From [Eubacterium] infirmum (lineage in GTDB: Bacteria > Bacillota > Clostridia > Peptostreptococcales > Anaerovoracaceae), in contig UGGN01000001.1 of the NCBI GenBank assembly GCA_900450455.1, forward strand, positions 1,426,001-1,490,000: a DNA stretch of 64,000 nucleotides, read 5' to 3'. The first letter of the stretch is position 1; the number at the start of each line of letters is the position of its first letter. Made by a program: the position numbers and the translations under genes. This document shows positions 1-64,000 of the stretch, in pieces. The notes beneath the pieces were generated by a model. It made no database searches. It had not been told where the DNA came from and was given only the letters and a program-made list of their open reading frames with translations.

Positions 1-270
1 ATTGCCGATCCAAAGCTAAGAAATCAAGGTTTAGGTAGGGAAGCATTGCTTTCAATTCTTGAATATGCATTTATAAGCTTGCATATGGAGAGAGTGACTA
101 TTGATCACTTTATCAAGAATGAGGCGGCAGCTCAACTATATGATAAGCTGGGATTCAAGTCAGAGGGTATACTACGAAGTGCAACCAAGAAGAATGGAAA
201 GTATTACGACTTACATTTGAAATCAATGATTAGAGCGGAATATATTGGTCTTGATCGCACGCTTGTATAA
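1..270 (+). CDS. GNAT-family N-acetyltransferase, 3' end only
   Basis: The frame is open from base 1, so the 5' part lies outside the window and 89 codons are visible. The segment RNQGLGREAL matches the acetyl-CoA pyrophosphate-binding loop (Q/R-x-x-G-x-G/A) of GNAT acetyltransferases. The following pattern, ending in NEAAAQLYDKLGFKSEG, is the usual last helix and strand of RimJ/RimL-like members, where N-A/x-A-x-x-L-Y-x-K-x-G-F is typical. It probably acetylates an amine on a small molecule or a protein N-terminus. The substrate cannot be told from this fragment. No clear terminator follows; the rpmB promoter begins 26 bases downstream. Confidence 0.8.
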   Translation: MADPKLRNQGLGREALLSILEYAFISLHMERVTIDHFIKNEAAAQLYDKLGFKSEGILRSATKKNGKYYDLHLKSMIRAEYIGLDRTLV

Positions 271-296
271 ATCGCGGAATTCAAGCAAAAAAGTAC

Positions 297-326
297 TTGT
301 ATTATACTTATTGACTATGGTATAAT
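297..326 (+). promoter_or_regulatory. Probable sigma-A promoter of rpmB, extended -10
   Basis: TTGTAT (297-302), an 18-base spacer and a perfect TATAAT (321-326), preceded by TGG (318-320), which makes an extended -10. Transcription would start near 333, giving a leader of about 90 bases before rpmB. Confidence 0.6.
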
Positions 327-422
327 GCTACTTGCGGTTATTCAATCTATAGCCCCAAAACATACAAAAAGGTAATAAACCATATATCTGGATATACAAT
401 TTTTAACAAGGAGGTGCGGCAA

Positions 423-614
423 ATGTCAAGAAAGTGTGAGATTTGCGGAAAAGGTCAGGTTTCCGGAAATAATGTTTCCCATTCAATGAGACATACAAGA
501 AGAAAATGGAATGCTAACATTCAGACCGTAAGAATCAATGACAACGGTACAGTAAGAAGAGCGAATGTATGCACAAGGTGCATGAGATCAAACAAGATTG
601 ACCGCGCCCTCTAA
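423..614 (+). CDS. rpmB: 50S ribosomal protein L28
   Basis: A 63-residue protein of normal L28 length, starting MSRKCEICGK. It is a structural protein of the large ribosomal subunit. Two CxxC pairs (Cys5/Cys8 and Cys52/Cys55) mark the zinc-binding form of L28. The ATG at 423 is chosen over an in-frame GTG at 414 because AAGGAGG at 408-414 lies 8 bases upstream of the ATG and overlaps the GTG. The gene appears monocistronic: it has its own extended -10 promoter and a strong terminator immediately after. Confidence 0.97.
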   Translation: MSRKCEICGKGQVSGNNVSHSMRHTRRKWNANIQTVRINDNGTVRRANVCTRCMRSNKIDRAL

Positions 615-630
615 TCAATAGGGACTAACT

Positions 631-662
631 CCGCGAAGGCTTTTGCTTTTGCGGTTTTTTTT
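631..662 (+). terminator. Rho-independent terminator after rpmB
   Basis: CCGCGAAGG pairs with CTTTTGCGG (two G-U pairs) around a short loop, followed by eight T residues. The next gene starts 18 bases later, so some read-through into it is possible. Confidence 0.85.
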
Positions 663-679
663 ATCGGAGAAGATGAGAT

Positions 680-1093
680 ATGTCTGTATATAAATACACA
701 AATCAGGGCAGAATAAGCTTTTCAGACAGAGTTGTTGCAACGGAAATCATAGATGTAATAAATAGTAAAAAGTATGACGATTTACTATGGATATCTACAG
801 CCAAGGGAAAATTTCTTCTGGAAGATGGTGTTATACCATCCGGCGATAGCCTGAAGAATATTGAGATAAGTTTTGATGAGGATAAGCATCTAAGAATTAA
901 ATATTATGCCATAGTTAGGTTTGGCGAGAGTATCAAGAGCCTTCTCAAGAAACTTAATCAGGAAATCGTAAAGCATCTTCAGGAGAGATTAAGTATAAGT
1001 CCTTCTGAAATTATTGTCGTCATAACAGGTGTTAAATCAGAGAATGTTTCGTCCAGAAACATGGAGTTCAAATTCAAGTATGGAGATAAATGA
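680..1093 (+). CDS. Asp23/Gls24 (DUF322) family protein
   Basis: A 137-residue protein without signal peptide or membrane segment. The start (GRISFSDRVVATEIIDVIN), the central alternating beta strands ending in V-R-F-G-E-S-I, and the C-terminal I-I-V-V-I-T-G-V strand follow the Asp23/Gls24 pattern, though divergently. In many Firmicutes an Asp23 gene follows rpmB and is itself followed by the fatty-acid kinase gene fakA (DAK domains) and then recG. Here fakA is absent and the gene overlaps recG by 14 bases. Family members have roles in cell-envelope stress and in fatty-acid metabolism; the role here is inferred only from family and position. GGAGA at 666-670 serves as ribosome-binding site. 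Confidence 0.65.
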   Translation: MSVYKYTNQGRISFSDRVVATEIIDVINSKKYDDLLWISTAKGKFLLEDGVIPSGDSLKNIEISFDEDKHLRIKYYAIVRFGESIKSLLKKLNQEIVKHLQERLSISPSEIIVVITGVKSENVSSRNMEFKFKYGDK

Positions 1094-3119
1094 TAGCATA
1101 AGTGTACTAAAGGGTATAGGTCGAAAGAAAGCAGATATCTTCCACGAAATGGGAATTGAAACAATTGAAGATTTGGCTCTTTATTTCCCTAAATCATATG
1201 AGGATAGACGAAGTGTGACACCTATATCTGAGCTTAGAGCAGGTAGCAAAGTTCTCATTCAGGCAAGGATTGTAAATAAGAGAATGGGGGCTAACAGGTT
1301 TAAGAAAAAGACGCCGCTTATGCTCAATGTGAGCGATGATAGCGGAATGCTTGAAGTTGTTTTTTTTAACGGATATTTTTTGAATAAACTCTTTGATATT
1401 GGAAAAGAATATGTATTCTATGGAAGCGTAAGCGAGAATCTAAATAGATTTCAAATTGTCCATCCTGAGTTTGCACTTGCAGGCAGCAGCGATGATGTAA
1501 GGGGGATTATTCCTATATATTCTTTGCGACAGGGAATTTCACAGAAAGAAATGCGACGTATGCAAATGGATATTAAAGATATTTATTCCAGCATCAAAGA
1601 GTGGATTCCGGAAGATATTATCCGTAAAAACAGGCTTGCTTCACTTGATTTTGCAATATCTAATATGCATTTTCCCAGTAATGCTAAGAAGGTCTTACAG
1701 AGTAGATATAGGCTTGTCTTTGATGAACTATTTACGCTTGAGACAGGTCTCATGTACATGAAAGGTGCTTACGGTGAAGTAAGAGGAATTTCAATAGATA
1801 TAAGCGAGGGAGATAAGTTTATTTCAAAGCTTCCTTTTGAGCTCACGAGCGGTCAAGTGGAGTCATGGAATGAAATCAAAGATGACCTAAAAAAACATAA
1901 AAAAATGAATAGACTTCTGCAAGGAGATGTAGGCTCTGGTAAAACCATAATAGCTGAAGCAGCTATGCTTTCTGCCGCGGCATCAGGTTATCAAAGCGTT
2001 ATAATGGCTCCGACAGAACTTTTGGCAAGACAACACTTTGATACATTTACTCGTGATTTATCATCACATGAAATCGTTCCGGTTATTTTGACGAGCTCTA
2101 TGACAGCTTCCGAAAAGAGAATGACGGTAAAAAGCATAAGTTCAGGAGATGCTAAGCTAATAATAGCTACTCATGCAGTTTTAGAGGAGAATATCGTATT
2201 CAAAAATCTAGGTCTTGTAATAACCGATGAGCAGCATAGATTTGGTGTGAATCAAAGAAGGACACTATCCGGAAAGGGAGAGGGCGTTAACATACTGGTA
2301 ATGACTGCAACTCCTATTCCAAGGACAATTGCAGCTATCCTATATGGCGATTTAGATATTTCGCAGATAAGAACGATGCCCAAGGGACGAAAAGGAATCC
2401 ATACATATAAGTGTTCACATGGTGAAAGGGAGAGGGTTTTAAACTTTGTCGAAAAAGAGATGAAAGCAGGAAGGCAGGTCTATGTGGTAGCACCTCTTAT
2501 AGAGGATTCTGACAGCATAGATGCTAAATCTGCAAATGCGATATTTGACGAGCTTCAGGATAGATTTCATGATTATAGAATCGAGCTTGTCCATGGTTCG
2601 ATGAAGAGCGATTATAAGGACAAGATAATGCAGGACTTCGCAAGTGGCGAGATAGATTTGCTTGTTTCTACTACAGTCATAGAGGTTGGCATAAATGTGC
2701 CAAACGCCAGCGTTATGGTCATAGAAAATGCTGAAAGATTCGGTCTTGCCCAACTTCATCAACTCAGAGGAAGAGTAGGTAGGGGAAGCGATGATGCTTA
2801 TTGTTTTTTGATGTGCTATATAGATAGCGAGATTGCAAATGCACGTATGAACATAATTACAAGTTCTATGAGCGGTTTTGATATAGCAGAGGAAGATCTT
2901 AAGCTTAGAGGCCCGGGAGAAATTTTCGGTACAAGACAGCATGGACTCCCGCAGCTGAAAATCAGTGATTTATTAAGACACAGAGATGTGCTGGATGCGG
3001 CAATACTATCTGCACGGGAGCTTATAGAGCGTGATGCTAAGCTGGAAAACCCTGAAAGCATCATGGTAAAACAGAAAGTCAAAAAAATGTTTGGCAGTGA
3101 TATAAGCATTGATTTATAG
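1080..3119 (+). CDS. recG: ATP-dependent DNA helicase RecG
   Basis: 679 residues, normal RecG length. It remodels stalled replication forks and branch-migrates Holliday junctions. An N-terminal helix-hairpin-helix-like segment (SVLKGIGRKKADIF) opens the wedge/OB region. The SF2 helicase core shows Walker A GDVGSGKT, the DEQH box (ITDEQHRFGVNQR), motif III TATPIPRT, and the C-terminal STTVIEVGINVP and QLRGRVGRG motifs. ATG 1080 is preferred: upstream codons in this frame lie inside the Asp23 gene and the protein from 1080 starts at the family's normal position. Translational coupling with the Asp23 gene is likely, and rsmD follows 8 bases after the stop. Confidence 0.96.
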   Translation: MEINDSISVLKGIGRKKADIFHEMGIETIEDLALYFPKSYEDRRSVTPISELRAGSKVLIQARIVNKRMGANRFKKKTPLMLNVSDDSGMLEVVFFNGYFLNKLFDIGKEYVFYGSVSENLNRFQIVHPEFALAGSSDDVRGIIPIYSLRQGISQKEMRRMQMDIKDIYSSIKEWIPEDIIRKNRLASLDFAISNMHFPSNAKKVLQSRYRLVFDELFTLETGLMYMKGAYGEVRGISIDISEGDKFISKLPFELTSGQVESWNEIKDDLKKHKKMNRLLQGDVGSGKTIIAEAAMLSAAASGYQSVIMAPTELLARQHFDTFTRDLSSHEIVPVILTSSMTASEKRMTVKSISSGDAKLIIATHAVLEENIVFKNLGLVITDEQHRFGVNQRRTLSGKGEGVNILVMTATPIPRTIAAILYGDLDISQIRTMPKGRKGIHTYKCSHGERERVLNFVEKEMKAGRQVYVVAPLIEDSDSIDAKSANAIFDELQDRFHDYRIELVHGSMKSDYKDKIMQDFASGEIDLLVSTTVIEVGINVPNASVMVIENAERFGLAQLHQLRGRVGRGSDDAYCFLMCYIDSEIANARMNIITSSMSGFDIAEEDLKLRGPGEIFGTRQHGLPQLKISDLLRHRDVLDAAILSARELIERDAKLENPESIMVKQKVKKMFGSDISIDL

Positions 3120-3127
3120 GAGATATG

Positions 3128-3709
3128 ATGAGGATAATAACAGGAAAATACAGGGGAAGAAAACTGGAAACACCTTTCGGCAACGAAATAAGGCCGACAA
3201 GTGACAAAGTAAAGGAGTCAATTTTTAATATTTTGATGTGCGATATAGAGGATGCTGTCTGTGTTGACTTATTTGCAGGAACAGGAAACCTTGGACTTGA
3301 GGCACTTTCAAGAGGAGCATCAAAATGCTGGTTTTGTGATAACGAAAGAAATAGCATAGATATAATTAAGCGTAATATCAAATATTGCAAGGCGGATAAT
3401 GAATCTATCGTACTTACCGGAGACTATAGGAAGGCATTAAAGAGGATAGATGAAAAGGTGGATATTATTTTTATTGATCCTCCATACCATGCCGGACTCT
3501 ACGAAAAAGCTGTAGAACAAATAGATTTGCTTGATTTATTAACAGATGTAGGTATAATAGTAGCAGAACATGAAAAAATGACGGATTTGCCTGAACATAT
3601 TGGCGGTATGAAACTTTTTAAGCATAAGAAGTATGGTAAAACATGCTTGTCATTATATAAAAGAGCGGGTTCGGATGATTTACTTGACGAGGAGAAGATA
3701 AGTGACTAA
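3128..3709 (+). CDS. rsmD: 16S rRNA (guanine966-N2)-methyltransferase RsmD
   Basis: 193 residues. It methylates G966 of 16S rRNA using S-adenosylmethionine. The N-terminal RIITGKYRGRKL motif, the substrate-contact segment R-P-T-S-D-K-V-K-E-S-I-F-N-I, the SAM-binding DLFAGTGNLGLEALSRGA, and the catalytic DPPY tetrapeptide are all present. Two ATG codons lie at 3125 and 3128; AGGAG at 3118-3122 leaves only 2 bases to the first but 5 to the second, so 3128 is preferred. The stop overlaps the coaD start by 8 bases, the usual rsmD-coaD pairing in Firmicutes. Confidence 0.95.
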   Translation: MRIITGKYRGRKLETPFGNEIRPTSDKVKESIFNILMCDIEDAVCVDLFAGTGNLGLEALSRGASKCWFCDNERNSIDIIKRNIKYCKADNESIVLTGDYRKALKRIDEKVDIIFIDPPYHAGLYEKAVEQIDLLDLLTDVGIIVAEHEKMTDLPEHIGGMKLFKHKKYGKTCLSLYKRAGSDDLLDEEKISD

Positions 3710-4184
3710 GGCTCTATATTCAGGATCCTTTGATCCTATGACAAATGGACATCTTGATGTTATAGAACGTGCATCAAAGATGTTTGATCAAATTGTTGTT
3801 GGGGTCGTTTCCAATCCTAATAAGCATCCTCTTTTTGGACTTAAGGAAAGGAAGGAACTAATTAAGACAGCAACAGCGCATCTGCCTAATGTTACAGTAG
3901 ATGATTTTGATGGACTACTTGCAAACTACGTCAACCGGAACGGTTTTAATGCAGTTATAAGAGGTCTTAGAGCTACATCGGATTTCGAATATGAGATACA
4001 GATGGCACAGATGAATGCGAGGCTGTTTAATGCGGGAGTAGAGTCTATATTTTTGATGACCAGTCCCAAATATTCGTTTATAAGTTCAAGCATGATTAAA
4101 GAAGTCGTTTCACTTAACGGAAATATAGATGGTTTAGTACCGGAGAATATCTTGAACGAGATTAAGAAAAAATACTCATTATAG
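3702..4184 (+). CDS. coaD: Phosphopantetheine adenylyltransferase
   Basis: 160 residues, standard CoaD size. It joins 4'-phosphopantetheine and ATP to form dephospho-CoA; CoaE, encoded at 23450, does the next step. The nucleotidyltransferase motif SGSFDPMTNGH (T/HxGH) lies at the N-terminus and the ISSSMIKE motif near the C-terminus. Translation starts at a GTG inside the rsmD end, with GAGGAG at 3689-3694 seven bases upstream. Confidence 0.96.
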   Translation: MTKALYSGSFDPMTNGHLDVIERASKMFDQIVVGVVSNPNKHPLFGLKERKELIKTATAHLPNVTVDDFDGLLANYVNRNGFNAVIRGLRATSDFEYEIQMAQMNARLFNAGVESIFLMTSPKYSFISSSMIKEVVSLNGNIDGLVPENILNEIKKKYSL

Positions 4185-4200
4185 GCATAGGAGGATTAGG

Positions 4201-4779
4201 ATGACAATCTACGAACTTTTAGAAGAATTGGAAGAAATTATCAATGTAGCACCGAAGCTACCGCTCACAGGCAAGATTATGGTCGATGCAAACGAAATTT
4301 TGGATATCGCAAAGGATATTAGACTTAGCTTCCCGGATGATGTTCAGCAGGCTGAATGGATTAGAAGAGAGAAGAACAGTATACTGGATAACGCCAGAAA
4401 CGAATATGAAAAGATAATTATTGAGGCTAAGAAACAAGCTGATATGATGGTTGAAAAGGATGTTATTACAGAGAGAGCTGTCGACGTTTCAGGCGAAATC
4501 TATAGAAGAGCCGATGAGTATTCCAAGAATATGAGACTAAGAACTTATGCATATATGGATGATGTTTTGAACAATTTCCGTGTTAAGATTGACGAACTCA
4601 ATAACAAGTACTTTGACGCAATGTACAATGATATGAATGCCCACTTCAACGATATTTCCAAGAAGCTTGATTCTGATATTAAGGATATAAGAAGTATAGC
4701 TGAGGAAACACAGAATACTGAAATAGAAAAACATAGAATAGATATTCCTATTGGTGAATCCAAATCTGAGGAAGAATAG
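4201..4779 (+). CDS. Conserved coiled-coil protein of the coaD-ylbM cluster, unknown function
   Basis: 192 residues, highly charged, with no signal peptide or membrane helix. After a short N-terminal helix (TIYELLEELEEII) most of the chain predicts as helical coiled coil, rich in E, K, D and I, with an acidic tail ending in EEE. Similar proteins between coaD and ylbM in Clostridia are often labelled as ATPase- or ATP-synthase-subunit-like, which reflects coiled-coil similarity only. A DivIVA-like or V-ATPase subunit E/H-like scaffold is possible. It has a strong AGGAGG-type ribosome-binding site just upstream and sits 16 bases after coaD and 5 bases before tmcAL, so it is in the same operon. 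No catalytic motif is visible. Confidence 0.7.
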   Translation: MTIYELLEELEEIINVAPKLPLTGKIMVDANEILDIAKDIRLSFPDDVQQAEWIRREKNSILDNARNEYEKIIIEAKKQADMMVEKDVITERAVDVSGEIYRRADEYSKNMRLRTYAYMDDVLNNFRVKIDELNNKYFDAMYNDMNAHFNDISKKLDSDIKDIRSIAEETQNTEIEKHRIDIPIGESKSEEE

Positions 4780-4784
4780 CATAG

Positions 4785-5891
4785 ATGAAGACTATAGGAA
4801 TAGTAACTGAATTTAATCCGTTTCACGATGGTCACAGGTATCTCATAGATAATGCCAAAAAAAGTCAGTATGCTGATTTTGTGATTGCGATAATGAGCGG
4901 TAATTTTATGCAGCGGGGATACCCCGCTCTTTTTGATAAGTGGCAAAGGGCAAAAAGAGCAGTCGAAGGTGGAGTAAATCTGGTTTTAGAGCTACCACTC
5001 GTTTTTTCATGCGCCAGTGCAGGTCAATTTGCTTACGGAGGTGTAAACATCCTTGAAAAACTTGGAATTGTCGACGTACTGGCTTTCGGAAGCGAGTCGG
5101 GAAATCTAAAACAACTTAAAAAAACTGTGGATTTGATTACGAAAATAGATATTGACTATCCGGATGAACTTAAGGAAATTCTATCAAAGGGATATTCCTA
5201 TCCTGCAGCGAGAAGTAAGCTCATCGCATCTATAGAGCCTGACTTTGATGATAGTATTTTATCTGAACCAAATAATATCCTGGCGCTCGAATACCTAAGG
5301 CACATAGATACTTTAGATGCTTATACTATTAAAAGGATTGGAAAGGGACATGTTGAAACTGCCAGTGATATCCGCAGAATTTGGAAGGAAGACAATCCAC
5401 AAAAAACCGCTGAATTTGAGCAAAGATATTTTGATCTTGTGAGAAGCAAGCTTCTTTTGATAAGTTCAGAAGAAATTGATAAAACTGCATCTGCAGGAGA
5501 GGGACTTGGAAACAAGATAAAATCTGAGATTAGATATGCACAGTCTCTAGAAGAACTTGTGATGCGTGTAAAATCAAAGAGATATACATATAGTCGTATA
5601 AATAGACTTCTTGTACAGGCTTTATTTGGTATAACAAATGAAATAATAAATGAAGCGAGTCTATATGTTAGACCGTTGGCTTTTGATAGGCAAGGAGCGA
5701 CGCTGCTAAGAGCAATAAAGGAATTATCTGATATTCCTGTAGTTGACAGCATTCCTAAGGCTCTCAAGGATAGGAGAATAGCAGAGACTATTAAGTATGA
5801 TGTTTTAGCGAGCGATATATATAACATAATTTATGGTAATGACCTGTACAAAAATAGTGATTTTGTGCAAAAACCTATTACTATTATATAA
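4785..5891 (+). CDS. tmcAL: tRNA(Met) cytidine acetate ligase TmcAL (YlbM)
   Basis: 368 residues. This family makes N4-acetylcytidine at the wobble base of elongator tRNA-Met from acetate and ATP through acetyl-adenylate. The nucleotidyltransferase-like N-terminus has GIVTEFNPFHDGHRYLI with the HxGH motif, followed by the family motifs MSGNFMQRGYPALFDKW, LELPLVFSCASAGQFA and FGSESG. It is slightly shorter than the usual ~400 residues but ends naturally. The next gene is acetate kinase, so two acetate-activating enzymes are neighbours, although a probable promoter separates them. Confidence 0.9.
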   Translation: MKTIGIVTEFNPFHDGHRYLIDNAKKSQYADFVIAIMSGNFMQRGYPALFDKWQRAKRAVEGGVNLVLELPLVFSCASAGQFAYGGVNILEKLGIVDVLAFGSESGNLKQLKKTVDLITKIDIDYPDELKEILSKGYSYPAARSKLIASIEPDFDDSILSEPNNILALEYLRHIDTLDAYTIKRIGKGHVETASDIRRIWKEDNPQKTAEFEQRYFDLVRSKLLLISSEEIDKTASAGEGLGNKIKSEIRYAQSLEELVMRVKSKRYTYSRINRLLVQALFGITNEIINEASLYVRPLAFDRQGATLLRAIKELSDIPVVDSIPKALKDRRIAETIKYDVLASDIYNIIYGNDLYKNSDFVQKPITII

Positions 5892-5952
5892 ATATAATGG
5901 TTTTATAGCTTTAATCTATACTCATAATATTTTACTAAATATGTGCAATGTC

Positions 5953-5981
5953 TTGATTTTCAAGCGTTCATATAGTATTAT
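5953..5981 (+). promoter_or_regulatory. Probable promoter of ackA
   Basis: TTGATT (5953-5958), 17-base spacer, TATTAT (5976-5981), in the 137-base gap before ackA. The start point would lie about 40 bases upstream of the ackA ATG. Confidence 0.45.
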
Positions 5982-6028
5982 TTTATGGTAAAGTTTAATA
6001 AATATATGTAACAGACATGGAGGAATAT

Positions 6029-7234
6029 ATGAAAGTATTAGTTATCAACTGTGGAAGTTCATCACTTAAGTATCAGGTTCTCGATATGACAGATGAGACT
6101 CTTCTTGCAAAGGGATTGGTTGAGAGAATTGGTATGGATGGCTCAGTTATCAACCATACTAAGACAGGACAGGACAAGATTGTTACGGAAGTTCCTATGA
6201 AAGACCATAAGGATGCTATAGCTCAAGTTCTTGCAGCAGTTCAGGACAAGAATCATGGAGTGGTTAAGAACATGGATGAAATCGGTGCTGTTGGACATAG
6301 AGTTGTACATGCAGGAGAAATGTATGCAGAATCGGTTCTCATAACAGAGTCAGTTATTCAGGCTCTTGAAGATTGTATTGAGCTTGCTCCGCTTCACAAC
6401 CCACCTAACCTACTTGGTATAGCTGCATGCAAAGAGCTTATGCCTAAGATCCCAATGGTTGCCGTATTTGATACAGCTTTCCATCAGACGATGCCACCAC
6501 AGTCATACCTATATGCTCTTCCATATGAATATTACGAGAAGTATCGTGTAAGAAGATACGGATTCCACGGAACTTCACACAAATACGTAGCTCAGAAAGC
6601 TGCACAGATGATGAGCGTTAATATCAACGACCTAAAGCTCATAACATGCCATCTAGGTAACGGTGCTTCAGTTACAGCTATCAAGCACGGTAGAGTAGTT
6701 GATACATCAATGGGATTCACACCTCTTGAGGGTCTGGTAATGGGAACACGAAGCGGTGACCTTGACCCTGCTATCGTTAACTACATTAAAGAGAAAGAAG
6801 GACTAACAGATTCTCAGGTAAACGATGTTCTTAATAAGAAGTCAGGTGTGCTTGGTATTTCAGGTGTTTCAAGTGATTTCAGAGATTTGGAAACAGCTGT
6901 TAATGACGGAAATGAAAGAGCAGCTCTTGCACTAAGAATCTTTGCTCAGAAGGTTAGATTCTACATCGGTGCATATATTGCCGAGATGAATGGAGTTGAT
7001 GCTATTATCTTTACAGCAGGTGTAGGTGAGAACGATATCTCGATGAGAGAAATTATTTGTACAGACCTCGGAAATCTTGGAATTAAGCTTGATCCAATCA
7101 AGAATAAGGTAAGAGGACATGAGACGAAAATCTCGACAGATGACTCTAAGGTTCAACTTCTACTAATCCCAACAAATGAAGAGCTCATGATCGCAAGAGA
7201 TACGTATAGTATTGCAAGAAAAAATGCCAGATAA
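6029..7234 (+). CDS. ackA: Acetate kinase
   Basis: 401 residues, normal length. It interconverts acetyl phosphate + ADP and acetate + ATP, the ATP-yielding last step of acetate fermentation. The ASKHA phosphotransferase signatures are intact: N-terminal [53 protein letters not shown], and FTAGVGEN near the C-terminus. ATG 6029 is preferred to an in-frame ATG at 6017 because GGAGG at 6019-6023 lies 5 bases before it. No pta (phosphotransacetylase) gene is beside it, so pta must be elsewhere or replaced. Codon use is more biased than in the neighbours, fitting high expression. Confidence 0.97.
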
Positions 7235-7237
7235 TAG

Positions 7238-7266
7238 TTGACAAGATAGATAGATATAGATATACT
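7238..7266 (+). promoter_or_regulatory. Strong sigma-A promoter of rpmF
   Basis: A perfect TTGACA (7238-7243), exactly 17 bases, then TATACT (7261-7266). It starts 3 bases after the ackA stop, so rpmF has its own promoter. Confidence 0.75.
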
Positions 7267-7332
7267 TGAATAGTTATTGCGTAATATTATATATTTTATA
7301 TATAATTAGACTTTGAACGAGGAGGTGTAGAA

Positions 7333-7518
7333 ATGGCAGTTCCAAAGAGGAAAACATCAAAGGCCAAAAGAGATATGAGAAGATCACCGAATATGAAGAA
7401 ATCATCACCGGGAATTTCGATCTGCCCTCAATGTCACCAGCCAAAGCTTCCACACAGAGTTTGCCCAACATGTAACTATTATGATGGCAAAGAGATAGTG
7501 GCAACAGAAGAAGCTTAA
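7333..7518 (+). CDS. rpmF: 50S ribosomal protein L32
   Basis: 61 residues, standard L32 size. The N-terminus [17 protein letters not shown] and a zinc ribbon with two CxxC pairs (CPQC and CPTC) identify it. AGGAGGTG at 7320-7327 sits 5 bases before the ATG. The DUF177 gene (yceD) that often precedes rpmF is absent; instead there is a dedicated promoter and a strong terminator, so the gene is a single transcription unit. Confidence 0.97.
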
Positions 7519-7537
7519 TTAAGCGAATATATGGATT

Positions 7538-7579
7538 CAAAAGAGTAGTTTTTTGCTACTCTTTTGTTGTCTTTATGTT
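7538..7579 (+). terminator. Terminator after rpmF
   Basis: CAAAAGAGTAG and CTACTCTTTTG form an 11-bp perfect stem with a 7-base loop, followed by an interrupted T-rich tract. The stem has T-rich flanks on both sides. Confidence 0.85.
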
Positions 7580-7586
7580 TTTCTAA

Positions 7587-7615
7587 TTGGAAAAAATCAA
7601 AACGCAAGTTATTGT
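7587..7615 (+). promoter_or_regulatory. Possible promoter of the OPT-peptidase-FNT group
   Basis: TTGGAA (7587-7592), 17-base spacer, TATTGT (7610-7615), between the rpmF terminator and the OPT gene. Both boxes are imperfect; the position is the main support. Confidence 0.35.
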
Positions 7616-7651
7616 AATACGTGTATTTGAATTAGTTTAGGAGAATGTAAA

Positions 7652-9256
7652 ATGAATGGTAAACAACTAACCGTAAGGGGTATGGTTATCGGTGCTATAG
7701 GCTCAGTAATTATTACATGCAGTTCTATGTTTATCGCACTGAAGCTAAGCTCGCTTCCATGGCCAATAATGTTTGTGGCTTTATTTTCAATGGTTTGTCT
7801 TAAGGCTTTAGGTGGTACTTGTCTAAATGAGATTAATGTCACGCATACCGCAATGTCAGCGGGGGCAATGGTAGCAGGTGGTGTAGCTTTCACTATTCCG
7901 GGAATCTTTATCTTAAATCCGAATGCGGAAATATCCCTGGTGCAGCTACTTGTTATTGTACTTGGAGGAACAGCTCTAGGCTTGATATTTACAGCTTTGA
8001 TGCGTAAATATTTCATTGAAACTCAGGAGCTGCCATATGCAATGGGACAAGCTGCTGCAGACCTATTAGAAGTTGGAGATAAGGGAGGCAAGAAATCAGT
8101 ACTGCTCTTCACGTCATTTGGTATAGCCGGATTATTTGCTGTGTTGAGAGATTGGTTTATGAAGATACCTCAGACCTGGTTAAGTAAGGGAATGATGAAG
8201 TATGGCTCTGTCGGGGGCTTATATATTTCGCCTATGCTCGTAGCTATTGGGTATATTGTTGGTCCTATATTTATAGGCGTTTGGTTCCTAGGAGCTGTTG
8301 TAGGTGATTTTGGAATCCTAATATTTGGGCAGAAGTTCGGATTTTTTACCATGCAGCAGGCAACTGATATCAAGCAGTCACTCGGACTTGGCATGATGGT
8401 CGGAACAGGAATAGGTATTTTGATAAAGGGTATACTCCCTAATATGAAGAAGATATTCGGAGCTATGTTCAGCAAGGAGAACACAGGTGATTCAATTCTC
8501 TCTATGAGATGGGCACCTATATTTCTTGTTTTGCTCGTATTTGTGCTTACATATGTTTGCAATTTAGGCATAATAGCTTCGGTAATTACTATAATAGGCG
8601 TTTGGCTAACGACATCGATGTCATCACAGTGTGTAGGACAATCAGGAATTAATCCAATGGAAATATTCGGTATCTTTGTTCTACTCGTTGTTAAGACATT
8701 AAGTTCAATCGGACAAAATGAGGCTCTATTTGTAGCTGCAATCGTTGCAATTGCATGTGGTCTCACGGGCGATGTTATGAACGATTTTAAGGCCGGACAT
8801 ATACTTAAAACAAACGCGAAAGATCAGTGGATAGCTGAGGTTATAGGTGGGTTCATAGGAGCAATTGTTTCTGTTTTTGTATTCTATTTTATGCTCAAGG
8901 CATATGGTGGCAATGCATTTAACGACGGTACTTTTGCAGCAGCACAGGCTCATGCAGTATCTGCCATGATAAAAGGAATATCAAACTATCCCGTATTTAT
9001 ATTGGGGCTGATTGCTGCAGCTATTCTTTACTGTCTCAAGCTTCCCGTGATGACATTTGGTCTTGGTGTATACCTACCGTTCTACCTATCAGCGACTGCA
9101 TTCATAGGTGGAGCATTGAGGTTCATTGTAGATAAGTTCCTTCCTAACTTTGAAAGGGAGAGTAAGGGACAAATCATTGCTTCTGGGATATTAGGAGGCG
9201 AAGGTGTTGTAGGTGTTGTAATCGCAATAATCGTTGCGGTTAAGGCTATAGCTTAG
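7652..9256 (+). CDS. OPT/YSL-family oligopeptide transporter
   Basis: 534 residues, almost entirely hydrophobic, with about 12-14 predicted membrane helices and short loops. The N-terminus (TVRGMVIGAIGSVIITCSS then LPWPIMF), the ELPYAMGQAAADLLE segment after the third helix, and the terminal G-G-E-G-V-V-G-V-V motif fit the bacterial OPT family, which imports oligopeptides or metal-peptide chelates by proton coupling. The length is at the short end of the family. A P1-family peptidase gene follows after 18 bases, suggesting that imported peptides are its substrates; that link is inferred from position. Confidence 0.85.
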   Translation: MNGKQLTVRGMVIGAIGSVIITCSSMFIALKLSSLPWPIMFVALFSMVCLKALGGTCLNEINVTHTAMSAGAMVAGGVAFTIPGIFILNPNAEISLVQLLVIVLGGTALGLIFTALMRKYFIETQELPYAMGQAAADLLEVGDKGGKKSVLLFTSFGIAGLFAVLRDWFMKIPQTWLSKGMMKYGSVGGLYISPMLVAIGYIVGPIFIGVWFLGAVVGDFGILIFGQKFGFFTMQQATDIKQSLGLGMMVGTGIGILIKGILPNMKKIFGAMFSKENTGDSILSMRWAPIFLVLLVFVLTYVCNLGIIASVITIIGVWLTTSMSSQCVGQSGINPMEIFGIFVLLVVKTLSSIGQNEALFVAAIVAIACGLTGDVMNDFKAGHILKTNAKDQWIAEVIGGFIGAIVSVFVFYFMLKAYGGNAFNDGTFAAAQAHAVSAMIKGISNYPVFILGLIAAAILYCLKLPVMTFGLGVYLPFYLSATAFIGGALRFIVDKFLPNFERESKGQIIASGILGGEGVVGVVIAIIVAVKAIA

Positions 9257-9274
9257 ATTTTTATGGTGATAGAT

Positions 9275-10258
9275 ATGTCTAATTTTGATATAAAGCAAAT
9301 AGATGTATGCGATATGAAGGATTTTTATATCGCATCGGCCGAAGACTTTGATAAGGCAACCGGCGTGACTGTAATCGCATCTAAGGAAGGGGCAACTGCT
9401 TCTGTCGATGTGAGAGGTGGAGGACCGGCAACGAGGGAAACTGATCTATTAAGTCCGGAAAATATGGTTCAGGCTATTCATGCAGTAGTTCTTTCCGGAG
9501 GAAGTGCATATGGACTTGAAGCATCAAGCGGTGTAATGGAATATCTTGCATCAAAAGATATAGGCTTTGATGTAGGTGTCGGAAAGGTTCCTATTGTTTG
9601 CGGAGCATCCTTGTTTGACCTTCAAATCGGTCAGAACTCGTATCCTGATAAAGAAATGGGATATAGGGCTGCATATAATGCTTTTGAGGCCGAAAGCACA
9701 TGCTTTAAACAAGGTAATTATGGTGCAGGAACCGGAGCTACCGTCGGCAAATATAACGGTATAGAGGGCATGATGAAGAGCGGCATCGGTTCTTCTGCTG
9801 TGCAGATAGGTGAGCTTCAGGTTGGAGCAATATCTGCTGTAAATGCTATGGGTGATGTGTTTGACTTTGACGGAAAAGAAATAGCAGGGCTTATGTCAGC
9901 TGACGGTGAGTTTCTTTCAACTTGCATGACAATGAAGGAGAATATCTACCGGTCGAAAAACGTTTTTTCCGGTAATACAACTATAAGCTGCATAATGACA
10001 AATGCGGTTTTGACCAAGGCACAGTGCAAAAAACTTGCTTCTATATGTCACGACGCATATGCCAGACGTATAATGCCTGTACACACAAGTGTCGATGGCG
10101 ATACCATATTCGTCATGACTTCAGGAACTTTGGAGCTTGATGCGAACAGTTTTGATGCTATTGCAGTAATTGCCACAGAAGAGCTTGAGAAGGCCATAGT
10201 CTCAGGAGTCAAGTCGGCTAAGTGTATTTACGGGGTAAAATCATATTCTGATTTATGA
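9275..10258 (+). CDS. P1/DmpA-type (S58) N-terminal-nucleophile peptidase
   Basis: 327 residues, cytoplasmic. The family is made as one chain that cleaves itself to expose a Ser or Thr nucleophile, and acts as aminopeptidase or amide hydrolase (DmpA, BapA, NylC relatives). The N-terminal VTVIASKEGATASVDVRGGGPATRETDLL, the VLSGGSAYGLEAS block and the GNYGAGTGATVGK block are characteristic. The probable autocleavage site is in SGNTTISC, between Asn234 and Thr235, as in NylC-type members. ATG 9275 is preferred to 9263 because GGTGAT at 9265-9270 can only serve the later codon. It likely degrades peptides or peptide-like amides taken up by the OPT transporter. Confidence 0.85.
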   Translation: MSNFDIKQIDVCDMKDFYIASAEDFDKATGVTVIASKEGATASVDVRGGGPATRETDLLSPENMVQAIHAVVLSGGSAYGLEASSGVMEYLASKDIGFDVGVGKVPIVCGASLFDLQIGQNSYPDKEMGYRAAYNAFEAESTCFKQGNYGAGTGATVGKYNGIEGMMKSGIGSSAVQIGELQVGAISAVNAMGDVFDFDGKEIAGLMSADGEFLSTCMTMKENIYRSKNVFSGNTTISCIMTNAVLTKAQCKKLASICHDAYARRIMPVHTSVDGDTIFVMTSGTLELDANSFDAIAVIATEELEKAIVSGVKSAKCIYGVKSYSDL

Positions 10259-10277
10259 TGTTTATTGAGGAAGTTAA

Positions 10278-11129
10278 ATGATTGAAAGAAACTTTTTAAC
10301 ACCTAAAGAGGTGGCGTGCGAACTTGTTACGGTCGCAGAAAATAAGGTTAATTATAGTATTGTTCAGAAGATAATTTTGGGAATAATAGCCGGTGCTTAC
10401 ATAGCTTTTGCAGCTGTAGCATCAAACACAGCGGCATTTCAGCTGATGAATAATCCGAGTACACTTGGTATATCAAAGCTCATCAGCGCTTTTGTATTCT
10501 CTGGAGGTCTGATTCTGGTAGTTGTGTGTGGATCAGAGCTTTTCACGGGAAATAATCTTATGCTCATGGGCGTCTACGAAAAGAAAATAAGTGTAAAACA
10601 ATTGCTTTTGAGCTGGACTATTGTGTATATATCTAACTTTGTCGGATCAATACTCATAGCTTTTTTGGTAACAAAGTCGGGACAGCTTGATTTTGCCAGT
10701 TCGATGTTAGGTGGTTCAACAATCAAAATATCTTGCGCTAAGGTCTCGCTTTCAACACATAAAGCAATCATACTGGGAATACTTTGTAACTGGCTTGTAT
10801 GTCTTGCAGTTTGGGGTTCTACGGCAGCTAGAAATATTGGCAGTAAGATAATGGCAATATTTTTTCCTATAATGATGTTTGTTACTGCAGGATTTGAGCA
10901 TAGTATTGCAAACATGTATTATATATCTGCGGGTATATTTGCAAAGGGAAATATTCAATATATGGATGCAGCTATACAACTTGGCGTAAAGCAGAGCGAC
11001 ATAGTAAGTCTTGACTGGACCAGTTTCTTCATAGGCAACCTGATACCTGTAACATTAGGAAATATAATCGGCGGAACTGTGTTCGTTGCAACGACTTATT
11101 GGATAGCATTTTTAAAAAAAAATAAATAA
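10278..11129 (+). CDS. Formate/nitrite transporter (FNT) family channel
   Basis: 283 residues, six predicted membrane helices, normal FNT size. The signature GSELFTGNNLML after helix 2 and GFEHSIANMYYI near helix 5 match FocA/NirC/HSC channels, which are pentamers passing small monovalent anions (formate, nitrite, hydrosulfide) or their acids. Which anion is carried cannot be read from sequence; formate is plausible for a fermenter. It starts 19 bases after the peptidase gene and is followed by a terminator, so it closes the group that begins with the OPT gene. Confidence 0.9.
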   Translation: MIERNFLTPKEVACELVTVAENKVNYSIVQKIILGIIAGAYIAFAAVASNTAAFQLMNNPSTLGISKLISAFVFSGGLILVVVCGSELFTGNNLMLMGVYEKKISVKQLLLSWTIVYISNFVGSILIAFLVTKSGQLDFASSMLGGSTIKISCAKVSLSTHKAIILGILCNWLVCLAVWGSTAARNIGSKIMAIFFPIMMFVTAGFEHSIANMYYISAGIFAKGNIQYMDAAIQLGVKQSDIVSLDWTSFFIGNLIPVTLGNIIGGTVFVATTYWIAFLKKNK

Positions 11130-11151
11130 AAGAACTGAGATATTTGATATG

Positions 11152-11201
11152 TACCCTCTTTACAGGACAAAGTAAGGTTCAATTAAAGAGGGTATTTTTA
11201 T
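11152..11201 (+). terminator. Terminator after the FNT gene
   Basis: TACCCTCTTTA pairs perfectly with TAAAGAGGGTA (11 bp) around a 21-base loop, followed by a short T run. Confidence 0.75.
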
Positions 11202-11446
11202 ATTCAAATTCGGGTATTGTGTTTGGGAAATATTATGCTAAATATTTAAACTAAATACTTGTTGTAATAATGCGATATAGATAAATGGGTTGATTTTAAG
11301 CCGAATTCATGATTTGGAAAGCTCTAAATTAATCATTTTGTAGCATTGATGCAATAAAAATATATTTGCGACTCATATTTAGCAGTGATAAGGTATATAT
11401 GTAGCTAAATGCAGTGTACATGTCAGAGTGTGCTTTTTTATTGGAA

Positions 11447-11470
11447 ATTAGTTAGTCAAACCTAACTAAT
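11447..11470. promoter_or_regulatory. Palindrome 1: candidate operator of the surface-protein gene
   Basis: ATTAGTTAG and CTAACTAAT are perfect 9-base inverted arms separated by TCAAAC. No T tract follows, so it is not a terminator. The TTAG/CTAA half-sites resemble those bound by DtxR/MntR-family metal regulators (TTAGGTTAG-type arms), which is only a likeness. Confidence 0.45.
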
Positions 11471-11484
11471 CGTTGCTAAAATAG

Positions 11485-11501
11485 GATTAGCGGCGCTAAT
11501 C
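11485..11501. promoter_or_regulatory. Palindrome 2: candidate operator
   Basis: GATTAGC and GCTAATC are perfect 7-base inverted arms around GGC, 14 bases after palindrome 1 and sharing its TTAG/CTAA core. It lies about 55 bases before the ribosome-binding site of the surface-protein gene and overlaps a weak promoter candidate. Confidence 0.45.
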
Positions 11502-11571
11502 TAAACTTTCCAGTCGTTATATAAATTAAATGATGGAAAGGCAAAATATGTTTTTTAGGAGGAAAGACAGA

Positions 11572-14500
11572 ATGCAAAGAAAAATATTTCATAAGTCGAT
11601 TTTATCTCTTTTGATTATGGCTCTGCTCGTGACGAGCATTCCATTCGCATCGTTTGCTGAGGAAAGAGATGAAAACAATAGGGAAGACCTTATGAAACAG
11701 GTTGAACAAAAGGCGGATAAGCTTCTCGCTATGGATGATTTGTCTTCAAGAAACAGATTGACAGATTATGAGATGAAAACTGAGCTTGATGAAACAAACT
11801 GGTACCAAGTATGGGAGGAAGCCCAGAGATATAAGGATAAGGCGCGTTTTTGCACAGTTAATGAGTTAAAAAATGCTCTAAGTAATATGTCATATACGGA
11901 AAAGCTGTATGCTTATCCGGTTTCACATGATTTAAATAAGGATGGTTTCTACAGTGGATCATATGAGATTCGCAACCTTGTAAAGATTGGTGGTGGACAT
12001 AATCAAAACCTATACTCTAAGGGTGAAGTAAATAATGAGATCAAGTCATTATTTGATGGTAAAGTAAGAATTATTAAATCGGGTAATCAATATGATATAA
12101 GACTTGATATAGACAGAACAAAGGTTAAATCAATAGAAACCGTTTACATGAACTATATAATGGCGAAACCTGTAAACATTGATTACCAGCAGGCAAAGCC
12201 TACTCAGGATGAAGCTAATGCGAGAATTGCATTTACCGTTACAGTTCCAGGTGAATTGACAGGCGAGGAACTTGCAGTAACAAGCCTAAAATATACTGAT
12301 ACTGCAGGAGTTTCGCATGAAATAGGTCCTTTTGGTATATTTATAAAATATGGAAATTTGATAAAGGATGAGAAATATGTTCTCCCGGACTATTATAACG
12401 ATATAAGAAACAATGTAATGATGCTACAGACTAATTTGAGACCATTACTTGAAGGAGATGAGGATGCAAAATATATAAGTGATGAGCAGAAGGCTACAAT
12501 TAAAAAGGTTCTGGATGAACTGGATGTATTTACGAAGCTACCGGATAAGCAGCTCACATACTCTAAGTATTTGGAAATTGCAAATCCGGCCATGGATATT
12601 GAAAACGCAATAACTCTTAAGAAGGATTTAGAAAGAAAGCTTGATTTTGAGATTTCAGATCTAAAAAATGGAATATACACTGTAGAAAGATATACAGAGA
12701 GCAGCATCAAAGCTTTAGAGAATTATTATAAAGAAGCAAAGGCAAAATTGCCTAAGTTATCTCTTAAGGAAACAGTATCTGAAACTACAAAATACAAGTT
12801 TGCAACTGCATTTTATTTAAGACACAATATGGCTGATCTTGAAGCTACTATCAAGCTTGCTCGAGAAAAAATGAAGTCAGGTGACAGTTATACAACAGGA
12901 AGCTATGGAAGGCTTTTGACAGCACTTTCAAATGCTGAGGCTTGGGTAAAGAAAAATAAGGAATATTGCTATACTGAGGATTCAAAAGATAGCACAAAAA
13001 CATATAACGATGCATTGAAAGATGCAATTAATAAACTTGAAAAGGATAGCACTGCCGAGCCTACAAAAAAAGAGTACACTGTAAATGTTAGATTCTTAGA
13101 TAATAACAATCACGAAAAAGAATCTATGGCGAATGTATGCCTGGTTCAAAAAGCAAAGCTTACAGAGGAAAACGGTGTAAGTAAACTTGTTCTAAACCTA
13201 AAGCCAATGTATAGAAACAGTAAGGCAGTAGGTACAATAAGTCAGATTTATACCTACAAAAATGCTGTCGACAAGGTTAAAGGAAATATAATCGAAAAGG
13301 AAAGTGTTGAGATTAATGGCACAGAAGTTAAATATCCTTCAGCTATAGAAATAGGTGTAGACGGAAAAACTAAGATGATAAAGTTACATCTGGACATTGA
13401 AGCATCCGGACAGGGTTCGCATTCGCATGATGTAATTTTAGAAATCGATTACGCTCATAAAACGGAGGGATTTGATCCTAATGAGTCTGTGAATAAGCAA
13501 GATTTAATCAAGGCAATAAACTTCTATAACAGCAAGGCTTGGAAGGAATCAATTTCAGTAATCAAAGCAAAGAATGTTGAAAAGCTTGAAAATGCTTTAG
13601 AAAATGCTATTAAAGTAAGAGAGGATAATAAAGCTACTCAGAAACAAGTAAATGATGCTTTCAAAAAACTTACATCAGAAGGCGATAGAGTAAATACTAT
13701 TATCGTACAGTATAGAGCTTGCGAACAGGCGGCAGGTGACTATAGATCGGATCTTGCTTCAAAGAAATTTACAAAGGAAAGCATGAATGCCATCAAAGAG
13801 AGAATAGTTGAAGGTCAAGCTATCCTGGCAAAAGAAGAAATAACTGATAGTGATATTCAAAGATTGATAGCTATCGATTTCATTAATCTTTATGAGATGC
13901 GTAGATACGATACTTCCGGTATAAAGGAAGCGATTGAAAATGCAAATAAAAAGTTGGATGAGGGTAAAGAGTTTACTGACGAATCTGTTCAGGCGTTAAA
14001 AGATGCTATAAATACTGCGCAAGAATACATAAAAAAGGCTTCAGAAACAGCATTTGTTGCAGACGAAAGAGCAGATCACATTAAGAGAATAAATGAGAAA
14101 ATATCTGCTTTAATAGCAAAGGAAAATGACCCTGATCCAAATTTAAAGCAGAAAAAAACAAGAATTGCAGGAAGTGATAGATATGAGACATCAATCAAGG
14201 TAGCGCAAGAGCTTAAGAAAACGATGAATGTCGATAAGTTTGATGCAGCTGTCGTGGCATATGGTGATAACTACGCAGATGCACTGTCAGGTTCATATTT
14301 AGCAAAAGTTAACAATGCACCGCTTCTTCTAATCAACGAGCATAATATGCAAGGTGCTCTAGACTTTATTAGAAACAATGTCAAAGCAGGAAAATCGAGC
14401 AAGGTTTACCTCCTGGGAGGCAGAGCTGTAATGCCTGAACTTATGAGAACAAAGCTGGAGGATAGCTATACTGTAAAGAGGCTTTCCGGCGATGATAGGT

Positions 14501-15036
14501 TTGCAACTAATATAGCCATCCTAAAGGAGGCAGGTGTAACCAATGAGGAGATAATTATTTCCTCCGGATACGGATTTGCAGATAGCCTTGCCGCATCGGC
14601 AACTGGAAGACCTATACTTCTTGTAGGTGATGAAATGACAAGTGGTCAAATGGCATACTTGAAGAGCCTAAAAACCAGAAAGTATACAATAACGGGTGGC
14701 TTTAAATCTGTAAACAGAGCAATTGAAGGATGGTTAAGCAGTTTAGGCTCGGTGAGCAGAGTATACGGAGAAGATCGATATATGACATCCCTTGAAATAG
14801 CAAAGCACTTCTTCAAGAATCCTAAGAGTGTGGTTATAGGATATGGAGATAACTTCCCTGATGGACTTTGTGGAGGGGTACTTGCTGAGAAACGTGGTGC
14901 AGCAATGCTTTTGATTAATGAGTACAACTTTGATTTTGCCAAGCAGTATGTAAAGGATAATGCAATAAAGGATCAAGTAGTGCTTGGAGGGAAAAGATTA
15001 ATATCGGACGATTTGCTAAATTATATAGTTCGATAG
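11572..15036 (+). CDS. Secreted surface protein with NEAT-like domain and three C-terminal CWB2 repeats
   Basis: 1154 residues. A signal peptide (basic MQRKIFHK, hydrophobic core, cleavage probably after Ala29 in ASFA) directs export. Residues ~30-300 are a mixed region with a beta-rich segment I cannot assign. Residues ~300-490 and ~640-860 are helical and contain FIVAR-like segments. Residues ~499-633 (YTVNVRFLDNN, then ESMANVCLVQKAKL) resemble a NEAT domain, a fold that binds heme in Gram-positive surface proteins. Its last strand has a Tyr (EIDY) but not a full YxxxY, so heme binding is uncertain. Residues ~864-1154 carry three CWB2 repeats (IAGSDRYETS, LSGDDRFATN, VYGEDRYMTS), which hold proteins in the wall non-covalently. 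ATG 11572 is chosen because AGGAGG at 11557-11562 precedes it by 9 bases and the signal peptide starts there. No sortase motif is present. Confidence 0.88.
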   Translation: MQRKIFHKSILSLLIMALLVTSIPFASFAEERDENNREDLMKQVEQKADKLLAMDDLSSRNRLTDYEMKTELDETNWYQVWEEAQRYKDKARFCTVNELKNALSNMSYTEKLYAYPVSHDLNKDGFYSGSYEIRNLVKIGGGHNQNLYSKGEVNNEIKSLFDGKVRIIKSGNQYDIRLDIDRTKVKSIETVYMNYIMAKPVNIDYQQAKPTQDEANARIAFTVTVPGELTGEELAVTSLKYTDTAGVSHEIGPFGIFIKYGNLIKDEKYVLPDYYNDIRNNVMMLQTNLRPLLEGDEDAKYISDEQKATIKKVLDELDVFTKLPDKQLTYSKYLEIANPAMDIENAITLKKDLERKLDFEISDLKNGIYTVERYTESSIKALENYYKEAKAKLPKLSLKETVSETTKYKFATAFYLRHNMADLEATIKLAREKMKSGDSYTTGSYGRLLTALSNAEAWVKKNKEYCYTEDSKDSTKTYNDALKDAINKLEKDSTAEPTKKEYTVNVRFLDNNNHEKESMANVCLVQKAKLTEENGVSKLVLNLKPMYRNSKAVGTISQIYTYKNAVDKVKGNIIEKESVEINGTEVKYPSAIEIGVDGKTKMIKLHLDIEASGQGSHSHDVILEIDYAHKTEGFDPNESVNKQDLIKAINFYNSKAWKESISVIKAKNVEKLENALENAIKVREDNKATQKQVNDAFKKLTSEGDRVNTIIVQYRACEQAAGDYRSDLASKKFTKESMNAIKERIVEGQAILAKEEITDSDIQRLIAIDFINLYEMRRYDTSGIKEAIENANKKLDEGKEFTDESVQALKDAINTAQEYIKKASETAFVADERADHIKRINEKISALIAKENDPDPNLKQKKTRIAGSDRYETSIKVAQELKKTMNVDKFDAAVVAYGDNYADALSGSYLAKVNNAPLLLINEHNMQGALDFIRNNVKAGKSSKVYLLGGRAVMPELMRTKLEDSYTVKRLSGDDRFATNIAILKEAGVTNEEIIISSGYGFADSLAASATGRPILLVGDEMTSGQMAYLKSLKTRKYTITGGFKSVNRAIEGWLSSLGSVSRVYGEDRYMTSLEIAKHFFKNPKSVVIGYGDNFPDGLCGGVLAEKRGAAMLLINEYNFDFAKQYVKDNAIKDQVVLGGKRLISDDLLNYIVR

Positions 15037-15117
15037 CAAATGACAAAAACAGGAGCATTTAATTGATATTAAACGAAAGGTGATGTTGCAGAATAGGTGA
15101 TTCTATTCTGCGTATCA

Positions 15118-15155
15118 AAAAAGACGAGGATTTTTTAGCTTTCCTCGTCTTTTTA
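15118..15155 (+). terminator. Terminator after the surface-protein gene
   Basis: AAAAAGACGAGGA and TCCTCGTCTTTTT form a 13-bp stem around an 11-base loop, running into T residues. The CWB2 fragment that follows begins within about 10 bases of it. Confidence 0.88.
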
Positions 15156-15162
15156 TTATAGG

Positions 15163-15552
15163 GCATATCTTAAGACATTAAACTTTAAGAAATTCTATTT
15201 AATCGGCGGTAGTGATGTAGTTAGCAGGAATGTTGAAAATGCAGTTTCAAAACTTGGAGATATTGAACGACTTGCCGGCGATGATAGATATGGAACATCA
15301 AAAGCAATAGCCGAAAAATTCTTTGCAGGAAAGCATAAGAACGCTTATATTACTTATGGATTAAATTTCCCTGACGGACTCTGTGCAGGTGTTTTATGCG
15401 ATGCAGATAAAAGCGCTCTTCTATTAGCAAGCAATAAGAACATGAATGAAGCAAGCGAATATGTCAGCAAAGCGGGAGTTCTAAATTGCACAATTCTGGG
15501 TGGAGACGATTTAATTTCAGAAAGTGCAGCTGACATGCTTTTTAAAAAATAA
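15163..15552 (+). pseudogene. Start-less fragment of a second CWB2 surface-protein gene
   Basis: 129 codons are open to a TAA at 15550 and encode one and a half CWB2 repeats, with LAGDDRYGTS, NFPDGLCAGVL and a closing ILGGDDLISES. They align with the last ~128 residues of the gene upstream, starting from AYLKTLNFKKF versus AYLKSLKTRKY. Identity is moderate, so it is not a recent simple duplication. No start codon with a ribosome-binding site, no signal peptide and no promoter precede it, and the frame is closed by a TAG at 15136. It is best read as the 3' remnant of a deleted CWB2 gene or as a silent cassette. There is no internal stop or frameshift, which is unusual for an old relic. Confidence 0.8.
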
Positions 15553-15635
15553 CATATCACATTTTAATATAAGATCTGATGATATAAGTGAATGTTTTAT
15601 GGTTAAGGATGATTTAATCTGATAAATTTCGAGAT

Positions 15636-15665
15636 GAGGACTGAAGATAACTTCGGCCCTCTTTT
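15636..15665 (+). terminator. Terminator after the CWB2 fragment
   Basis: GAGGACTGAAG pairs with CTTCGGCCCTC (one mismatch, one G-U) around an ATAA loop, followed by TTTTGTT. A functional terminator here supports the idea that the fragment was once the end of a complete gene. Confidence 0.7.
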
Positions 15666-15700
15666 GTTGAGATTTTATAAAGGGTAAAACACTGAAAATC

Positions 15701-15729
15701 TTGTATTTACAGCTAAAAAATGATAAAAT
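15701..15729 (+). promoter_or_regulatory. Probable promoter of asd
   Basis: TTGTAT (15701-15706), 17-base spacer, TAAAAT (15724-15729), about 40 bases before the asd start. A TATAAT at 15741-15746 has no -35 partner and lies too close to the ribosome-binding site. Confidence 0.4.
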
Positions 15730-15767
15730 ATTTTATTAGCTATAATAGATAGTTGAGGTATAATGAT

Positions 15768-16862
15768 ATGAAAAAATTAGAAAAAAAATTAAGAGTAGGA
15801 ATTCTAGGTGGAACAGGAATGGTTGGACAGAGATTTATAACTCTGTTAGATGGACATCCATGGTTTGAAGTAACTACAATCGCAGCAAGTTCAAGAAGTG
15901 CGGGTAAAACATATAAAGAAGCTATGACCGGAAGATGGAAGCTTGAGGACAAGATGCCGGAGGCTGTTAAGGACATCATAGTTAAGGATATTAAGGATAT
16001 AGACGAAATTTCAAGTTCTGTGGACTTTGTTTTCAGTGCTGTTGATATGACTAAGGAAGAAATCAAGGCCATAGAGGATGATTATGCAAAAGCAGAAACT
16101 CCGGTTGTTTCAAATAACAGTGCACATAGATGGACGGAGGACGTTCCTATGGTAGTTCCGGAAATCAATATTGATCATTTTGATATTATAGAGACCCAAA
16201 AGAAGAGACTTGGAACAAAGAGAGGATTTGTAGCAGTTAAGCCAAACTGCTCAATTCAGGGATATGTACCTGCACTTGCAGCATGGCAGGAGTTTGAACC
16301 ATACGAAGTTTGCGTTACAACATATCAGGCAATTTCCGGTGCCGGAAAGAACTTCTCGGATTGGCCGGAAATGGTTGGCAACATCATTCCTTACATTGGG
16401 GGAGAAGAAGAGAAGAGCGAAATTGAACCTCTTAAGATTCTCGGTTCGATCAAGGGCGGCAAGTTTGTAAAGGCTGATAATCTTATTATCACTTCACAAT
16501 GCGTGAGAGTACCTGTACTGGAGGGACATACTGCGGCTGTATTTGTAAAGTTCCACAAGAATCCAAGCAAGGAAGAGCTTATAGATAGGCTAAAGAACTT
16601 CTCAGGCTTTCCACAGGAGAATGATCTTCCGAGCGCACCGAAGCCGTTCATTAACTATCTAAGCGAGGACGATCGTCCGCAGGTCGCTAAGGATGTTTAC
16701 TACGAGAAGGGTTTTGGTGTTTCAGTAGGAAGAGTTCGCAAAGATACTTTGTTCGATTATAAGTTCATCGGTCTTGCACACAACACTGTAAGAGGTGCTG
16801 CAGGCGGTGCTATTCTTTGTGCAGAGAGCCTTGTAGAAAAGGGATACATAACTCACAAGTAG
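15768..16862 (+). CDS. asd: Aspartate-semialdehyde dehydrogenase, archaeal/fungal-type
   Basis: 364 residues. It reduces beta-aspartyl phosphate to aspartate semialdehyde, the branch point for diaminopimelate/lysine, threonine and methionine. The NADP-binding [13 protein letters not shown] is at the N-terminus; the active-site cysteine is in KPNCSIQGY; the segments [21 protein letters not shown] and [15 protein letters not shown] are those of the subfamily otherwise typical of archaea and fungi. Residues of the catalytic His region ([11 protein letters not shown] tail) are present. ATG 15768 is preferred to an upstream TTG because GAGG at 15755-15758 precedes it by 9 bases. It lies in its own unit upstream of ftsK. 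Confidence 0.93.
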
Positions 16863-16883
16863 TTAATTGAAAGGATGAGATAA

Positions 16884-19460
16884 TTGGCGGGTAAAGCTAA
16901 AAAAAAATCAAGCAATAAAAATTCTAAATCGAAAAAATCAGCAGCTGCTGAAAGAGGAGTTATTGATAATATTTGGGGGATAGTTTTCATAATCATAGGT
17001 ATATTTCTAATTGCTGCCGTATCTTTTCATGCTGCAGGTGAATTCGGAAATGTACTGGGTGATTTTCTCAAGGGCATATTTGGACATGTAGGTGTGATTT
17101 TACCTATATATCTGATAGCGTTCGGGATCGTGCTGATAGCTAACAAGGCTGTCGAGATAACAAAACTTAGCATTTCAATGTGCTTTGTTATTTTAATTAT
17201 GCTCTGCCTTCTGAATTCCGGAAGATTCATACCACAAAACGGTATGGTATTTGAAGTATCCGAATTCTATAAGAATGGCGTAAGCCTTAATGGTGGCGGA
17301 GTAATAGGAATGAGCATAGATATGTTCCTGGTTAAGTATATCGGAAGAGTGGGTCTTTACGGTATATCAATCGCCGTTATCTTAATTTGTGGAATGCTGG
17401 TAGTTAACACGCCACTTTCAAGGGCATATTCTTCATATAAGCAGAAGAAACTGGATAAACAAGCCGAGATAAAAGCAAAACGTGCTGAGGAAATGGCTAT
17501 ACACCAAATGGAGCTTGAGACACGTGAAAAAGAAAGAGCAAAGTACCTCAAGGAACAAGAAAAACTCAAAAAAGAGCGTTTGAGATATGAGAAGGCAAAG
17601 TATAAAGAGGAACTCTATGCAACGCCCGAGCTTCTTTTTGAGACTGACAAGATGAGGATAGATAGAAATCCTGACAATATCAGTCAAAATCCGAATGAAC
17701 AGCATTTCGTTTCAATGATGAAGGATGACTCTATGTTCGAACAGAGGGAGCAAAGAGAACCAGAACCTGTACCTATGGTAAAGACTTTTGGATTAGAAGA
17801 GGAACGTAAGTCTGAGTATGGGTTTGGTCTGGATGATGTTCCTGATGATGTTCCTAAGGAAGATTATCATGCAAATGCAGATACTGATTCGGAATTTGCT
17901 CCATGTGATACACATGCAAAAGCTGAGGAAGAGCCTGTTAAGATTAGCAATAAGGAGGCTAGGGAGGCAAAGCTTGATTTAACGGATTTTGCCAATACAT
18001 CAAAGCCGATACAATACAAAAAGCCAAGTATCTCACTTCTAAGGTCCGTGAGAAACACTACAAATCCGGCACAGGTAAACGCAGAGTTAAAGTCTAAGGC
18101 TGCACTTCTTGAAAATACACTGCAGAACTTTAAGGTCGATGCAAAGGTTGTTGAGGTTACCCAGGGTCCTGCTGTGACAAGATATGAAATTCAACCGAAT
18201 ACAGGTGTTAAAGTAAACAGTATCAAAGCTTTAGCCGATGATATAGCACTTAACCTCAGAGCAAAGAGCATAAGAATTGAAGCTCCAATTCCCGGTAAAG
18301 CTGCAGTAGGAATAGAGGTTGAAAACGAAAAGATAAACATGGTTACGCTTCGTGAAATTATCGACAGCAATGAATTTAAACAAGCGAAATCAAAGATTTC
18401 ATTTGCAGTTGGAAGAGATATTTCAGGTAAGAGCATTGTAGCAGATTTAAAGAGCATGCCTCATCTTTTGATTGCCGGATCTACCGGTTCAGGAAAGAGC
18501 GTATGCATAAACAGTATAATTACAAGTATTTTGTATAAGGCTAATCCGGATGAAGTCAAGCTTGTACTCATAGATCCCAAGGTTGTAGAACTTGGAAATT
18601 ACAACGGTATACCGCATCTTTTGATACCCGTTGTAACCGAGCCGACAAAAGCGGCGGCAGCACTTAATTGGGCTGTTGCCGAAATGACAGACAGATATAA
18701 AAAATTTGCTGAGACAGGTGTTAGAGATCTTGAAAGCTATAATAACCACATAAAGGCACAGGACGAAAATGCCGAGAAAATGCCTCAGGTAGTAATCATA
18801 ATAGATGAGCTTGCAGATCTTATGATGGCAGCACCTTCACAGGTTGAAGATTCAATCTGTCGTCTTGCACAGATGGCTAGAGCTGCGGGTATGCATTTAA
18901 TTGTTGCTACGCAGAGACCTTCTGTAGATATTATTACAGGTGTAATCAAGGCTAATATTCCTTCGAGAATTGCCTTTGCTGTATCATCCCAGTTTGACTC
19001 AAGGACTATCTTGGATATGTCAGGTGCCGAAAAGCTCGTAGGTAAAGGGGATATGTTATTTAACCCACTTGGAATGGGCAAGCCTGTCAGAGTACAGGGC
19101 TGCTTTGTTTCCGACGAGGAAGTACACAACATAATAGAGTTTGTTAAGTCACAGGCTGAGGAAGTTGAGTATTCCGGTGAGGTTATAGAGAGTATAGAGA
19201 AGGGGAATATCTCTACATCAAAGGCGGACGACGTAGATGAACTTCTCGAGGAAGCTATAGAATGTGTAGTTTCTGCCGGACAGGCATCCGTTTCCATGCT
19301 TCAAAGGCGCTTCAGAATCGGCTATAATAGGGCTGCCAGAATTGTCGATGAAATGGAGGCTAGGGGTATTGTCAGTGCACAGGATGGTGCAAGACCGAGA
19401 CAGGTTCTTTTGTCAGAGGAAGAACTGAGTGAGATGAAAGAGAAATTAGATGAGGAGTAA
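16884..19460 (+). CDS. ftsK: DNA translocase FtsK/SpoIIIE
   Basis: 858 residues. It pumps chromosomal DNA through the closing division (or sporulation) septum. Four membrane helices occupy residues ~30-175, followed by a charged, coiled-coil-prone linker (~180-400), then the RecA-like motor with Walker [11 protein letters not shown] (~530-540) and Walker [12 protein letters not shown] (~636-646), and a C-terminal winged-helix gamma domain ([19 protein letters not shown]) that reads chromosome polarity sequences. Translation starts with TTG, supported by AAGGATGAG at 16871-16879 and no better ATG. The XerS-like gene at the end of the window may be its recombinase partner. Confidence 0.95.
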
Positions 19461-20766
19461 AAAAGTCTTTATAGATACGCTTGGATGTCCAAAGAATTTT
19501 AACGACAGTGAGTTTGCTGCGGGCGTTTTAGAAGAAAATGGATATGAGATTATAGATTTGCCGGAGGAAGCGGACATAATAATGGTCAACACCTGCGGAT
19601 TTATTAACGATGCCAAAAAAGAATCCATTGAACATATCTTTGATATGAGTGATAGAAAAAAGGATAGTGGAAAGCTCGTAATATCAGGTTGCCTTTCACA
19701 GAGATACTCTGAGGAGCTGAGCATAGAGATACCTGAGGCGGATTGTATCATAGGTGTTAACCAATATAGCAAGCTTCCGGAAATACTATCAGATATTGAT
19801 AATAATCATGTTGTAGCGAATAGTTGTGATTTAGATTATTTGGAAAAAAACGTAAGAAAGCTTTCTAATAATCCTTATACTGCAAGTTTAAAAATCGCTG
19901 AGGGCTGTGATAATACATGTACATACTGCATAATCCCAATGATAAGAGGAAAATATCGAAGCAAGAAGATGGAGGATATCGTAGCGGAAGCTCGGGAACT
20001 TGCGGCTGCAGGTTGCAAAGAGCTTATTTTGATAGCTCAGGACCTTACGTATTACGGTAGAGATCTCTATGGCAAGTTTGTGTTACCGGAGCTTCTAAGA
20101 GAGCTATGTAAGATAGATGGCATTGAGTGGATTAGACTTATGTACTGTTATGACGAGAGAATTACAGATGAGCTTATTAAGGTTATGGCGGAGGAAGAAA
20201 AAATCTGTAAGTATATAGATATCCCACTCCAACATGCATCTGATAGAGTTCTCAAATCAATGAGAAGGCAGACTACCGGAAAATCAATCAAAGAAACACT
20301 TGCAAAGTTAAAGGCAGCTATGCCTGATATTCATGTTAGAACTACGCTAATAGTAGGATTTCCGGGTGAAACAGATGATGACTACAATCAACTTCTTGAA
20401 CTTGTGGAAAGTGAGAAATTTTCCAGACTTGGAGTTTTCACATATTCTCAGGAGGAGGGCACTGTAGCTGCTGAGATGGATAATCAGATTGATGAGGAAA
20501 TTAAGCAGATTAGATTTGATGGTGTGATGAGAAGACAGATGCTAATATCTTCTGAACTAAATCAAGAAAAAATTGGAAAAGTTTTTGAGGTTATCGTTGA
20601 TAGTAAAGATGAGGACGGTAGTTTCCTTGGAAGAACGAGATTTGATGCGCCGGAAATCGATAATTCGGTTATATTTACATCAAAGGATGAACTAAAACCC
20701 GGTGATATTGTCAAAGTTAAGATCAACGATGCTTTCGATTACGATATTATAGGTGAGGAGATTTAA
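19450..20766 (+). CDS. rimO: Ribosomal protein S12 methylthiotransferase RimO
   Basis: 438 residues. A radical-SAM enzyme that adds a methylthio group to the conserved aspartate of ribosomal protein S12. The N-terminal UPF0004 domain has the three cluster cysteines in LGCPKN, VNTCGFI and SGCLSQRY; the radical-SAM motif is [12 protein letters not shown]; a TRAM domain closes the protein. The [13 protein letters not shown] start and GCDNTCTYC spacing favour RimO over the tRNA enzyme MiaB. The ATG overlaps the ftsK stop by 11 bases. Confidence 0.94.
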
Positions 20767-20786
20767 GCTCCTATGAAAGGAATATT

Positions 20787-23441
20787 ATGGCGGATAGAAT
20801 CATTATTATAGATGGAAACAGTTTGATTAACAGAGCCTATTTTGCTATGCAGCGTCCAATGATTACATCTGAGGGCATTTACACGCAGGGGATATATGGC
20901 TTTTTGAATATGCTTAATAAGATTCTTGATGATTATTCGCCCGAATATATAGCTGTCTGCTGGGATAAGAAATCTCCAACATTTAGACATCTCGAATATA
21001 AGGAATATAAGGCGGGAAGACGCAAAATGCCGCCGGAGCTTGCTATGCAGATGCCTTTGATGAAGGAAATCCTTGAGGCGATGAGCATCGCAAACTATGA
21101 AATTGATGGCTATGAGGCTGATGATATCATAGGAACCATATCAAGGCTCGGTGAAGAGAATGGACTTGAACCTTTGATTATTACAGGAGATAAGGACGCA
21201 CTTCAGCTGGCTTCAGATATTACAAAGGTGATTATAACCAAAAAAGGAATTTCAGACTTTGAAATTTATGATAAATCAAAGATGCTCGAAAGATATGAGC
21301 TAACACCGGAGGAATTCATTGATCTGAAGGGCCTTATGGGAGATAAGTCGGACAATATTCCCGGCATTCCCGGAGTTGGGGAAAAGACAGGAATAAAGCT
21401 ACTAAAACAGTTTGGAAGCATAGCTAATATGGTTCAAAATGTTGATGAAATCGAGAATGTCAAGCTTAGGGATAAGGTAGCTGAGAATGTCAATATGGCT
21501 CTAATGAGCAGAAAGCTTGCGGAGATAAACAGAAATGTTCCACTCAGCTTTGATTTTGAGTCTATGAAACTAGGCAAGACTGATGAAAAGAAGCTGATAG
21601 ACCTCTATGTTAAGCTTGAATTCAATTCATTCCTAAAAAAACTTAACATAGAAAACGACGTGAAAGAAGAGTTTAATTTCTTTGAACCTGAGAATATCTA
21701 TGAGCTCACGGACGGCTCTGATTTGAGTCCGCTTGATAAGATTGAAGTTCAAAGCGAGATTATTATCAAGGTATTCTCAGATTTCTCACATTTAACGAAA
21801 CCTCATATATCAGGAATATCATTGATTTCAGAAAAAGATTATTTTTTCATAAGCGGAAGTGAAACTTTTTTTGAAGAATGCTGTACTAAGATTGTGAAAA
21901 AAAAATGTAAACTTGTAGGACATGATTTAATAAAAGACATATATGCTTTGATGTACTACGGCATGTCTGATTTTGATATTGCTTTTGATTCAGCAGTGGC
22001 GGAATATGTAATAGATCCATCGCGTTCGAGTTATGATATGAAAACTCAGGTTTTAGAAAACTTCCACATTCAAATCGAAAGCGAAGAGGAATTTTCAAAG
22101 AGAACAGCACAGGTTGATCTTCTTGGAGATAACAAGGCTGAGGAAATGAAATTTGGTCTTTCTTTTTGCAAGTATGTAATCGAACTATCTAAAATTCAAA
22201 AGTCAAAGATTGATAAGCAAAATCTCGGTAAGGTTCTATATGATGTGGAGCTTCCGCTTATCAAAGTTTTAGCCGCTATGGAAAAAAATGGGTTTAAGGT
22301 TGATAAATCGGTACTTTTGAGCTATGGTGAAGAGCTTTCTAAGGAAATAGATTCTTTGACCGCTGCAATCTATGAAGCAGCCGATATGGAATTCAATATT
22401 AATTCACCTGCTCAGCTCGGAGAGGTGCTGTTTACAAGACTTGAATTACCTTCGGGCAAAAAGACAAAGAGGGGATATAGCACCAGTGCGGACATATTAG
22501 AAAAACTTAAGGATAAACATCCTATAGTTTCAGATGTGTTGAAATACAGAACTTTAACAAAGCTCAAGAGTACATATGTTGATGGATTGAGTACTTTGAT
22601 TGCATCAGACGGTAGAATTAGGCCGCATTTTCAACAGACCGTTGCTGCAACAGGAAGGATATCATGTACAGAGCCTAACTTGCAGAATATCCCAATCAGG
22701 AATGAATATGGAAGGTTGCTTAGAAAAGCATTTATGCCTACAGATGGGAATATACTTGTTGGGGCTGATTATTCTCAGATAGAGCTAAGAATACTGGCAC
22801 ATCTTTCAGGTGACGAAGCTTTGCTTGAGGCGTTTAATAACAATGATGACATCCACAGAGCTACGGCTTCAAGAGTTTTTGGCATAGAATATGATAAGGT
22901 TACTGATATTGATAGAAGTCGCGCTAAAGCAGTAAATTTCGGTGTGATTTACGGTATGAGCGGATTTGGTTTGTCAGACGAACTTCATATCAGCATTAAA
23001 GAAGCTGAAAGCTATATAGCCGATTACTTTGACAAACATCAGGCTGTTAAGGAATACATGGATAGTCAAGTAGAGTTCTGTAAGGCAAACGGTTACACCG
23101 AGACTATAATTGGAAGAAGAAGGTATATCAAAGAGATAAATTCTTCTAATTTCATGACTAGAAAATTAGGTGAAAGACTCGCCATGAACAGCCCGATTCA
23201 GGGAAGTGCAGCTGATGTAATCAAACTTGCAATGATTTCAGTCCATAGGGCTTTAGAGGAGAACAATCTCAAATCAAAACTTATTTTGCAAATACATGAT
23301 GAATTGATAATAGATACAGCAATTGACGAAGAAGAACAGGTAAGTAAGCTCTTGGTAGACTGCATGCAAAAGGCTATGGTTCTCAAGGTTAAACTTATAA
23401 GCCAGCTAAATACGGGAAGCAACTGGTATGAACTTAAGTAG
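20787..23441 (+). CDS. polA: DNA polymerase I
   Basis: 884 residues, full length. The N-terminal 5'-3' exonuclease domain (~1-290) shows YEADDIIGT, ITGDKDALQL and the GVGEKTGIKLL helix-hairpin-helix. The middle domain keeps the 3'-5' exonuclease fold but lacks the D-x-E metal motif, so proofreading is probably lost, as in Bacillus-type Pol I. The polymerase domain has motif A (GADYSQIELRILAHLSGD), motif B (RAKAVNFGVIYGMSGFG) and motif C (LQIHDELII). It fills gaps and removes primers in repair and lagging-strand synthesis. coaE follows after 8 bases, a common pairing. Confidence 0.97.
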   Translation: MADRIIIIDGNSLINRAYFAMQRPMITSEGIYTQGIYGFLNMLNKILDDYSPEYIAVCWDKKSPTFRHLEYKEYKAGRRKMPPELAMQMPLMKEILEAMSIANYEIDGYEADDIIGTISRLGEENGLEPLIITGDKDALQLASDITKVIITKKGISDFEIYDKSKMLERYELTPEEFIDLKGLMGDKSDNIPGIPGVGEKTGIKLLKQFGSIANMVQNVDEIENVKLRDKVAENVNMALMSRKLAEINRNVPLSFDFESMKLGKTDEKKLIDLYVKLEFNSFLKKLNIENDVKEEFNFFEPENIYELTDGSDLSPLDKIEVQSEIIIKVFSDFSHLTKPHISGISLISEKDYFFISGSETFFEECCTKIVKKKCKLVGHDLIKDIYALMYYGMSDFDIAFDSAVAEYVIDPSRSSYDMKTQVLENFHIQIESEEEFSKRTAQVDLLGDNKAEEMKFGLSFCKYVIELSKIQKSKIDKQNLGKVLYDVELPLIKVLAAMEKNGFKVDKSVLLSYGEELSKEIDSLTAAIYEAADMEFNINSPAQLGEVLFTRLELPSGKKTKRGYSTSADILEKLKDKHPIVSDVLKYRTLTKLKSTYVDGLSTLIASDGRIRPHFQQTVAATGRISCTEPNLQNIPIRNEYGRLLRKAFMPTDGNILVGADYSQIELRILAHLSGDEALLEAFNNNDDIHRATASRVFGIEYDKVTDIDRSRAKAVNFGVIYGMSGFGLSDELHISIKEAESYIADYFDKHQAVKEYMDSQVEFCKANGYTETIIGRRRYIKEINSSNFMTRKLGERLAMNSPIQGSAADVIKLAMISVHRALEENNLKSKLILQIHDELIIDTAIDEEEQVSKLLVDCMQKAMVLKVKLISQLNTGSNWYELK

Positions 23442-23449
23442 GAAACGCA

Positions 23450-24046
23450 ATGAAAGTTATTGGTATTACTGGAGGAATTGGAAGCGGTAAATCGACAGTT
23501 TCCGATATTATTAAAAAAAATAATTTTCCGGTCATAGATTGTGATGAAATATCACGTGAACTGACACAAAATGATGATGCTGTTTTGAGTGAGATAAGGA
23601 GATGCTTCGGAGCTTCTGTCTTTGATGATAATGGTAATTTGCTCAGGCAAGATCTGGCAAATATTGTTTTTTCAGACTCATCAAAGAAGGAAAGTCTCGA
23701 GGACATCGTGGTTACAAGGATATTTGAAATTGTTCAGGATGATTTATCCAAGCATAGGAGTTTGGGAACAAAGCTTGTATTTATCGATGCACCGCTTCTC
23801 ATTGAAACAGGTCTAAACCGCCTATGTGATGTTTGTGTTCTGGTTACAGCCGATATCGAGACCAGAATAAATAGAGTCGAAAAACGTGATGGAATAAACC
23901 GGGATAGAGTTTTAGAGAGAATAAGCAATCAAATGCCGGAATCCGAAAAGAAAGCTGTTGCTGACGAGCTCATAGATAACAGTGGATCGATAGAGTATCT
24001 AAATAATAGCGTTGAAAGGTTAATCAATAAATATGTTGAATACTAA
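23450..24046 (+). CDS. coaE: Dephospho-CoA kinase
   Basis: 198 residues, normal size. It phosphorylates dephospho-CoA at the 3'-OH, the last step of CoA synthesis after CoaD. The P-loop GITGGIGSGKSTVS is at the N-terminus, followed by VIDCDEISREL, which contains the substrate-binding DxD-like region, and the lid segment VEKRDGINRDRVLERI. The stop overlaps the start of the next gene by 14 bases. Confidence 0.95.
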   Translation: MKVIGITGGIGSGKSTVSDIIKKNNFPVIDCDEISRELTQNDDAVLSEIRRCFGASVFDDNGNLLRQDLANIVFSDSSKKESLEDIVVTRIFEIVQDDLSKHRSLGTKLVFIDAPLLIETGLNRLCDVCVLVTADIETRINRVEKRDGINRDRVLERISNQMPESEKKAVADELIDNSGSIEYLNNSVERLINKYVEY

Positions 24047-25661
24047 AAAGAACAAAAAAATAAGAAGAAACAGAATCATATATCTTATTCAGGAAAACTT
24101 TTTAGTTTCGGTTATAATAGCTGTGGCTATTATTTCTATGGTTATTTCCGGTATCGTTGCAACTGAGCATTCGAGGGAAAGAGGTAAAGATGGCGGTACC
24201 AAGACAACTCTTGTAAAAGCGGATACAATAAATTTGGCGATGTTTGAACCAAGGAATTTTAATGTTTATGAGTCAATTGACGAGGATATTTTTTACATAA
24301 ATCAGCTGGTTTACAGCAGTTTGTTTAAACTTGATAAAAATCTGAATATCACACCTGACGTGGTTTCAAAGTATAGCGTAGATACATCAAACGGAGAAGT
24401 TAATATAAGCCTCAAGGATAACGTAAAGTTTTCGGATGGTTCAGATCTTGAATCATCTGATGTCAAGGCTTCAGTCGATAGAATCATTGCAGCAGAGAGC
24501 AGATCGCCATACTTTGTTTATGCAAGCAAAATAAATCATATACAAATTAACGACAGCAAAAATTTTACTGTTGTATTTAACAGTGCAAGTGATGCGGCTT
24601 TAGATAATTTGATTTTCCCAATAACCTCAGCAGGGGAATATAAGAAAGGTGAAAGCTTCGCAATCGGCAGTGGACCGTATGCATATTCGGGACACGAAAG
24701 TGGTAAAACCCTTAAGCTTGCAGTGAATAAATATTATTATGACGGGATAGCAAAGCTTCCTATCGTTTTTAATATTGTCAAGGACAGATCTGTAATTCCG
24801 GGCCTTATGACCATGGATGTTGTGACTGCATATCTTAACAAAACTCAGGATGCCGATTCTATAGCACAGGATAAGAAGCTAAAGTATAAGAAGCTTGCAA
24901 GCGGAGAGCTTGAATATTTAGGTTTTAATCATGAGAATAAGTATTGCAGCAATAGCAAGTTTAGAATCGCTATATCGAAGGCAATTGATTCAAGCAAGAT
25001 AATTAAATATAATTATGCAGGTGCGGCAGTTACATCTGATTCTATTTACTATCCGAACTTTTTAGGTGCAAAAAAAGATGATACATTTAATTTTGAGCCC
25101 AAAAAGGCTACTAAACTTCTCAAAGAGTTAAAGCTGAAGGATAGAGATGAGGATGGAATCCTAGAGGATGAAAGCGGTAATCCGGTTACTCTTAGAATTC
25201 TGGTCCAAAACACAAATAAACAGAGACTTGAAGCTGCCGAGACAATCATAGAAAACTTAAAACAAATAGGCATAAATGCAGAACTTGTAAGCGTTGATGC
25301 AGATAGTTATAAAGATAAGCTTGAGTCGAAGCAATATGATATATATTTTGGCGGAATCAAGATAGACAAGCAGTTCAATCTGACAGATTTATATACTACT
25401 TACAACAAAATAGGATTCTCCGATTCTAAGCTTTTAACTCAGATTTCCAGACTGGAGCAATCTTTGAGCAGCGAGGAACAGTTAAAACAGTTCACTGCCA
25501 TAAAGAAATCTATAAATCAGGATGCCAGCTATGTTCCGGTTTGCTATAAAGCATATTGGTTTCTTTCAGTTGACACGCTAAAGAATGCAGATGATGTGAG
25601 CTTCTATAGCCCATATGAGGGAGCAGTTAAATGGCAGTGGTCTAAAAGAAAGACCAAATAA
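24033..25661 (+). CDS. Membrane-anchored family-5 solute-binding protein (oligopeptide/nickel type), orphan
   Basis: 542 residues. A short basic start (NTKKNKKIRRNR) and one hydrophobic helix (~24-45) anchor the protein. There is no lipobox cysteine, so it is not a usual lipoprotein. The extracellular part follows the SBP_bac_5 fold: INLAMFEPRNFNVYESIDED, LKDNVKFSDGSDL, GSGPYAYSG, and FRIAISKAID are family landmarks. Such proteins bind peptides, nickel chelates or other ligands for ABC importers, but no permease or ATPase gene lies nearby. It may serve a distant transporter or act as a sensor. It overlaps coaE by 14 bases and so is translated with it. The ribosome-binding site is weak (AAGG about 14 bases upstream). 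Confidence 0.85.
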   Translation: MLNTKKNKKIRRNRIIYLIQENFLVSVIIAVAIISMVISGIVATEHSRERGKDGGTKTTLVKADTINLAMFEPRNFNVYESIDEDIFYINQLVYSSLFKLDKNLNITPDVVSKYSVDTSNGEVNISLKDNVKFSDGSDLESSDVKASVDRIIAAESRSPYFVYASKINHIQINDSKNFTVVFNSASDAALDNLIFPITSAGEYKKGESFAIGSGPYAYSGHESGKTLKLAVNKYYYDGIAKLPIVFNIVKDRSVIPGLMTMDVVTAYLNKTQDADSIAQDKKLKYKKLASGELEYLGFNHENKYCSNSKFRIAISKAIDSSKIIKYNYAGAAVTSDSIYYPNFLGAKKDDTFNFEPKKATKLLKELKLKDRDEDGILEDESGNPVTLRILVQNTNKQRLEAAETIIENLKQIGINAELVSVDADSYKDKLESKQYDIYFGGIKIDKQFNLTDLYTTYNKIGFSDSKLLTQISRLEQSLSSEEQLKQFTAIKKSINQDASYVPVCYKAYWFLSVDTLKNADDVSFYSPYEGAVKWQWSKRKTK

Positions 25662-25668
25662 AAAATGC

Positions 25669-25696
25669 TTGCATTTTGCTGGATTTATGATAGTAT
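25669..25696 (+). promoter_or_regulatory. Possible promoter of tRNA-Leu(GAG)
   Basis: TTGCAT (25669-25674), 16-base spacer, TAGTAT (25691-25696), 32 bases before the tRNA. Imperfect boxes. Confidence 0.35.
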
Positions 25697-25728
25697 ATTG
25701 AAGTGTAGTCAAAAGACTAACTATACTT

Positions 25729-25810
25729 GCGGCCGTGGCGGAATGGCAGACGCGCACGTTTGAGGGGCGTGTGGGCAACCGTGCTGGTTCAAGTCCAGTC
25801 GGCCGCACCA
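25729..25810 (+). tRNA. tRNA-Leu, anticodon GAG
   Basis: Acceptor arms GCGGCCG (25729-25735) and CGGCCGC (25800-25806) pair fully. The D arm contains the Leu-like TGGCGGAATGGCAGACGC. The anticodon stem CACGT/GCGTG encloses TTGAGGG, giving anticodon GAG, which reads CUC and CUU. A long variable arm (class II) and the TTCAAGT T-loop follow. Discriminator A and an encoded CCA end the gene at 25810. Confidence 0.93.
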
Positions 25811-25813
25811 TTT

Positions 25814-25843
25814 CAGCTTACATTTGATGTAAGCTGTTTTTTA
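25814..25843 (+). terminator. Terminator after tRNA-Leu(GAG)
   Basis: CAGCTTACAT and ATGTAAGCTG, a perfect 10-bp stem with a TTG loop, followed by six T residues. It separates the two tRNA genes into different transcripts. Confidence 0.88.
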
Positions 25844-25854
25844 TATCGCTTATC

Positions 25855-25883
25855 TTGACGATAAATATCGTCTATGATAAAAT
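25855..25883 (+). promoter_or_regulatory. Promoter of tRNA-Leu(CAA)
   Basis: TTGACG (25855-25860), exactly 17 bases, TAAAAT (25878-25883), 15 bases before the tRNA gene. It may also supply yajC. Confidence 0.65.
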
Positions 25884-25898
25884 TAAATCGTTGTGTAT

Positions 25899-25985
25899 GC
25901 CGGCGTGATGGAATTGGCAGACGTGCGGGATTCAAAATCCCGTGGTGGCAACACCGTATGGGTTCGACCCCCATCGCCGGCACCA
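25899..25985 (+). tRNA. tRNA-Leu, anticodon CAA
   Basis: Acceptor arms GCCGGCG (25899-25905) and CGCCGGC (25975-25981) pair fully. The anticodon stem CGGGA/TCCCG encloses TTCAAAA, giving anticodon CAA for UUG codons. The long variable arm is GTGGTGGCAACACC-like and the T-loop is TTCGACC. Discriminator A and CCA are encoded. It ends 27 bases before yajC with no terminator between. Confidence 0.95.
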
Positions 25986-26012
25986 TATTTTTTAGTTAAT
26001 TAGGAGGCCCAA

Positions 26013-26420
26013 ATGAAGAATTTTCCTTTTCAGATGATTATGCTCGTTGTATTCATCGGTTTGATGTATTTTCTGCTAATCAAACCACAGAAGAAGAAAG
26101 AAAAAGAAATTAAGAGCATGAGAGATAGCATCAGCGTAGGCGATGAGATTGTTACAATTGGAGGTATCTGCGGTAAGGTTGTTAAGACCAAGGAAGACAC
26201 AATTGTAATCCAGGTTGGAGCAGATAAAGTTAAATTTGAGATGAAGCGTTGGTCGGTTTCAACAATTGAAAGCAAGAAGGGTGATGCTAAGGTTAAGGAT
26301 GCTGATACTGAAGAAGCACCAAGGAAACCGAAGCGCCTTGTTAAGAAGAGCATAGACGAAGCTGATGAAGCACCTGTTTCGGTTAACGATGGTGACGAAG
26401 TAGTTAAGGACGAAGAATAA
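26013..26420 (+). CDS. yajC: Preprotein translocase subunit YajC
   Basis: 135 residues. One N-terminal membrane helix (FPFQMIMLVVFIGLMYFLLI) followed by KPQKKKEKE and the conserved cytoplasmic domain (ISVGDEIVTIGGICGKVV). YajC associates with SecDF in the Sec holotranslocon. The last ~40 residues are a charged, probably disordered tail that goes beyond the usual ~100 residues. TTAGGAGG precedes the ATG. A terminator and a new promoter separate it from secDF, so the two partners are adjacent but separately transcribed. Confidence 0.93.
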   Translation: MKNFPFQMIMLVVFIGLMYFLLIKPQKKKEKEIKSMRDSISVGDEIVTIGGICGKVVKTKEDTIVIQVGADKVKFEMKRWSVSTIESKKGDAKVKDADTEEAPRKPKRLVKKSIDEADEAPVSVNDGDEVVKDEE

Positions 26421-26444
26421 AATAATAATTGTTAAAAGTAAACT

Positions 26445-26479
26445 AAAGAACTTTGCATAGAGCAGAGTTCTTTTTTTGT
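26445..26479 (+). terminator. Terminator after yajC
   Basis: AAAGAACTTTGC pairs with GCAGAGTTCTTT (one G-T pair) around ATAGA, followed by a run of T residues. Confidence 0.85.
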
Positions 26480-26521
26480 TTAAAAATCGGCTATAAATCA
26501 GTGTTTATCTGTATTTTTTTA

Positions 26522-26550
26522 TTGAAGAAATCGTGAAAAAGTAGTATGAT
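26522..26550 (+). promoter_or_regulatory. Probable promoter of secDF
   Basis: TTGAAG (26522-26527), 17-base spacer, TATGAT (26545-26550), about 60 bases before the secDF ATG. Confidence 0.5.
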
Positions 26551-26609
26551 AGTAAATAGAATGCCATATTTGTATACATTTATTTTTAGTTATATCTACG
26601 GAGGAAAAA

Positions 26610-28832
26610 ATGAGCTCTAGATTAAGAAAAATTTTATCGCTTTTAATCATCTTAACAGTCATTGTAGGATGGTATGTAACTATCTTTGGTATAGGGAAGA
26701 TTCACTCAATCAAGGATATTATGAAGTTCGGTTTGGACATCAACGGCGGCGTATATGTCGTAATGGAGGCTAAGACCAATCAGGATGGTGAAGAACTTGC
26801 TAAGACTATGGATCAAACCAGACAGGTTTTAAACAAACGTGTTAACGAGATGGGTACATCCGAAGCTACGGTTTCCTTAGAAGGAAAGAAAAGAATTCGT
26901 GTTGAATTGCCGGGCGTTGAAAATGCTGACGAAGCCATTCAAAAAATCGGACAAACAGCTAAACTAAGCTTCTTACTTTCGGATGGAACCAAGGTTCTTG
27001 ATGGTAAGGACGTGAAAAATGCAAGCATAGATACTGACAGTGAACACGGTGGATATAAGATTAAGCTTGAATTTACAGCAGATGGAACAAAGAAGTTTAC
27101 TGCAGCTACATCTAAGGCAGCATCAGGCAGCGTCAAGTCGTCTAATAAGGATGTCCAAAATAATGCAATAATGATTGTCCTTGATAAAGAGGTGATTTCA
27201 TCTCCTACAGTTGAAAATACAATCAATTCAAGTACGTGTGAGATTACAAGAAAGGGTGGTTTCGATAGGGAAGAGGCATCAAATCTCGCAGCTCTTATAA
27301 GAGGTGGTGCACTGCCGGTAGAACTTAAGGAGGTAACTTCATCAGTACAGACAGCTACTATCGGTGAAAACGCTCTTAAGATGAGTATAATAGCCGGTGC
27401 GATAGGTCTTCTGTGCGTATTCATACTGATGATTCTAATGTACAACGTACTGGGTCTTATGGCAGATATCGCTCTACTGCTTTATGTACTCTTAGAGCTT
27501 TGGGCTATCTCTGCAATGGGAATAGTCTTAACCTTGCCGGGTATTGCTGCGATTATCCTATCAATAGGTATGGCCGTAGACGCTAACGTCATAATATTCT
27601 CACGTATAAAAGAGGAGATTTCAAATGGTAAAACGATTAGAGTTGCTGTTTCAGAAGGTTTCAGACATGCGGTTGTAACCGTATTAGATGCTCAAATTAC
27701 AACACTTATTGCCTCTGTAGTTCTATATCAGATCGGATCGACAACTGTTAAGGGATTTGCTATAACTTTGATGCTCGGTATTATCGTAAGTATCTTCACA
27801 GCTGTAGTGATTTCACAGATATTAATCGGTCTAATCGCAAACAGTAGAAAGTTTGCTAAGAACAAGTATTTCGGAGTTAACGAAGATGGAACACCTAAGA
27901 ATCTAATCAAGAGAAGTTTTGGATTCATAAAGAAACGTAAGATATTCTACGGATTCAGCATTTGTGTAATAGTTTTAGGTATATCTGTAGGACTTATCAG
28001 AGGATACAACTACGGAATTGACTTTACAGGTGGAACGATGCTCCAGCTAAATATGGGTAAGACAGTAAATACTGCAGAACTCGCCGATACAATCAAGGAG
28101 TATAAACTCAATCCGTCAATCGTTCTGGCCGGCAAGAATCAGGATCAGGTTATCATTAAGACTATCAAGGCTCTAGATAACAAAAAGCGTGAAGAAGTAA
28201 TCAAAACCATAGGTAAAAAATATAAGATTACAGATAAGGACGTCCTTGCGTCTGAACAATTTGGACCAACAGTAGGTAAGGAGCTAAAGAGCAACGCAAT
28301 TAAGTCTGTTATCATAGCTTCAATAGGAATGCTGATATACATAATTTTCAGATTCAAATCGTGGAAATATGGTATATCTTCAGTAGCGGGACTGTTGCAC
28401 GACGTACTGGTTATATTGGCAATATATGGATTGTTTAATATTACAATCAATAATCCATTCATTGCCGGAATTCTAACAGTAGTCGGATATTCAATAAACG
28501 ATACAATCGTTATTTTTGACAGAATTAGAGAAAACAGATCTCTATACAAGAAAGAGCCGCTTGGCGAAACCATTGATAAGAGTATTAACCAAACACTAAA
28601 TCGTTCGCTCATGACATCGTTGACAACACTAATCTGTATGGTACCGCTTACGATTATGGTATCATCGTCAATCAGAGAGTTTGTAATTCCGCTTATGGTC
28701 GGTGTACTCGTAGGTACGTATTCATCGATATTCTTGTGTAGCCCGGTGCTATATGATTTGAGCAAAAACGATAATAAGTCAAAATATCAGCTAAGCAAAG
28801 AGCAAAAAGGGAAAAGAAAGGCATCAAAGTAA
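26610..28832 (+). CDS. secDF: Protein translocase SecDF, fused SecD-SecF
   Basis: 740 residues, a single-chain fusion. SecD part (~1-415): one membrane helix, FGLDINGGVYVVMEAKT, the extracytoplasmic P1-like region, and five more helices including the GMAVDANVIIFSRIKEE motif. SecF part (~430-740): one helix, YGIDFTGGTMLQL, and five helices with the GYSINDTIVIFDRIREN motif. The aspartates in these two helix motifs carry the proton flow that pulls exported proteins through SecYEG. The extracytoplasmic domain is compact compared with the E. coli proteins. It works with YajC, encoded just upstream. Confidence 0.96.
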   Translation: MSSRLRKILSLLIILTVIVGWYVTIFGIGKIHSIKDIMKFGLDINGGVYVVMEAKTNQDGEELAKTMDQTRQVLNKRVNEMGTSEATVSLEGKKRIRVELPGVENADEAIQKIGQTAKLSFLLSDGTKVLDGKDVKNASIDTDSEHGGYKIKLEFTADGTKKFTAATSKAASGSVKSSNKDVQNNAIMIVLDKEVISSPTVENTINSSTCEITRKGGFDREEASNLAALIRGGALPVELKEVTSSVQTATIGENALKMSIIAGAIGLLCVFILMILMYNVLGLMADIALLLYVLLELWAISAMGIVLTLPGIAAIILSIGMAVDANVIIFSRIKEEISNGKTIRVAVSEGFRHAVVTVLDAQITTLIASVVLYQIGSTTVKGFAITLMLGIIVSIFTAVVISQILIGLIANSRKFAKNKYFGVNEDGTPKNLIKRSFGFIKKRKIFYGFSICVIVLGISVGLIRGYNYGIDFTGGTMLQLNMGKTVNTAELADTIKEYKLNPSIVLAGKNQDQVIIKTIKALDNKKREEVIKTIGKKYKITDKDVLASEQFGPTVGKELKSNAIKSVIIASIGMLIYIIFRFKSWKYGISSVAGLLHDVLVILAIYGLFNITINNPFIAGILTVVGYSINDTIVIFDRIRENRSLYKKEPLGETIDKSINQTLNRSLMTSLTTLICMVPLTIMVSSSIREFVIPLMVGVLVGTYSSIFLCSPVLYDLSKNDNKSKYQLSKEQKGKRKASK

Positions 28833-28856
28833 CAAACTTTGATATGTAAGTAGCTA

Positions 28857-31058
28857 ATGGAAACTAAAGCGCAGTTTTTAGAAGAATTAAAAAAATATAA
28901 TGACAATTACAACCCGGAAGTAATAGGCGCTGCTTTTGATATGGCGCACAAGCTTCACGAGGGTCAGCTGCGCAAGAGTGGAGAACCTTACTTCATCCAT
29001 CCTATTGCTGTAGCGATAATACTTGCACAGCTGGGGATGGATGAAGCAACGATAGTCGGCGGCTTGCTTCACGATGTAGTAGAGGATACGGAATATACAC
29101 GTGAAATGCTTGTAAACGACTTTGGAGAAGAAGTTGCAGTATTGGTTGACGGAGTCACGAAGCTCGGTTCTATTAAATTCGACACAAAAGAAGAGGCACA
29201 GGCTGAAAACTTAAGAAAGATGTTCTTTGCTATGTCAAAGGATATTCGTGTATTAATTATCAAGTTGGCGGACAGGCTTCACAACATGCGTACAGCTGAA
29301 TACTGGAGTGAGAGCAAGCAGAAGGAAAAATCACGTGAAACCCTAGACATTTATGCACCTTTAGCTAGCAGGCTCGGTATTTTTACAGTCAAATTCGAAC
29401 TTGAGGATACAGCACTCAAGTATTTACATCCTCAGGAGTATGAGACACTTAAGAGAGAGGTAAGTGAGAAGAGAGAGCAGCGCGAGAAGGTTATAAATTC
29501 CGTTATCGAAAGGATAAGCGCAAACCTTGAGCAACTTAACTTGCACTTTGACATTTCCGGACGCTCCAAACATTTGTACAGCATTTATAAGAAAATGGTT
29601 CTCCAAAACAAGCAATTAGATGAAATTTTTGATCTTACTGCTGTAAGGGTTATCGTGGATTCCGTAAAGGATTGCTATGCTGTTTTGGGGCTTGTGCATA
29701 CGATGTGGAAACCTATTCCAAGGCGCTTTAAGGACTACATCGCTATGCCTAAGCCAAATATGTATCAGTCACTTCATACGACTGTTATAGGTGATAACGG
29801 TGAACCTTTTGAGATTCAGATAAGAACCTTTGAAATGCATAAAGTGGCAGAATATGGTATCGCAGCACACTGGAAGTATAAGGAAGGTAAGAGTGATTCT
29901 AAGCAGAATAACGAAGACCTGAAACTTGCTTGGCTAAGACAGACTTTAGAGTGGCAGCAGGAACTTAATGATCCTAAGGAGTTTATGGAAACTCTAAAGA
30001 TGGATTTGTTCTCAAGTCAGGTATTCGTATTTACGCCTAAGGGTGAGGTTATAGATCTTCCTGCAGGCTCGACACCTCTTGACTTTGCTTTTAAGATTCA
30101 TACTGATGTCGGATGCAAGTGTGTAGGAGCAAAGGTCAACGGTAAGATGGTAACAATTGACCATCAGCTAAACAATGGAGATATAGTAGAAATTGTCACC
30201 TCATCTAATTCAAGCGGTCCTAGTGTCGATTGGCTTAAGATTGCTAAAAGCTCAACTGCAAGAACAAAGATAAGACAATTCCTGCGTAAGGCAAATAAGC
30301 CTGAGGATATAGTGAAGGGCAAGGAAGCTCTCGACAGATACGTTAAAAAGAAGGGTTATGATCCTCATGAGGTCTGCAAGTCTGCATTCCTAAACAGAGC
30401 ACTTAAGGAAACAAGCATAGCATCTAATCTTGATGAGATGTATATACAAATTTCCAATAATCAGGTTTTGAGCAAGTTTGCAAGTTTTTTATTTAGATAC
30501 TACGATGAAGAACAGAAACTTGTAGCCCAAAGGGAAGAAGAGAAATTCAAGGCAATAATAGCTGATGAAAACAAAAAGGCTAGAGAAAAGCAGATTAAGA
30601 GAGATAACCCCGGCATAGTTGTAAAGGGCTCAGATAATCTTATGATTAGAATTGCAAGGTGCTGTAATCCGGTACCGGGAGATGAAATCGTTGGATTTAT
30701 AACAAAGGGAAGAGGTATTTCCGTTCATCGTAAGGATTGTTCAAATATGACATCGCTTCCGGAGAGTGAGCATGCCAGGTTTATCGAGGTAGAGTGGGAA
30801 GATCTTACTCTTGGAAAGTCCTACGATGCTGATATCTGCATGGTGACAATAGATAGGAAACACATGTTTTCAGATATATCCAGAGCATGTGAAGATATGG
30901 ATGTACATATCTCAGGTGTAAATGCTAAGAGCGGTAAGAATGATGAAGTAAACATCGTTCTTACCTTATCGATTTCAAGTACTCAGCAGATGCAGAAGGT
31001 ACTTAAAACTCTAAGAAACATCGAAGGCGTTAAGAATGTTTACAGAGCGAAGTCATAA
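28857..31058 (+). CDS. rel: Bifunctional (p)ppGpp synthetase/hydrolase Rel
   Basis: 733 residues, long RSH type. The HD hydrolase domain (~20-200) has LLHDVVEDTEYT, with the HDxxED motif intact, and KLADRLHNMRT. The synthetase domain (~230-340) carries RFKDYIAMPKPNMYQSLHTT; its R-F-K-D signature is that of bifunctional enzymes. TGS (~385-450, VFTPKGEVIDLPAGSTPLDFA), a zinc-finger/helical region (with IARCCNPVPGDEIVG) and a C-terminal ACT domain follow. It sets ppGpp level in response to amino-acid starvation sensed on the ribosome. The recJ and apt genes often found upstream in Firmicutes are absent. Confidence 0.97.
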   Translation: METKAQFLEELKKYNDNYNPEVIGAAFDMAHKLHEGQLRKSGEPYFIHPIAVAIILAQLGMDEATIVGGLLHDVVEDTEYTREMLVNDFGEEVAVLVDGVTKLGSIKFDTKEEAQAENLRKMFFAMSKDIRVLIIKLADRLHNMRTAEYWSESKQKEKSRETLDIYAPLASRLGIFTVKFELEDTALKYLHPQEYETLKREVSEKREQREKVINSVIERISANLEQLNLHFDISGRSKHLYSIYKKMVLQNKQLDEIFDLTAVRVIVDSVKDCYAVLGLVHTMWKPIPRRFKDYIAMPKPNMYQSLHTTVIGDNGEPFEIQIRTFEMHKVAEYGIAAHWKYKEGKSDSKQNNEDLKLAWLRQTLEWQQELNDPKEFMETLKMDLFSSQVFVFTPKGEVIDLPAGSTPLDFAFKIHTDVGCKCVGAKVNGKMVTIDHQLNNGDIVEIVTSSNSSGPSVDWLKIAKSSTARTKIRQFLRKANKPEDIVKGKEALDRYVKKKGYDPHEVCKSAFLNRALKETSIASNLDEMYIQISNNQVLSKFASFLFRYYDEEQKLVAQREEEKFKAIIADENKKAREKQIKRDNPGIVVKGSDNLMIRIARCCNPVPGDEIVGFITKGRGISVHRKDCSNMTSLPESEHARFIEVEWEDLTLGKSYDADICMVTIDRKHMFSDISRACEDMDVHISGVNAKSGKNDEVNIVLTLSISSTQQMQKVLKTLRNIEGVKNVYRAKS

Positions 31059-31099
31059 AACAAAGTAATTATAGTTTTTAATCAGTTAGGAAATATATT

Positions 31100-31723
31100 T
31101 TGAAAGTTAAACATTATTTCACAGGACCTTACGAGGTTAATGCATATATAGTATATGATGAGACAAAGAGCGCTTATATCGTTGATCCGGGTGGGTATAA
31201 ACCTGAGCTGAACAGCTTTATTGTGGAGAACGAATTGAATTTAGAATACATAGTTTTGACACATGGGCACGGCGACCATATAGGCGGCGTAGAGCAGCTC
31301 AAGGATCTTTATCCGCAGGTAAAGGTTGTTGCTCACAGAAATGAAAAAGAAATGCTGGAGAGCCCATATCAAAACACCTCTATTGAAATCTACGGTAGGC
31401 CTATTACAATCACCGCCGACATTTGGGTAGAAGATGGACAGGAGTTAAAGTGTGGAGATATGACCATGCACTTTATCTATACACCGGGACATACCAAGGG
31501 CGGAATGTGTATACTTTGTGGAAACATTTTATTCAGCGGAGATACGCTATTTCAGATGTCAATAGGAAGAACCGATTTTTACGGGGGAGACTTTGATGAG
31601 CTTATAAATTCAATCAAGACAAAACTTTTCGTGCTTCCTGATGACACAATTGTTTGCCCGGGGCATATGGGTGAGACAACTATATTAGCTGAAAAGAGGT
31701 ATAATCCTTTTGTACGCATTTAA
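31100..31723 (+). CDS. MBL-fold metallohydrolase, glyoxalase II-like (YqgX type)
   Basis: 207 residues. The metal-binding motif THGHGDHIGG (HxHxDH), then TPGHTKGGMC, SGDTLF and CPGHMGET supply all binuclear zinc ligands of a hydrolytic MBL enzyme. The length and the rel-MBL-hemZ-hisS order match the Firmicutes YqgX-like group, annotated as hydroxyacylglutathione hydrolase-like; the true thioester substrate is unknown. The start is TTG at 31100, with AGGA at 31088-31091 eight bases before it and the family N-terminus beginning exactly there. It overlaps hemZ by 14 bases. Confidence 0.88.
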   Translation: MKVKHYFTGPYEVNAYIVYDETKSAYIVDPGGYKPELNSFIVENELNLEYIVLTHGHGDHIGGVEQLKDLYPQVKVVAHRNEKEMLESPYQNTSIEIYGRPITITADIWVEDGQELKCGDMTMHFIYTPGHTKGGMCILCGNILFSGDTLFQMSIGRTDFYGGDFDELINSIKTKLFVLPDDTIVCPGHMGETTILAEKRYNPFVRI

Positions 31724-33092
31724 GGCATATAACTATCCCAAACCGGAACTTTTATATGAGCTGATAGATCAGTTTATAATGCCAAATCAGTACAAGCTTT
31801 ACGAGGAAGTTCTTGATGAGGATAAGGAGATTATTGACCTTAGAACTGTTTTGATGGGTGAATCAAAGGACTCTATCAAAAGAGAAATCTATCAAAAGTT
31901 ATCGGCTGCAACAGGATTAAAACCTGAGTGGGGTATACTTACCGGAATCAGGCCGGTCAAGCTTTGCGGTGAACTAATTGAGGCAGTCGGATTAGATGAA
32001 GCAAAAAAAGTATTAAAAAATGAATATCTCATAGACGATGGCAAGATAGACATGATTATCAAAATGTATGAGTATCAGATTGCATCTTTTGGCAAAGCTG
32101 CACCAAATTCTGTGGGTATGTATATCGGTATTCCGTTTTGTCCAACCAGATGTCTATATTGCTCTTTTATTTCAAGCCAGGCCGAAAATGAAAAAATCGA
32201 AGCATATGTGGATGCTTTGATTGATGAAATCAAAGCTATAGGTACAAGACTTGATAAATCGGAATTTCAAATTGAATCCTTATATATAGGTGGTGGAACA
32301 CCGACAACACTGAGTGAAAATCAGCTGAACAGACTGCTTAATGAGATAAATAGATATCTTGATATTGATAAAATTAAAGAATATACGATAGAGGCAGGGC
32401 GTCCGGATACGATTAACTTTGAGAAACTTAAGATAATCAAAACCCATGGATGTGAAAGAATAAGCATCAATCCTCAGTCTATGAAACCTGAGACTCTTGT
32501 GAAAATAGGACGTTCACACACACCGGTCGAAATTGAGAAGGCTTTTGAGCTTGCTCATCAGCTTGATTTTAACAGTATCAACGCTGATTTGATTGCAGGA
32601 CTTCCGGGCGAAAATTTATCTGATTTTAATGCTTCTTTATCAAAGATAATTGATTTAGGGGCTGATAATATTACTATTCATTCGCTGGCAGTAAAGCGAG
32701 CTTCAAGACTAAAGGATGAAGATCCTGCTTTTCACTATAAGCAGTCGAGTATTACGAATTCAATGACTGCAAAGGGTTTTAAAACGCTTTGTGACGAAGG
32801 TTTTGAACCATATTATTTGTATAGACAAAAGCATATGGCAGGTGCAGGTGAAAACATAGGATATTGTAAAGCCGGTAAAGCAGGTCTTTACAACATTAGA
32901 ATTATGGATGAGCATCAGAGTATTTTAGCTTTAGGTGCAGGAGCTATAAGTAAGAGATTTTATCCCGAGGAAAATAGACTCGAGAGAATCCCAAACGTAT
33001 CAAACATTGGACACTATATAAATAGATTAGATGAGATGATTGAAAGAAAGGACAAGATGTTTTTCAATCAGAAGGGAGAAGACATATGCTGA
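31710..33092 (+). CDS. hemZ: HemZ-type radical-SAM coproporphyrinogen dehydrogenase-like protein
   Basis: 460 residues. The radical-SAM motif GIPFCPTRCLYCSF holds three cysteines, followed by SLYIGGGTPTTLS, ERISINPQSMKPETL, LIAGLPGE and the HemN-type C-terminal KAGKAGLYNIRIM region. A ~150-residue N-terminal extension before the radical-SAM core is the mark of HemZ rather than HemN/HemW. It is expected to act on coproporphyrinogen or to handle heme-like tetrapyrroles; the activity of HemZ members is less certain than that of HemN. It starts with TTG inside the MBL gene (GAGG 10 bases upstream) and its stop overlaps the hisS start by 7 bases. Confidence 0.87.
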   Translation: MYAFKAYNYPKPELLYELIDQFIMPNQYKLYEEVLDEDKEIIDLRTVLMGESKDSIKREIYQKLSAATGLKPEWGILTGIRPVKLCGELIEAVGLDEAKKVLKNEYLIDDGKIDMIIKMYEYQIASFGKAAPNSVGMYIGIPFCPTRCLYCSFISSQAENEKIEAYVDALIDEIKAIGTRLDKSEFQIESLYIGGGTPTTLSENQLNRLLNEINRYLDIDKIKEYTIEAGRPDTINFEKLKIIKTHGCERISINPQSMKPETLVKIGRSHTPVEIEKAFELAHQLDFNSINADLIAGLPGENLSDFNASLSKIIDLGADNITIHSLAVKRASRLKDEDPAFHYKQSSITNSMTAKGFKTLCDEGFEPYYLYRQKHMAGAGENIGYCKAGKAGLYNIRIMDEHQSILALGAGAISKRFYPEENRLERIPNVSNIGHYINRLDEMIERKDKMFFNQKGEDIC

Positions 33093-34339
33093 CAAAGGCA
33101 CCTAGAGGAACAAAAGATATAATGCCCGATCAGATATATAAGTGGCATTTTATTGAGAACAAATTTGCAGCTATATGCAGAAAATATGGTTTTGAGGAGA
33201 TTAGGACTCCTATATTTGAACATACAGAACTTTTTCAAAGAGGTGTGGGCGATACTACCGATATTGTGCAAAAGGAGATGTATACCTTTGAAGACAACGG
33301 ACACAGAAGTATAACTCTAAAGCCGGAAGGAACATCATCAACTGTAAGAGCATTTCTTGAGAGTAAGCAATATGCTGAATCGCAACCGACAAAGTACTAT
33401 TACGAAACTCAATGTTTCAGATATGAGAAGCCACAGTCAGGTAGACTTAGAGAATTTCACCAGTTTGGAGTAGAAGTATTCGGAAGTAAGAGCATGCTGG
33501 CTGATGCTGAGGTAATAGCTCTTGCTAATGATTTTCTCACCGATATGGGAATAGAAGATATAGAACTTAGAATCAATAGCGTTGGATGTCCTAAATGCAG
33601 AGAAACATACCGCAAGGCACTTCAGGACTTCCTAAAGCCCAATTATGACAATCTATGTGAAACGTGCAAGGATAGATATGAAAGAAATCCTATGAGGATT
33701 CTCGATTGTAAGAATGAAAGCTGTCAGGAGATAGTCAAGAATGCACCTATGATGCTAGACTATCTATGCGATGATTGTAAGGAATCCTTTGAGCAGATTA
33801 AAAACTATCTTACTGCATCAGAGATTGAGTACACAGTTGACCCTAAGATTGTAAGAGGGCTTGACTACTATACAAAGACAGCTTTTGAGTTTGTGTCAAA
33901 TAATATTGGAGCACAGGGCACAGTGTGTGGTGGTGGAAGATATGATAACCTTATCAAGGAGGTCGGAGATATAGATGTACCTGGTGTTGGATTTGGACTA
34001 GGTATAGAAAGACTCATTCTGCTGTTAGATGCACTCAGTATCGAGATACCTAAGCCGTTAAACGATAAAGTTCTCATTGCTGTAATGGGTGAAAATGCAA
34101 AGCTGTTTGGTCTTAAGCTCCTAAGCGATTTGAGAAAAAATGGAATAAGTTCTCAGATGGATTTAATGGAGAGAAACATCAAAGGACAGTTTAAATTTGC
34201 TAATAAAATTAATGCGAAATATACCATTGTCATTGGTGATAACGAACTTGAAACGGAGACGGTATCAGTCAAAAACATGGCGGATTCAAGCCAGAAGCAA
34301 GTAAAATTTGATGATTTAGTAAAAGAGCTAAGTCACTAA
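33086..34339 (+). CDS. hisS: Histidyl-tRNA synthetase
   Basis: 417 residues, class II synthetase of normal length. The start KAPRGTKDIMPDQ, motif 1 region with FEEIRTPIFEHTELF, motif 2 (FRYEKPQSGRLREFHQ), the histidine-specific VRGLDYYTKTAFEF, and motif 3 (GFGLGIERLILLL) are all present, with a C-terminal anticodon-binding domain. It lies directly upstream of aspS, the common hisS-aspS pair of Firmicutes. No T-box leader is visible because the gene is inside an operon. Confidence 0.97.
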   Translation: MLTKAPRGTKDIMPDQIYKWHFIENKFAAICRKYGFEEIRTPIFEHTELFQRGVGDTTDIVQKEMYTFEDNGHRSITLKPEGTSSTVRAFLESKQYAESQPTKYYYETQCFRYEKPQSGRLREFHQFGVEVFGSKSMLADAEVIALANDFLTDMGIEDIELRINSVGCPKCRETYRKALQDFLKPNYDNLCETCKDRYERNPMRILDCKNESCQEIVKNAPMMLDYLCDDCKESFEQIKNYLTASEIEYTVDPKIVRGLDYYTKTAFEFVSNNIGAQGTVCGGGRYDNLIKEVGDIDVPGVGFGLGIERLILLLDALSIEIPKPLNDKVLIAVMGENAKLFGLKLLSDLRKNGISSQMDLMERNIKGQFKFANKINAKYTIVIGDNELETETVSVKNMADSSQKQVKFDDLVKELSH

Positions 34340-34348
34340 GGAGGAAGA

Positions 34349-36121
34349 ATGTCAAAGCTAATTAAAAGAACGCACTTTTGTGGGGTTCTAAATATTAATA
34401 ATATTGGAGAAGAGGTTTCATTAAACGGTTGGGTCGCTAAACAGAGAAGCCTGGGAAGTCTAATATTTGTTGACCTTAGAGATAAGACAGGCATAGTACA
34501 GATTGTCTTTGATGATTCAATTCCACAGGAAATATTTGATATAGCTGGTAGGCTAAGAAGTGAATTTGTTATAGGTATTACCGGTGTAGTTAGGGAGAGA
34601 AGTTCCAAGAATCCTGATCTTGCAACCGGTGAAATTGAGGTTGTGGCAAAGGAATTAGTCCTTTATTCAGAATCTGAAACACCACCAATATATGTCAAGG
34701 ATGATGATAATGTAGATTACAATCTCCGTATGAAGTATAGATATCTTGAGCTCAGAAAGAGTAAGATGCAGAGAATTCTCAAGATGCGCCATGACATAAC
34801 TAATGTTACAAGGCAGTACTTCTATGGTGAAGGATTTACAGAGGTAGAAACACCAAACTTAATTAAATCAACGCCTGAAGGTGCAAGAGACTATCTTGTT
34901 CCAAGCAGAGTTAATCCGGGAATGTTCTATGCGCTTCCACAGTCACCACAGTTGTTTAAGCAACTTCTAATGGTAAGCGGGCTGGATAGATACATTCAGA
35001 TTGCAAGATGCTTTAGAGATGAGGATTTAAGATCGGACAGACAGCCTGAATTTACACAGATAGATCTTGAAATGTCATTTGTTGAAATGGATGATGTTCT
35101 TGCTATTCAGGAGGGGTATCTAAAGAAACTTTTCCATGAAATCAAGAGTATTGACATAGAGCTTCCGCTTAGAAGAATGAGCTATGCAGATGCCATGGAG
35201 CGATTCGGTTCCGATAAACCGGATCTTCGATTTGGATTTGAGCTAAAAGATATCAGTGATTTAGTAAAGGACACTGATTTTCAGGTGTTTAGCAAGGCTC
35301 TCTCAAGTGGTGGAAGCGTTAGAGGTATCTGTATTGAAGATGCTTCAGATAAGTTCAGTCGTAAGGATATCGATAGGCTTACAGATAATGCAAAGCATTA
35401 CGGAGCCAAGGGGCTTGTATGGATTCGTATTGAGGAAAATGAAATCAAGTCATCTGTAAACAAGTTCTTTTCACAGGAGGAGCTGGCAGAAATTGCCAAG
35501 GTATTTGATGCCAAGGTAAATGATTTAATTTTAATAGCTGCAGACAGAAACAAAGTTGTCTTTGACACTCTAGGATTCCTTAGAAGACATGTAGCTGAGA
35601 TACTTGGACTTCTTGACGATAGTAAGTACGAGCTACTTTGGGTAACCGATTTCCCTATGTTCGAAAAGGATGATGAAACAGGAGCGCTTAAACCGATGCA
35701 CCATCCGTTTACGCATCCTAAGTCAGATGAAATTCCAATGCTTGATGAGGATCCATCAAAAGTTAATGCCTATGCTTATGACATAGTTATAAACGGATAT
35801 GAAGCAGGTGGCGGAAGCATTAGAATTCACGAGGCTGATCTCCAAAACAAGATGTTCAAAATACTAGGTTTAAGTGAAGAAGATTGTCAGCAAAAGTTCG
35901 GATTCCTAATGGATGCATTTAAGTATGGAGCACCACCTCACGGCGGAATCGCTTACGGTTTGGACAGGCTTGTAATGCTCTTGACAGAGGATCTTGATAT
36001 AAGGGATGTTGTGGCATTTCCAAAGAATCAAAAAGCACAGTGCTTACTTAGTGGAGCACCTGCTGAAGTGGATTCAGAGCAGCTAAAGGAGCTAAGCATA
36101 GCGACAGATATTGAAGAGTAG
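34349..36121 (+). CDS. aspS: Aspartyl-tRNA synthetase
   Basis: 590 residues, the long bacterial form with a GAD insert. N-terminal OB fold for the anticodon (LNGWVAKQRSLGSLIFVDLRD), motif 1 with FTEVETPNLIKSTPEGARDY, motif 2 (ARCFRDEDLRSDRQPEFTQ), the HHPFTHP segment after the insert, and motif 3 (GIAYGLDRLVMLL). AGGAGG just before the ATG. nadD follows 2 bases after the stop. Confidence 0.97.
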   Translation: MSKLIKRTHFCGVLNINNIGEEVSLNGWVAKQRSLGSLIFVDLRDKTGIVQIVFDDSIPQEIFDIAGRLRSEFVIGITGVVRERSSKNPDLATGEIEVVAKELVLYSESETPPIYVKDDDNVDYNLRMKYRYLELRKSKMQRILKMRHDITNVTRQYFYGEGFTEVETPNLIKSTPEGARDYLVPSRVNPGMFYALPQSPQLFKQLLMVSGLDRYIQIARCFRDEDLRSDRQPEFTQIDLEMSFVEMDDVLAIQEGYLKKLFHEIKSIDIELPLRRMSYADAMERFGSDKPDLRFGFELKDISDLVKDTDFQVFSKALSSGGSVRGICIEDASDKFSRKDIDRLTDNAKHYGAKGLVWIRIEENEIKSSVNKFFSQEELAEIAKVFDAKVNDLILIAADRNKVVFDTLGFLRRHVAEILGLLDDSKYELLWVTDFPMFEKDDETGALKPMHHPFTHPKSDEIPMLDEDPSKVNAYAYDIVINGYEAGGGSIRIHEADLQNKMFKILGLSEEDCQQKFGFLMDAFKYGAPPHGGIAYGLDRLVMLLTEDLDIRDVVAFPKNQKAQCLLSGAPAEVDSEQLKELSIATDIEE

Positions 36122-36123
36122 TA

Positions 36124-36726
36124 ATGAAGAAAATAGGTATACTCGGCGGGACATTTGATCCTGTACACCTAGGGCATATAGGACTTGCACAGGCAGCACT
36201 ACATGAGCTTATGCTCGATGAGGTATTGCTAATGCCTGCGAGCAAACAGCCCTTTAAAAAGAATAAACATGTAGAAGATGCATCAAAGCGCCTTAGAATG
36301 ATAGAGCTTGCAACAATGAATTGCGAGCATATTGGCGTTACAGATATCGAGCTTCAAAATGAAGGTTTATCGTATACTTACGACACTATGCTTAAACTCA
36401 TGAAGCTATATCCGAATACAGAAATCCACTTTATTTTAGGTAGCGATTCACTTCTTAGAATAGAATCATGGTATAAGGGTAAGGAACTTCTCAAGCTTTG
36501 TTCATTTGCGGTCGGTCTTAGACCCGGTGATGATAGAGCAATGCTAAGAAATGAAGCTGATAGGTTAACAAGCATCTATGGGTGTAAAATTACGCTTTTA
36601 GTGGATTTAATGAAACCTATAAGCTCTACATCCATAAGAAATCATGTCCATTATAAGGAAAGTATTTCCGGGCTGGTTAGCGAGGAGGTAGAAGAATATA
36701 TATATGAACAAGGATTATATATTTGA
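36124..36726 (+). CDS. nadD: Nicotinate-nucleotide adenylyltransferase
   Basis: 200 residues. It forms deamido-NAD from nicotinate mononucleotide and ATP. The nucleotidyltransferase motif GILGGTFDPVHLGHIGLAQ (HxGH) and the C-terminal KPISSTSIRNHV (ISSTxIR) are intact. The 3' end overlaps yqeK by 23 bases, in the order nadD-yqeK-rsfS that is fixed across Firmicutes. Confidence 0.95.
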   Translation: MKKIGILGGTFDPVHLGHIGLAQAALHELMLDEVLLMPASKQPFKKNKHVEDASKRLRMIELATMNCEHIGVTDIELQNEGLSYTYDTMLKLMKLYPNTEIHFILGSDSLLRIESWYKGKELLKLCSFAVGLRPGDDRAMLRNEADRLTSIYGCKITLLVDLMKPISSTSIRNHVHYKESISGLVSEEVEEYIYEQGLYI

Positions 36727-37261
36727 TTTTGTCGATAAAACCTTGACAGATAAGCGTAAAATTCACACTGAAGGTGTAAGGAAAATGGCTCTTAAGCTCT
36801 GTGATATATATGGAGCAGATAAGGAAAAGGTTGAAATTGCAGCCATTTGCCACGATTTATATAGAGGCAAGAGCATGGAAGAGCTCAACTCTCTAGTTAA
36901 AAAATATAATCTTGACGATAAATATATAGATAATCCTAATCTTGCCCATGGTAAAATTGCTGCTGCGGTAATGAAGAATATTTTAAAGATTGATGACGAA
37001 GACATTTTAAATGCTGTGAGCTTTCATACTACCGGAAGAGCGGCCATGTCTCAAATAGAAAAAATCATATTTATATCCGATGCTATCGAGCTGAACAGAA
37101 AACCGTATCCAAATTTAGATAAGATAAGAGAGCTTGCCGTTACAGACCTGGATAAAGCGTGTGAGATGTCTCTAAAAAGTACTATCAATTTTCTTAAAGA
37201 ATCAAATAAAACTATAGATAAAGATACCTTAGATGCGTATAGGTATTTTCAAGAAAGGTAA
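36704..37261 (+). CDS. yqeK: YqeK, HD-domain diadenosine tetraphosphatase
   Basis: 185 residues. The HD-domain metal site is visible as a histidine in RKIHTEGV, the HD pair in AAICHDLYRG, a further histidine in LAHGKIAA and an aspartate in FISDAIELNR. YqeK family members cleave Ap4A symmetrically to two ADP using an iron site. It sits between nadD and rsfS as expected; the ribosome-binding site (GAGGTAG) lies inside nadD. Confidence 0.92.
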   Translation: MNKDYIFDFVDKTLTDKRKIHTEGVRKMALKLCDIYGADKEKVEIAAICHDLYRGKSMEELNSLVKKYNLDDKYIDNPNLAHGKIAAAVMKNILKIDDEDILNAVSFHTTGRAAMSQIEKIIFISDAIELNRKPYPNLDKIRELAVTDLDKACEMSLKSTINFLKESNKTIDKDTLDAYRYFQER

Positions 37262-37266
37262 AAAAT

Positions 37267-37611
37267 ATGAGCAGTAAAGATATTGCAATTAAACTAGCTG
37301 AAATGTTGAACGATAAAAAAGCTGAAGATATTGTCGTAATTGATATTGCAGAGAAATCATCATTTGCTGATTTTCTTGTAGTTGCAAGCGGAACCTCCGA
37401 TAGACATATCGAGTCTTTGATTGATGATGTTGAAGTTCTTGCAGCAAAGGACGGTTTTACGACAAAGGGAGTCGAAGGCAAAAACGGTACGGGCTGGATT
37501 TTGATTGACCTATGTGATGTTATCGTCAATGTTTTTAGTCGCGAAATGAGAACAAAATATAATATAGAGAAGGTTTGGGCAGATTGTGAAATGACCCGAG
37601 TGGAGGAATAG
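37267..37611 (+). CDS. rsfS: Ribosome silencing factor RsfS
   Basis: 114 residues, normal size. It binds ribosomal protein L14 and blocks subunit joining when nutrients are scarce. [20 protein letters not shown] and the [15 protein letters not shown] strand, ending in the R[11 protein letters not shown] motif, are the family hallmarks. It lies between yqeK and leuS, one base before the leuS start. Confidence 0.95.
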
Positions 37612-37612
37612 A

Positions 37613-40090
37613 ATGGAACAAAGGTATGATTTTAAAAATATTGAAAAGAAATGGCAGAAATACTGGTATGAGAATAAATCATTCAAGGTAAATGAAGATA
37701 AAAATAAAGAAAAATACTATGTTCTTGAGATGTTCCCGTATCCATCGGGTAAGTTACACATGGGACATGTAAGAAATTATTCTATAGGTGATGTAATCGC
37801 CAGAACAAAGAAAATGCAAGGATACAACGTTCTTCATCCGATTGGATTCGATTCATTTGGACTTCCCGCAGAAAACGCAGCTATCCAGCACGGCGTTGCT
37901 CCGGATAAGTGGACATGGGAAAATATTCATGAGATGGAGGATAATCTCAAAGCTTTAGGTCTTTCATATGACTGGGATAGAGAGGTTCAAACTTGCAGTC
38001 CGGAATACTACAAGTGGATGCAGTGGATATTCATTCAGTTTTATAAGAAGGGTCTGGCGTATAAGAAGGATAATCCGGTCAACTGGTGTCCCAGCTGCCA
38101 AACAGTACTTGCAAACGAGCAGGTGGTCGACGGTTGCTGTGAAAGATGCGGAACAGTTGTGGGAAAGAAAAACCTATCACAGTGGTATCTTAAGATAACA
38201 GAGTATGCAGATAAGCTTCTCGATAACCTTGAAGAATTGGAAGGATGGCCCGAAAAGGTTAAAGTAATGCAGAAAAACTGGATTGGGCGCTCTGAAGGTG
38301 CTTTGATAAGTTTTCCAATCAAGGATTCGGATAAAGTTCTAGACGTATTTACAACCCGTGCAGATACTGTGTTTGGAGTAACTTCAATGGTTGTTGCACC
38401 TGAGCATCCTTATCTGCTTGAACTGGTAGAGGGAACGGAATATGAATCTGCAGTTAAGTCATACATAGAGGAAGTATCACATAAAAATGATATTGAGAGA
38501 ACTTCTACAACAAATGAGAAAACCGGTGTTTTTACAGGTAGATATACAATAAATCCATTGAATGGTAAAGAAGTTCCTATCTACGTATCGGACTACGTTC
38601 TAATAGGTTATGGTACCGGCGCAATCATGGTTGTACCGGCTCACGATCAAAGGGACTTTGATTTTGCCAAGAAATTTGGAATAGATATAATTCCTGTAGT
38701 TGAGCCGGCAGATAAAGATGTTGATATCAACAACCTAAAGGAAGCCTTTGCAGCTGAAGGAAAGATGATTAACTCAGGTAAGTTTGATGGACTTAACAAC
38801 AAGGATGCAATCGCTGCAATTATCGAATACTTGGAGAGCGAAAACAAAGGACATAAGACTATAAATTATAGACTTAGAGATTGGCTAATTTCTCGTCAGC
38901 GTTACTGGGGAACGCCTATCCCAATGGTATATTGTGATAGCTGTGGATGGGTGCCGGAAAAAGAAGAGAACCTTCCGATACTGCTTCCTAAAGATGTTGA
39001 ATTCACAGGAAAGGGTGAATCTCCATTAACTACATCAAAAGTATTCTCAAATTGCAAATGTCCTAAATGCGGACAGCCTGCCAGAAGAGAGCTGGATACC
39101 ATGGATACATTTCTTGATTCTTCCTGGTATTTCCTAAGATACTGCGATGCAAAAAATGATAGAAAAGCATTTGATAAGGAAAAAACAGATTATTGGATGA
39201 ACGTAGATCAGTACATAGGCGGTGTAGAGCATGCTATTCTTCACCTTATGTATGCTCGTTTCTTCCAAATGGCACTTCATGACCTCGGTCTTGTTAAGGA
39301 TGAGGAACCTTTTAAAAACCTTCTAACTCAGGGAATGGTAAACAAAGACGGCTCAAAGATGAGTAAATCAAAGGGTAATGTAGTAAGTCCTGAGGAAATT
39401 ATAAATAAGTATGGAGCTGATACAGCAAGACTTTTCATCCTGTTTGCTGCACCTCCCGAAAAGGAGCTTGAATGGTCAGATCAGGGTGTAGAAGGTAGTT
39501 ACAGATTCATAAATCGTGTATATAGACTCGTAAGCGAGTTTATTGAAAAGTACGGTACAGATCTTGATACATCAAAGATAGAGGCTGTAACAGACGAAGA
39601 TAAACAGCTAAACTATGTTCTTAACTCAACTATCAGCAGAGTTACAGAAGATACAAATGGTCGTTTTAATTTCAATACTGATATAAGTGCTATCATGGAG
39701 CTCATTAATGAGCTTTATAAATACAAGGAGCTTAATAGACTAAATAAAGAACTATATGCCTTTGCAATAGAAAAGGCTGTTATAATTCTCTCACCATTTG
39801 CTCCGCATCTATGCGAAGAACTTTGGGAAGCTCTGGGACATGAAGGTTCAGTAGGTGATGAACCATGGCCAAGTTTCGATGAATCAGCACTAATAAAATC
39901 AACAGTTGAAATCGTTATTCAGGTAAATGGGAAGTTGAAGACAAAGATGGACGTTCCCGGAGATTTCGGCAGAGAAGAGATGGAAAAACTCGTTTCAGAG
40001 TCAGATGAAATTAAGGAAATTATTGCTGATAAGAATATTTTAAAGATAATTGCTGTACCGGGAAGACTTATCAATATTGTTGTTAAGTAG
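37613..40090 (+). CDS. leuS: Leucyl-tRNA synthetase
   Basis: 825 residues, class I synthetase. HIGH motif [19 protein letters not shown], editing (CP1) domain with the [19 protein letters not shown] and [16 protein letters not shown] segments, zinc-binding CxxC pairs in the connective region, and KMSKS in [14 protein letters not shown]. The C-terminal anticodon and Leu-specific domains are complete. Its substrates include the two tRNA-Leu species encoded at 25.7-26.0 kb. Confidence 0.97.
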
Positions 40091-40099
40091 AGGTTTTAT

Positions 40100-42103
40100 A
40101 TGAGAAATACAAACATATCAAAATCCAATGCAAGTAACAAGGCAAGTTCAAATACATCAAAAAAACGTAACGGAGACAGGAAAGAGCTTAACAAGAAAAA
40201 GGCATCATCAAGCCAACAAAAGTCAAAAAAGAGCCAGAAATCGCCTACATCAACTAAACAAAATAAAATGCAAGGCAAGCAGAATGCTCAATCAAAGACT
40301 AAAAAAAGCAAATCACAGAAGCCGGCTACCAAAAATACAAATAAAGCAAATAAGCCTGCTGTAAAGCCGCTCAGTAATACAAAAAAGCCTAATGTAAATG
40401 CTGTAAGTAAGTCTAATAAGACTGTTAACACAAAATCAAAGAAAAGCACTAATGAAGTTCTAAAGATCATTCCTATCGGTGGATTGAACGAAATCGGAAA
40501 GAACATGACTATTTTAGAGTATAGAGATCAAATTTTGATTATCGACTGTGGAATGTCATTTCCGGAAGACGACATGTATGGAATCGATGTAGTTATCCCT
40601 GATTTCAGTTATCTTGAAAAAAATGCAAAGAAGATTATCGGTCTTGTAATAACCCATGGTCACGAGGATCATATCGGTGCAATACCTTACTTCTTAAGAA
40701 AGATTAACGTACCTATTTATGCAACCAGGATAACTCTTGGACTTATTGAAAATAAGCTAAAGGAAAGAGGAATCTCAGGAAACCTAAATGTTATAACAGC
40801 CGGTGATAAGTTCAGAGTAGGTGAATTTACAGTTCAAACTATAAGAACGACACACTCGGTTGCTGACGCAATAAGTCTCAACATTACAACGCCGGCAGCT
40901 ACACTCTTTCATACAGGAGATTTTAAAATCGACTATACACCTATCGATGGTGAGCCAATAGATTTACAGAAGTTTGCAGAAATTGGAATGCAAGGTGTAG
41001 ATATCATGCTTGCAGATAGTACAAATGCGACCAGAAAGGGTTTTACGAAGTCAGAAAAATATGTTGGTGAAGCTCTGGATCGTATTTTCAATATGGCTAA
41101 AGGTCGTATAATCATAGCTACATTCTCATCAAATGTGCATCGCGTTCAGAAAATAATAGAACTTGCAATCAAATATGGTAGGAAATTTACAGTTTCCGGA
41201 AGAAGCATGGACAATGTAGTACACCTTGCGCAGGAACTTGGATACATCAAATTTCCTAAAGGAAGCTATGTTGAACTGAATAAGGCTAACAATATTCCTG
41301 ATAATGAGATGGTTATCATAACTACCGGAAGCCAAGGTGAACCAATGTCAGCTTTGACACGTATGGCAAACGATGAACACAGAAATGTAAAGCTCAAAAA
41401 GGGTGATATGGTAATTCTTTCATCTTCACCGGTTCCGGGAAATGAAAAGAGCGTATCAAATGTCGTAAATAGGCTATACGATAAAGAAGTTGATGTAATT
41501 TACAATGACATTGCAGATATACACGTATCAGGACACGCATGCCAAGAGGAATTAAAGCTTATACAGTCACTGATAAAACCAAAGTTTTTTATGCCGGTTC
41601 ACGGTGAATCAAGACACCTTAAGGAACATGCAAAACTAGCTGAAAGCTTAGGACAAAAGCCGGAAAATATCTTCATTCTATCAAATGGAGATCAGCTAAG
41701 TGTAAATAAAGAACGTGCAACTAAATTTGAAAACGTAGTGAGTGCTGACGATATTCTTGTTGATGGACTCGGTGTAGGTGACGTTGGAAATATCGTCCTT
41801 AAGGATAGAAAGCTACTTTCTGAATCAGGGCTTATAATTGTAGTTGCATCAGTCAATATCAAGGCAGGAATTCTAGTTTCCGGACCGGAGATAGTATCCA
41901 GAGGATTTATTTATGTCAAGGAAAACGAGGATATTATTAATAAGGCAAAGGAAATAGCCGAAAGAAGCATAAGCGATAGCTTGAGCTACAGAAATGTGGA
42001 TTGGAACGAGATGAAGACCTCAGTAATCGATGATTTAAGAAAATTCATCTACAAAAATACACATAGAAGTCCGATAATCCTTCCGATTTTTATGGATGTA
42101 TAA
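40100..42103 (+). CDS. rnj: Ribonuclease J with a ~118-residue basic N-terminal extension
   Basis: 667 residues. RNase J matures and degrades RNA as endonuclease and 5'-3' exonuclease. The MBL/beta-CASP core starts near residue 119 (VLKIIPIGGLNEIGKN) and has ITHGHEDHIG, TGDFKIDY, ATFSSNVHRVQ and FMPVHGESRHL, with the RNase J C-terminal domain at the end. The first 118 residues (40100-40453) are low complexity, almost only K, S, N, Q, T and A, lacking hydrophobic residues. They are probably disordered and may bind RNA or the ribosome. The reading frame is continuous and the AGAGG-type site is upstream of the first ATG, so the extension seems real. Confidence 0.94.
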   Translation: MRNTNISKSNASNKASSNTSKKRNGDRKELNKKKASSSQQKSKKSQKSPTSTKQNKMQGKQNAQSKTKKSKSQKPATKNTNKANKPAVKPLSNTKKPNVNAVSKSNKTVNTKSKKSTNEVLKIIPIGGLNEIGKNMTILEYRDQILIIDCGMSFPEDDMYGIDVVIPDFSYLEKNAKKIIGLVITHGHEDHIGAIPYFLRKINVPIYATRITLGLIENKLKERGISGNLNVITAGDKFRVGEFTVQTIRTTHSVADAISLNITTPAATLFHTGDFKIDYTPIDGEPIDLQKFAEIGMQGVDIMLADSTNATRKGFTKSEKYVGEALDRIFNMAKGRIIIATFSSNVHRVQKIIELAIKYGRKFTVSGRSMDNVVHLAQELGYIKFPKGSYVELNKANNIPDNEMVIITTGSQGEPMSALTRMANDEHRNVKLKKGDMVILSSSPVPGNEKSVSNVVNRLYDKEVDVIYNDIADIHVSGHACQEELKLIQSLIKPKFFMPVHGESRHLKEHAKLAESLGQKPENIFILSNGDQLSVNKERATKFENVVSADDILVDGLGVGDVGNIVLKDRKLLSESGLIIVVASVNIKAGILVSGPEIVSRGFIYVKENEDIINKAKEIAERSISDSLSYRNVDWNEMKTSVIDDLRKFIYKNTHRSPIILPIFMDV

Positions 42104-42108
42104 AAATA

Positions 42109-42137
42109 TTGTTAAACAAGCATAAATTTGCTATAAT
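42109..42137 (+). promoter_or_regulatory. Promoter of efp, extended -10
   Basis: TTGTTA (42109-42114), exactly 17 bases, perfect TATAAT (42132-42137) preceded by TGC (42129-42131). It lies in the 72-base gap between rnj and efp. Confidence 0.65.
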
Positions 42138-42175
42138 ATACGGTAACGAATTCAGTATAAGAAAGAGAGAAAAAC

Positions 42176-42736
42176 ATGATTACAGCAGGAGATTTTAGAA
42201 AAGGTATAACTTTTGAGATCAATGGTGAACCATATGTAATACTTGACTTCCAGCATGTAAAGCCAGGTAAGGGTGCTGCTTTTGTAAGAACCAAATATAA
42301 AAATATCATCACAGGAGCAACAAGAGAAGAAGCGTTTAACCCAAGTGATAAATTTGAGAATGCTCGTATAGATACTAAGACGATGCAGTATCTATATAAT
42401 GATGGAGATCTTTACTACTTCATGGACAATGAGTCGTACGAGCAGATTCCTATCGGTAAGGACCAGGTGGAAGAAGCTATGAAGTATCTCAGAGAGAATG
42501 ATGAGGCAACAATCAAGTTTTATAACGAAAAGCCTTTCCTAGTAGAAGCTCCTAACTTTGTTAACCTGACTGTAACTGAGACAGAACCCGGTGTAAAAGG
42601 TGATACAGCCACAAACGTAACAAAGGCAGCTACGGTTGAGACAGGTGCTGTAATACAAGTTCCAATTTTCATAAACGAAGGCGAAAAGATTCAGATAGAT
42701 ACAAGAAGCGGCGAGTATCTAGGTAGAGCAAAATAA
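42176..42736 (+). CDS. efp: Translation elongation factor P
   Basis: 186 residues, normal three-domain length. EF-P enters the ribosomal E site to rescue stalling at proline runs. The domain I tip is [10 protein letters not shown], with the lysine that is modified in many bacteria; which modification, if any, applies here cannot be told. Domains II/III end in the expected [24 protein letters not shown] precedes the ATG, and it has its own promoter. Confidence 0.97.
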
Positions 42737-42751
42737 TAACTATGAGAAGAG

Positions 42752-42775
42752 GGGGAACGCAATATTGCGTTCCCC
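42752..42775. repeat. Perfect inverted repeat (hairpin) between efp and mltG
   Basis: GGGGAACGC - AATATT - GCGTTCCCC is a perfect 24-base palindrome. The RNA hairpin would be very stable, but ACATATATAT follows instead of a T run. It may be a weak terminator, a processing or mRNA-stabilising hairpin, or reduce mltG expression. Confidence 0.8.
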
Positions 42776-42796
42776 TACATATATATAAAGGATAAT

Positions 42797-43831
42797 ATGA
42801 AAAGTAAGTTAAAAAAATTTCTTCTGTCTGTTCTTGTCTTGATGATTATTGCTGTAGGATTTTTATTTTACTATGTTCATTCTGCCGGTAAACCGCTTGA
42901 TAACAAGTCAGATAAGAGAATCAATATAGAGGTAGTCCAGGGAGCTACAGTAAAGACAATATCAGATGAGCTTGAGAAAAAGGGAGTAATTAAATCTTCC
43001 TTTGCTTTTAGGCTATACTGCAAGATACACAGCTTGGATAGTGGATTCCAGGCAGGAAACTATTTGTTTTCACCATCCATGAGTGCTGACGATATAGCAA
43101 AAGACCTTAAAACCGGAAATGTAAATAAAACTACATTTACCATCCCGGAAGGATACACAAGCAAGCAAATTGCTGAGAAACTGTCCAAAGAGGGTGTTGT
43201 CGATTATGATAAGTTTATGAATGTAATTGCAAACGAAAAGTTCAGCTATAGCTTTTTAGATGATTCCATTCAAGGTAATAGCAGACTTGAGGGATTCCTT
43301 TTTCCGGATACATATTCTGTTCCAAAGGGATCAAATGAGAAGTTTATCATAAACGAGATGCTTAAAAGATTTGATGAGATATATACATCTGATATGCGTA
43401 AAAAAGCAAAGAAGATGGGATATTCTGATAGACAGATAGTTACCATTGCCTCTATTATCGAAAGAGAAACAGTTTTGGATGATGAGCGAGCAAAGGTAGC
43501 AAGCGTAATTTACAACAGATTAAATAAGAAAATGAAGCTTCAGATGTGCTCGTGTGTTCAGTTCCTTCTAGGGAAGCAAAAGAAGTTTCTAGATGAAAAT
43601 GACATAGCTATCGAGTCACCATATAATACATATATACACGAGGGACTTCCACCCGGACCTATTGCTTGTCCGGGCAAAGCTTCACTTGAAGCTGCAGTTA
43701 ATCCGGCAAAGACCGATTATATCTACTTTGTTGTAAGCAATAAAGGTGACGGCTCAATGAAATTTTCTAAGGACTATGACGAATTCCTGAAAAACAAAGA
43801 AGATTACTACGCTTCCGTTGAGGGTAAATAA
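42797..43831 (+). CDS. mltG: Endolytic murein transglycosylase MltG (YceG-like)
   Basis: 344 residues. One N-terminal membrane helix (LKKFLLSVLVLMIIAVGFLFYY), a LysM-like segment (IEVVQGATVKTISDEL), and the YceG catalytic domain with LEGFLFPDTYSVP, the catalytic glutamate in ASIIERETV, and the closing SPYNTYIHEGLPPGPIACPG. It cuts nascent glycan strands and so sets their length. The usual DPTV-like segment after KLQ reads MCSCVQFLL here. The order mltG-trmR-trhP is that of yrrL-yrrM-yrrN/O in Bacillus subtilis. Confidence 0.93.
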   Translation: MKSKLKKFLLSVLVLMIIAVGFLFYYVHSAGKPLDNKSDKRINIEVVQGATVKTISDELEKKGVIKSSFAFRLYCKIHSLDSGFQAGNYLFSPSMSADDIAKDLKTGNVNKTTFTIPEGYTSKQIAEKLSKEGVVDYDKFMNVIANEKFSYSFLDDSIQGNSRLEGFLFPDTYSVPKGSNEKFIINEMLKRFDEIYTSDMRKKAKKMGYSDRQIVTIASIIERETVLDDERAKVASVIYNRLNKKMKLQMCSCVQFLLGKQKKFLDENDIAIESPYNTYIHEGLPPGPIACPGKASLEAAVNPAKTDYIYFVVSNKGDGSMKFSKDYDEFLKNKEDYYASVEGK

Positions 43832-43833
43832 TA

Positions 43834-44505
43834 ATGACAAATCTTAGAGAGGATCTTAGAGAATATATAAACAGCTTCTATGAGCCTATATGCGATGAAC
43901 TTATGGGACTCAGGCTGATGTCAGAGGAGGAATATATTCCGGTTATAAGAAGAGATACGGAAATGTTTCTCAGAACAGTTTTGGAGAGCAAGAGACCTAA
44001 GAAAATACTGGAGATAGGTACTGCTATTGGATATTCAGCAATGTATTTTTCAAAAATCTGTAAGGACGCTGAAATATATTCAATAGAAAAGGATGAAGGG
44101 ATACTCGATATTGCAAAGAAAAATGTTGCTTCATTCGATAATTCAGGCAGAATTCATTTTATGCTCGGTGATGGACAGGAGCAGTGTGATAGACTCTTTG
44201 ACATGGGAATAGCTGACTTTGATTTTGTTTTAATAGATGCCGCAAAGAGTCATTACAGACGTTTTTTCGACGCAGCTGTTAGAATATGTGCAGATAATGC
44301 AATCATAATTTCAGATGATATTTGGCAAAGAGGCGTTACAGTTTCAGAGAAATATGATTGTAAAGCTAAACATCGTACCAACGGCAGAAGGATGAACGAA
44401 TTTTTGAGCTTCTTAACTCACTGCCCATATCTTCATACCACACTGCTCGACATAGGTGATGGACTTGCGTTAAGCGTTTACAAGGGGAATACATGCAAAG
44501 AATAG
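43834..44505 (+). CDS. trmR: SAM-dependent O-methyltransferase, TrmR (YrrM) type
   Basis: 223 residues. A class I methyltransferase of the metal-dependent catechol-O-methyltransferase-like group. The SAM loop is ILEIGTAIGYSAMYFSK, followed by the acidic YSIEKDEG and the metal-site segment FVLIDAAKSHY. In B. subtilis TrmR methylates 5-hydroxyuridine at position 34 of tRNAs to give 5-methoxyuridine, after hydroxylation by TrhP. The gene beside it here is a TrhP-type U32 gene, so the same pathway is likely. It overlaps trhP by 13 bases. Confidence 0.85.
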   Translation: MTNLREDLREYINSFYEPICDELMGLRLMSEEEYIPVIRRDTEMFLRTVLESKRPKKILEIGTAIGYSAMYFSKICKDAEIYSIEKDEGILDIAKKNVASFDNSGRIHFMLGDGQEQCDRLFDMGIADFDFVLIDAAKSHYRRFFDAAVRICADNAIIISDDIWQRGVTVSEKYDCKAKHRTNGRRMNEFLSFLTHCPYLHTTLLDIGDGLALSVYKGNTCKE

Positions 44506-45722
44506 AATTATTAGCTCCGGCGGGTGATTTAGAAAAACTAAAAATAGCTATCGAATACGGTGCGGATGCCGTATATTTTGGTGGTCAGATGTTCAGCCTC
44601 AGAGCCGGTGCAGGTGGCTTTACCAAGGAAGATATGATAGATGGACTTGAGTTTGCTCATGAGAGAGGTAAAAAGTGCTATATGACACTTAATATCTTTG
44701 CTCATAATGAAGATATTAAGCCTTTGACAGAATATCTACACTCCATAAAAGAACTTCCTATAGATGCATTTTTGATTTCTGATCCGGGAATAATGGCTAT
44801 CGTTAAGGATATTATTCCAAATGCGGAAATACATCTTTCAACTCAGGCGAACATGACAAATTATGCAACGGCTAACTTCTGGTACAATATGGGATTAAAG
44901 CGCCTTGTTTTAGCCAGAGAACTTTCTCTTGCAGAGATAAAGGAACTTATGAAGAATATCCCTGATGATCTTGAAATAGAGGCATTTGTACATGGTGCTA
45001 TGTGTATATCATATTCAGGAAGATGTTTGCTTAGCAATTTCATGGCCGATAGAGATTCAAACAGAGGAAGATGTGCACATCCCTGTCGTTGGAAGTATGC
45101 GCTTCAGGAAGAGAAGAGACCCGGTGAATACTATCCTATAGAAGAGGATGAACGTGGTACATACATAATGAATTCCAAGGATTTATGTATGATAGAGCAT
45201 ATAGAAGATTTAGCCAAAGTCAATATCGCTTCTGCTAAGATAGAGGGCAGAAATAAGAGCATATTTTACCTTGCAATAGTAATTGGTGCATATAGAAGAG
45301 CAATAGATGCTTATTACGATGGTAAATACGATGCAGAAGAGAAAGAGCAATGTCTGATTGAACTGAGTAAGGCAAGCCATAGAGAATTTACAACAGGATT
45401 TTACTATGAAAAAGCCGATGAGGATGCTCAGAACTATAAGTCATCTTCATATGTTAGAGAATATTCCTTTGTCGGTATGATTAAGGGGTATGAGGAAGAT
45501 ACATCGATGGCTATTGTAGAACAGAGAAATAAGATGCTCATAGGTGATAAAGTCGAAATTTTCGGGCCTGACTGCAAAGCTTTTGAACAAACCCTTACAG
45601 AGATGTATGACTTAGAAACCGGGGAGGCACTAAAGAGCGCACCTCATCCACAACAAATGCTTAAGATTAAGGTCGATAGACCTGTTAAAGTCAATTATAT
45701 GATGCGTAAAGAAAATAAATAA
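44493..45722 (+). CDS. trhP: U32 family protein, tRNA 5-hydroxyuridine synthase TrhP type
   Basis: 409 residues. It starts RIELLAPAGDLEKLKIAIEYGADAV, has the U32 signature with cysteines in EAFVHGAMCISYSGRC and NRGRCAHPCRWKY (four conserved Cys, probably holding an iron-sulfur cluster), and a C-terminal beta domain. The family is annotated as peptidases, but the members beside TrmR hydroxylate U34 of tRNA, using prephenate-derived material for the reaction. B. subtilis has two such genes in a row; here only one is present. Confidence 0.87.
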   Translation: MQRIELLAPAGDLEKLKIAIEYGADAVYFGGQMFSLRAGAGGFTKEDMIDGLEFAHERGKKCYMTLNIFAHNEDIKPLTEYLHSIKELPIDAFLISDPGIMAIVKDIIPNAEIHLSTQANMTNYATANFWYNMGLKRLVLARELSLAEIKELMKNIPDDLEIEAFVHGAMCISYSGRCLLSNFMADRDSNRGRCAHPCRWKYALQEEKRPGEYYPIEEDERGTYIMNSKDLCMIEHIEDLAKVNIASAKIEGRNKSIFYLAIVIGAYRRAIDAYYDGKYDAEEKEQCLIELSKASHREFTTGFYYEKADEDAQNYKSSSYVREYSFVGMIKGYEEDTSMAIVEQRNKMLIGDKVEIFGPDCKAFEQTLTEMYDLETGEALKSAPHPQQMLKIKVDRPVKVNYMMRKENK

Positions 45723-45732
45723 AGGAGATATT

Positions 45733-47025
45733 ATGTCCAGTGACCCCATTAGCCTAACTGTAGGAATAACAATAATTGCAGCATTACTACTGTTTCACGC
45801 CATGATAATATTATGTAATACTGCATATAGTAATGTCAGTCTTAATAGGGTTCTCATACCTAATTCGGCAAGCAAAGATAAGAAGGGAACTCTAGCAGAG
45901 AAAATACTTCAGAAACCTTTTAGATGCAGATATACGAATAGAATTGTCAACTATGCTTGCATAATTGCAGGTTCCGTTATCGTTTTGTTCATGCCTTGCA
46001 GAATATACATTGCTTTGCCTATATACATTGCAGTGCTACTAATATTTGGTGAGCTTTTCCCAAGAAAGCTTGCAATACAGCATAGCGACATAATCGTATA
46101 CAAGTTCTCAGGATTTCAAAATTTCATTTTGATATTGTTTTATCCATTAGTTATAATTTCAAAGTTCTTCGCTGATATTGTTCTAAAGATCTTCCGTCAA
46201 AACACGAAGATTGAGATGAACAGATTTTCCGAAGAGGATGTAATGTCCATGCTTGAAGCAGGACAAAAAAGTGGTGACATCAAAGAAGAAGGAAAGAAGA
46301 TGATTAACAGCATCTTCGAATTTGATGATGAGCTCGCATATGAAATTATGACTCCGAGAACAGATGTATTCCTTATAGATTTGAATGATTCTGCTGATGA
46401 GTACATCGATCAGCTTATGGAACTGAGGTACTCCAGAATTCCTGTGTGTGAGGGTGAATCGGATAATATCATAGGCATTCTTCACATCAAAGATTATCTT
46501 ATAAAAGCTAGGGAAGATGGATTTGAAAATGTTGATATCAAATCAATACTAAGAAAGCCATACCTGGTTCCTGAGACAAAAAACATAGATTCTCTATTTT
46601 TTGAACTACAGAAAGAGAGACAGCATATTGCCATTTTGATAGATGAATATGGCGGATTCAGTGGTATTGTTACGATGGAAGACATTATCGAAGAAGTAAT
46701 GGGTGAGATTGACGACGAATATGATGAGGAGGAATTTTCACTTAACAAGGTCGATGATTCAACATACATTATAAACGGTAAGGCCAATCTTGATGATCTT
46801 AATGAAGAACTCAATATCAAGCTAGAATCAGATAATAGCGAAACACTCGGCGGATTTTTAATCGACCTTCTTGGTGAAATCCCAACAGAAGATGAAACTA
46901 ACCGCGTAATCAAATTTAAGAACTTTGAATTTACAATACTGTCCGTTAAGGATAGAAGAATAGAGAACATCAAAATGAATATATTGCCTGAGCAAGAGGA
47001 AGATATAGAAGATGAAGAGCAATAA
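45733..47025 (+). CDS. CorC/HlyC (CNNM-like) membrane protein with CBS pair
   Basis: 430 residues. An N-terminal DUF21 membrane domain with 3-4 helices (~5-165, including VLLIFGELFPRKLA), a CBS pair (~195-325; EIMTPRTDVFLI, RYSRIPVCEGESDNIIGILH, and ILIDEYGGFSGIVTMEDI), and a C-terminal CorC_HlyC transporter-associated domain (~345-420). Family members take part in magnesium or cobalt efflux and resistance; older hemolysin labels are misleading. The acidic end (EEDIEDEEQ) overlaps the start of the GTPase-NYN gene by 14 bases. Confidence 0.9.
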   Translation: MSSDPISLTVGITIIAALLLFHAMIILCNTAYSNVSLNRVLIPNSASKDKKGTLAEKILQKPFRCRYTNRIVNYACIIAGSVIVLFMPCRIYIALPIYIAVLLIFGELFPRKLAIQHSDIIVYKFSGFQNFILILFYPLVIISKFFADIVLKIFRQNTKIEMNRFSEEDVMSMLEAGQKSGDIKEEGKKMINSIFEFDDELAYEIMTPRTDVFLIDLNDSADEYIDQLMELRYSRIPVCEGESDNIIGILHIKDYLIKAREDGFENVDIKSILRKPYLVPETKNIDSLFFELQKERQHIAILIDEYGGFSGIVTMEDIIEEVMGEIDDEYDEEEFSLNKVDDSTYIINGKANLDDLNEELNIKLESDNSETLGGFLIDLLGEIPTEDETNRVIKFKNFEFTILSVKDRRIENIKMNILPEQEEDIEDEEQ

Positions 47026-49534
47026 ACTCACTCTTGGAGTATTTGCTTCAGCTGATACAGGTAAAACAACCTTATCTGAGAGCATCCTATTTAACTCAGG
47101 CGTTATAAGACGCATCGGTCATGTAGATGAAGGTGACAGCTTTCTGGATAGTGACAGCATGGAAAAAGAGCGGGGAATAAGCATTTTTTCTAAGGAGGCA
47201 AGATTCAGTGTAGATGATATGGATGTCGTGCTGATTGATACTCCGGGTCATATTGATTTTGCTGCAGAAGCAGAAAGGACTCTAAATATACTTGATGCTG
47301 CTATTTTGATTATATCATCTGACGGCATAAACAAGCGCACAAGGCAGATTTGGAGTAAACTCGATAGATACAGCATACCAAGGCTTATCTTCGTTAATAA
47401 GTGCGATTTAGCATCTTTTGATAGGGAAAGGATTGAAGCACAGCTTCACAGAATATCATCAGCGACATTTGATGTAACTAATTTGCAAAAGATAGACGAT
47501 GATTTATGTGAAAAAATTGCCTTTAGCAGTGATCTTGCGCTTGATATCTTTGAGCAAAGTTCGGGTTTTAGTAAATCGGATATAAAGATGTTAATAAATA
47601 GAGTTGCACTCTTTCCTTGTGTGTACGGTTCTGCACTAAAGGGAGATGGTGTAAAAGAGCTGATTAAATCACTTTCATATTTTGATAAACAAAGGGAATA
47701 CGATGATGCCTTCAGCTGCTTTGTATATAAAATTACAAGAGATAAGAGCGGAAGCAGACTTTCGCATGTAAAAATAACAGGTGGAAGTATTTCTTTGAAG
47801 CAAAGCATTAACGATGAGAAAATCAACGATATAAGACTATATAACGGTGACAGATTTACATCAAAGAAAGATGTATCAGCAGGTGAGATTTGCGTACTTA
47901 CAGGTTTGGAAAAAACCATTTCCGGGCAGCTTATAGACAGAGATAAAATAGCTGTCTTACCCAAAAACGATGCCTCTGTGGTTAGCCGCAAGATTAAATT
48001 ACCAAGCGGAGCAGATTTTCACAGTGCAGCTATGGAGCTTAAAAAAATATATGAAGAACTGCCGGAAATACAACTGGAAATAGAAAGTAATAATGATATA
48101 AGGATTGCTGTAACAGGAGAGCTTCAGCTGCAGACACTATCTCGAATTATTGAGAGAAGGCTTGGCTATTGTGTTGAATTTGGCGAGGAATCTATAACAT
48201 ATCTGGAAACTATAGCAAAACAGGTAGAAGGGTATGGCCATTTTGAACCCCTAAAGCACTATGCCGAAGTTCATGTGAGGCTAGTCCCATTGCCACAGGG
48301 CACCGGAATAAAAATCAGTTCATCTTGCAGTGAGACTGAGTTTCCACCAGGCAAACAAAATAAAGTTCTAAATATTCTTCAGGAATATGACCATAGAGGG
48401 GTACTCACAGGCTCAAGATTGACAGATGTTGAAATCGTGCTTCTCCATGCGAAAGAACATGCGAGGCATACTGAAGGCGGAGATTTTTGGGAAGCTGCAA
48501 GACGTGCCGTAAGACAGGCACTTATGAAAGCAAGCTCGGTGCTTCTTGAACCCGTTTATAGCTTTGAAATATCCGTTTCTAGCGACGATTTCGGTAAGAT
48601 TAATTCAGAGCTAACTAAACTTGGTGCAGTAATTGATTCACATTCAATAGATGGAGATGTTATTGTACTTAAGGGTAGTGCTCCTGTCATAAGTCTAAAG
48701 CCGCATATAGAAGAAATATCAGCATTTAGCATCGACGGTTCCGGCTTTGATATAAGTAGCAACGGCTATCTTCCATGTAGAAATAGCGATGCGGTTATAA
48801 GCGCATCAAAATATAATCCTGATGAAGATACAGAGAATCCTTCCTCTTCAATATTTACTCAAAACGGAAGCGGCATGTCTGTGAGCTGGAGAGAATGTGA
48901 AGAATTCATGCACATAAAACCTTATGTTAAAAGGGTATCATCGAATTTTGATAGAAAATCAAATTATTCAAGGCAAAGTCTGGACGATATATTTAAACAA
49001 ACCTATGGTAAAAATAATGTTAGTCATGTCAAGTATAAGAAACTGATTACACCGGAACAAGATGAACACAAATATCAATCAAAACAATTTAAAAACAGTA
49101 AGAAGACAAAGCATGTACTTCTCGTAGATGCCTATAATCTCATTCATGCAAATACTTATCTAAAGGATCTCGCTAAGCTGGATTTAGGTGCGGCTAGAGA
49201 AAAAATGCTAGAGATTGTTGCTGAATATTCATCGATGAAGGGTTTTGAGGCGATATTGGTATTTGATGCGTATAAAAATAAAGATAGGCTTGCAAACAAA
49301 GAAGATGCTTTGGGTGTATCATTTGTTTTTACAGCAAGTAATGAGACAGCGGACAGCTATATAGAAAGATATGTTTTTGAACATATTAAAAGTGAAAATA
49401 TCACAGTTGTCACTTCTGACAGGCTTGAACAGATGACGATTTTTCAAATGGGGGCAAACAGACAATCGGCAAGCGATTTCTTCGATGAATTTGATTTATT
49501 GAAGACCAAGCTGATGCCTCACTTATTGCACTGA
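47012..49534 (+). CDS. TetM/EF-G-like ribosome-binding GTPase fused to a Rae1/YacP-type NYN nuclease
   Basis: 840 residues in one uninterrupted frame. Residues ~1-600 are a translational GTPase of the ribosomal-protection (TetM) subgroup: P-loop ADTGKTT (D15-T20), switch I ERGISI, G3 DTPGH (76-80, catalytic His kept), G4 NKCD (129-132), then domains II-V. The domain IV loop that in TetM carries the YSPVST tip reads KEHARHTEGGDF (481-492), so drug displacement is not supported. Residues ~600-700 are a polar linker. Residues ~701-840 form a NYN/PIN-like domain matching YacP/Rae1: LLVDAYNLI (D706), LVFDAYK (D752), ETADSY (E778, D781), TSDRLEQ (D803). Rae1 cuts mRNA in the ribosomal A site. I infer a GTPase-delivered ribosome-dependent mRNA endonuclease. 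The start overlaps the corC gene. Confidence 0.88.
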   Translation: MKSNKLTLGVFASADTGKTTLSESILFNSGVIRRIGHVDEGDSFLDSDSMEKERGISIFSKEARFSVDDMDVVLIDTPGHIDFAAEAERTLNILDAAILIISSDGINKRTRQIWSKLDRYSIPRLIFVNKCDLASFDRERIEAQLHRISSATFDVTNLQKIDDDLCEKIAFSSDLALDIFEQSSGFSKSDIKMLINRVALFPCVYGSALKGDGVKELIKSLSYFDKQREYDDAFSCFVYKITRDKSGSRLSHVKITGGSISLKQSINDEKINDIRLYNGDRFTSKKDVSAGEICVLTGLEKTISGQLIDRDKIAVLPKNDASVVSRKIKLPSGADFHSAAMELKKIYEELPEIQLEIESNNDIRIAVTGELQLQTLSRIIERRLGYCVEFGEESITYLETIAKQVEGYGHFEPLKHYAEVHVRLVPLPQGTGIKISSSCSETEFPPGKQNKVLNILQEYDHRGVLTGSRLTDVEIVLLHAKEHARHTEGGDFWEAARRAVRQALMKASSVLLEPVYSFEISVSSDDFGKINSELTKLGAVIDSHSIDGDVIVLKGSAPVISLKPHIEEISAFSIDGSGFDISSNGYLPCRNSDAVISASKYNPDEDTENPSSSIFTQNGSGMSVSWRECEEFMHIKPYVKRVSSNFDRKSNYSRQSLDDIFKQTYGKNNVSHVKYKKLITPEQDEHKYQSKQFKNSKKTKHVLLVDAYNLIHANTYLKDLAKLDLGAAREKMLEIVAEYSSMKGFEAILVFDAYKNKDRLANKEDALGVSFVFTASNETADSYIERYVFEHIKSENITVVTSDRLEQMTIFQMGANRQSASDFFDEFDLLKTKLMPHLLH

Positions 49535-49554
49535 ATGAGTAAAAATGATATAAT
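49526..49554 (+). promoter_or_regulatory. Promoter of the yqhY-nusB-xse-dxs operon
   Basis: TTGCAC (49526-49531, inside the end of the preceding gene), exactly 17 bases, perfect TATAAT (49549-49554). The start point would be about 20 bases before the yqhY start. Confidence 0.6.
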
Positions 49555-49580
49555 TTCAGTGTCTATGGAGGTATTCTATA

Positions 49581-49943
49581 GTGAGTAACAAAAGCAAACA
49601 TGGAGATGTTCATTTATCCAATGATTTCATAGCTATTTGCATAGCTTCCTGCGTTAGAACAATCGAAGGCGTAGTCGATTTTGATGACAGTCTTCCTCAG
49701 AATTTAAGTATAAATATGCTTAGGCGTGAGGCAAAGGCAAGCAGGGGAGTTAAGCTATACAGAAAGAATGATTGTTTAGGAATAGACCTATATATCATCG
49801 TTTCCTACGGTGTGCAAATACCACAGCTCGCATGGCATATACAGAGAACTGTAAAGACATATGTTAAGGAGATTATTGGAATAAATGCTGAAGAGATAAA
49901 TGTACATGTACAGGGTGTACGCATATTAGGAGAGAACTTATGA
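49581..49943 (+). CDS. yqhY: Asp23/Gls24 family protein YqhY
   Basis: 120 residues, soluble. SNDFIAICIASCVRTIEGVVDF, the central LGIDLYIIVSYGVQIPQLAW and the end INVHVQGVRI are the Asp23 (DUF322) pattern, closer to consensus than the copy at 680. The position directly before nusB is that of yqhY in B. subtilis, where it is linked to fatty-acid synthesis control. It starts with GTG, with GGAGG at 49567-49571 nine bases before. It overlaps nusB by 4 bases. Confidence 0.88.
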   Translation: MSNKSKHGDVHLSNDFIAICIASCVRTIEGVVDFDDSLPQNLSINMLRREAKASRGVKLYRKNDCLGIDLYIIVSYGVQIPQLAWHIQRTVKTYVKEIIGINAEEINVHVQGVRILGENL

Positions 49944-50341
49944 CGAGACAGAATGCGCGTGAGATGATGATGCAAATCCTTTATCAACTCGATGTAAACA
50001 ATGAATTTGATGTTGATAAACAGGAGAAGTATTTAGAAAATCTCGATATGGGGAAGCAAGAGGAGTATTGCAGAAATATACTCTCGCTTGTCTGCAACAA
50101 GAAGAAAGAAATTGATGAAAAGATCTCTTCTAACTGTCGCAACTGGACTGTAAACAGAATGCCAAAGACAGATATTGCTGTTTTGAGACTTGCTGTATGT
50201 GAAATCCTATTTTTAGATGATATGCCAAATTCAGTTTCAATCAATGAAGCTGTTGAACTTGCAAAGAAGTATGGTGAGGAAGCATCCTTTTCATATATAA
50301 ACGGAATTCTAGGTGCAATCTCTAGATCAGAGGATGACTAA
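49940..50341 (+). CDS. nusB: Transcription antitermination factor NusB
   Basis: 133 residues, all-helical. It binds boxA RNA with S10 to keep rRNA transcription processive. RQNAREMMMQILYQLDV at the start and PNSVSINEAVELAKKYGEE with FINGILG-like YINGILGAI at the end are the standard signature. It shares ATGA with the yqhY stop. Confidence 0.95.
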   Translation: MTRQNAREMMMQILYQLDVNNEFDVDKQEKYLENLDMGKQEEYCRNILSLVCNKKKEIDEKISSNCRNWTVNRMPKTDIAVLRLAVCEILFLDDMPNSVSINEAVELAKKYGEEASFSYINGILGAISRSEDD

Positions 50342-50346
50342 AATAG

Positions 50347-51306
50347 ATGAAGTATTCACTTGGAATAGATACAAGCAATTATAAGACTTCGGTAGCGCTG
50401 ACAGATATAAATGGTGGTATCGTTTATGATAAGAGAATTCTACTAAATGTGGATAAGGGAAAGCGCGGACTAAGACAACAGGAAGCGCTTTTTCAGCATA
50501 TCAACAATTTACCGATTTTATTTGATGATATGTTTAATAACTTTGATACAAAAGATATATCTTGCGTTTCGGTTTCTGATAAGCCAAGATCTGTATCAGG
50601 ATCATACATGCCGGCTTTCTTAGCCGGTGTATCACAGGCAAAAGTGCTTGCCTGCAGTCTAAAATGTCCATTATACAGATTTTCACATCAGGATGGACAT
50701 GTACGTGCAGCATCTAGATTTACAGAGCTATGCGAGGCAAAACGCTTTATAAGCTTACATTTCTCCGGAGGTACCACCGAGGTTCTTCTATATGATAATG
50801 GGAAACTTACTATAATAGGTGGAACAAAGGATATTTCATTCGGGCAACTGCTCGATCGTATAGGAACAAAGCTTGGTCTTGACTTCCCGTGTGGAGAAGA
50901 ACTTGATACTCTAGCTTATAGATATTTGACGAAAAATGTCAAAGCAAAAATACTTGTTTTTCCGAAGATAAAAACAAACTCCGGATATATTAATTTATCA
51001 GGCATTGAATCTGCTGTCTTTAGATTTATCGATGGTAAAATATTAGAAACAGACGAGAAGAATCAACTTATTTTAGGTATCTTTTCAAGTATAAGCACTG
51101 CAATATTAGATATGCTTGATGAGGTATATAAAAAATATGCCATAAATGATTTCTTGTTTGCAGGAGGAGTCTCTTCAAGCAAGACTTTGAGAAAAATGAT
51201 TGGTGAAGCAGGTACAAATTTTAATTTTGTCTTTTGTGAACCTGAGCTTTCATCGGACAATGCAATAGGTATTTCCTTGCTTGGAGGTGAGAAAATATGG
51301 CGATAA
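50347..51306 (+). CDS. TsaD/Kae1-like paralogue (ASKHA fold), function unknown
   Basis: 319 residues. The N-terminal GIDTSNYKTSVALTD, SHQDGHVRAA (His114 and His118, the H-x3-H metal pair of TsaD, with D for the usual E), HFSGGTTEVLL, FAGGVSSSKTLR and SSDNAIGI follow the TsaD fold. True TsaD makes the threonylcarbamoyl group of t6A in tRNA. Here several strict TsaD motifs differ (SGGTTE for SGGHTx), and the gene sits in a nusB-xseA operon rather than with tsaB/tsaE. It is therefore more likely a paralogue than the essential enzyme. Similar genes near xseA in Clostridia are labelled O-sialoglycoprotein endopeptidase, a name without support. It overlaps xseA by 10 bases. Confidence 0.75.
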   Translation: MKYSLGIDTSNYKTSVALTDINGGIVYDKRILLNVDKGKRGLRQQEALFQHINNLPILFDDMFNNFDTKDISCVSVSDKPRSVSGSYMPAFLAGVSQAKVLACSLKCPLYRFSHQDGHVRAASRFTELCEAKRFISLHFSGGTTEVLLYDNGKLTIIGGTKDISFGQLLDRIGTKLGLDFPCGEELDTLAYRYLTKNVKAKILVFPKIKTNSGYINLSGIESAVFRFIDGKILETDEKNQLILGIFSSISTAILDMLDEVYKKYAINDFLFAGGVSSSKTLRKMIGEAGTNFNFVFCEPELSSDNAIGISLLGGEKIWR

Positions 51307-52454
51307 AACCGGTTTCAGTTTCCATGCTGAACGAATATATAGGCAAGCTTATTTCTACAGATCCTCTTCTTTGCAATGTTGTGGTAAAGGGGGAGATAAC
51401 TTCAATTAAATATCATGGAACCGGACATGTTTACTTCAGTATTTCCGACAATAAGAGTAAAATAAATTGTTTTTTGGCTAAACAAAGAGCTATGAATCTT
51501 ACCGAAATGCTAAGCGATGGCGATGAAGTCATACTCACAGGTTCGGTTAGTGTCTATCAAAAAGGTGGATATTATTCACTAAATGTAACTGGTATAGAGA
51601 TAGAAGGCGAGGGAGCTCTAGCCGCCGAATTTGCAAAGATAAAAGCAAGACTGGAAAAGGAAGGTCTATTTGATTCTAAACACAAAAAAAGGCTTCCCGA
51701 ATTTCCTAAGCATATAGGAGTGGTAACATCTGAAACAGGTGCTGCAGTAAAGGACATCCTAGCTATAATTCAAGCTAGGACAAAGCTTACAAATGTTAGC
51801 ATATTCCCGGTTTCTGTACAGGGTGATAGAGCTTCTTCTGAGATAAGTCATATGATTGATTTCCTTTCCGATACCAGAAGTGAGGATATAGATCTTTTGA
51901 TTGTCGGAAGGGGCGGTGGATCTCCTGAGGATCTTATGGTCTTCAATAGCGAGGAACTTGCAAGAAGCATATATGCTTGCAATATACCTGTAATATCTGC
52001 AGTAGGTCACGAAATTGACTTTACAATAGCTGATTTTGTTGCCGATGTAAGGGCAGAAACTCCTACAGCCGCTGCTGAACTCGCAGTGCCGGATATGAAG
52101 CTTTTATATGAGAAAATTAATAAGCTGCACGAGGATATCTCACTCAATTTAAGCAACAGACTCATGTATGATGATATTCGGATTAAGAACATTTATGACA
52201 GCATTTCTCATATTTTGACTAATAAAATTCAAAGCTACGAAAATACACTGAACCGGCTCGCTCTTTTGCTAAGTGAAAATAATCCTAGAGCGATATTAGA
52301 GCGAGGATATAGCATACTTTCAGATGAAAAAGGCATGCCGATTGCCAACGTGAGCAAGCTTAAAATTGAAGCAAGCTACAAATTAAATCTTTCTGATGGA
52401 AGTGCAGATTGTAAGATTTATAACATATCGGAGGACGTAAATTATGGCAGATAA
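51297..52454 (+). CDS. xseA: Exodeoxyribonuclease VII large subunit
   Basis: 385 residues. N-terminal OB fold (VSMLNEYIGKLISTDPLL and GHVYFSISDNKSKINCF) then the catalytic domain with GVVTSETGAAVKDI, IVGRGGGSPEDLMVFN and VGHEIDFTIADFVAD, and a helical C-terminus. With XseB it degrades single-stranded DNA to oligonucleotides. Somewhat shorter than the usual 400-450 residues, mostly in the C-terminal coiled coil. Confidence 0.95.
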   Translation: MAIKPVSVSMLNEYIGKLISTDPLLCNVVVKGEITSIKYHGTGHVYFSISDNKSKINCFLAKQRAMNLTEMLSDGDEVILTGSVSVYQKGGYYSLNVTGIEIEGEGALAAEFAKIKARLEKEGLFDSKHKKRLPEFPKHIGVVTSETGAAVKDILAIIQARTKLTNVSIFPVSVQGDRASSEISHMIDFLSDTRSEDIDLLIVGRGGGSPEDLMVFNSEELARSIYACNIPVISAVGHEIDFTIADFVADVRAETPTAAAELAVPDMKLLYEKINKLHEDISLNLSNRLMYDDIRIKNIYDSISHILTNKIQSYENTLNRLALLLSENNPRAILERGYSILSDEKGMPIANVSKLKIEASYKLNLSDGSADCKIYNISEDVNYGR

Positions 52455-52641
52455 TAAGCAAGATATCAGTTTTGAGGAGGCTCTTGCAAAACTGAATGAC
52501 ATTGCAACAAAGCTTAAAGCTAAGGACATTTCACTTGAAGAAACAATAAAATACTTCGAAGAAGGAAACAAGTGTTATAAGCTTTGTAAGGATATTTTGG
52601 ATAGTGCAAAGCAGAAAATAGAAGTTTACCAAGGAGAGTAG
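52444..52641 (+). CDS. xseB: Exodeoxyribonuclease VII small subunit
   Basis: 65 residues. SFEEALAKLNDIATKL, then DISLEETIKYFEEGNKCYKLC is the family signature. It forms a helical hairpin that packs along the XseA coiled coil. It overlaps xseA by 11 bases and precedes ispA by 2. Confidence 0.93.
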   Translation: MADNKQDISFEEALAKLNDIATKLKAKDISLEETIKYFEEGNKCYKLCKDILDSAKQKIEVYQGE

Positions 52642-52643
52642 TA

Positions 52644-53537
52644 ATGAGAGAAGACTATAACGAATATAAGTCGCTGGTTAACGATTATCTGCTCGACTAT
52701 CTGCCTCGCGTTGATGCTATTAGCAATACTCTATATGAGTCCATGGTATATTCGCTTACTGCAGGTGGAAAACGATTAAGACCGGTTTTGCTACTGGCTG
52801 CATGTGAATTTGCGGGTGGAAACTCCGTAGAAGCTCTTCCTTTTGCGTGTGCTATGGAATATATACATACCTACTCTTTGATTCATGATGACCTTCCCGC
52901 TATGGATGACGATGATTTAAGAAGGGGGAGACCGACAAATCATAAGGTATTCGGCGACGGAATGGCAACACTTGCGGGTGATGGACTGTTAAATACAGCA
53001 TTTGAGGTTATGAACAAGAATCTCCTTATGTATTTTGACAAGCCGGATGAACTCAAAAAGCGTATAAATGCTATGTATTGCATTGCAAAGGCTGCCGGAG
53101 TAGGTGGAATGATTGCAGGGCAGGCATCAGATATAGAAAACGAAAATACGGATTGCACTAATGAACTTCTTGAATATATTCATATAAATAAGACCGGTGC
53201 TCTTATCACAGCCGCAGTCAGAGCAGGACTTTACCTAGGTAATGCAGATGACGAAATGGTAAAGAACATGACAAAATACGCAGAGTGCATGGGCCTGGCA
53301 TTTCAGATTGCCGATGATATCTTGGACGTAAAGGGTAATCCGGAAAAGCTTGGAAAAAATACCGGTGCGGATGCAGCTAAGTCTAAGACAACATATATTT
53401 CAGTAAACGGTCTTGAAAATTCAGTTAATCGTTTGGAGGAGCTTACAGACGAAGCTGTGGAAGCTATTGCACCGTACTACGATAATGCGGAGTTTTTCCG
53501 TAATCTTGTCAGAAAGCTTGCATCTAGAAACGATTGA
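52644..53537 (+). CDS. ispA: Farnesyl diphosphate synthase-type polyprenyl synthase
   Basis: 297 residues. It condenses IPP with DMAPP/GPP. First aspartate-rich motif HDDLPAMDDDDLRRGRPTNH with the two-residue insertion of bacterial FPP synthases, GGKRLRPVLL upstream, and the second DDILD in FQIADDILDVKGN. In the usual xseAB-ispA-dxs order; it supplies farnesyl units for undecaprenyl phosphate. Whether the product stops at C15 or C20 is not decided by sequence alone. Confidence 0.94.
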   Translation: MREDYNEYKSLVNDYLLDYLPRVDAISNTLYESMVYSLTAGGKRLRPVLLLAACEFAGGNSVEALPFACAMEYIHTYSLIHDDLPAMDDDDLRRGRPTNHKVFGDGMATLAGDGLLNTAFEVMNKNLLMYFDKPDELKKRINAMYCIAKAAGVGGMIAGQASDIENENTDCTNELLEYIHINKTGALITAAVRAGLYLGNADDEMVKNMTKYAECMGLAFQIADDILDVKGNPEKLGKNTGADAAKSKTTYISVNGLENSVNRLEELTDEAVEAIAPYYDNAEFFRNLVRKLASRND

Positions 53538-53549
53538 TAGAGGGATAAA

Positions 53550-55394
53550 ATGTCTAATCATATTGATGAATATAAACTACCGGAGGATATAAAATCTATG
53601 GACCAAAATTCCCTCGAGCTTTTAAGCACGGGAATAAGGGCATTTTTGATAGACACTATATCAAAGACAGGTGGACACCTCGCCTCAAATCTAGGTGTGG
53701 TTGAAATCAGCGTTGGATTACACAAGGTCTTTGACTTTCCAAAGGATAAACTCATATGGGATGTCGGACATCAGTCATACATTCACAAAATTTTGACAGG
53801 AAGAGCTGATAAGTTTGATACTCTTAGACAAAATGGCGGAATATCAGGCTTTCCTAAGCGTGTCGAAAGTAAATACGATGTCTATGATACAGGACATTCA
53901 AGCACGTCTATTTCAGCTGCAATGGGGCTTGCTGTAGCTAGAGATCTTAATAAGAGCGATGAGGAGGTTATCGCAGTAATCGGAGACGGTGCGATGACAG
54001 GCGGACCTTCATTTGAGGCACTTAATAACCTTGGAAGCTTAGGCTCCAAACTTATAATAGTCCTAAATGATAATGGAATGTCAATATCAGAGATAAACGG
54101 TGGCCTTTCCGAGCATTTGAGCAAACTAAGAACCTCTTCAGAATACCAGAATACAAAGAACAGCATTAAGAAAGCTATAACTAAAATTCCGGATCTTGGT
54201 AAGCCTTTAAGCAAAGGATTATCCAGATTCAAAAGAGCTGTAAAATATGCTATATTCTCAGGTGGTGTTATATTTGAAGAGCTTGGTATTACATATCTGG
54301 GACCTTTCGACGGTAACAATATGGCAGATGTTCTAAAAGGCCTAAATCAAGCAAAGAACGCTCCGGGACCTGTTTTAGTACATTTCATAACAAAAAAGGG
54401 TAAAGGATATAAGCAAGCGGAAAAAAATCCTGATAAATTCCATGGAATAGGAGCTTTTGACAAGGAAACCGGAGTTGCTCTGTCAAAGTCACAGATCAGT
54501 TACTCAGAGGTATTCGGCAAGAAAATGTTTGAGCTTGCCAATAAAAAAGAAAACCTCGTTGCACTTACCGCAGCAATGTGCACAGCAACCGGACTTGATC
54601 GTATGAAAGAAAAGTTTCCTGAGCGAGTATTTGATGTAGGTATAGCGGAAGCTCATGCCAATATCTTCGCTGCAGGCCTAGCTCTTGGGGGAATGCATCC
54701 TGTAGTTGCAATTTACTCATCATTTTTACAGAGAGCCTATGATGAAATAATAGAGGATGTCTGTTTGCAGAATATCCCGGTAACCATTGCCATAGATAGA
54801 GCAGGTATAGTCGGAGCAGATGGTGAGACACATCATGGTATCTTTGATTTATCATATCTGTTGCCGCTACCAAATATGACAGTACTTGCACCATGCGATG
54901 CAGGAGAGCTTGAGAAAATGCTGGAATTTGCAGTATCAAAGGACGCTCCCGTTGCCATAAGATATCCAAGAGGAAACGCTGATATGACAAAGCATTTCGA
55001 TGACAACGGAGAAATTAAAAACAATGTGGTTTCAGAAGGTAAGGATGTAAATATCATAGCTGTTGGAACTATGTTAAATACGGCTATTAAAGTTGCGGGA
55101 ATTCTTAAAGAGCAGGGGATAAAGGCTAAAGTATGCAGTGCCTCTGTGTTAAAGCCATTTGATGACAGCATCATCTCAGCAGACGATAAGCTTGTTGTCA
55201 CACTGGAGGACAATTTGATTCGCGGAGGTTTTGGCGAATATATTTCAGCTAGTTACCCAAATAAGGTTATTAATTTAGGATGGCCTGACAAGTTTATCGA
55301 GCACGGTGACTGTGAATATCTATATAAGAAATATGGACTGGATGCCGAGGCGATAGCAGAAAGGATAAGGCGAGAACTTGAAGGAAAGGCTTGA
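53550..55394 (+). CDS. dxs: 1-deoxy-D-xylulose-5-phosphate synthase
   Basis: 614 residues. Thiamine-diphosphate enzyme that condenses pyruvate and glyceraldehyde 3-phosphate, the entry to the MEP isoprenoid pathway. KTGGHLASNLGVVEI, WDVGHQSYIHKILTGR, the ThDP-binding VIGDGAMTGG followed by LNDNGMSIS, and DRAGIVGADGETHHGIFD are all intact. It precedes ispA's pathway step; its 3' end overlaps tlyA by 17 bases. Confidence 0.97.
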   Translation: MSNHIDEYKLPEDIKSMDQNSLELLSTGIRAFLIDTISKTGGHLASNLGVVEISVGLHKVFDFPKDKLIWDVGHQSYIHKILTGRADKFDTLRQNGGISGFPKRVESKYDVYDTGHSSTSISAAMGLAVARDLNKSDEEVIAVIGDGAMTGGPSFEALNNLGSLGSKLIIVLNDNGMSISEINGGLSEHLSKLRTSSEYQNTKNSIKKAITKIPDLGKPLSKGLSRFKRAVKYAIFSGGVIFEELGITYLGPFDGNNMADVLKGLNQAKNAPGPVLVHFITKKGKGYKQAEKNPDKFHGIGAFDKETGVALSKSQISYSEVFGKKMFELANKKENLVALTAAMCTATGLDRMKEKFPERVFDVGIAEAHANIFAAGLALGGMHPVVAIYSSFLQRAYDEIIEDVCLQNIPVTIAIDRAGIVGADGETHHGIFDLSYLLPLPNMTVLAPCDAGELEKMLEFAVSKDAPVAIRYPRGNADMTKHFDDNGEIKNNVVSEGKDVNIIAVGTMLNTAIKVAGILKEQGIKAKVCSASVLKPFDDSIISADDKLVVTLEDNLIRGGFGEYISASYPNKVINLGWPDKFIEHGDCEYLYKKYGLDAEAIAERIRRELEGKA

Positions 55395-56190
55395 TGTACT
55401 TCTTGTAAAGAAGGGATTCTATCCGTCAAGAGAAAAGGCAAAGAGCGCCATAATGGCAGGACTTGTATTCGTTGACGGTCAAATCAGCGACAAAGCCGGC
55501 ATGTCCATTAACATCGATTGCGATATCACAGTTAAGCAGGATATTTGCCCATATGTAAGCCGAGGCGGTCTTAAGCTCGAAAAGGCTATAGATTTATTTT
55601 GCATAGATTTAAAAGACAAGGTGTGCATGGATGTAGGCGCATCAACCGGTGGATTTACCGACTGTATGCTCATGAACGGAGCTGCAAAAGTATATGCTGT
55701 CGATGTAGGATACGGACAGCTTGCCTGGAAGCTCAGAAGTGATAGCAGAGTTATAAATATTGAGAAGTGCAATTTTAGGTATTTTGATCAATCTCAAGTC
55801 GATGAAGAAATTGATTTTATGAGCATGGATGTATCGTTTATTTCGCTTAAACTCATCTTTCCGATGGCTACAAAGCTCCTCAAGGACGGCGGTTCCATTC
55901 TATGTTTGGTTAAGCCGCAATTTGAAGCCGGAAGACAGCAGGTTGGAAAAAAAGGTATCGTGAGAGATATCAATGTTCACGTGGAAGTCATAGAAAAAGT
56001 AATTTCTTATGCACGAGAAAACGAACTAATTGCCAAAAACTTAACATTTTCACCAATTACAGGTGCAAAAGGCAATATAGAGTATCTTTTATATCTTAAC
56101 AAACAGAAAAATATAGGTTATAATATGTCATATAAGGACAGTTTTGATGTCGCTGAAGTAGTCCAAACCTCTCATGCAGAGTTGGTATAA
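55378..56190 (+). CDS. tlyA: TlyA family rRNA 2'-O-methyltransferase
   Basis: 270 residues. An N-terminal S4 RNA-binding domain (RLDVLLVKKGFYPSREKAKS) and an FtsJ-like methyltransferase domain with VCMDVGASTGGFTDC and the FMSMDVSFISL motif. Members methylate cytidines of 16S and sometimes 23S rRNA; which sites apply here is not known. The TTG at 55378 lies inside the dxs end, with AAGG seven bases before it; no ATG fits the conserved N-terminus. The nadK, argR and recN genes that often follow in Firmicutes are missing. Confidence 0.92.
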   Translation: MKERLDVLLVKKGFYPSREKAKSAIMAGLVFVDGQISDKAGMSINIDCDITVKQDICPYVSRGGLKLEKAIDLFCIDLKDKVCMDVGASTGGFTDCMLMNGAAKVYAVDVGYGQLAWKLRSDSRVINIEKCNFRYFDQSQVDEEIDFMSMDVSFISLKLIFPMATKLLKDGGSILCLVKPQFEAGRQQVGKKGIVRDINVHVEVIEKVISYARENELIAKNLTFSPITGAKGNIEYLLYLNKQKNIGYNMSYKDSFDVAEVVQTSHAELV

Positions 56191-56231
56191 ATTATCTTAT
56201 AATCTTATATTATAAAAAGGAGCTGTGAGTT

Positions 56232-57431
56232 ATGAAATTTTCTAACAGAGTGCAGGAGATGCAATTTTCACCAATAAGAAAATTCAATCCTGTTGCCGCT
56301 AAGGTAAAAGAGCAGGGCAAGAAAGTTTATCACTTTAACATCGGACAACCTGATGTTGCAACACCGGAATGCTTTATGCAGGCAATCAAAAGCTTTGATG
56401 AAGCGGTAATCAAGTACGCTGAATCAGGCGGATTGACTTCACTACAGGATTCCGTAATTGATTATTTCAAGCAGTACGACATGCATTATGACAGAAAAGA
56501 CATGATCGTTACAAACGGTGGTTCAGAAGCGCTAACAATGGCATTCCTTGCACTTGTTAACCCGGGTGAAGAAATTCTCATTGCAGAACCGTTCTACACA
56601 AACTACCATTCATTCTTGACAACAGCAGGTGGTAAGGTTGTACCTATCACAACAAAGGCTGAGAATGGATTCACCTATGCAACAAGAGAACAGATTGAAC
56701 CTTTGATTAACGAAAAGACGAGAGCAATCTGCTGTATCAGCCCAGGTAACCCAACAGGTAATGTTTTAACGTTGGACGAGATGAAACTAATCGGCGAAAT
56801 CGCTAAGGAGCACGACCTATTTATAATAGCAGACGAAGTATATAGAGAGTTTGCATACGATGATCGTGAAGTAACATCGTTCGGTATGCTTCCTGAGATT
56901 GCTGACAGAGTTATCATCATCGACTCAGTATCAAAGAGATTTTCTGCATGTGGAGCAAGAATCGGTCTACTTATCTCCAAGAACGAAGAGTTCATGAGCA
57001 ATGTAATGAAGATTGCACAGGCAAGACTTTGCGTTTCAACAGTAGATCAGGTTGGTTCAGCTGAGCTATTCAAGCTACCAATGTCATACTATGAAGAAGT
57101 TAAGGCTGAGTACTGCGGAAGAAGAGATGCTGCATACGAAGAGATTATGAAGATTCCGGGAGCTGTATGCCAGGTTCCGGGTGGAGCTTTCTACATGACA
57201 GTTAAGCTTCCTGTAGATGATGTTGAAGATTTCTTGATGTTCATGCTCGAAGAGTTCGAAGACAATGGTGAGACAACAATGTTTGCACCAGCTGAAGGAT
57301 TCTATGCTACACCGGGACTAGGTAAGGACGAAATCCGTATCGCTTATGTACTAAATAAGGACGATATGAGAAGAGGTGCTGAACTTATTAGGCTCGGTAT
57401 CGAAGCTTACAACAAAAAGCTTGGTAAATAA
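56232..57431 (+). CDS. PLP-dependent aminotransferase, aspartate aminotransferase-like (class I)
   Basis: 399 residues. SPGNPTGNVLT supplies the ring-contacting Asn, IIADEVYREF the PLP aspartate (D201), SVSKRFSACGARIG the Schiff-base lysine (K235), and DEIRIAYVL the carboxylate-binding arginine. The amino-acid preference is not certain; aspartate or an aromatic/branched substrate is possible. It has AAGGAGC before the ATG, a stable hairpin after the stop and strongly optimised codons, so it is probably a well-expressed single gene set between tlyA and mutS. AT-rich -10-like sequences lie in the 41-base gap upstream, but I cannot choose a promoter. Confidence 0.9.
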   Translation: MKFSNRVQEMQFSPIRKFNPVAAKVKEQGKKVYHFNIGQPDVATPECFMQAIKSFDEAVIKYAESGGLTSLQDSVIDYFKQYDMHYDRKDMIVTNGGSEALTMAFLALVNPGEEILIAEPFYTNYHSFLTTAGGKVVPITTKAENGFTYATREQIEPLINEKTRAICCISPGNPTGNVLTLDEMKLIGEIAKEHDLFIIADEVYREFAYDDREVTSFGMLPEIADRVIIIDSVSKRFSACGARIGLLISKNEEFMSNVMKIAQARLCVSTVDQVGSAELFKLPMSYYEEVKAEYCGRRDAAYEEIMKIPGAVCQVPGGAFYMTVKLPVDDVEDFLMFMLEEFEDNGETTMFAPAEGFYATPGLGKDEIRIAYVLNKDDMRRGAELIRLGIEAYNKKLGK

Positions 57432-57441
57432 CGATTACAGA

Positions 57442-57468
57442 GGGCAGCGAATCTTAGGTTCGCTGCCC
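57442..57468. terminator. Hairpin after the aminotransferase gene
   Basis: GGGCAGCGAA and TTCGCTGCCC form a perfect 10-bp stem with a 7-base loop. The following AATTTACTTATT is T-rich but not a clean T run, so termination may be partial. Confidence 0.6.
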
Positions 57469-57504
57469 AATTTACTTATTAGACTATTTTGAGAAAGGTA
57501 ATAT

Positions 57505-60108
57505 ATGCCGAAGAAACTATCTCCAATGATGGAGCAATATTTTCAAATAAAGGACAATTATCAGGACTGTATACTTTTTTATAGAGTTGGCGATTTTTAC
57601 GAGATTTTTTACGATGATGCTCTTGAGGCTTCAAGGGTGCTTGAGATTGCACTCACGGGCAAAAATTGCGGACAGGAAGAACGTGCTCCCATGTGTGGAG
57701 TTCCTTTTCATTCTGCGGAAACTTATATTCACAAACTAGTCGATAAAGGTTATAAAGTAGGTATTTGTGAGCAAGTAGAGGATCCGGCTACGGCAAAAGG
57801 TATTGTCAAGCGCGATGTTATTAAAATCATAACACCGGGAACTTTAACCTCGCAGATGATGCTAAATGAAAGTGAAAACAACTACCTGGCAGCTATATAC
57901 TGTGATAAGGCAGGTATCTCAATTTCCTATTGTGACATCTCAACAGGTGAGCTTAGGACAACTGAGATGACTGCGGGTAATGACATATATAACGACATGA
58001 TTAATGAAATCTGCCGTATAGGATGCAAGGAAATCATTGCAAATGAAGGATTTGAGGATATATTTTCAAAAGAAAAGCTAGCTGACGCAAGCGGTGCATA
58101 TGTGCAGATAAAATCCGATAAGTACTATTCATCAAAGGCTGCAAAGGACATCTTAGATGAACTTTTAGGCAAGGGGGCATTTCTAATTTCAGGAATAGAG
58201 GATAGATATCTCTGCCATAAAAATTTAGGAGCGCTCTTAAGTTATTTGATGGAAACACAAAGACAAGGCCTGAATCAGATAACCGGCTGTGTTTATTTCG
58301 AATTAAACGACCAAATGTCACTTGATAAGGCCAGTCTCCGAAATTTAGAGATAAGCGAAACTCTATACGACAAAAATATTAAAGGTTCATTGCTGGGTGT
58401 TTTAGATAAAACTAAGACAGCCATGGGTGCAAGGCTAATCAAAAAGATGCTTAGAGAGCCGCTAAACGATGCAGATAAAATCAACGATAGACTGGATGCC
58501 GTAGAGGAAATATACATAGACCCACTTCTCGAAAATGATTTAGTTGAGTCACTTAAGAAAATTTACGACTTTGAAAGACTTGCCGCAAGGATAGCTACCG
58601 GAACAGCAAATGGCAAGGATTTAATAGCACTTAGGAATTCGATAGCAGTTCTTCCAAATATTAAAGCTGATTTATCAAGTTCCGGATCGAAGCTGCTAAA
58701 AGATATACACGACGGAATTTCAAACCTAGATGATATAGCAGACTTAATAACGCAATCTATCTCCGAAAATGCAGGCTTTACTATCAAAGAAGGCGGACTT
58801 ATTATCGATGGTTTTTCAGAAGAACTGGATAAGCTCAAAGCTTCCATCAAAGATGCAAAGGCTTGGATAGCAGGACTGGAAGCACATGAGCGAGAAAGAA
58901 CAGGGATCAAAACTCTCAAAGTCGGCTATAACAAAGTCTTCGGTTACTACATCGATGTCACACGTGCAAATTCAAACCTAGTGCCGGAAGACTATATCCG
59001 TAAGCAAACTCTTGTAAATAACGAGAGATATATAACTCCGGAACTGAAGGAGACCGAAAACCTGGTTTTCAATGCCGAAACCAAGATAAATAAACTTGAA
59101 TATGAAATTTTTGTCTCTATCCGTACACAAATAGAAGCGAGAATTAAAGAAATACAAGACACATCAAAGGCGATTGCAATCTTGGATGTAATCTGCTCTT
59201 TCGCTGCTGTAAGCCGCAATTATGGCTACACAAAGCCTATTGTGGATAACAGCAAGGAACTCGTCATCGAAGCAGGCAGGCATCCGGTCGTAGAAAGAAT
59301 GGAAGGTGGCGAGCAGTTTGTATCAAATGAAACATACCTGAATGATACGGATTCCAGCCTAATGATTATCACAGGTCCTAATATGTCCGGTAAATCAACA
59401 TATATGAGACAGAATGCTTTGATAGTTTTGATGGCTCAGGCAGGATGCTTTGTTCCATGCGATAGGGCAAGAATAGGTGTTGTAGATAGAATATTTACCA
59501 GAATCGGAGCATCTGACAACCTCTCAGGAGGTCAGTCTACATTCTTTGTTGAGATGAGTGAACTATCATATATTCTCAACTGTGCAAGTGATAGAAGTCT
59601 TATAATCCTTGATGAGATAGGTAGGGGAACAAGCACCTATGACGGACTTTCCATCGCTTGGTCTTGCGTAGAGTATCTCTGCAATAAGAACACCCATATA
59701 CGCACGCTCTTTGCAACTCACTACCATGAGCTTACGGCCCTTGAGTCACAAATAGACGGCGTTAAAAATCTCAACGTTGATGTAGCTGAAGATGACGGAG
59801 ATATCGTATTCTTACATAAGATAGTACCGGGTGCAGCAAGCCGAAGCTATGGAATCCATGTAGCAAAGCTGGCAGGAGTCCCAAAGGTTCTTCTGGACAA
59901 TGCCGAAAACAAGCTGGCAGAACTGGAAGAATCAGGCAGCGAAATAAATATATCAGCTGATTCTTCTGTTAGTGAAGATCAGCTATCACTCTTTATGCCC
60001 GGACCATACGATGAACTGGCACAGAAGATTAAAGATATTGATATTATGAATTTGACACCGGCAAGAGCTATAGAAATTATTATGAAACTAAAGGAGTCAA
60101 TCAGCTAA
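57505..60108 (+). CDS. mutS: DNA mismatch repair protein MutS
   Basis: 867 residues. Mismatch-sensing domain I with YRVGDFYEIFYDDA (the F-x-E wedge appears as FYEIF), the lever/clamp domains, and the ATPase with Walker A ITGPNMSGKSTYMRQ, LSGGQSTFFVEM and Walker B ILDEIGRGTSTYDGLS. The full-length C-terminus with a helix-turn-helix-like end is present. It recognises mispairs and recruits MutL, encoded 44 bases downstream. Confidence 0.97.
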   Translation: MPKKLSPMMEQYFQIKDNYQDCILFYRVGDFYEIFYDDALEASRVLEIALTGKNCGQEERAPMCGVPFHSAETYIHKLVDKGYKVGICEQVEDPATAKGIVKRDVIKIITPGTLTSQMMLNESENNYLAAIYCDKAGISISYCDISTGELRTTEMTAGNDIYNDMINEICRIGCKEIIANEGFEDIFSKEKLADASGAYVQIKSDKYYSSKAAKDILDELLGKGAFLISGIEDRYLCHKNLGALLSYLMETQRQGLNQITGCVYFELNDQMSLDKASLRNLEISETLYDKNIKGSLLGVLDKTKTAMGARLIKKMLREPLNDADKINDRLDAVEEIYIDPLLENDLVESLKKIYDFERLAARIATGTANGKDLIALRNSIAVLPNIKADLSSSGSKLLKDIHDGISNLDDIADLITQSISENAGFTIKEGGLIIDGFSEELDKLKASIKDAKAWIAGLEAHERERTGIKTLKVGYNKVFGYYIDVTRANSNLVPEDYIRKQTLVNNERYITPELKETENLVFNAETKINKLEYEIFVSIRTQIEARIKEIQDTSKAIAILDVICSFAAVSRNYGYTKPIVDNSKELVIEAGRHPVVERMEGGEQFVSNETYLNDTDSSLMIITGPNMSGKSTYMRQNALIVLMAQAGCFVPCDRARIGVVDRIFTRIGASDNLSGGQSTFFVEMSELSYILNCASDRSLIILDEIGRGTSTYDGLSIAWSCVEYLCNKNTHIRTLFATHYHELTALESQIDGVKNLNVDVAEDDGDIVFLHKIVPGAASRSYGIHVAKLAGVPKVLLDNAENKLAELEESGSEINISADSSVSEDQLSLFMPGPYDELAQKIKDIDIMNLTPARAIEIIMKLKESIS

Positions 60109-60152
60109 TATATCTATTTTATTGATAAGATTAAGTAAATTCAGAGGCGAAT

Positions 60153-62072
60153 ATGATAAATATACTCACTAAAAATGTTGCCGATAAGATAGCGGCAGGC
60201 GAGGTTGTAGATAGGCCGGTCTCCATAATCAAAGAGCTCACCGAAAACTCCATAGACGCTGGTGCCTCTTCAATTACTGTAGAAATACGAAGCGGTGGCA
60301 AGGAATACATAAGAGTTACAGATAACGGCTCAGGAATTGATTTTGAAGATACCGAAAGAGCGTTTCTCAGACATGCGACCAGCAAAATATGTACAGCTGA
60401 CGATCTAAGACACATAGAAACTCTTGGATTTAGGGGCGAAGCACTCGCCAGCATAGCAGCCGTTACAAGAACTGAAATGCTCACAAAAACTAAGGAGTCC
60501 AAAGCTGGAACAAAGGTCATTATCCACGGTGGAGAGATTGTGACAAGAACTGCTGTAGGTTGCCCTGAAGGCACCAGCATAGTTGTAACTGATTTGTTCT
60601 ATAATACACCGGCAAGAGCCAAGTTTATGAAGAGCGAATCTGCTGAAACTTCACTGATAATAGACCTTATATCAAGGATGGCTCTTACACGCCCGGAAAT
60701 ACGCTTTAACTTGATTAATAACGGAAAGTCTATATTTGTATCACCAGGACTTGGTGAAAGGCTTAAAACGATTATTTCAGTCTATAAGGAGAGAGATTTC
60801 AAAGATCTGCTTGAACTACACTTTAAGAGAGATGGAATTTCTGTTGAAGGGTATATTTCAAGACCTTCACTGTCAAAGAACAACAGAAGAAGTCAGTTTT
60901 TCTTTGTAAACGGAAGAGTTGTAAAGAGCAATACGATAGAAAAGGGGCTTAGTGCAGGATATAAGGAAAGACTATTTGAAGGCCGGTATCCGGTAGCATT
61001 CATATTCGTTTACGTTGATCCTGAAAAGCTTGATGTAAACATACATCCTAATAAGAAGGAAGTTAGATTTGACGATGAAGTGGCTGCCAGCAGTGCAGTC
61101 TGCGAAGCCGTTATTCATGCGCTTGCCAGTAGTCAAGCTATGAGTGAGCCAAAGGACAGTATTGCCAAGTTGGCAGATAAAAAGATAACTACACCTGAAG
61201 CAGACTTTAAGGTAAGTCAAAAGGAACTGAAAAAGGAAGATGAGTCTGAACAAATAAACATAAGAAGTTTATTGAAAACCAAAAGAAATTTTGAATCGGA
61301 ATTTATTATTCCAAACGGGCTTTCTGATGCAGTTATGAAAGATGGTGCAGACGATTATCAAAAGAAAATTGATGCTGAATCCCTTATTTCATCTGAAGCG
61401 AAACCTGTCGTAACTGATATAAATGCCTCTTCAGATAGTTCAAATATATGCTTTGGAAAGCCTGATTTAAACTATAGTGCACAGGTAGCTTTTGATTTTG
61501 ATAATTTAAAGCTTGGAGATATATTCTTCGGAACATATATCAGTGCAAGCGATGACGAAAACTTCTATTTAATTGATCAACATGCTGCACATGAGCGTGT
61601 AAACTACGAGAAATTTATCAATGCATATTTTAGTAGCGAAAAGAACAGTCAAGTTCTGTTACTTCCATTTACCTTTGATGTGCCGAATATTTTAACGACG
61701 GACGATGAAGAATGGCTAAACACTCTTAATGCTATGGGTTATCATATCGAAAGCTTTGGTGAAAACACCTACATAGTAAAAGAAATACCTGAATTTGTAA
61801 CCATTCCGGAGGCGGAAGGATTTGTTAACGATTTCATAGACAGTTTTGCCGAAGGAGTAAAGCTCAATAACAAGATTGTAATAGATAAGCTTATTACAAA
61901 ATCATGCAAGAGTGCAATCAAGGCACACGATATGATTTCGGAAGAGGAGGCTGAGGAGTTACTTAAAATGCTCAAACAGTGTCGCAATCCATTTTCATGC
62001 CCACACGGAAGACCGACCTTTGTTAGGTTCAGCATAAGAGAAATAGAACGCATGTTTAAGAGAATAGTTTAA
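60153..62072 (+). CDS. mutL: DNA mismatch repair protein MutL with endonuclease motif
   Basis: 639 residues. GHKL ATPase N-terminus: IAAGEVVDRPVSIIKEL, ENSIDAGAS, DNGSGID, TLGFRGEALASI. After a variable linker (~330-440) the C-terminal domain has DQHAAHERVNYE, the D-Q-H-A-x2-E-x4-E metal motif of nicking MutL proteins, and CPHGRPTFVRF. This matches bacteria without MutH, where MutL itself cuts the new strand. Confidence 0.97.
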   Translation: MINILTKNVADKIAAGEVVDRPVSIIKELTENSIDAGASSITVEIRSGGKEYIRVTDNGSGIDFEDTERAFLRHATSKICTADDLRHIETLGFRGEALASIAAVTRTEMLTKTKESKAGTKVIIHGGEIVTRTAVGCPEGTSIVVTDLFYNTPARAKFMKSESAETSLIIDLISRMALTRPEIRFNLINNGKSIFVSPGLGERLKTIISVYKERDFKDLLELHFKRDGISVEGYISRPSLSKNNRRSQFFFVNGRVVKSNTIEKGLSAGYKERLFEGRYPVAFIFVYVDPEKLDVNIHPNKKEVRFDDEVAASSAVCEAVIHALASSQAMSEPKDSIAKLADKKITTPEADFKVSQKELKKEDESEQINIRSLLKTKRNFESEFIIPNGLSDAVMKDGADDYQKKIDAESLISSEAKPVVTDINASSDSSNICFGKPDLNYSAQVAFDFDNLKLGDIFFGTYISASDDENFYLIDQHAAHERVNYEKFINAYFSSEKNSQVLLLPFTFDVPNILTTDDEEWLNTLNAMGYHIESFGENTYIVKEIPEFVTIPEAEGFVNDFIDSFAEGVKLNNKIVIDKLITKSCKSAIKAHDMISEEEAEELLKMLKQCRNPFSCPHGRPTFVRFSIREIERMFKRIV

Positions 62073-62081
62073 CGGGGAAAT

Positions 62082-63008
62082 ATGAATAAATTAGTCGCAA
62101 TTTGTGGACCGACGGCAGTTGGAAAAACAGCATATTCGATAGAAATTGCAAAGAGATTTGATGGCGAGATTGTTTCATGTGACTCAATGCAGCTATATAA
62201 ATACATGGATATCGGTAGCGCAAAGCCTAGCCTAGATGAACTCAAGCAAGTGAAACATCATCTTATAGGTGTCGTTGAGCCTAGCGAGAATTTCAGTGTA
62301 GCAAAGTATAAAGAGCTTGCAAGCGCATCTATAGACGATATTCTAAGCAGAGGCAGGCTTCCCATCATTGCAGGCGGAACGGGACTATATCTTGACGCAT
62401 TGATGTTTGACCTTGATTTCGCTGCTGCACCAAGCGATGACAGTCTCAGAGATGAGCTATATAAAATTGCAGAAGAAAAGGGTAATCTGGAGCTTCATTC
62501 AATTTTACATGAATGTGATCCTGATTCGGCACAGCGTATACATCCTAATAATGTACGAAGGGTGGTAAGGGCTATAGAAAGCGCTAAATCTGGCACTAAG
62601 CTTAAAAATTTTGCTAAGGACCTAAGTCTAAATGATAAATACGAATTCATCCTTGTCGGACTTAGAAGGGATAGGGAAGAACTTTATGACCGCATAAACA
62701 GAAGAGTAGATATACTAGTGGAAGAAGGACTGTTTGACGAAGTTGAGATGCTTCGTGAAATGGGCCTTTCAGAGTCAGATATATCTATGAAAGGTATAGG
62801 TTATAAGGAAGTTTTAGCTTATTTTGATGGGGAATACGATTTAGAGACAGCAATAGATACAATCAAAAAGAATACACGCCATTTCGCCAAAAGGCAGATT
62901 ACGTGGCTTAAGCGCTACGATGATATGAAGTGGTTTGACCTATCAGAATCAAAGGATGACAAGGATTCTATCAGGGAGATAATTACATGGCTGGGAAAAA
63001 ACTTATAA
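62082..63008 (+). CDS. miaA: tRNA dimethylallyltransferase
   Basis: 308 residues. It adds the dimethylallyl group to A37 of tRNAs reading UNN codons, such as the tRNA-Leu(CAA) in this window. P-loop CGPTAVGKTAYS, VSCDSMQLYKYMDIGSAKPS, IAGGTGLYLDAL and the C-terminal FAKRQITWLKR are present. It uses DMAPP from the MEP pathway, to which dxs in this window belongs. It overlaps the recombinase gene by 22 bases. The hfq gene often found after miaA is not there. Confidence 0.96.
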   Translation: MNKLVAICGPTAVGKTAYSIEIAKRFDGEIVSCDSMQLYKYMDIGSAKPSLDELKQVKHHLIGVVEPSENFSVAKYKELASASIDDILSRGRLPIIAGGTGLYLDALMFDLDFAAAPSDDSLRDELYKIAEEKGNLELHSILHECDPDSAQRIHPNNVRRVVRAIESAKSGTKLKNFAKDLSLNDKYEFILVGLRRDREELYDRINRRVDILVEEGLFDEVEMLREMGLSESDISMKGIGYKEVLAYFDGEYDLETAIDTIKKNTRHFAKRQITWLKRYDDMKWFDLSESKDDKDSIREIITWLGKNL

Positions 63009-64000
63009 TCAGCAACAAAAGCAATAAACCGGATAACATAGTCATGCATGAGGCCGAAATATACAGCAAATGCGAGGAGTTTGAGGCATTGATGCCAAGA
63101 TTTATGCGCAGTTTTTTCATCTACCTTAGAGGAAATGTTCTCCCTATGACAAGGCTGGCATATCTAAGGGATATAAATTTCTTCTTTGATTATCTAATCA
63201 AGCAGACCGATTTAACCGGTGCAGAAAAAATCTCCGATATCAAAGCAAGTGAGCTGGCAGAACTAAAAGCCATGGATATAAATCTATTCATAGACTACTG
63301 CCGACATTATTCCGTCTTTGATGAAGAAAGCGGAAATACATATGTTTATGAAAACAGTAACAAGACATTGGCAAGAAAAAAATCTTCGCTGTCAGTTATG
63401 TTCAAACATCTTTATAGAGACGAAATACTTCCAAAGAACATCACAGATGGATTTGATCCTATAAGGGTGCAAAAGGCTGGAGAAAAGGAAATTAAGGCAC
63501 TTCAGGATGATGAGGTGATGCTTATGTTAGATGCTGTGACAAACGGCACCGGACTGACAAAGCAGGAGTATAACTTCTGGAAGAAAACAAAGAAGAGAGA
63601 CAAGGCAATCCTGATGCTGTTCATTACCTATGGACTCAGACTTTCCGAGCTTTGGCAGCTAAATACCGATTCATTTAATTTCAATAGAGGCGAGTTCATC
63701 ATTTACCGTAAACGTGATAAAGAAAGCACCATGCCGCTTAACAAGTCGGTCAGTGAATGTCTGCACGACTATATAGAAAATGAAAGGGCAAAAGATGACA
63801 CGCTATTACCGGAGCACAAAACTGCTCTATTCCTGTCGCTTCAGGGAAAGCGAATGACGGAAAGACAGCTGAGACAACTCGTAAAGAAATACACTTCAAT
63901 TGCGCTTCACACCTCAAGAGATGGGGGATACAGTCCTCATAAGCTCAGGGCTACAACTGCAACAAGCCTGATTGGAAGAGGTAACTCAATTTACGATGTT
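62987..64000 (+). CDS. XerS-like tyrosine recombinase, cut by the window end
   Basis: 338 codons are visible before the window ends. The N-terminal SAM-like core-binding part includes EALMPRFMRSFF and AEKISDIKASELAEL, strikingly like streptococcal XerS, which resolves chromosome dimers alone at difSL. The catalytic domain shows the first arginine in TYGLRLSELWQLN, the beta-hairpin lysine in YRKRDKES and H-x-x-R in SPHKLRATTAT. The last His/Trp box and the tyrosine lie beyond base 64000. ATG 62987 is chosen because GGGAG at 62974-62978 lies 8 bases upstream and the chain starts cleanly. A phage or transposon integrase is the alternative, but the tight overlap with miaA and lack of other mobile genes argue for a housekeeping recombinase. 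Confidence 0.82.
   Translation, partial: MAGKKLIISNKSNKPDNIVMHEAEIYSKCEEFEALMPRFMRSFFIYLRGNVLPMTRLAYLRDINFFFDYLIKQTDLTGAEKISDIKASELAELKAMDINLFIDYCRHYSVFDEESGNTYVYENSNKTLARKKSSLSVMFKHLYRDEILPKNITDGFDPIRVQKAGEKEIKALQDDEVMLMLDAVTNGTGLTKQEYNFWKKTKKRDKAILMLFITYGLRLSELWQLNTDSFNFNRGEFIIYRKRDKESTMPLNKSVSECLHDYIENERAKDDTLLPEHKTALFLSLQGKRMTERQLRQLVKKYTSIALHTSRDGGYSPHKLRATTATSLIGRGNSIYDV

Follow-up and report, generated by a model that had tools for sequence, protein, structure and literature searches.

A start-less CWB2 fragment behind a surface-protein gene of [Eubacterium] infirmum is probably the leftover of a cell-wall anchor swap

The CWB2 fragment found at positions 15163-15552 of the window (the whole stretch of DNA analysed, 64,000 nucleotides) is, with a probability that we put at about 0.92, the leftover of an anchor swap, in which the type-A anchor of the surface-protein gene directly upstream would have been replaced by the type-B anchor of another gene together with its terminator. 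The features concerned are the following:

11530-15036, plus strand: CWB2 surface-protein gene of 1168 aa (open reading frame; three CW_binding_2 stretches, 156.8 bits; body orthologue in the sister species G008, 84% aa).
14082-14194, plus strand: last resident stretch before the swap and left flank of a presumed older exchange tract (dS 0.047 over 14082-14193).
14188-14194, plus strand: left joint, ACATCAA common to resident and donor, within the coding sequence of RIAGSDRYETS, the opening motif of repeat 1.
14195-15161, plus strand: putative pasted block that starts at about codon 889 and comprises the triple CWB2 anchor, the stop codon, the 3'UTR and the terminator, a copy of the end of the gene at G000:C2:485 kb.
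15118-15154, plus strand: Rho-independent terminator with 13-bp arms, part of the pasted block (from its fold; same 42 bp at the donor).
15162-15552, plus strand: putative stranded tail of the displaced anchor, with the end of old repeat 2, the whole of old repeat 3 and its own stop (G008 match; CWB2, 62 bits).
15553-15947, plus strand: old downstream region and first 60 codons of asd, right flank of the presumed older tract (92% nt to G008).
15768-16862, plus strand: asd, aspartate-semialdehyde dehydrogenase (NCBIfam asd_EA, 345.7 bits; same neighbour in G008).

The protein of 1168 aa has an N-terminus that by eye resembles a signal peptide, a large body and a C-terminal anchor of three CWB2 repeats. 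Members of the family carry repeats scoring over the curated cut-off of 24.9, normally three, and three such stretches were detected in this gene. In the fragment behind it, the frame is open for 129 codons (15163-15549) and closed by a stop at 15550-15552. Counted from the upstream in-frame TAG at 15136, it runs for 137 codons from stop to stop, against 69 codons for the longest open run in the other five frames of 15101-15700. Pfam CW_binding_2 matches its residues 36-121 with 62 bits (E 7.8e-17, cut-off 24.9), far beyond chance, and the match comprises one full repeat and the end of the preceding one. The earlier note had described such an uninterrupted CWB2 frame, devoid of start codon and promoter and beginning within about 10 bases of a terminator, and in all these points it was borne out. 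No ATG, GTG or TTG lies in frame within the fragment upstream of the ATG at 15442, and no plus-strand open reading frame of at least 60 aa is listed there. Five promoter-like matches were counted in 14900-15900, for a mean of 4.8 (sd 2.1) in shuffled sequence, one of them within the fragment (15322-15351, 9/12). The fragment starts 8 bases past the terminator hairpin, and homology to the old gene sets in at 15162-15164, the 8th to 10th base behind it. Neither the three-repeat unit nor the start of a standalone CWB2 protein is present; most likely the fragment arose recently and is neither translated nor active.

The earlier note had further placed the homology in the C-terminus of the upstream gene. 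This had to be corrected, as the fragment shares only 42% aa and, in the matching part, 62.5% nt with the present C-terminus and matches an earlier anchor instead. The intact form of this earlier gene was found in G008, a sister species of the same genus assembled in a single contig and co-linear with the window over 6197-16726. At the same locus, G008 carries an intact orthologue (G008:C1:990672-994130) whose body shares 84% aa identity with that of the window gene, and the last 129 codons of the orthologue agree with the fragment in 126 of 129 amino acids, the DNA being equal at 377 of 389 bases (96.9%) over 15164-15552. Because this orthologue, the only such gene at its locus, terminates in the fragment sequence, the fragment is, on sequence comparison, the 3' end of the former anchor of the gene at 11530-15036. 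The history of the swap is read from this one comparison within a collection of one genome per species: among 60 other genomes, an orthologue of the body was detected only in G008 (84%), with a distant match (31-33%) in G039. Searches with the fragment gave three distant and uninformative loci (31-41% aa) in genome contigs and no match in viral contigs, collections from which the species of the window is perhaps absent.

Two outcomes had been contemplated in the earlier note for this locus in relatives. A second full-length gene does not occur in G008, which has a single one; an exchanged C-terminus does emerge from the comparison, since the body matches G008 and the anchor does not. The suspicion of a recent event with partial deletion also proved sound. 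That the fragment is what is left of the second of two tandem CWB2 genes, after a deletion that removed its start and body, is very unlikely. Tandem CWB2 genes do exist in the genus, for example on contig C7 of G007, but the single gene of G008 joins the body of the window gene to the end represented by the fragment, and the tract of low divergence to G008 extends as far as the left joint and is taken up again past the block, as if an insert had split one gene.

The counterpart of the new anchor was located in a complete gene at G000:C2:485 kb, on the same contig as the window gene and ~0.96 Mb distant from it, where the pasted block corresponds to L025 3235-4169 and 5512-5553. The body of this putative donor has Pfam PQQ_2 and Big_3 matches, and BLASTP at E 0.001 detected no match between it and the body of the window gene. 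By contrast, the anchors are 98.0% identical over 970 bases (14160-15129) and the terminators 100% identical over 42 bases (15120-15161). Among the 19 differences in 14160-15129, eight lie before 14188, where the window equals G008 and not the donor. Behind the left joint 11 differences are found, 10 of them coding and all 10 synonymous, with no nonsynonymous change in 280 codons; because of this, both anchors appear to have been under protein-level selection since copying.

The terminator that travels with the anchor has its arms at 15118-15130 and 15142-15154, and the region 15034-15170 folds at -35.7 kcal/mol (z -4.15). The hairpin was missed by the terminator scanner, presumably because its loop of 11 nt exceeds the scanner limit of 8. 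In the 3'UTR, a hairpin that came along with the anchor (15066-15117) is 88% identical over 52 bases to G000:C2:1103013-1103064 (L048), and this counterpart resembles by eye a complete terminator, in such a way that the donor 3' end may consist of two terminators in series, the first one worn.

Both ends of the block could be placed within narrow limits. The window equals G008 at 50 of 50 positions in 14144-14193 and equals the donor from 14188 onward, save for the 11 substitutions. With G008 standing in for the resident sequence, the longest exact run shared with the donor at the left joint is 7 nt, and 30 of 41 aligned bases are equal. On the right, identity to the donor stops at 15161 and identity to G008 is unbroken from 15164; position 15162 equals G008, and 15163 differs from it but equals two outgroup anchors. 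Between 15161 and 15164 no homology of donor and resident is visible, taking G008 again as stand-in and the position as accurate to a base or two. Because the left joint lies in frame within the opening motif of repeat 1, we infer that the three-repeat unit was exchanged as a whole, in frame on the left and with an illegitimate joint on the right, behind the hairpin. In SlpA of C. difficile the three CWB2 modules interlock, each lending a strand to its neighbour (PMC8881574). Because of this interlocking an exchange as a whole unit makes sense and, by analogy, the ~1.3 repeats of the fragment would not be expected to fold into a working anchor.

The donor gene differs from the window copy in one further respect: its anchor and terminator are split by an IS1249 element (477 bits; L025 about 4170-5511), flanked by a target duplication of 8-10 bases at the donor terminator, and the terminator behind the window gene carries none. 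Because the element of the 485-kb terminator is missing here, the window copy would have been made from an IS1249-free form of the donor or share descent with it, and the donor would have taken up the element after copying. These data also bear on whether similar anchors were merely confused during assembly, the fragment belonging elsewhere. With a shared block of ~1 kb and 17 full copies of an IS of 1.34 kb in the genome, repeats are plentiful, but the two anchor copies can be told apart by 11 substitutions past the joint and by the IS. Left flank, fragment and asd also stand in the order seen in G008, which was assembled separately, and IS copies exceeding the block in length did not keep the genome from being assembled into 2 contigs; such an artefact is highly improbable.

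IS1249 itself was also surveyed. The full copies of G000 (L067-L083) include that of the donor terminator, and another copy (L022 about 2809-4152) lies directly behind a different CWB2 gene. A terminator-like hairpin was found within 60 bases of the empty site in 9/17 cases, compared to 49/1020 random flank stretches (4.8%; Fisher p 5e-8), using a loose custom detector and a control that includes coding DNA, and excluding a partial 18th copy (L084). Judged from these sites, the element seems to insert within transcription terminators or next to them, and part of the effect may be a preference for intergenic DNA.

The relationships of the anchors were studied in a tree of 13 anchors, those at 525 kb and C1:299 kb included, in which the long rows 138 kb and C1:299 kb are unsure in placement. 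The window anchor pairs with that at 485 kb (100/99), within a G000 group that contains the 525- and 813-kb anchors (98/97), and the anchor of the G008 orthologue groups with the 1076- and 1390-kb genes (99/99). A tree constrained to unite the window and G008 anchors was rejected (p-AU 1.5e-75), despite bodies that are 84% identical. The body of the 485-kb gene has its own orthologue in G008 (G008:C1:256-261 kb, 86% aa), and this orthologue likewise bears a type-B anchor. Because the G008 orthologue of the 485-kb gene has a type-B anchor and that of the window gene a type-A anchor, the direction of transfer is read as going from the 485-kb gene to the window gene. A second constraint, uniting the anchors at 485 kb, at 260 kb of G008 and in the window, was also rejected (p-AU 0.00019). 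Because the 485-kb anchor does not group with that of its orthologue, it was possibly exchanged earlier too; an earlier homogenisation or exchange among the type-B anchors of G000 is possible, and both copies could stem from a third source.

In the same group, the bodies of the genes at C2:485, 525 and 813 kb have no mutual BLASTP match at E 0.001, and their anchors, of 75-78% DNA identity, stand apart from the anchor of the G008 orthologue of the 485-kb gene. This could be read as older signs of anchor spread or homogenisation.

In order to judge the open frame, the age of the copy was considered. The synonymous divergence between donor and copy is 0.055, a value that underestimates the age if later conversion made the two look younger. 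In neutral simulations of a fragment as old as the copy, with 0.0275 and 0.055 changes per site (4000 runs each), 66% and 46% of the fragments stayed free of stops; the simulation contains no indels, and true survival would be lower. Because a neutral fragment of this age stays open in 46-66% of the runs, the open frame needs no function, and under this model a young relic can look like the one observed. The expectation that a relic should collect stops, from which the earlier note had argued, fails at this age.

The same numbers bear on the idea, raised in that note, of a silent storage cassette that exchanges sequence with the C-terminus of the expressed gene and so varies the anchor. This idea is suggested by an open frame without a start, with promoter matches at chance level, adjoining a gene of the same family that looks expressed. 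An unselected frame has a fair chance of surviving, though, and the 62.5% nt shared with the corresponding portion of the expressed anchor contains no exact run longer than 8; against any part of the anchor the longest exact run is 13 nt, and the best BLASTN piece has 38 bases at 79%. Because the fragment is too unlike the anchor for ordinary homologous recombination, the role of cassette is unsupported. Moreover, only ~1.3 of 3 repeats are present in a fold that swaps strands between repeats (PMC8881574), and the genome's 26 CWB2 matches include no further cassette, the only other short-frame match (C2:144 kb) sitting behind a CHAP domain. Taken together, there is hardly any chance that the fragment serves as a cassette. 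What stands of the earlier proposal is the exchange at the C-terminus: an anchor was in all likelihood replaced by recombination, with the fragment as the remnant of the exchange and the 485-kb gene, instead of the fragment, as donor.

The CHAP match belongs to L022:6178-7954 (G000:C2 about 142.7-144.5 kb), where a gene that is holin-like by eye precedes one that codes for a CHAP domain and CWB2 repeats and is interrupted by an in-frame stop shortly before 7457. The interrupted gene is apparently a phage lysis gene with a wall anchor of host type.

A present role of the fragment, for instance within a 3' regulatory RNA or as an asd leader, was also considered. Compared to G008, its 128 codons have 10 synonymous and 2 nonsynonymous differences (dN/dS 0.05), nearly all synonymous, which would fit lasting constraint. 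The ratio, which the earlier note had proposed to compute, says little about the time after the swap, as only 3 of the 13 differences in 15163-15552 are derived in the window, 5 being derived in G008 and 5 unpolarised with the 1076- and 1390-kb anchors as outgroups. In addition, identity to G008, a genome without the swap, is 92% between the fragment and asd, and a start codon is missing before 15442. A function of this kind seems most improbable.

The events that would best explain the swap can be outlined as follows. The gene at 11530-15036 would formerly have ended in a type-A anchor, as its G008 orthologue does. Ectopic recombination or template switching would then have paired briefly at the sequence coding for the RIAGSDRYETS motif, the donor DNA being that of the own chromosome or, perhaps, DNA taken up from a sibling. 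Copying would have run through the donor anchor and ended at an illegitimate joint behind the terminator hairpin, a polymerase stall at this hairpin being a plausible cause of the tract end. The last 391 bases of the old anchor would have remained, cut off by the incoming stop and terminator, and the outcome would be a surface protein with an unchanged body and a different predicted wall anchor. A longer homology in another donor molecule is possible. The genome has a ComEC-type match (PF03772, 141.7 bits), and DNA uptake by competence is possible on this basis. Copying back from mRNA was tempting, as the block ends near the transcript end, and was set aside when no RVT_1 match was detected in the genome at E 0.001; a past reverse-transcriptase element could possibly have been behind the copying.

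The DNA on both sides of the block carries the trace of what looks like an earlier exchange between species. Compared to G008, dS is 1.2-1.5 in the four bins of the body and 0.67-1.13 in neighbouring genes, and falls to 0.047 in 14082-14193 and to 0.134 in the fragment. In asd it is 0.216 for the first 60 codons and 0.5-1.5 thereafter. When the left neighbours and the body up to 14050 were cut into pieces of 60 codons, values went down to 0.354 but no further. Counted as synonymous changes, 11 of 103 sites beside the pasted block are affected versus 318 of 507 elsewhere in the body (Fisher p 1.9e-23), and in the three other pairs of CWB2 orthologues (anchor dS 0.96, 2.4 and saturated) no comparable drop was seen. 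Because synonymous divergence is ~10-fold lower on both sides of the block, we infer that a type-A anchor and ~400 bases behind it passed between the lineages of the window and of G008 shortly before the type-B swap; local differences in rate are a possible part of the cause. Elsewhere, at 7200-7799, identity to G008 is also high (94.5-97% per 200 bases, versus mostly 75-92% around it), in a stretch lying partly upstream of the gene at 7652.

Further swaps were searched for by BLASTN among CWB2 loci (pieces of at least 150 bp, 70%, E 1e-20). The survey covered all CWB2 matches of G000 (8 loci) and G008 (5 loci), the 15 stretches of G007 that make up the matches listed and 5 stretches of G009 without its C8 locus, the CWB2-rich genomes G002, G005, G006 and G010 being left out. 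Among the surveyed loci of these four genomes, the 485/1440-kb pair, that is, donor and window, is the only anchor pair above 90% nt in the matches listed. G000 also shows an IS1249 pair, and G007 three other matches above 90% (571, 175 and 152 bp), all of them outside CWB2 frames.

Two loci of this survey are described for their own sake. In G009:C17, a candidate second lone fragment (10537-10800) reaches the contig end at 10801 and is uninformative. In G007, inverted repeats of 152 bp (94%; L100 1066-1217 and 3624-3772) flank a CWB2 frame, and 571 bp next to one of these repeats are found again, at 98%, behind a different CWB2 frame (L093 7958-8528), in such a way that the unit might be invertible or mobile.

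Displacement of C-termini has been described in other systems. In rhs genes a new C-terminus is joined to the body and the old one is left downstream as a start-less "dissociated tip", which can decay, and homologous recombination with circular intermediates is proposed (Jackson et al. 2009, PMC2935791). The present case resembles rhs in that the body is kept, the C-terminus is new and the start-less old C-terminus lies directly downstream. It differs in that the swapped part is a cell-wall anchor and not a toxin tip, with no immunity gene, the remnant is single and truncated, the donor lies on the same chromosome and the joints are short or apparently illegitimate. A repeated core at the start of the remnant, as in rhs, was not found, the longest exact run between 15162-15261 and 14000-14194 being 7 nt. 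For effector displacement in T6SS clusters of V. cholerae, homology-facilitated illegitimate recombination is proposed (Kirchberger et al. 2017, PMC5361080). The likeness lies in one joint aided by homology, the other apparently illegitimate, and old 3' material behind the insert. Unlike in that system, the homologous side is very short here (7 nt, 30/41) and toxin and immunity genes are absent; the long homology that this mechanism predicts at one joint was not seen, the exact match at the left one being these 7 nt.

The silent cassettes of antigenic variation would be expected to have long homology to the expression site, which the fragment does not have. A further likeness is that to the CWB2 family of C. 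difficile, including SlpA, in which a triple CWB2 anchor also holds a large surface protein and the surface-layer locus is known to recombine. There whole cassettes are switched, unlike the present case, where the body was kept and the change is limited to anchor and terminator. S-layer cassette switching in C. difficile was reportedly described by Dingle and colleagues in 2013. Literature searches over titles and abstract starts found no CWB2 anchor swap, which says no more than that, nor any entry joining CWB2 with "gene conversion". The principle of C-terminal displacement is known; its setting in a CWB2 wall anchor and the completeness of the record are new.

In this swap the donor, the recipient, both joints and the discarded piece are all identifiable, and a start-less CWB2 tail behind a terminator provides a signature with which more swaps can be searched for. 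It also contains a warning, as CWB2 orthology judged by the C-terminus can mislead. A broader and tentative reading, which we consider possible but rather doubtful, is that CWB2 triads with their terminators are an exchangeable currency among unrelated bodies, both within one genome and from species to species, the terminator hairpin marking the tract end and fragments such as this one being the footprints of such hops. Binding of CWB2 to an anionic wall polymer has been described for PSII of C. difficile (PMC8881574). The swap allows one to ask whether the choice of a wall anchor is independent of the protein it carries, with changes of the wall polymer, or escape from phage that use this polymer, as possible drivers of the choice. 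If the broader reading were true, anchor and body would evolve apart.
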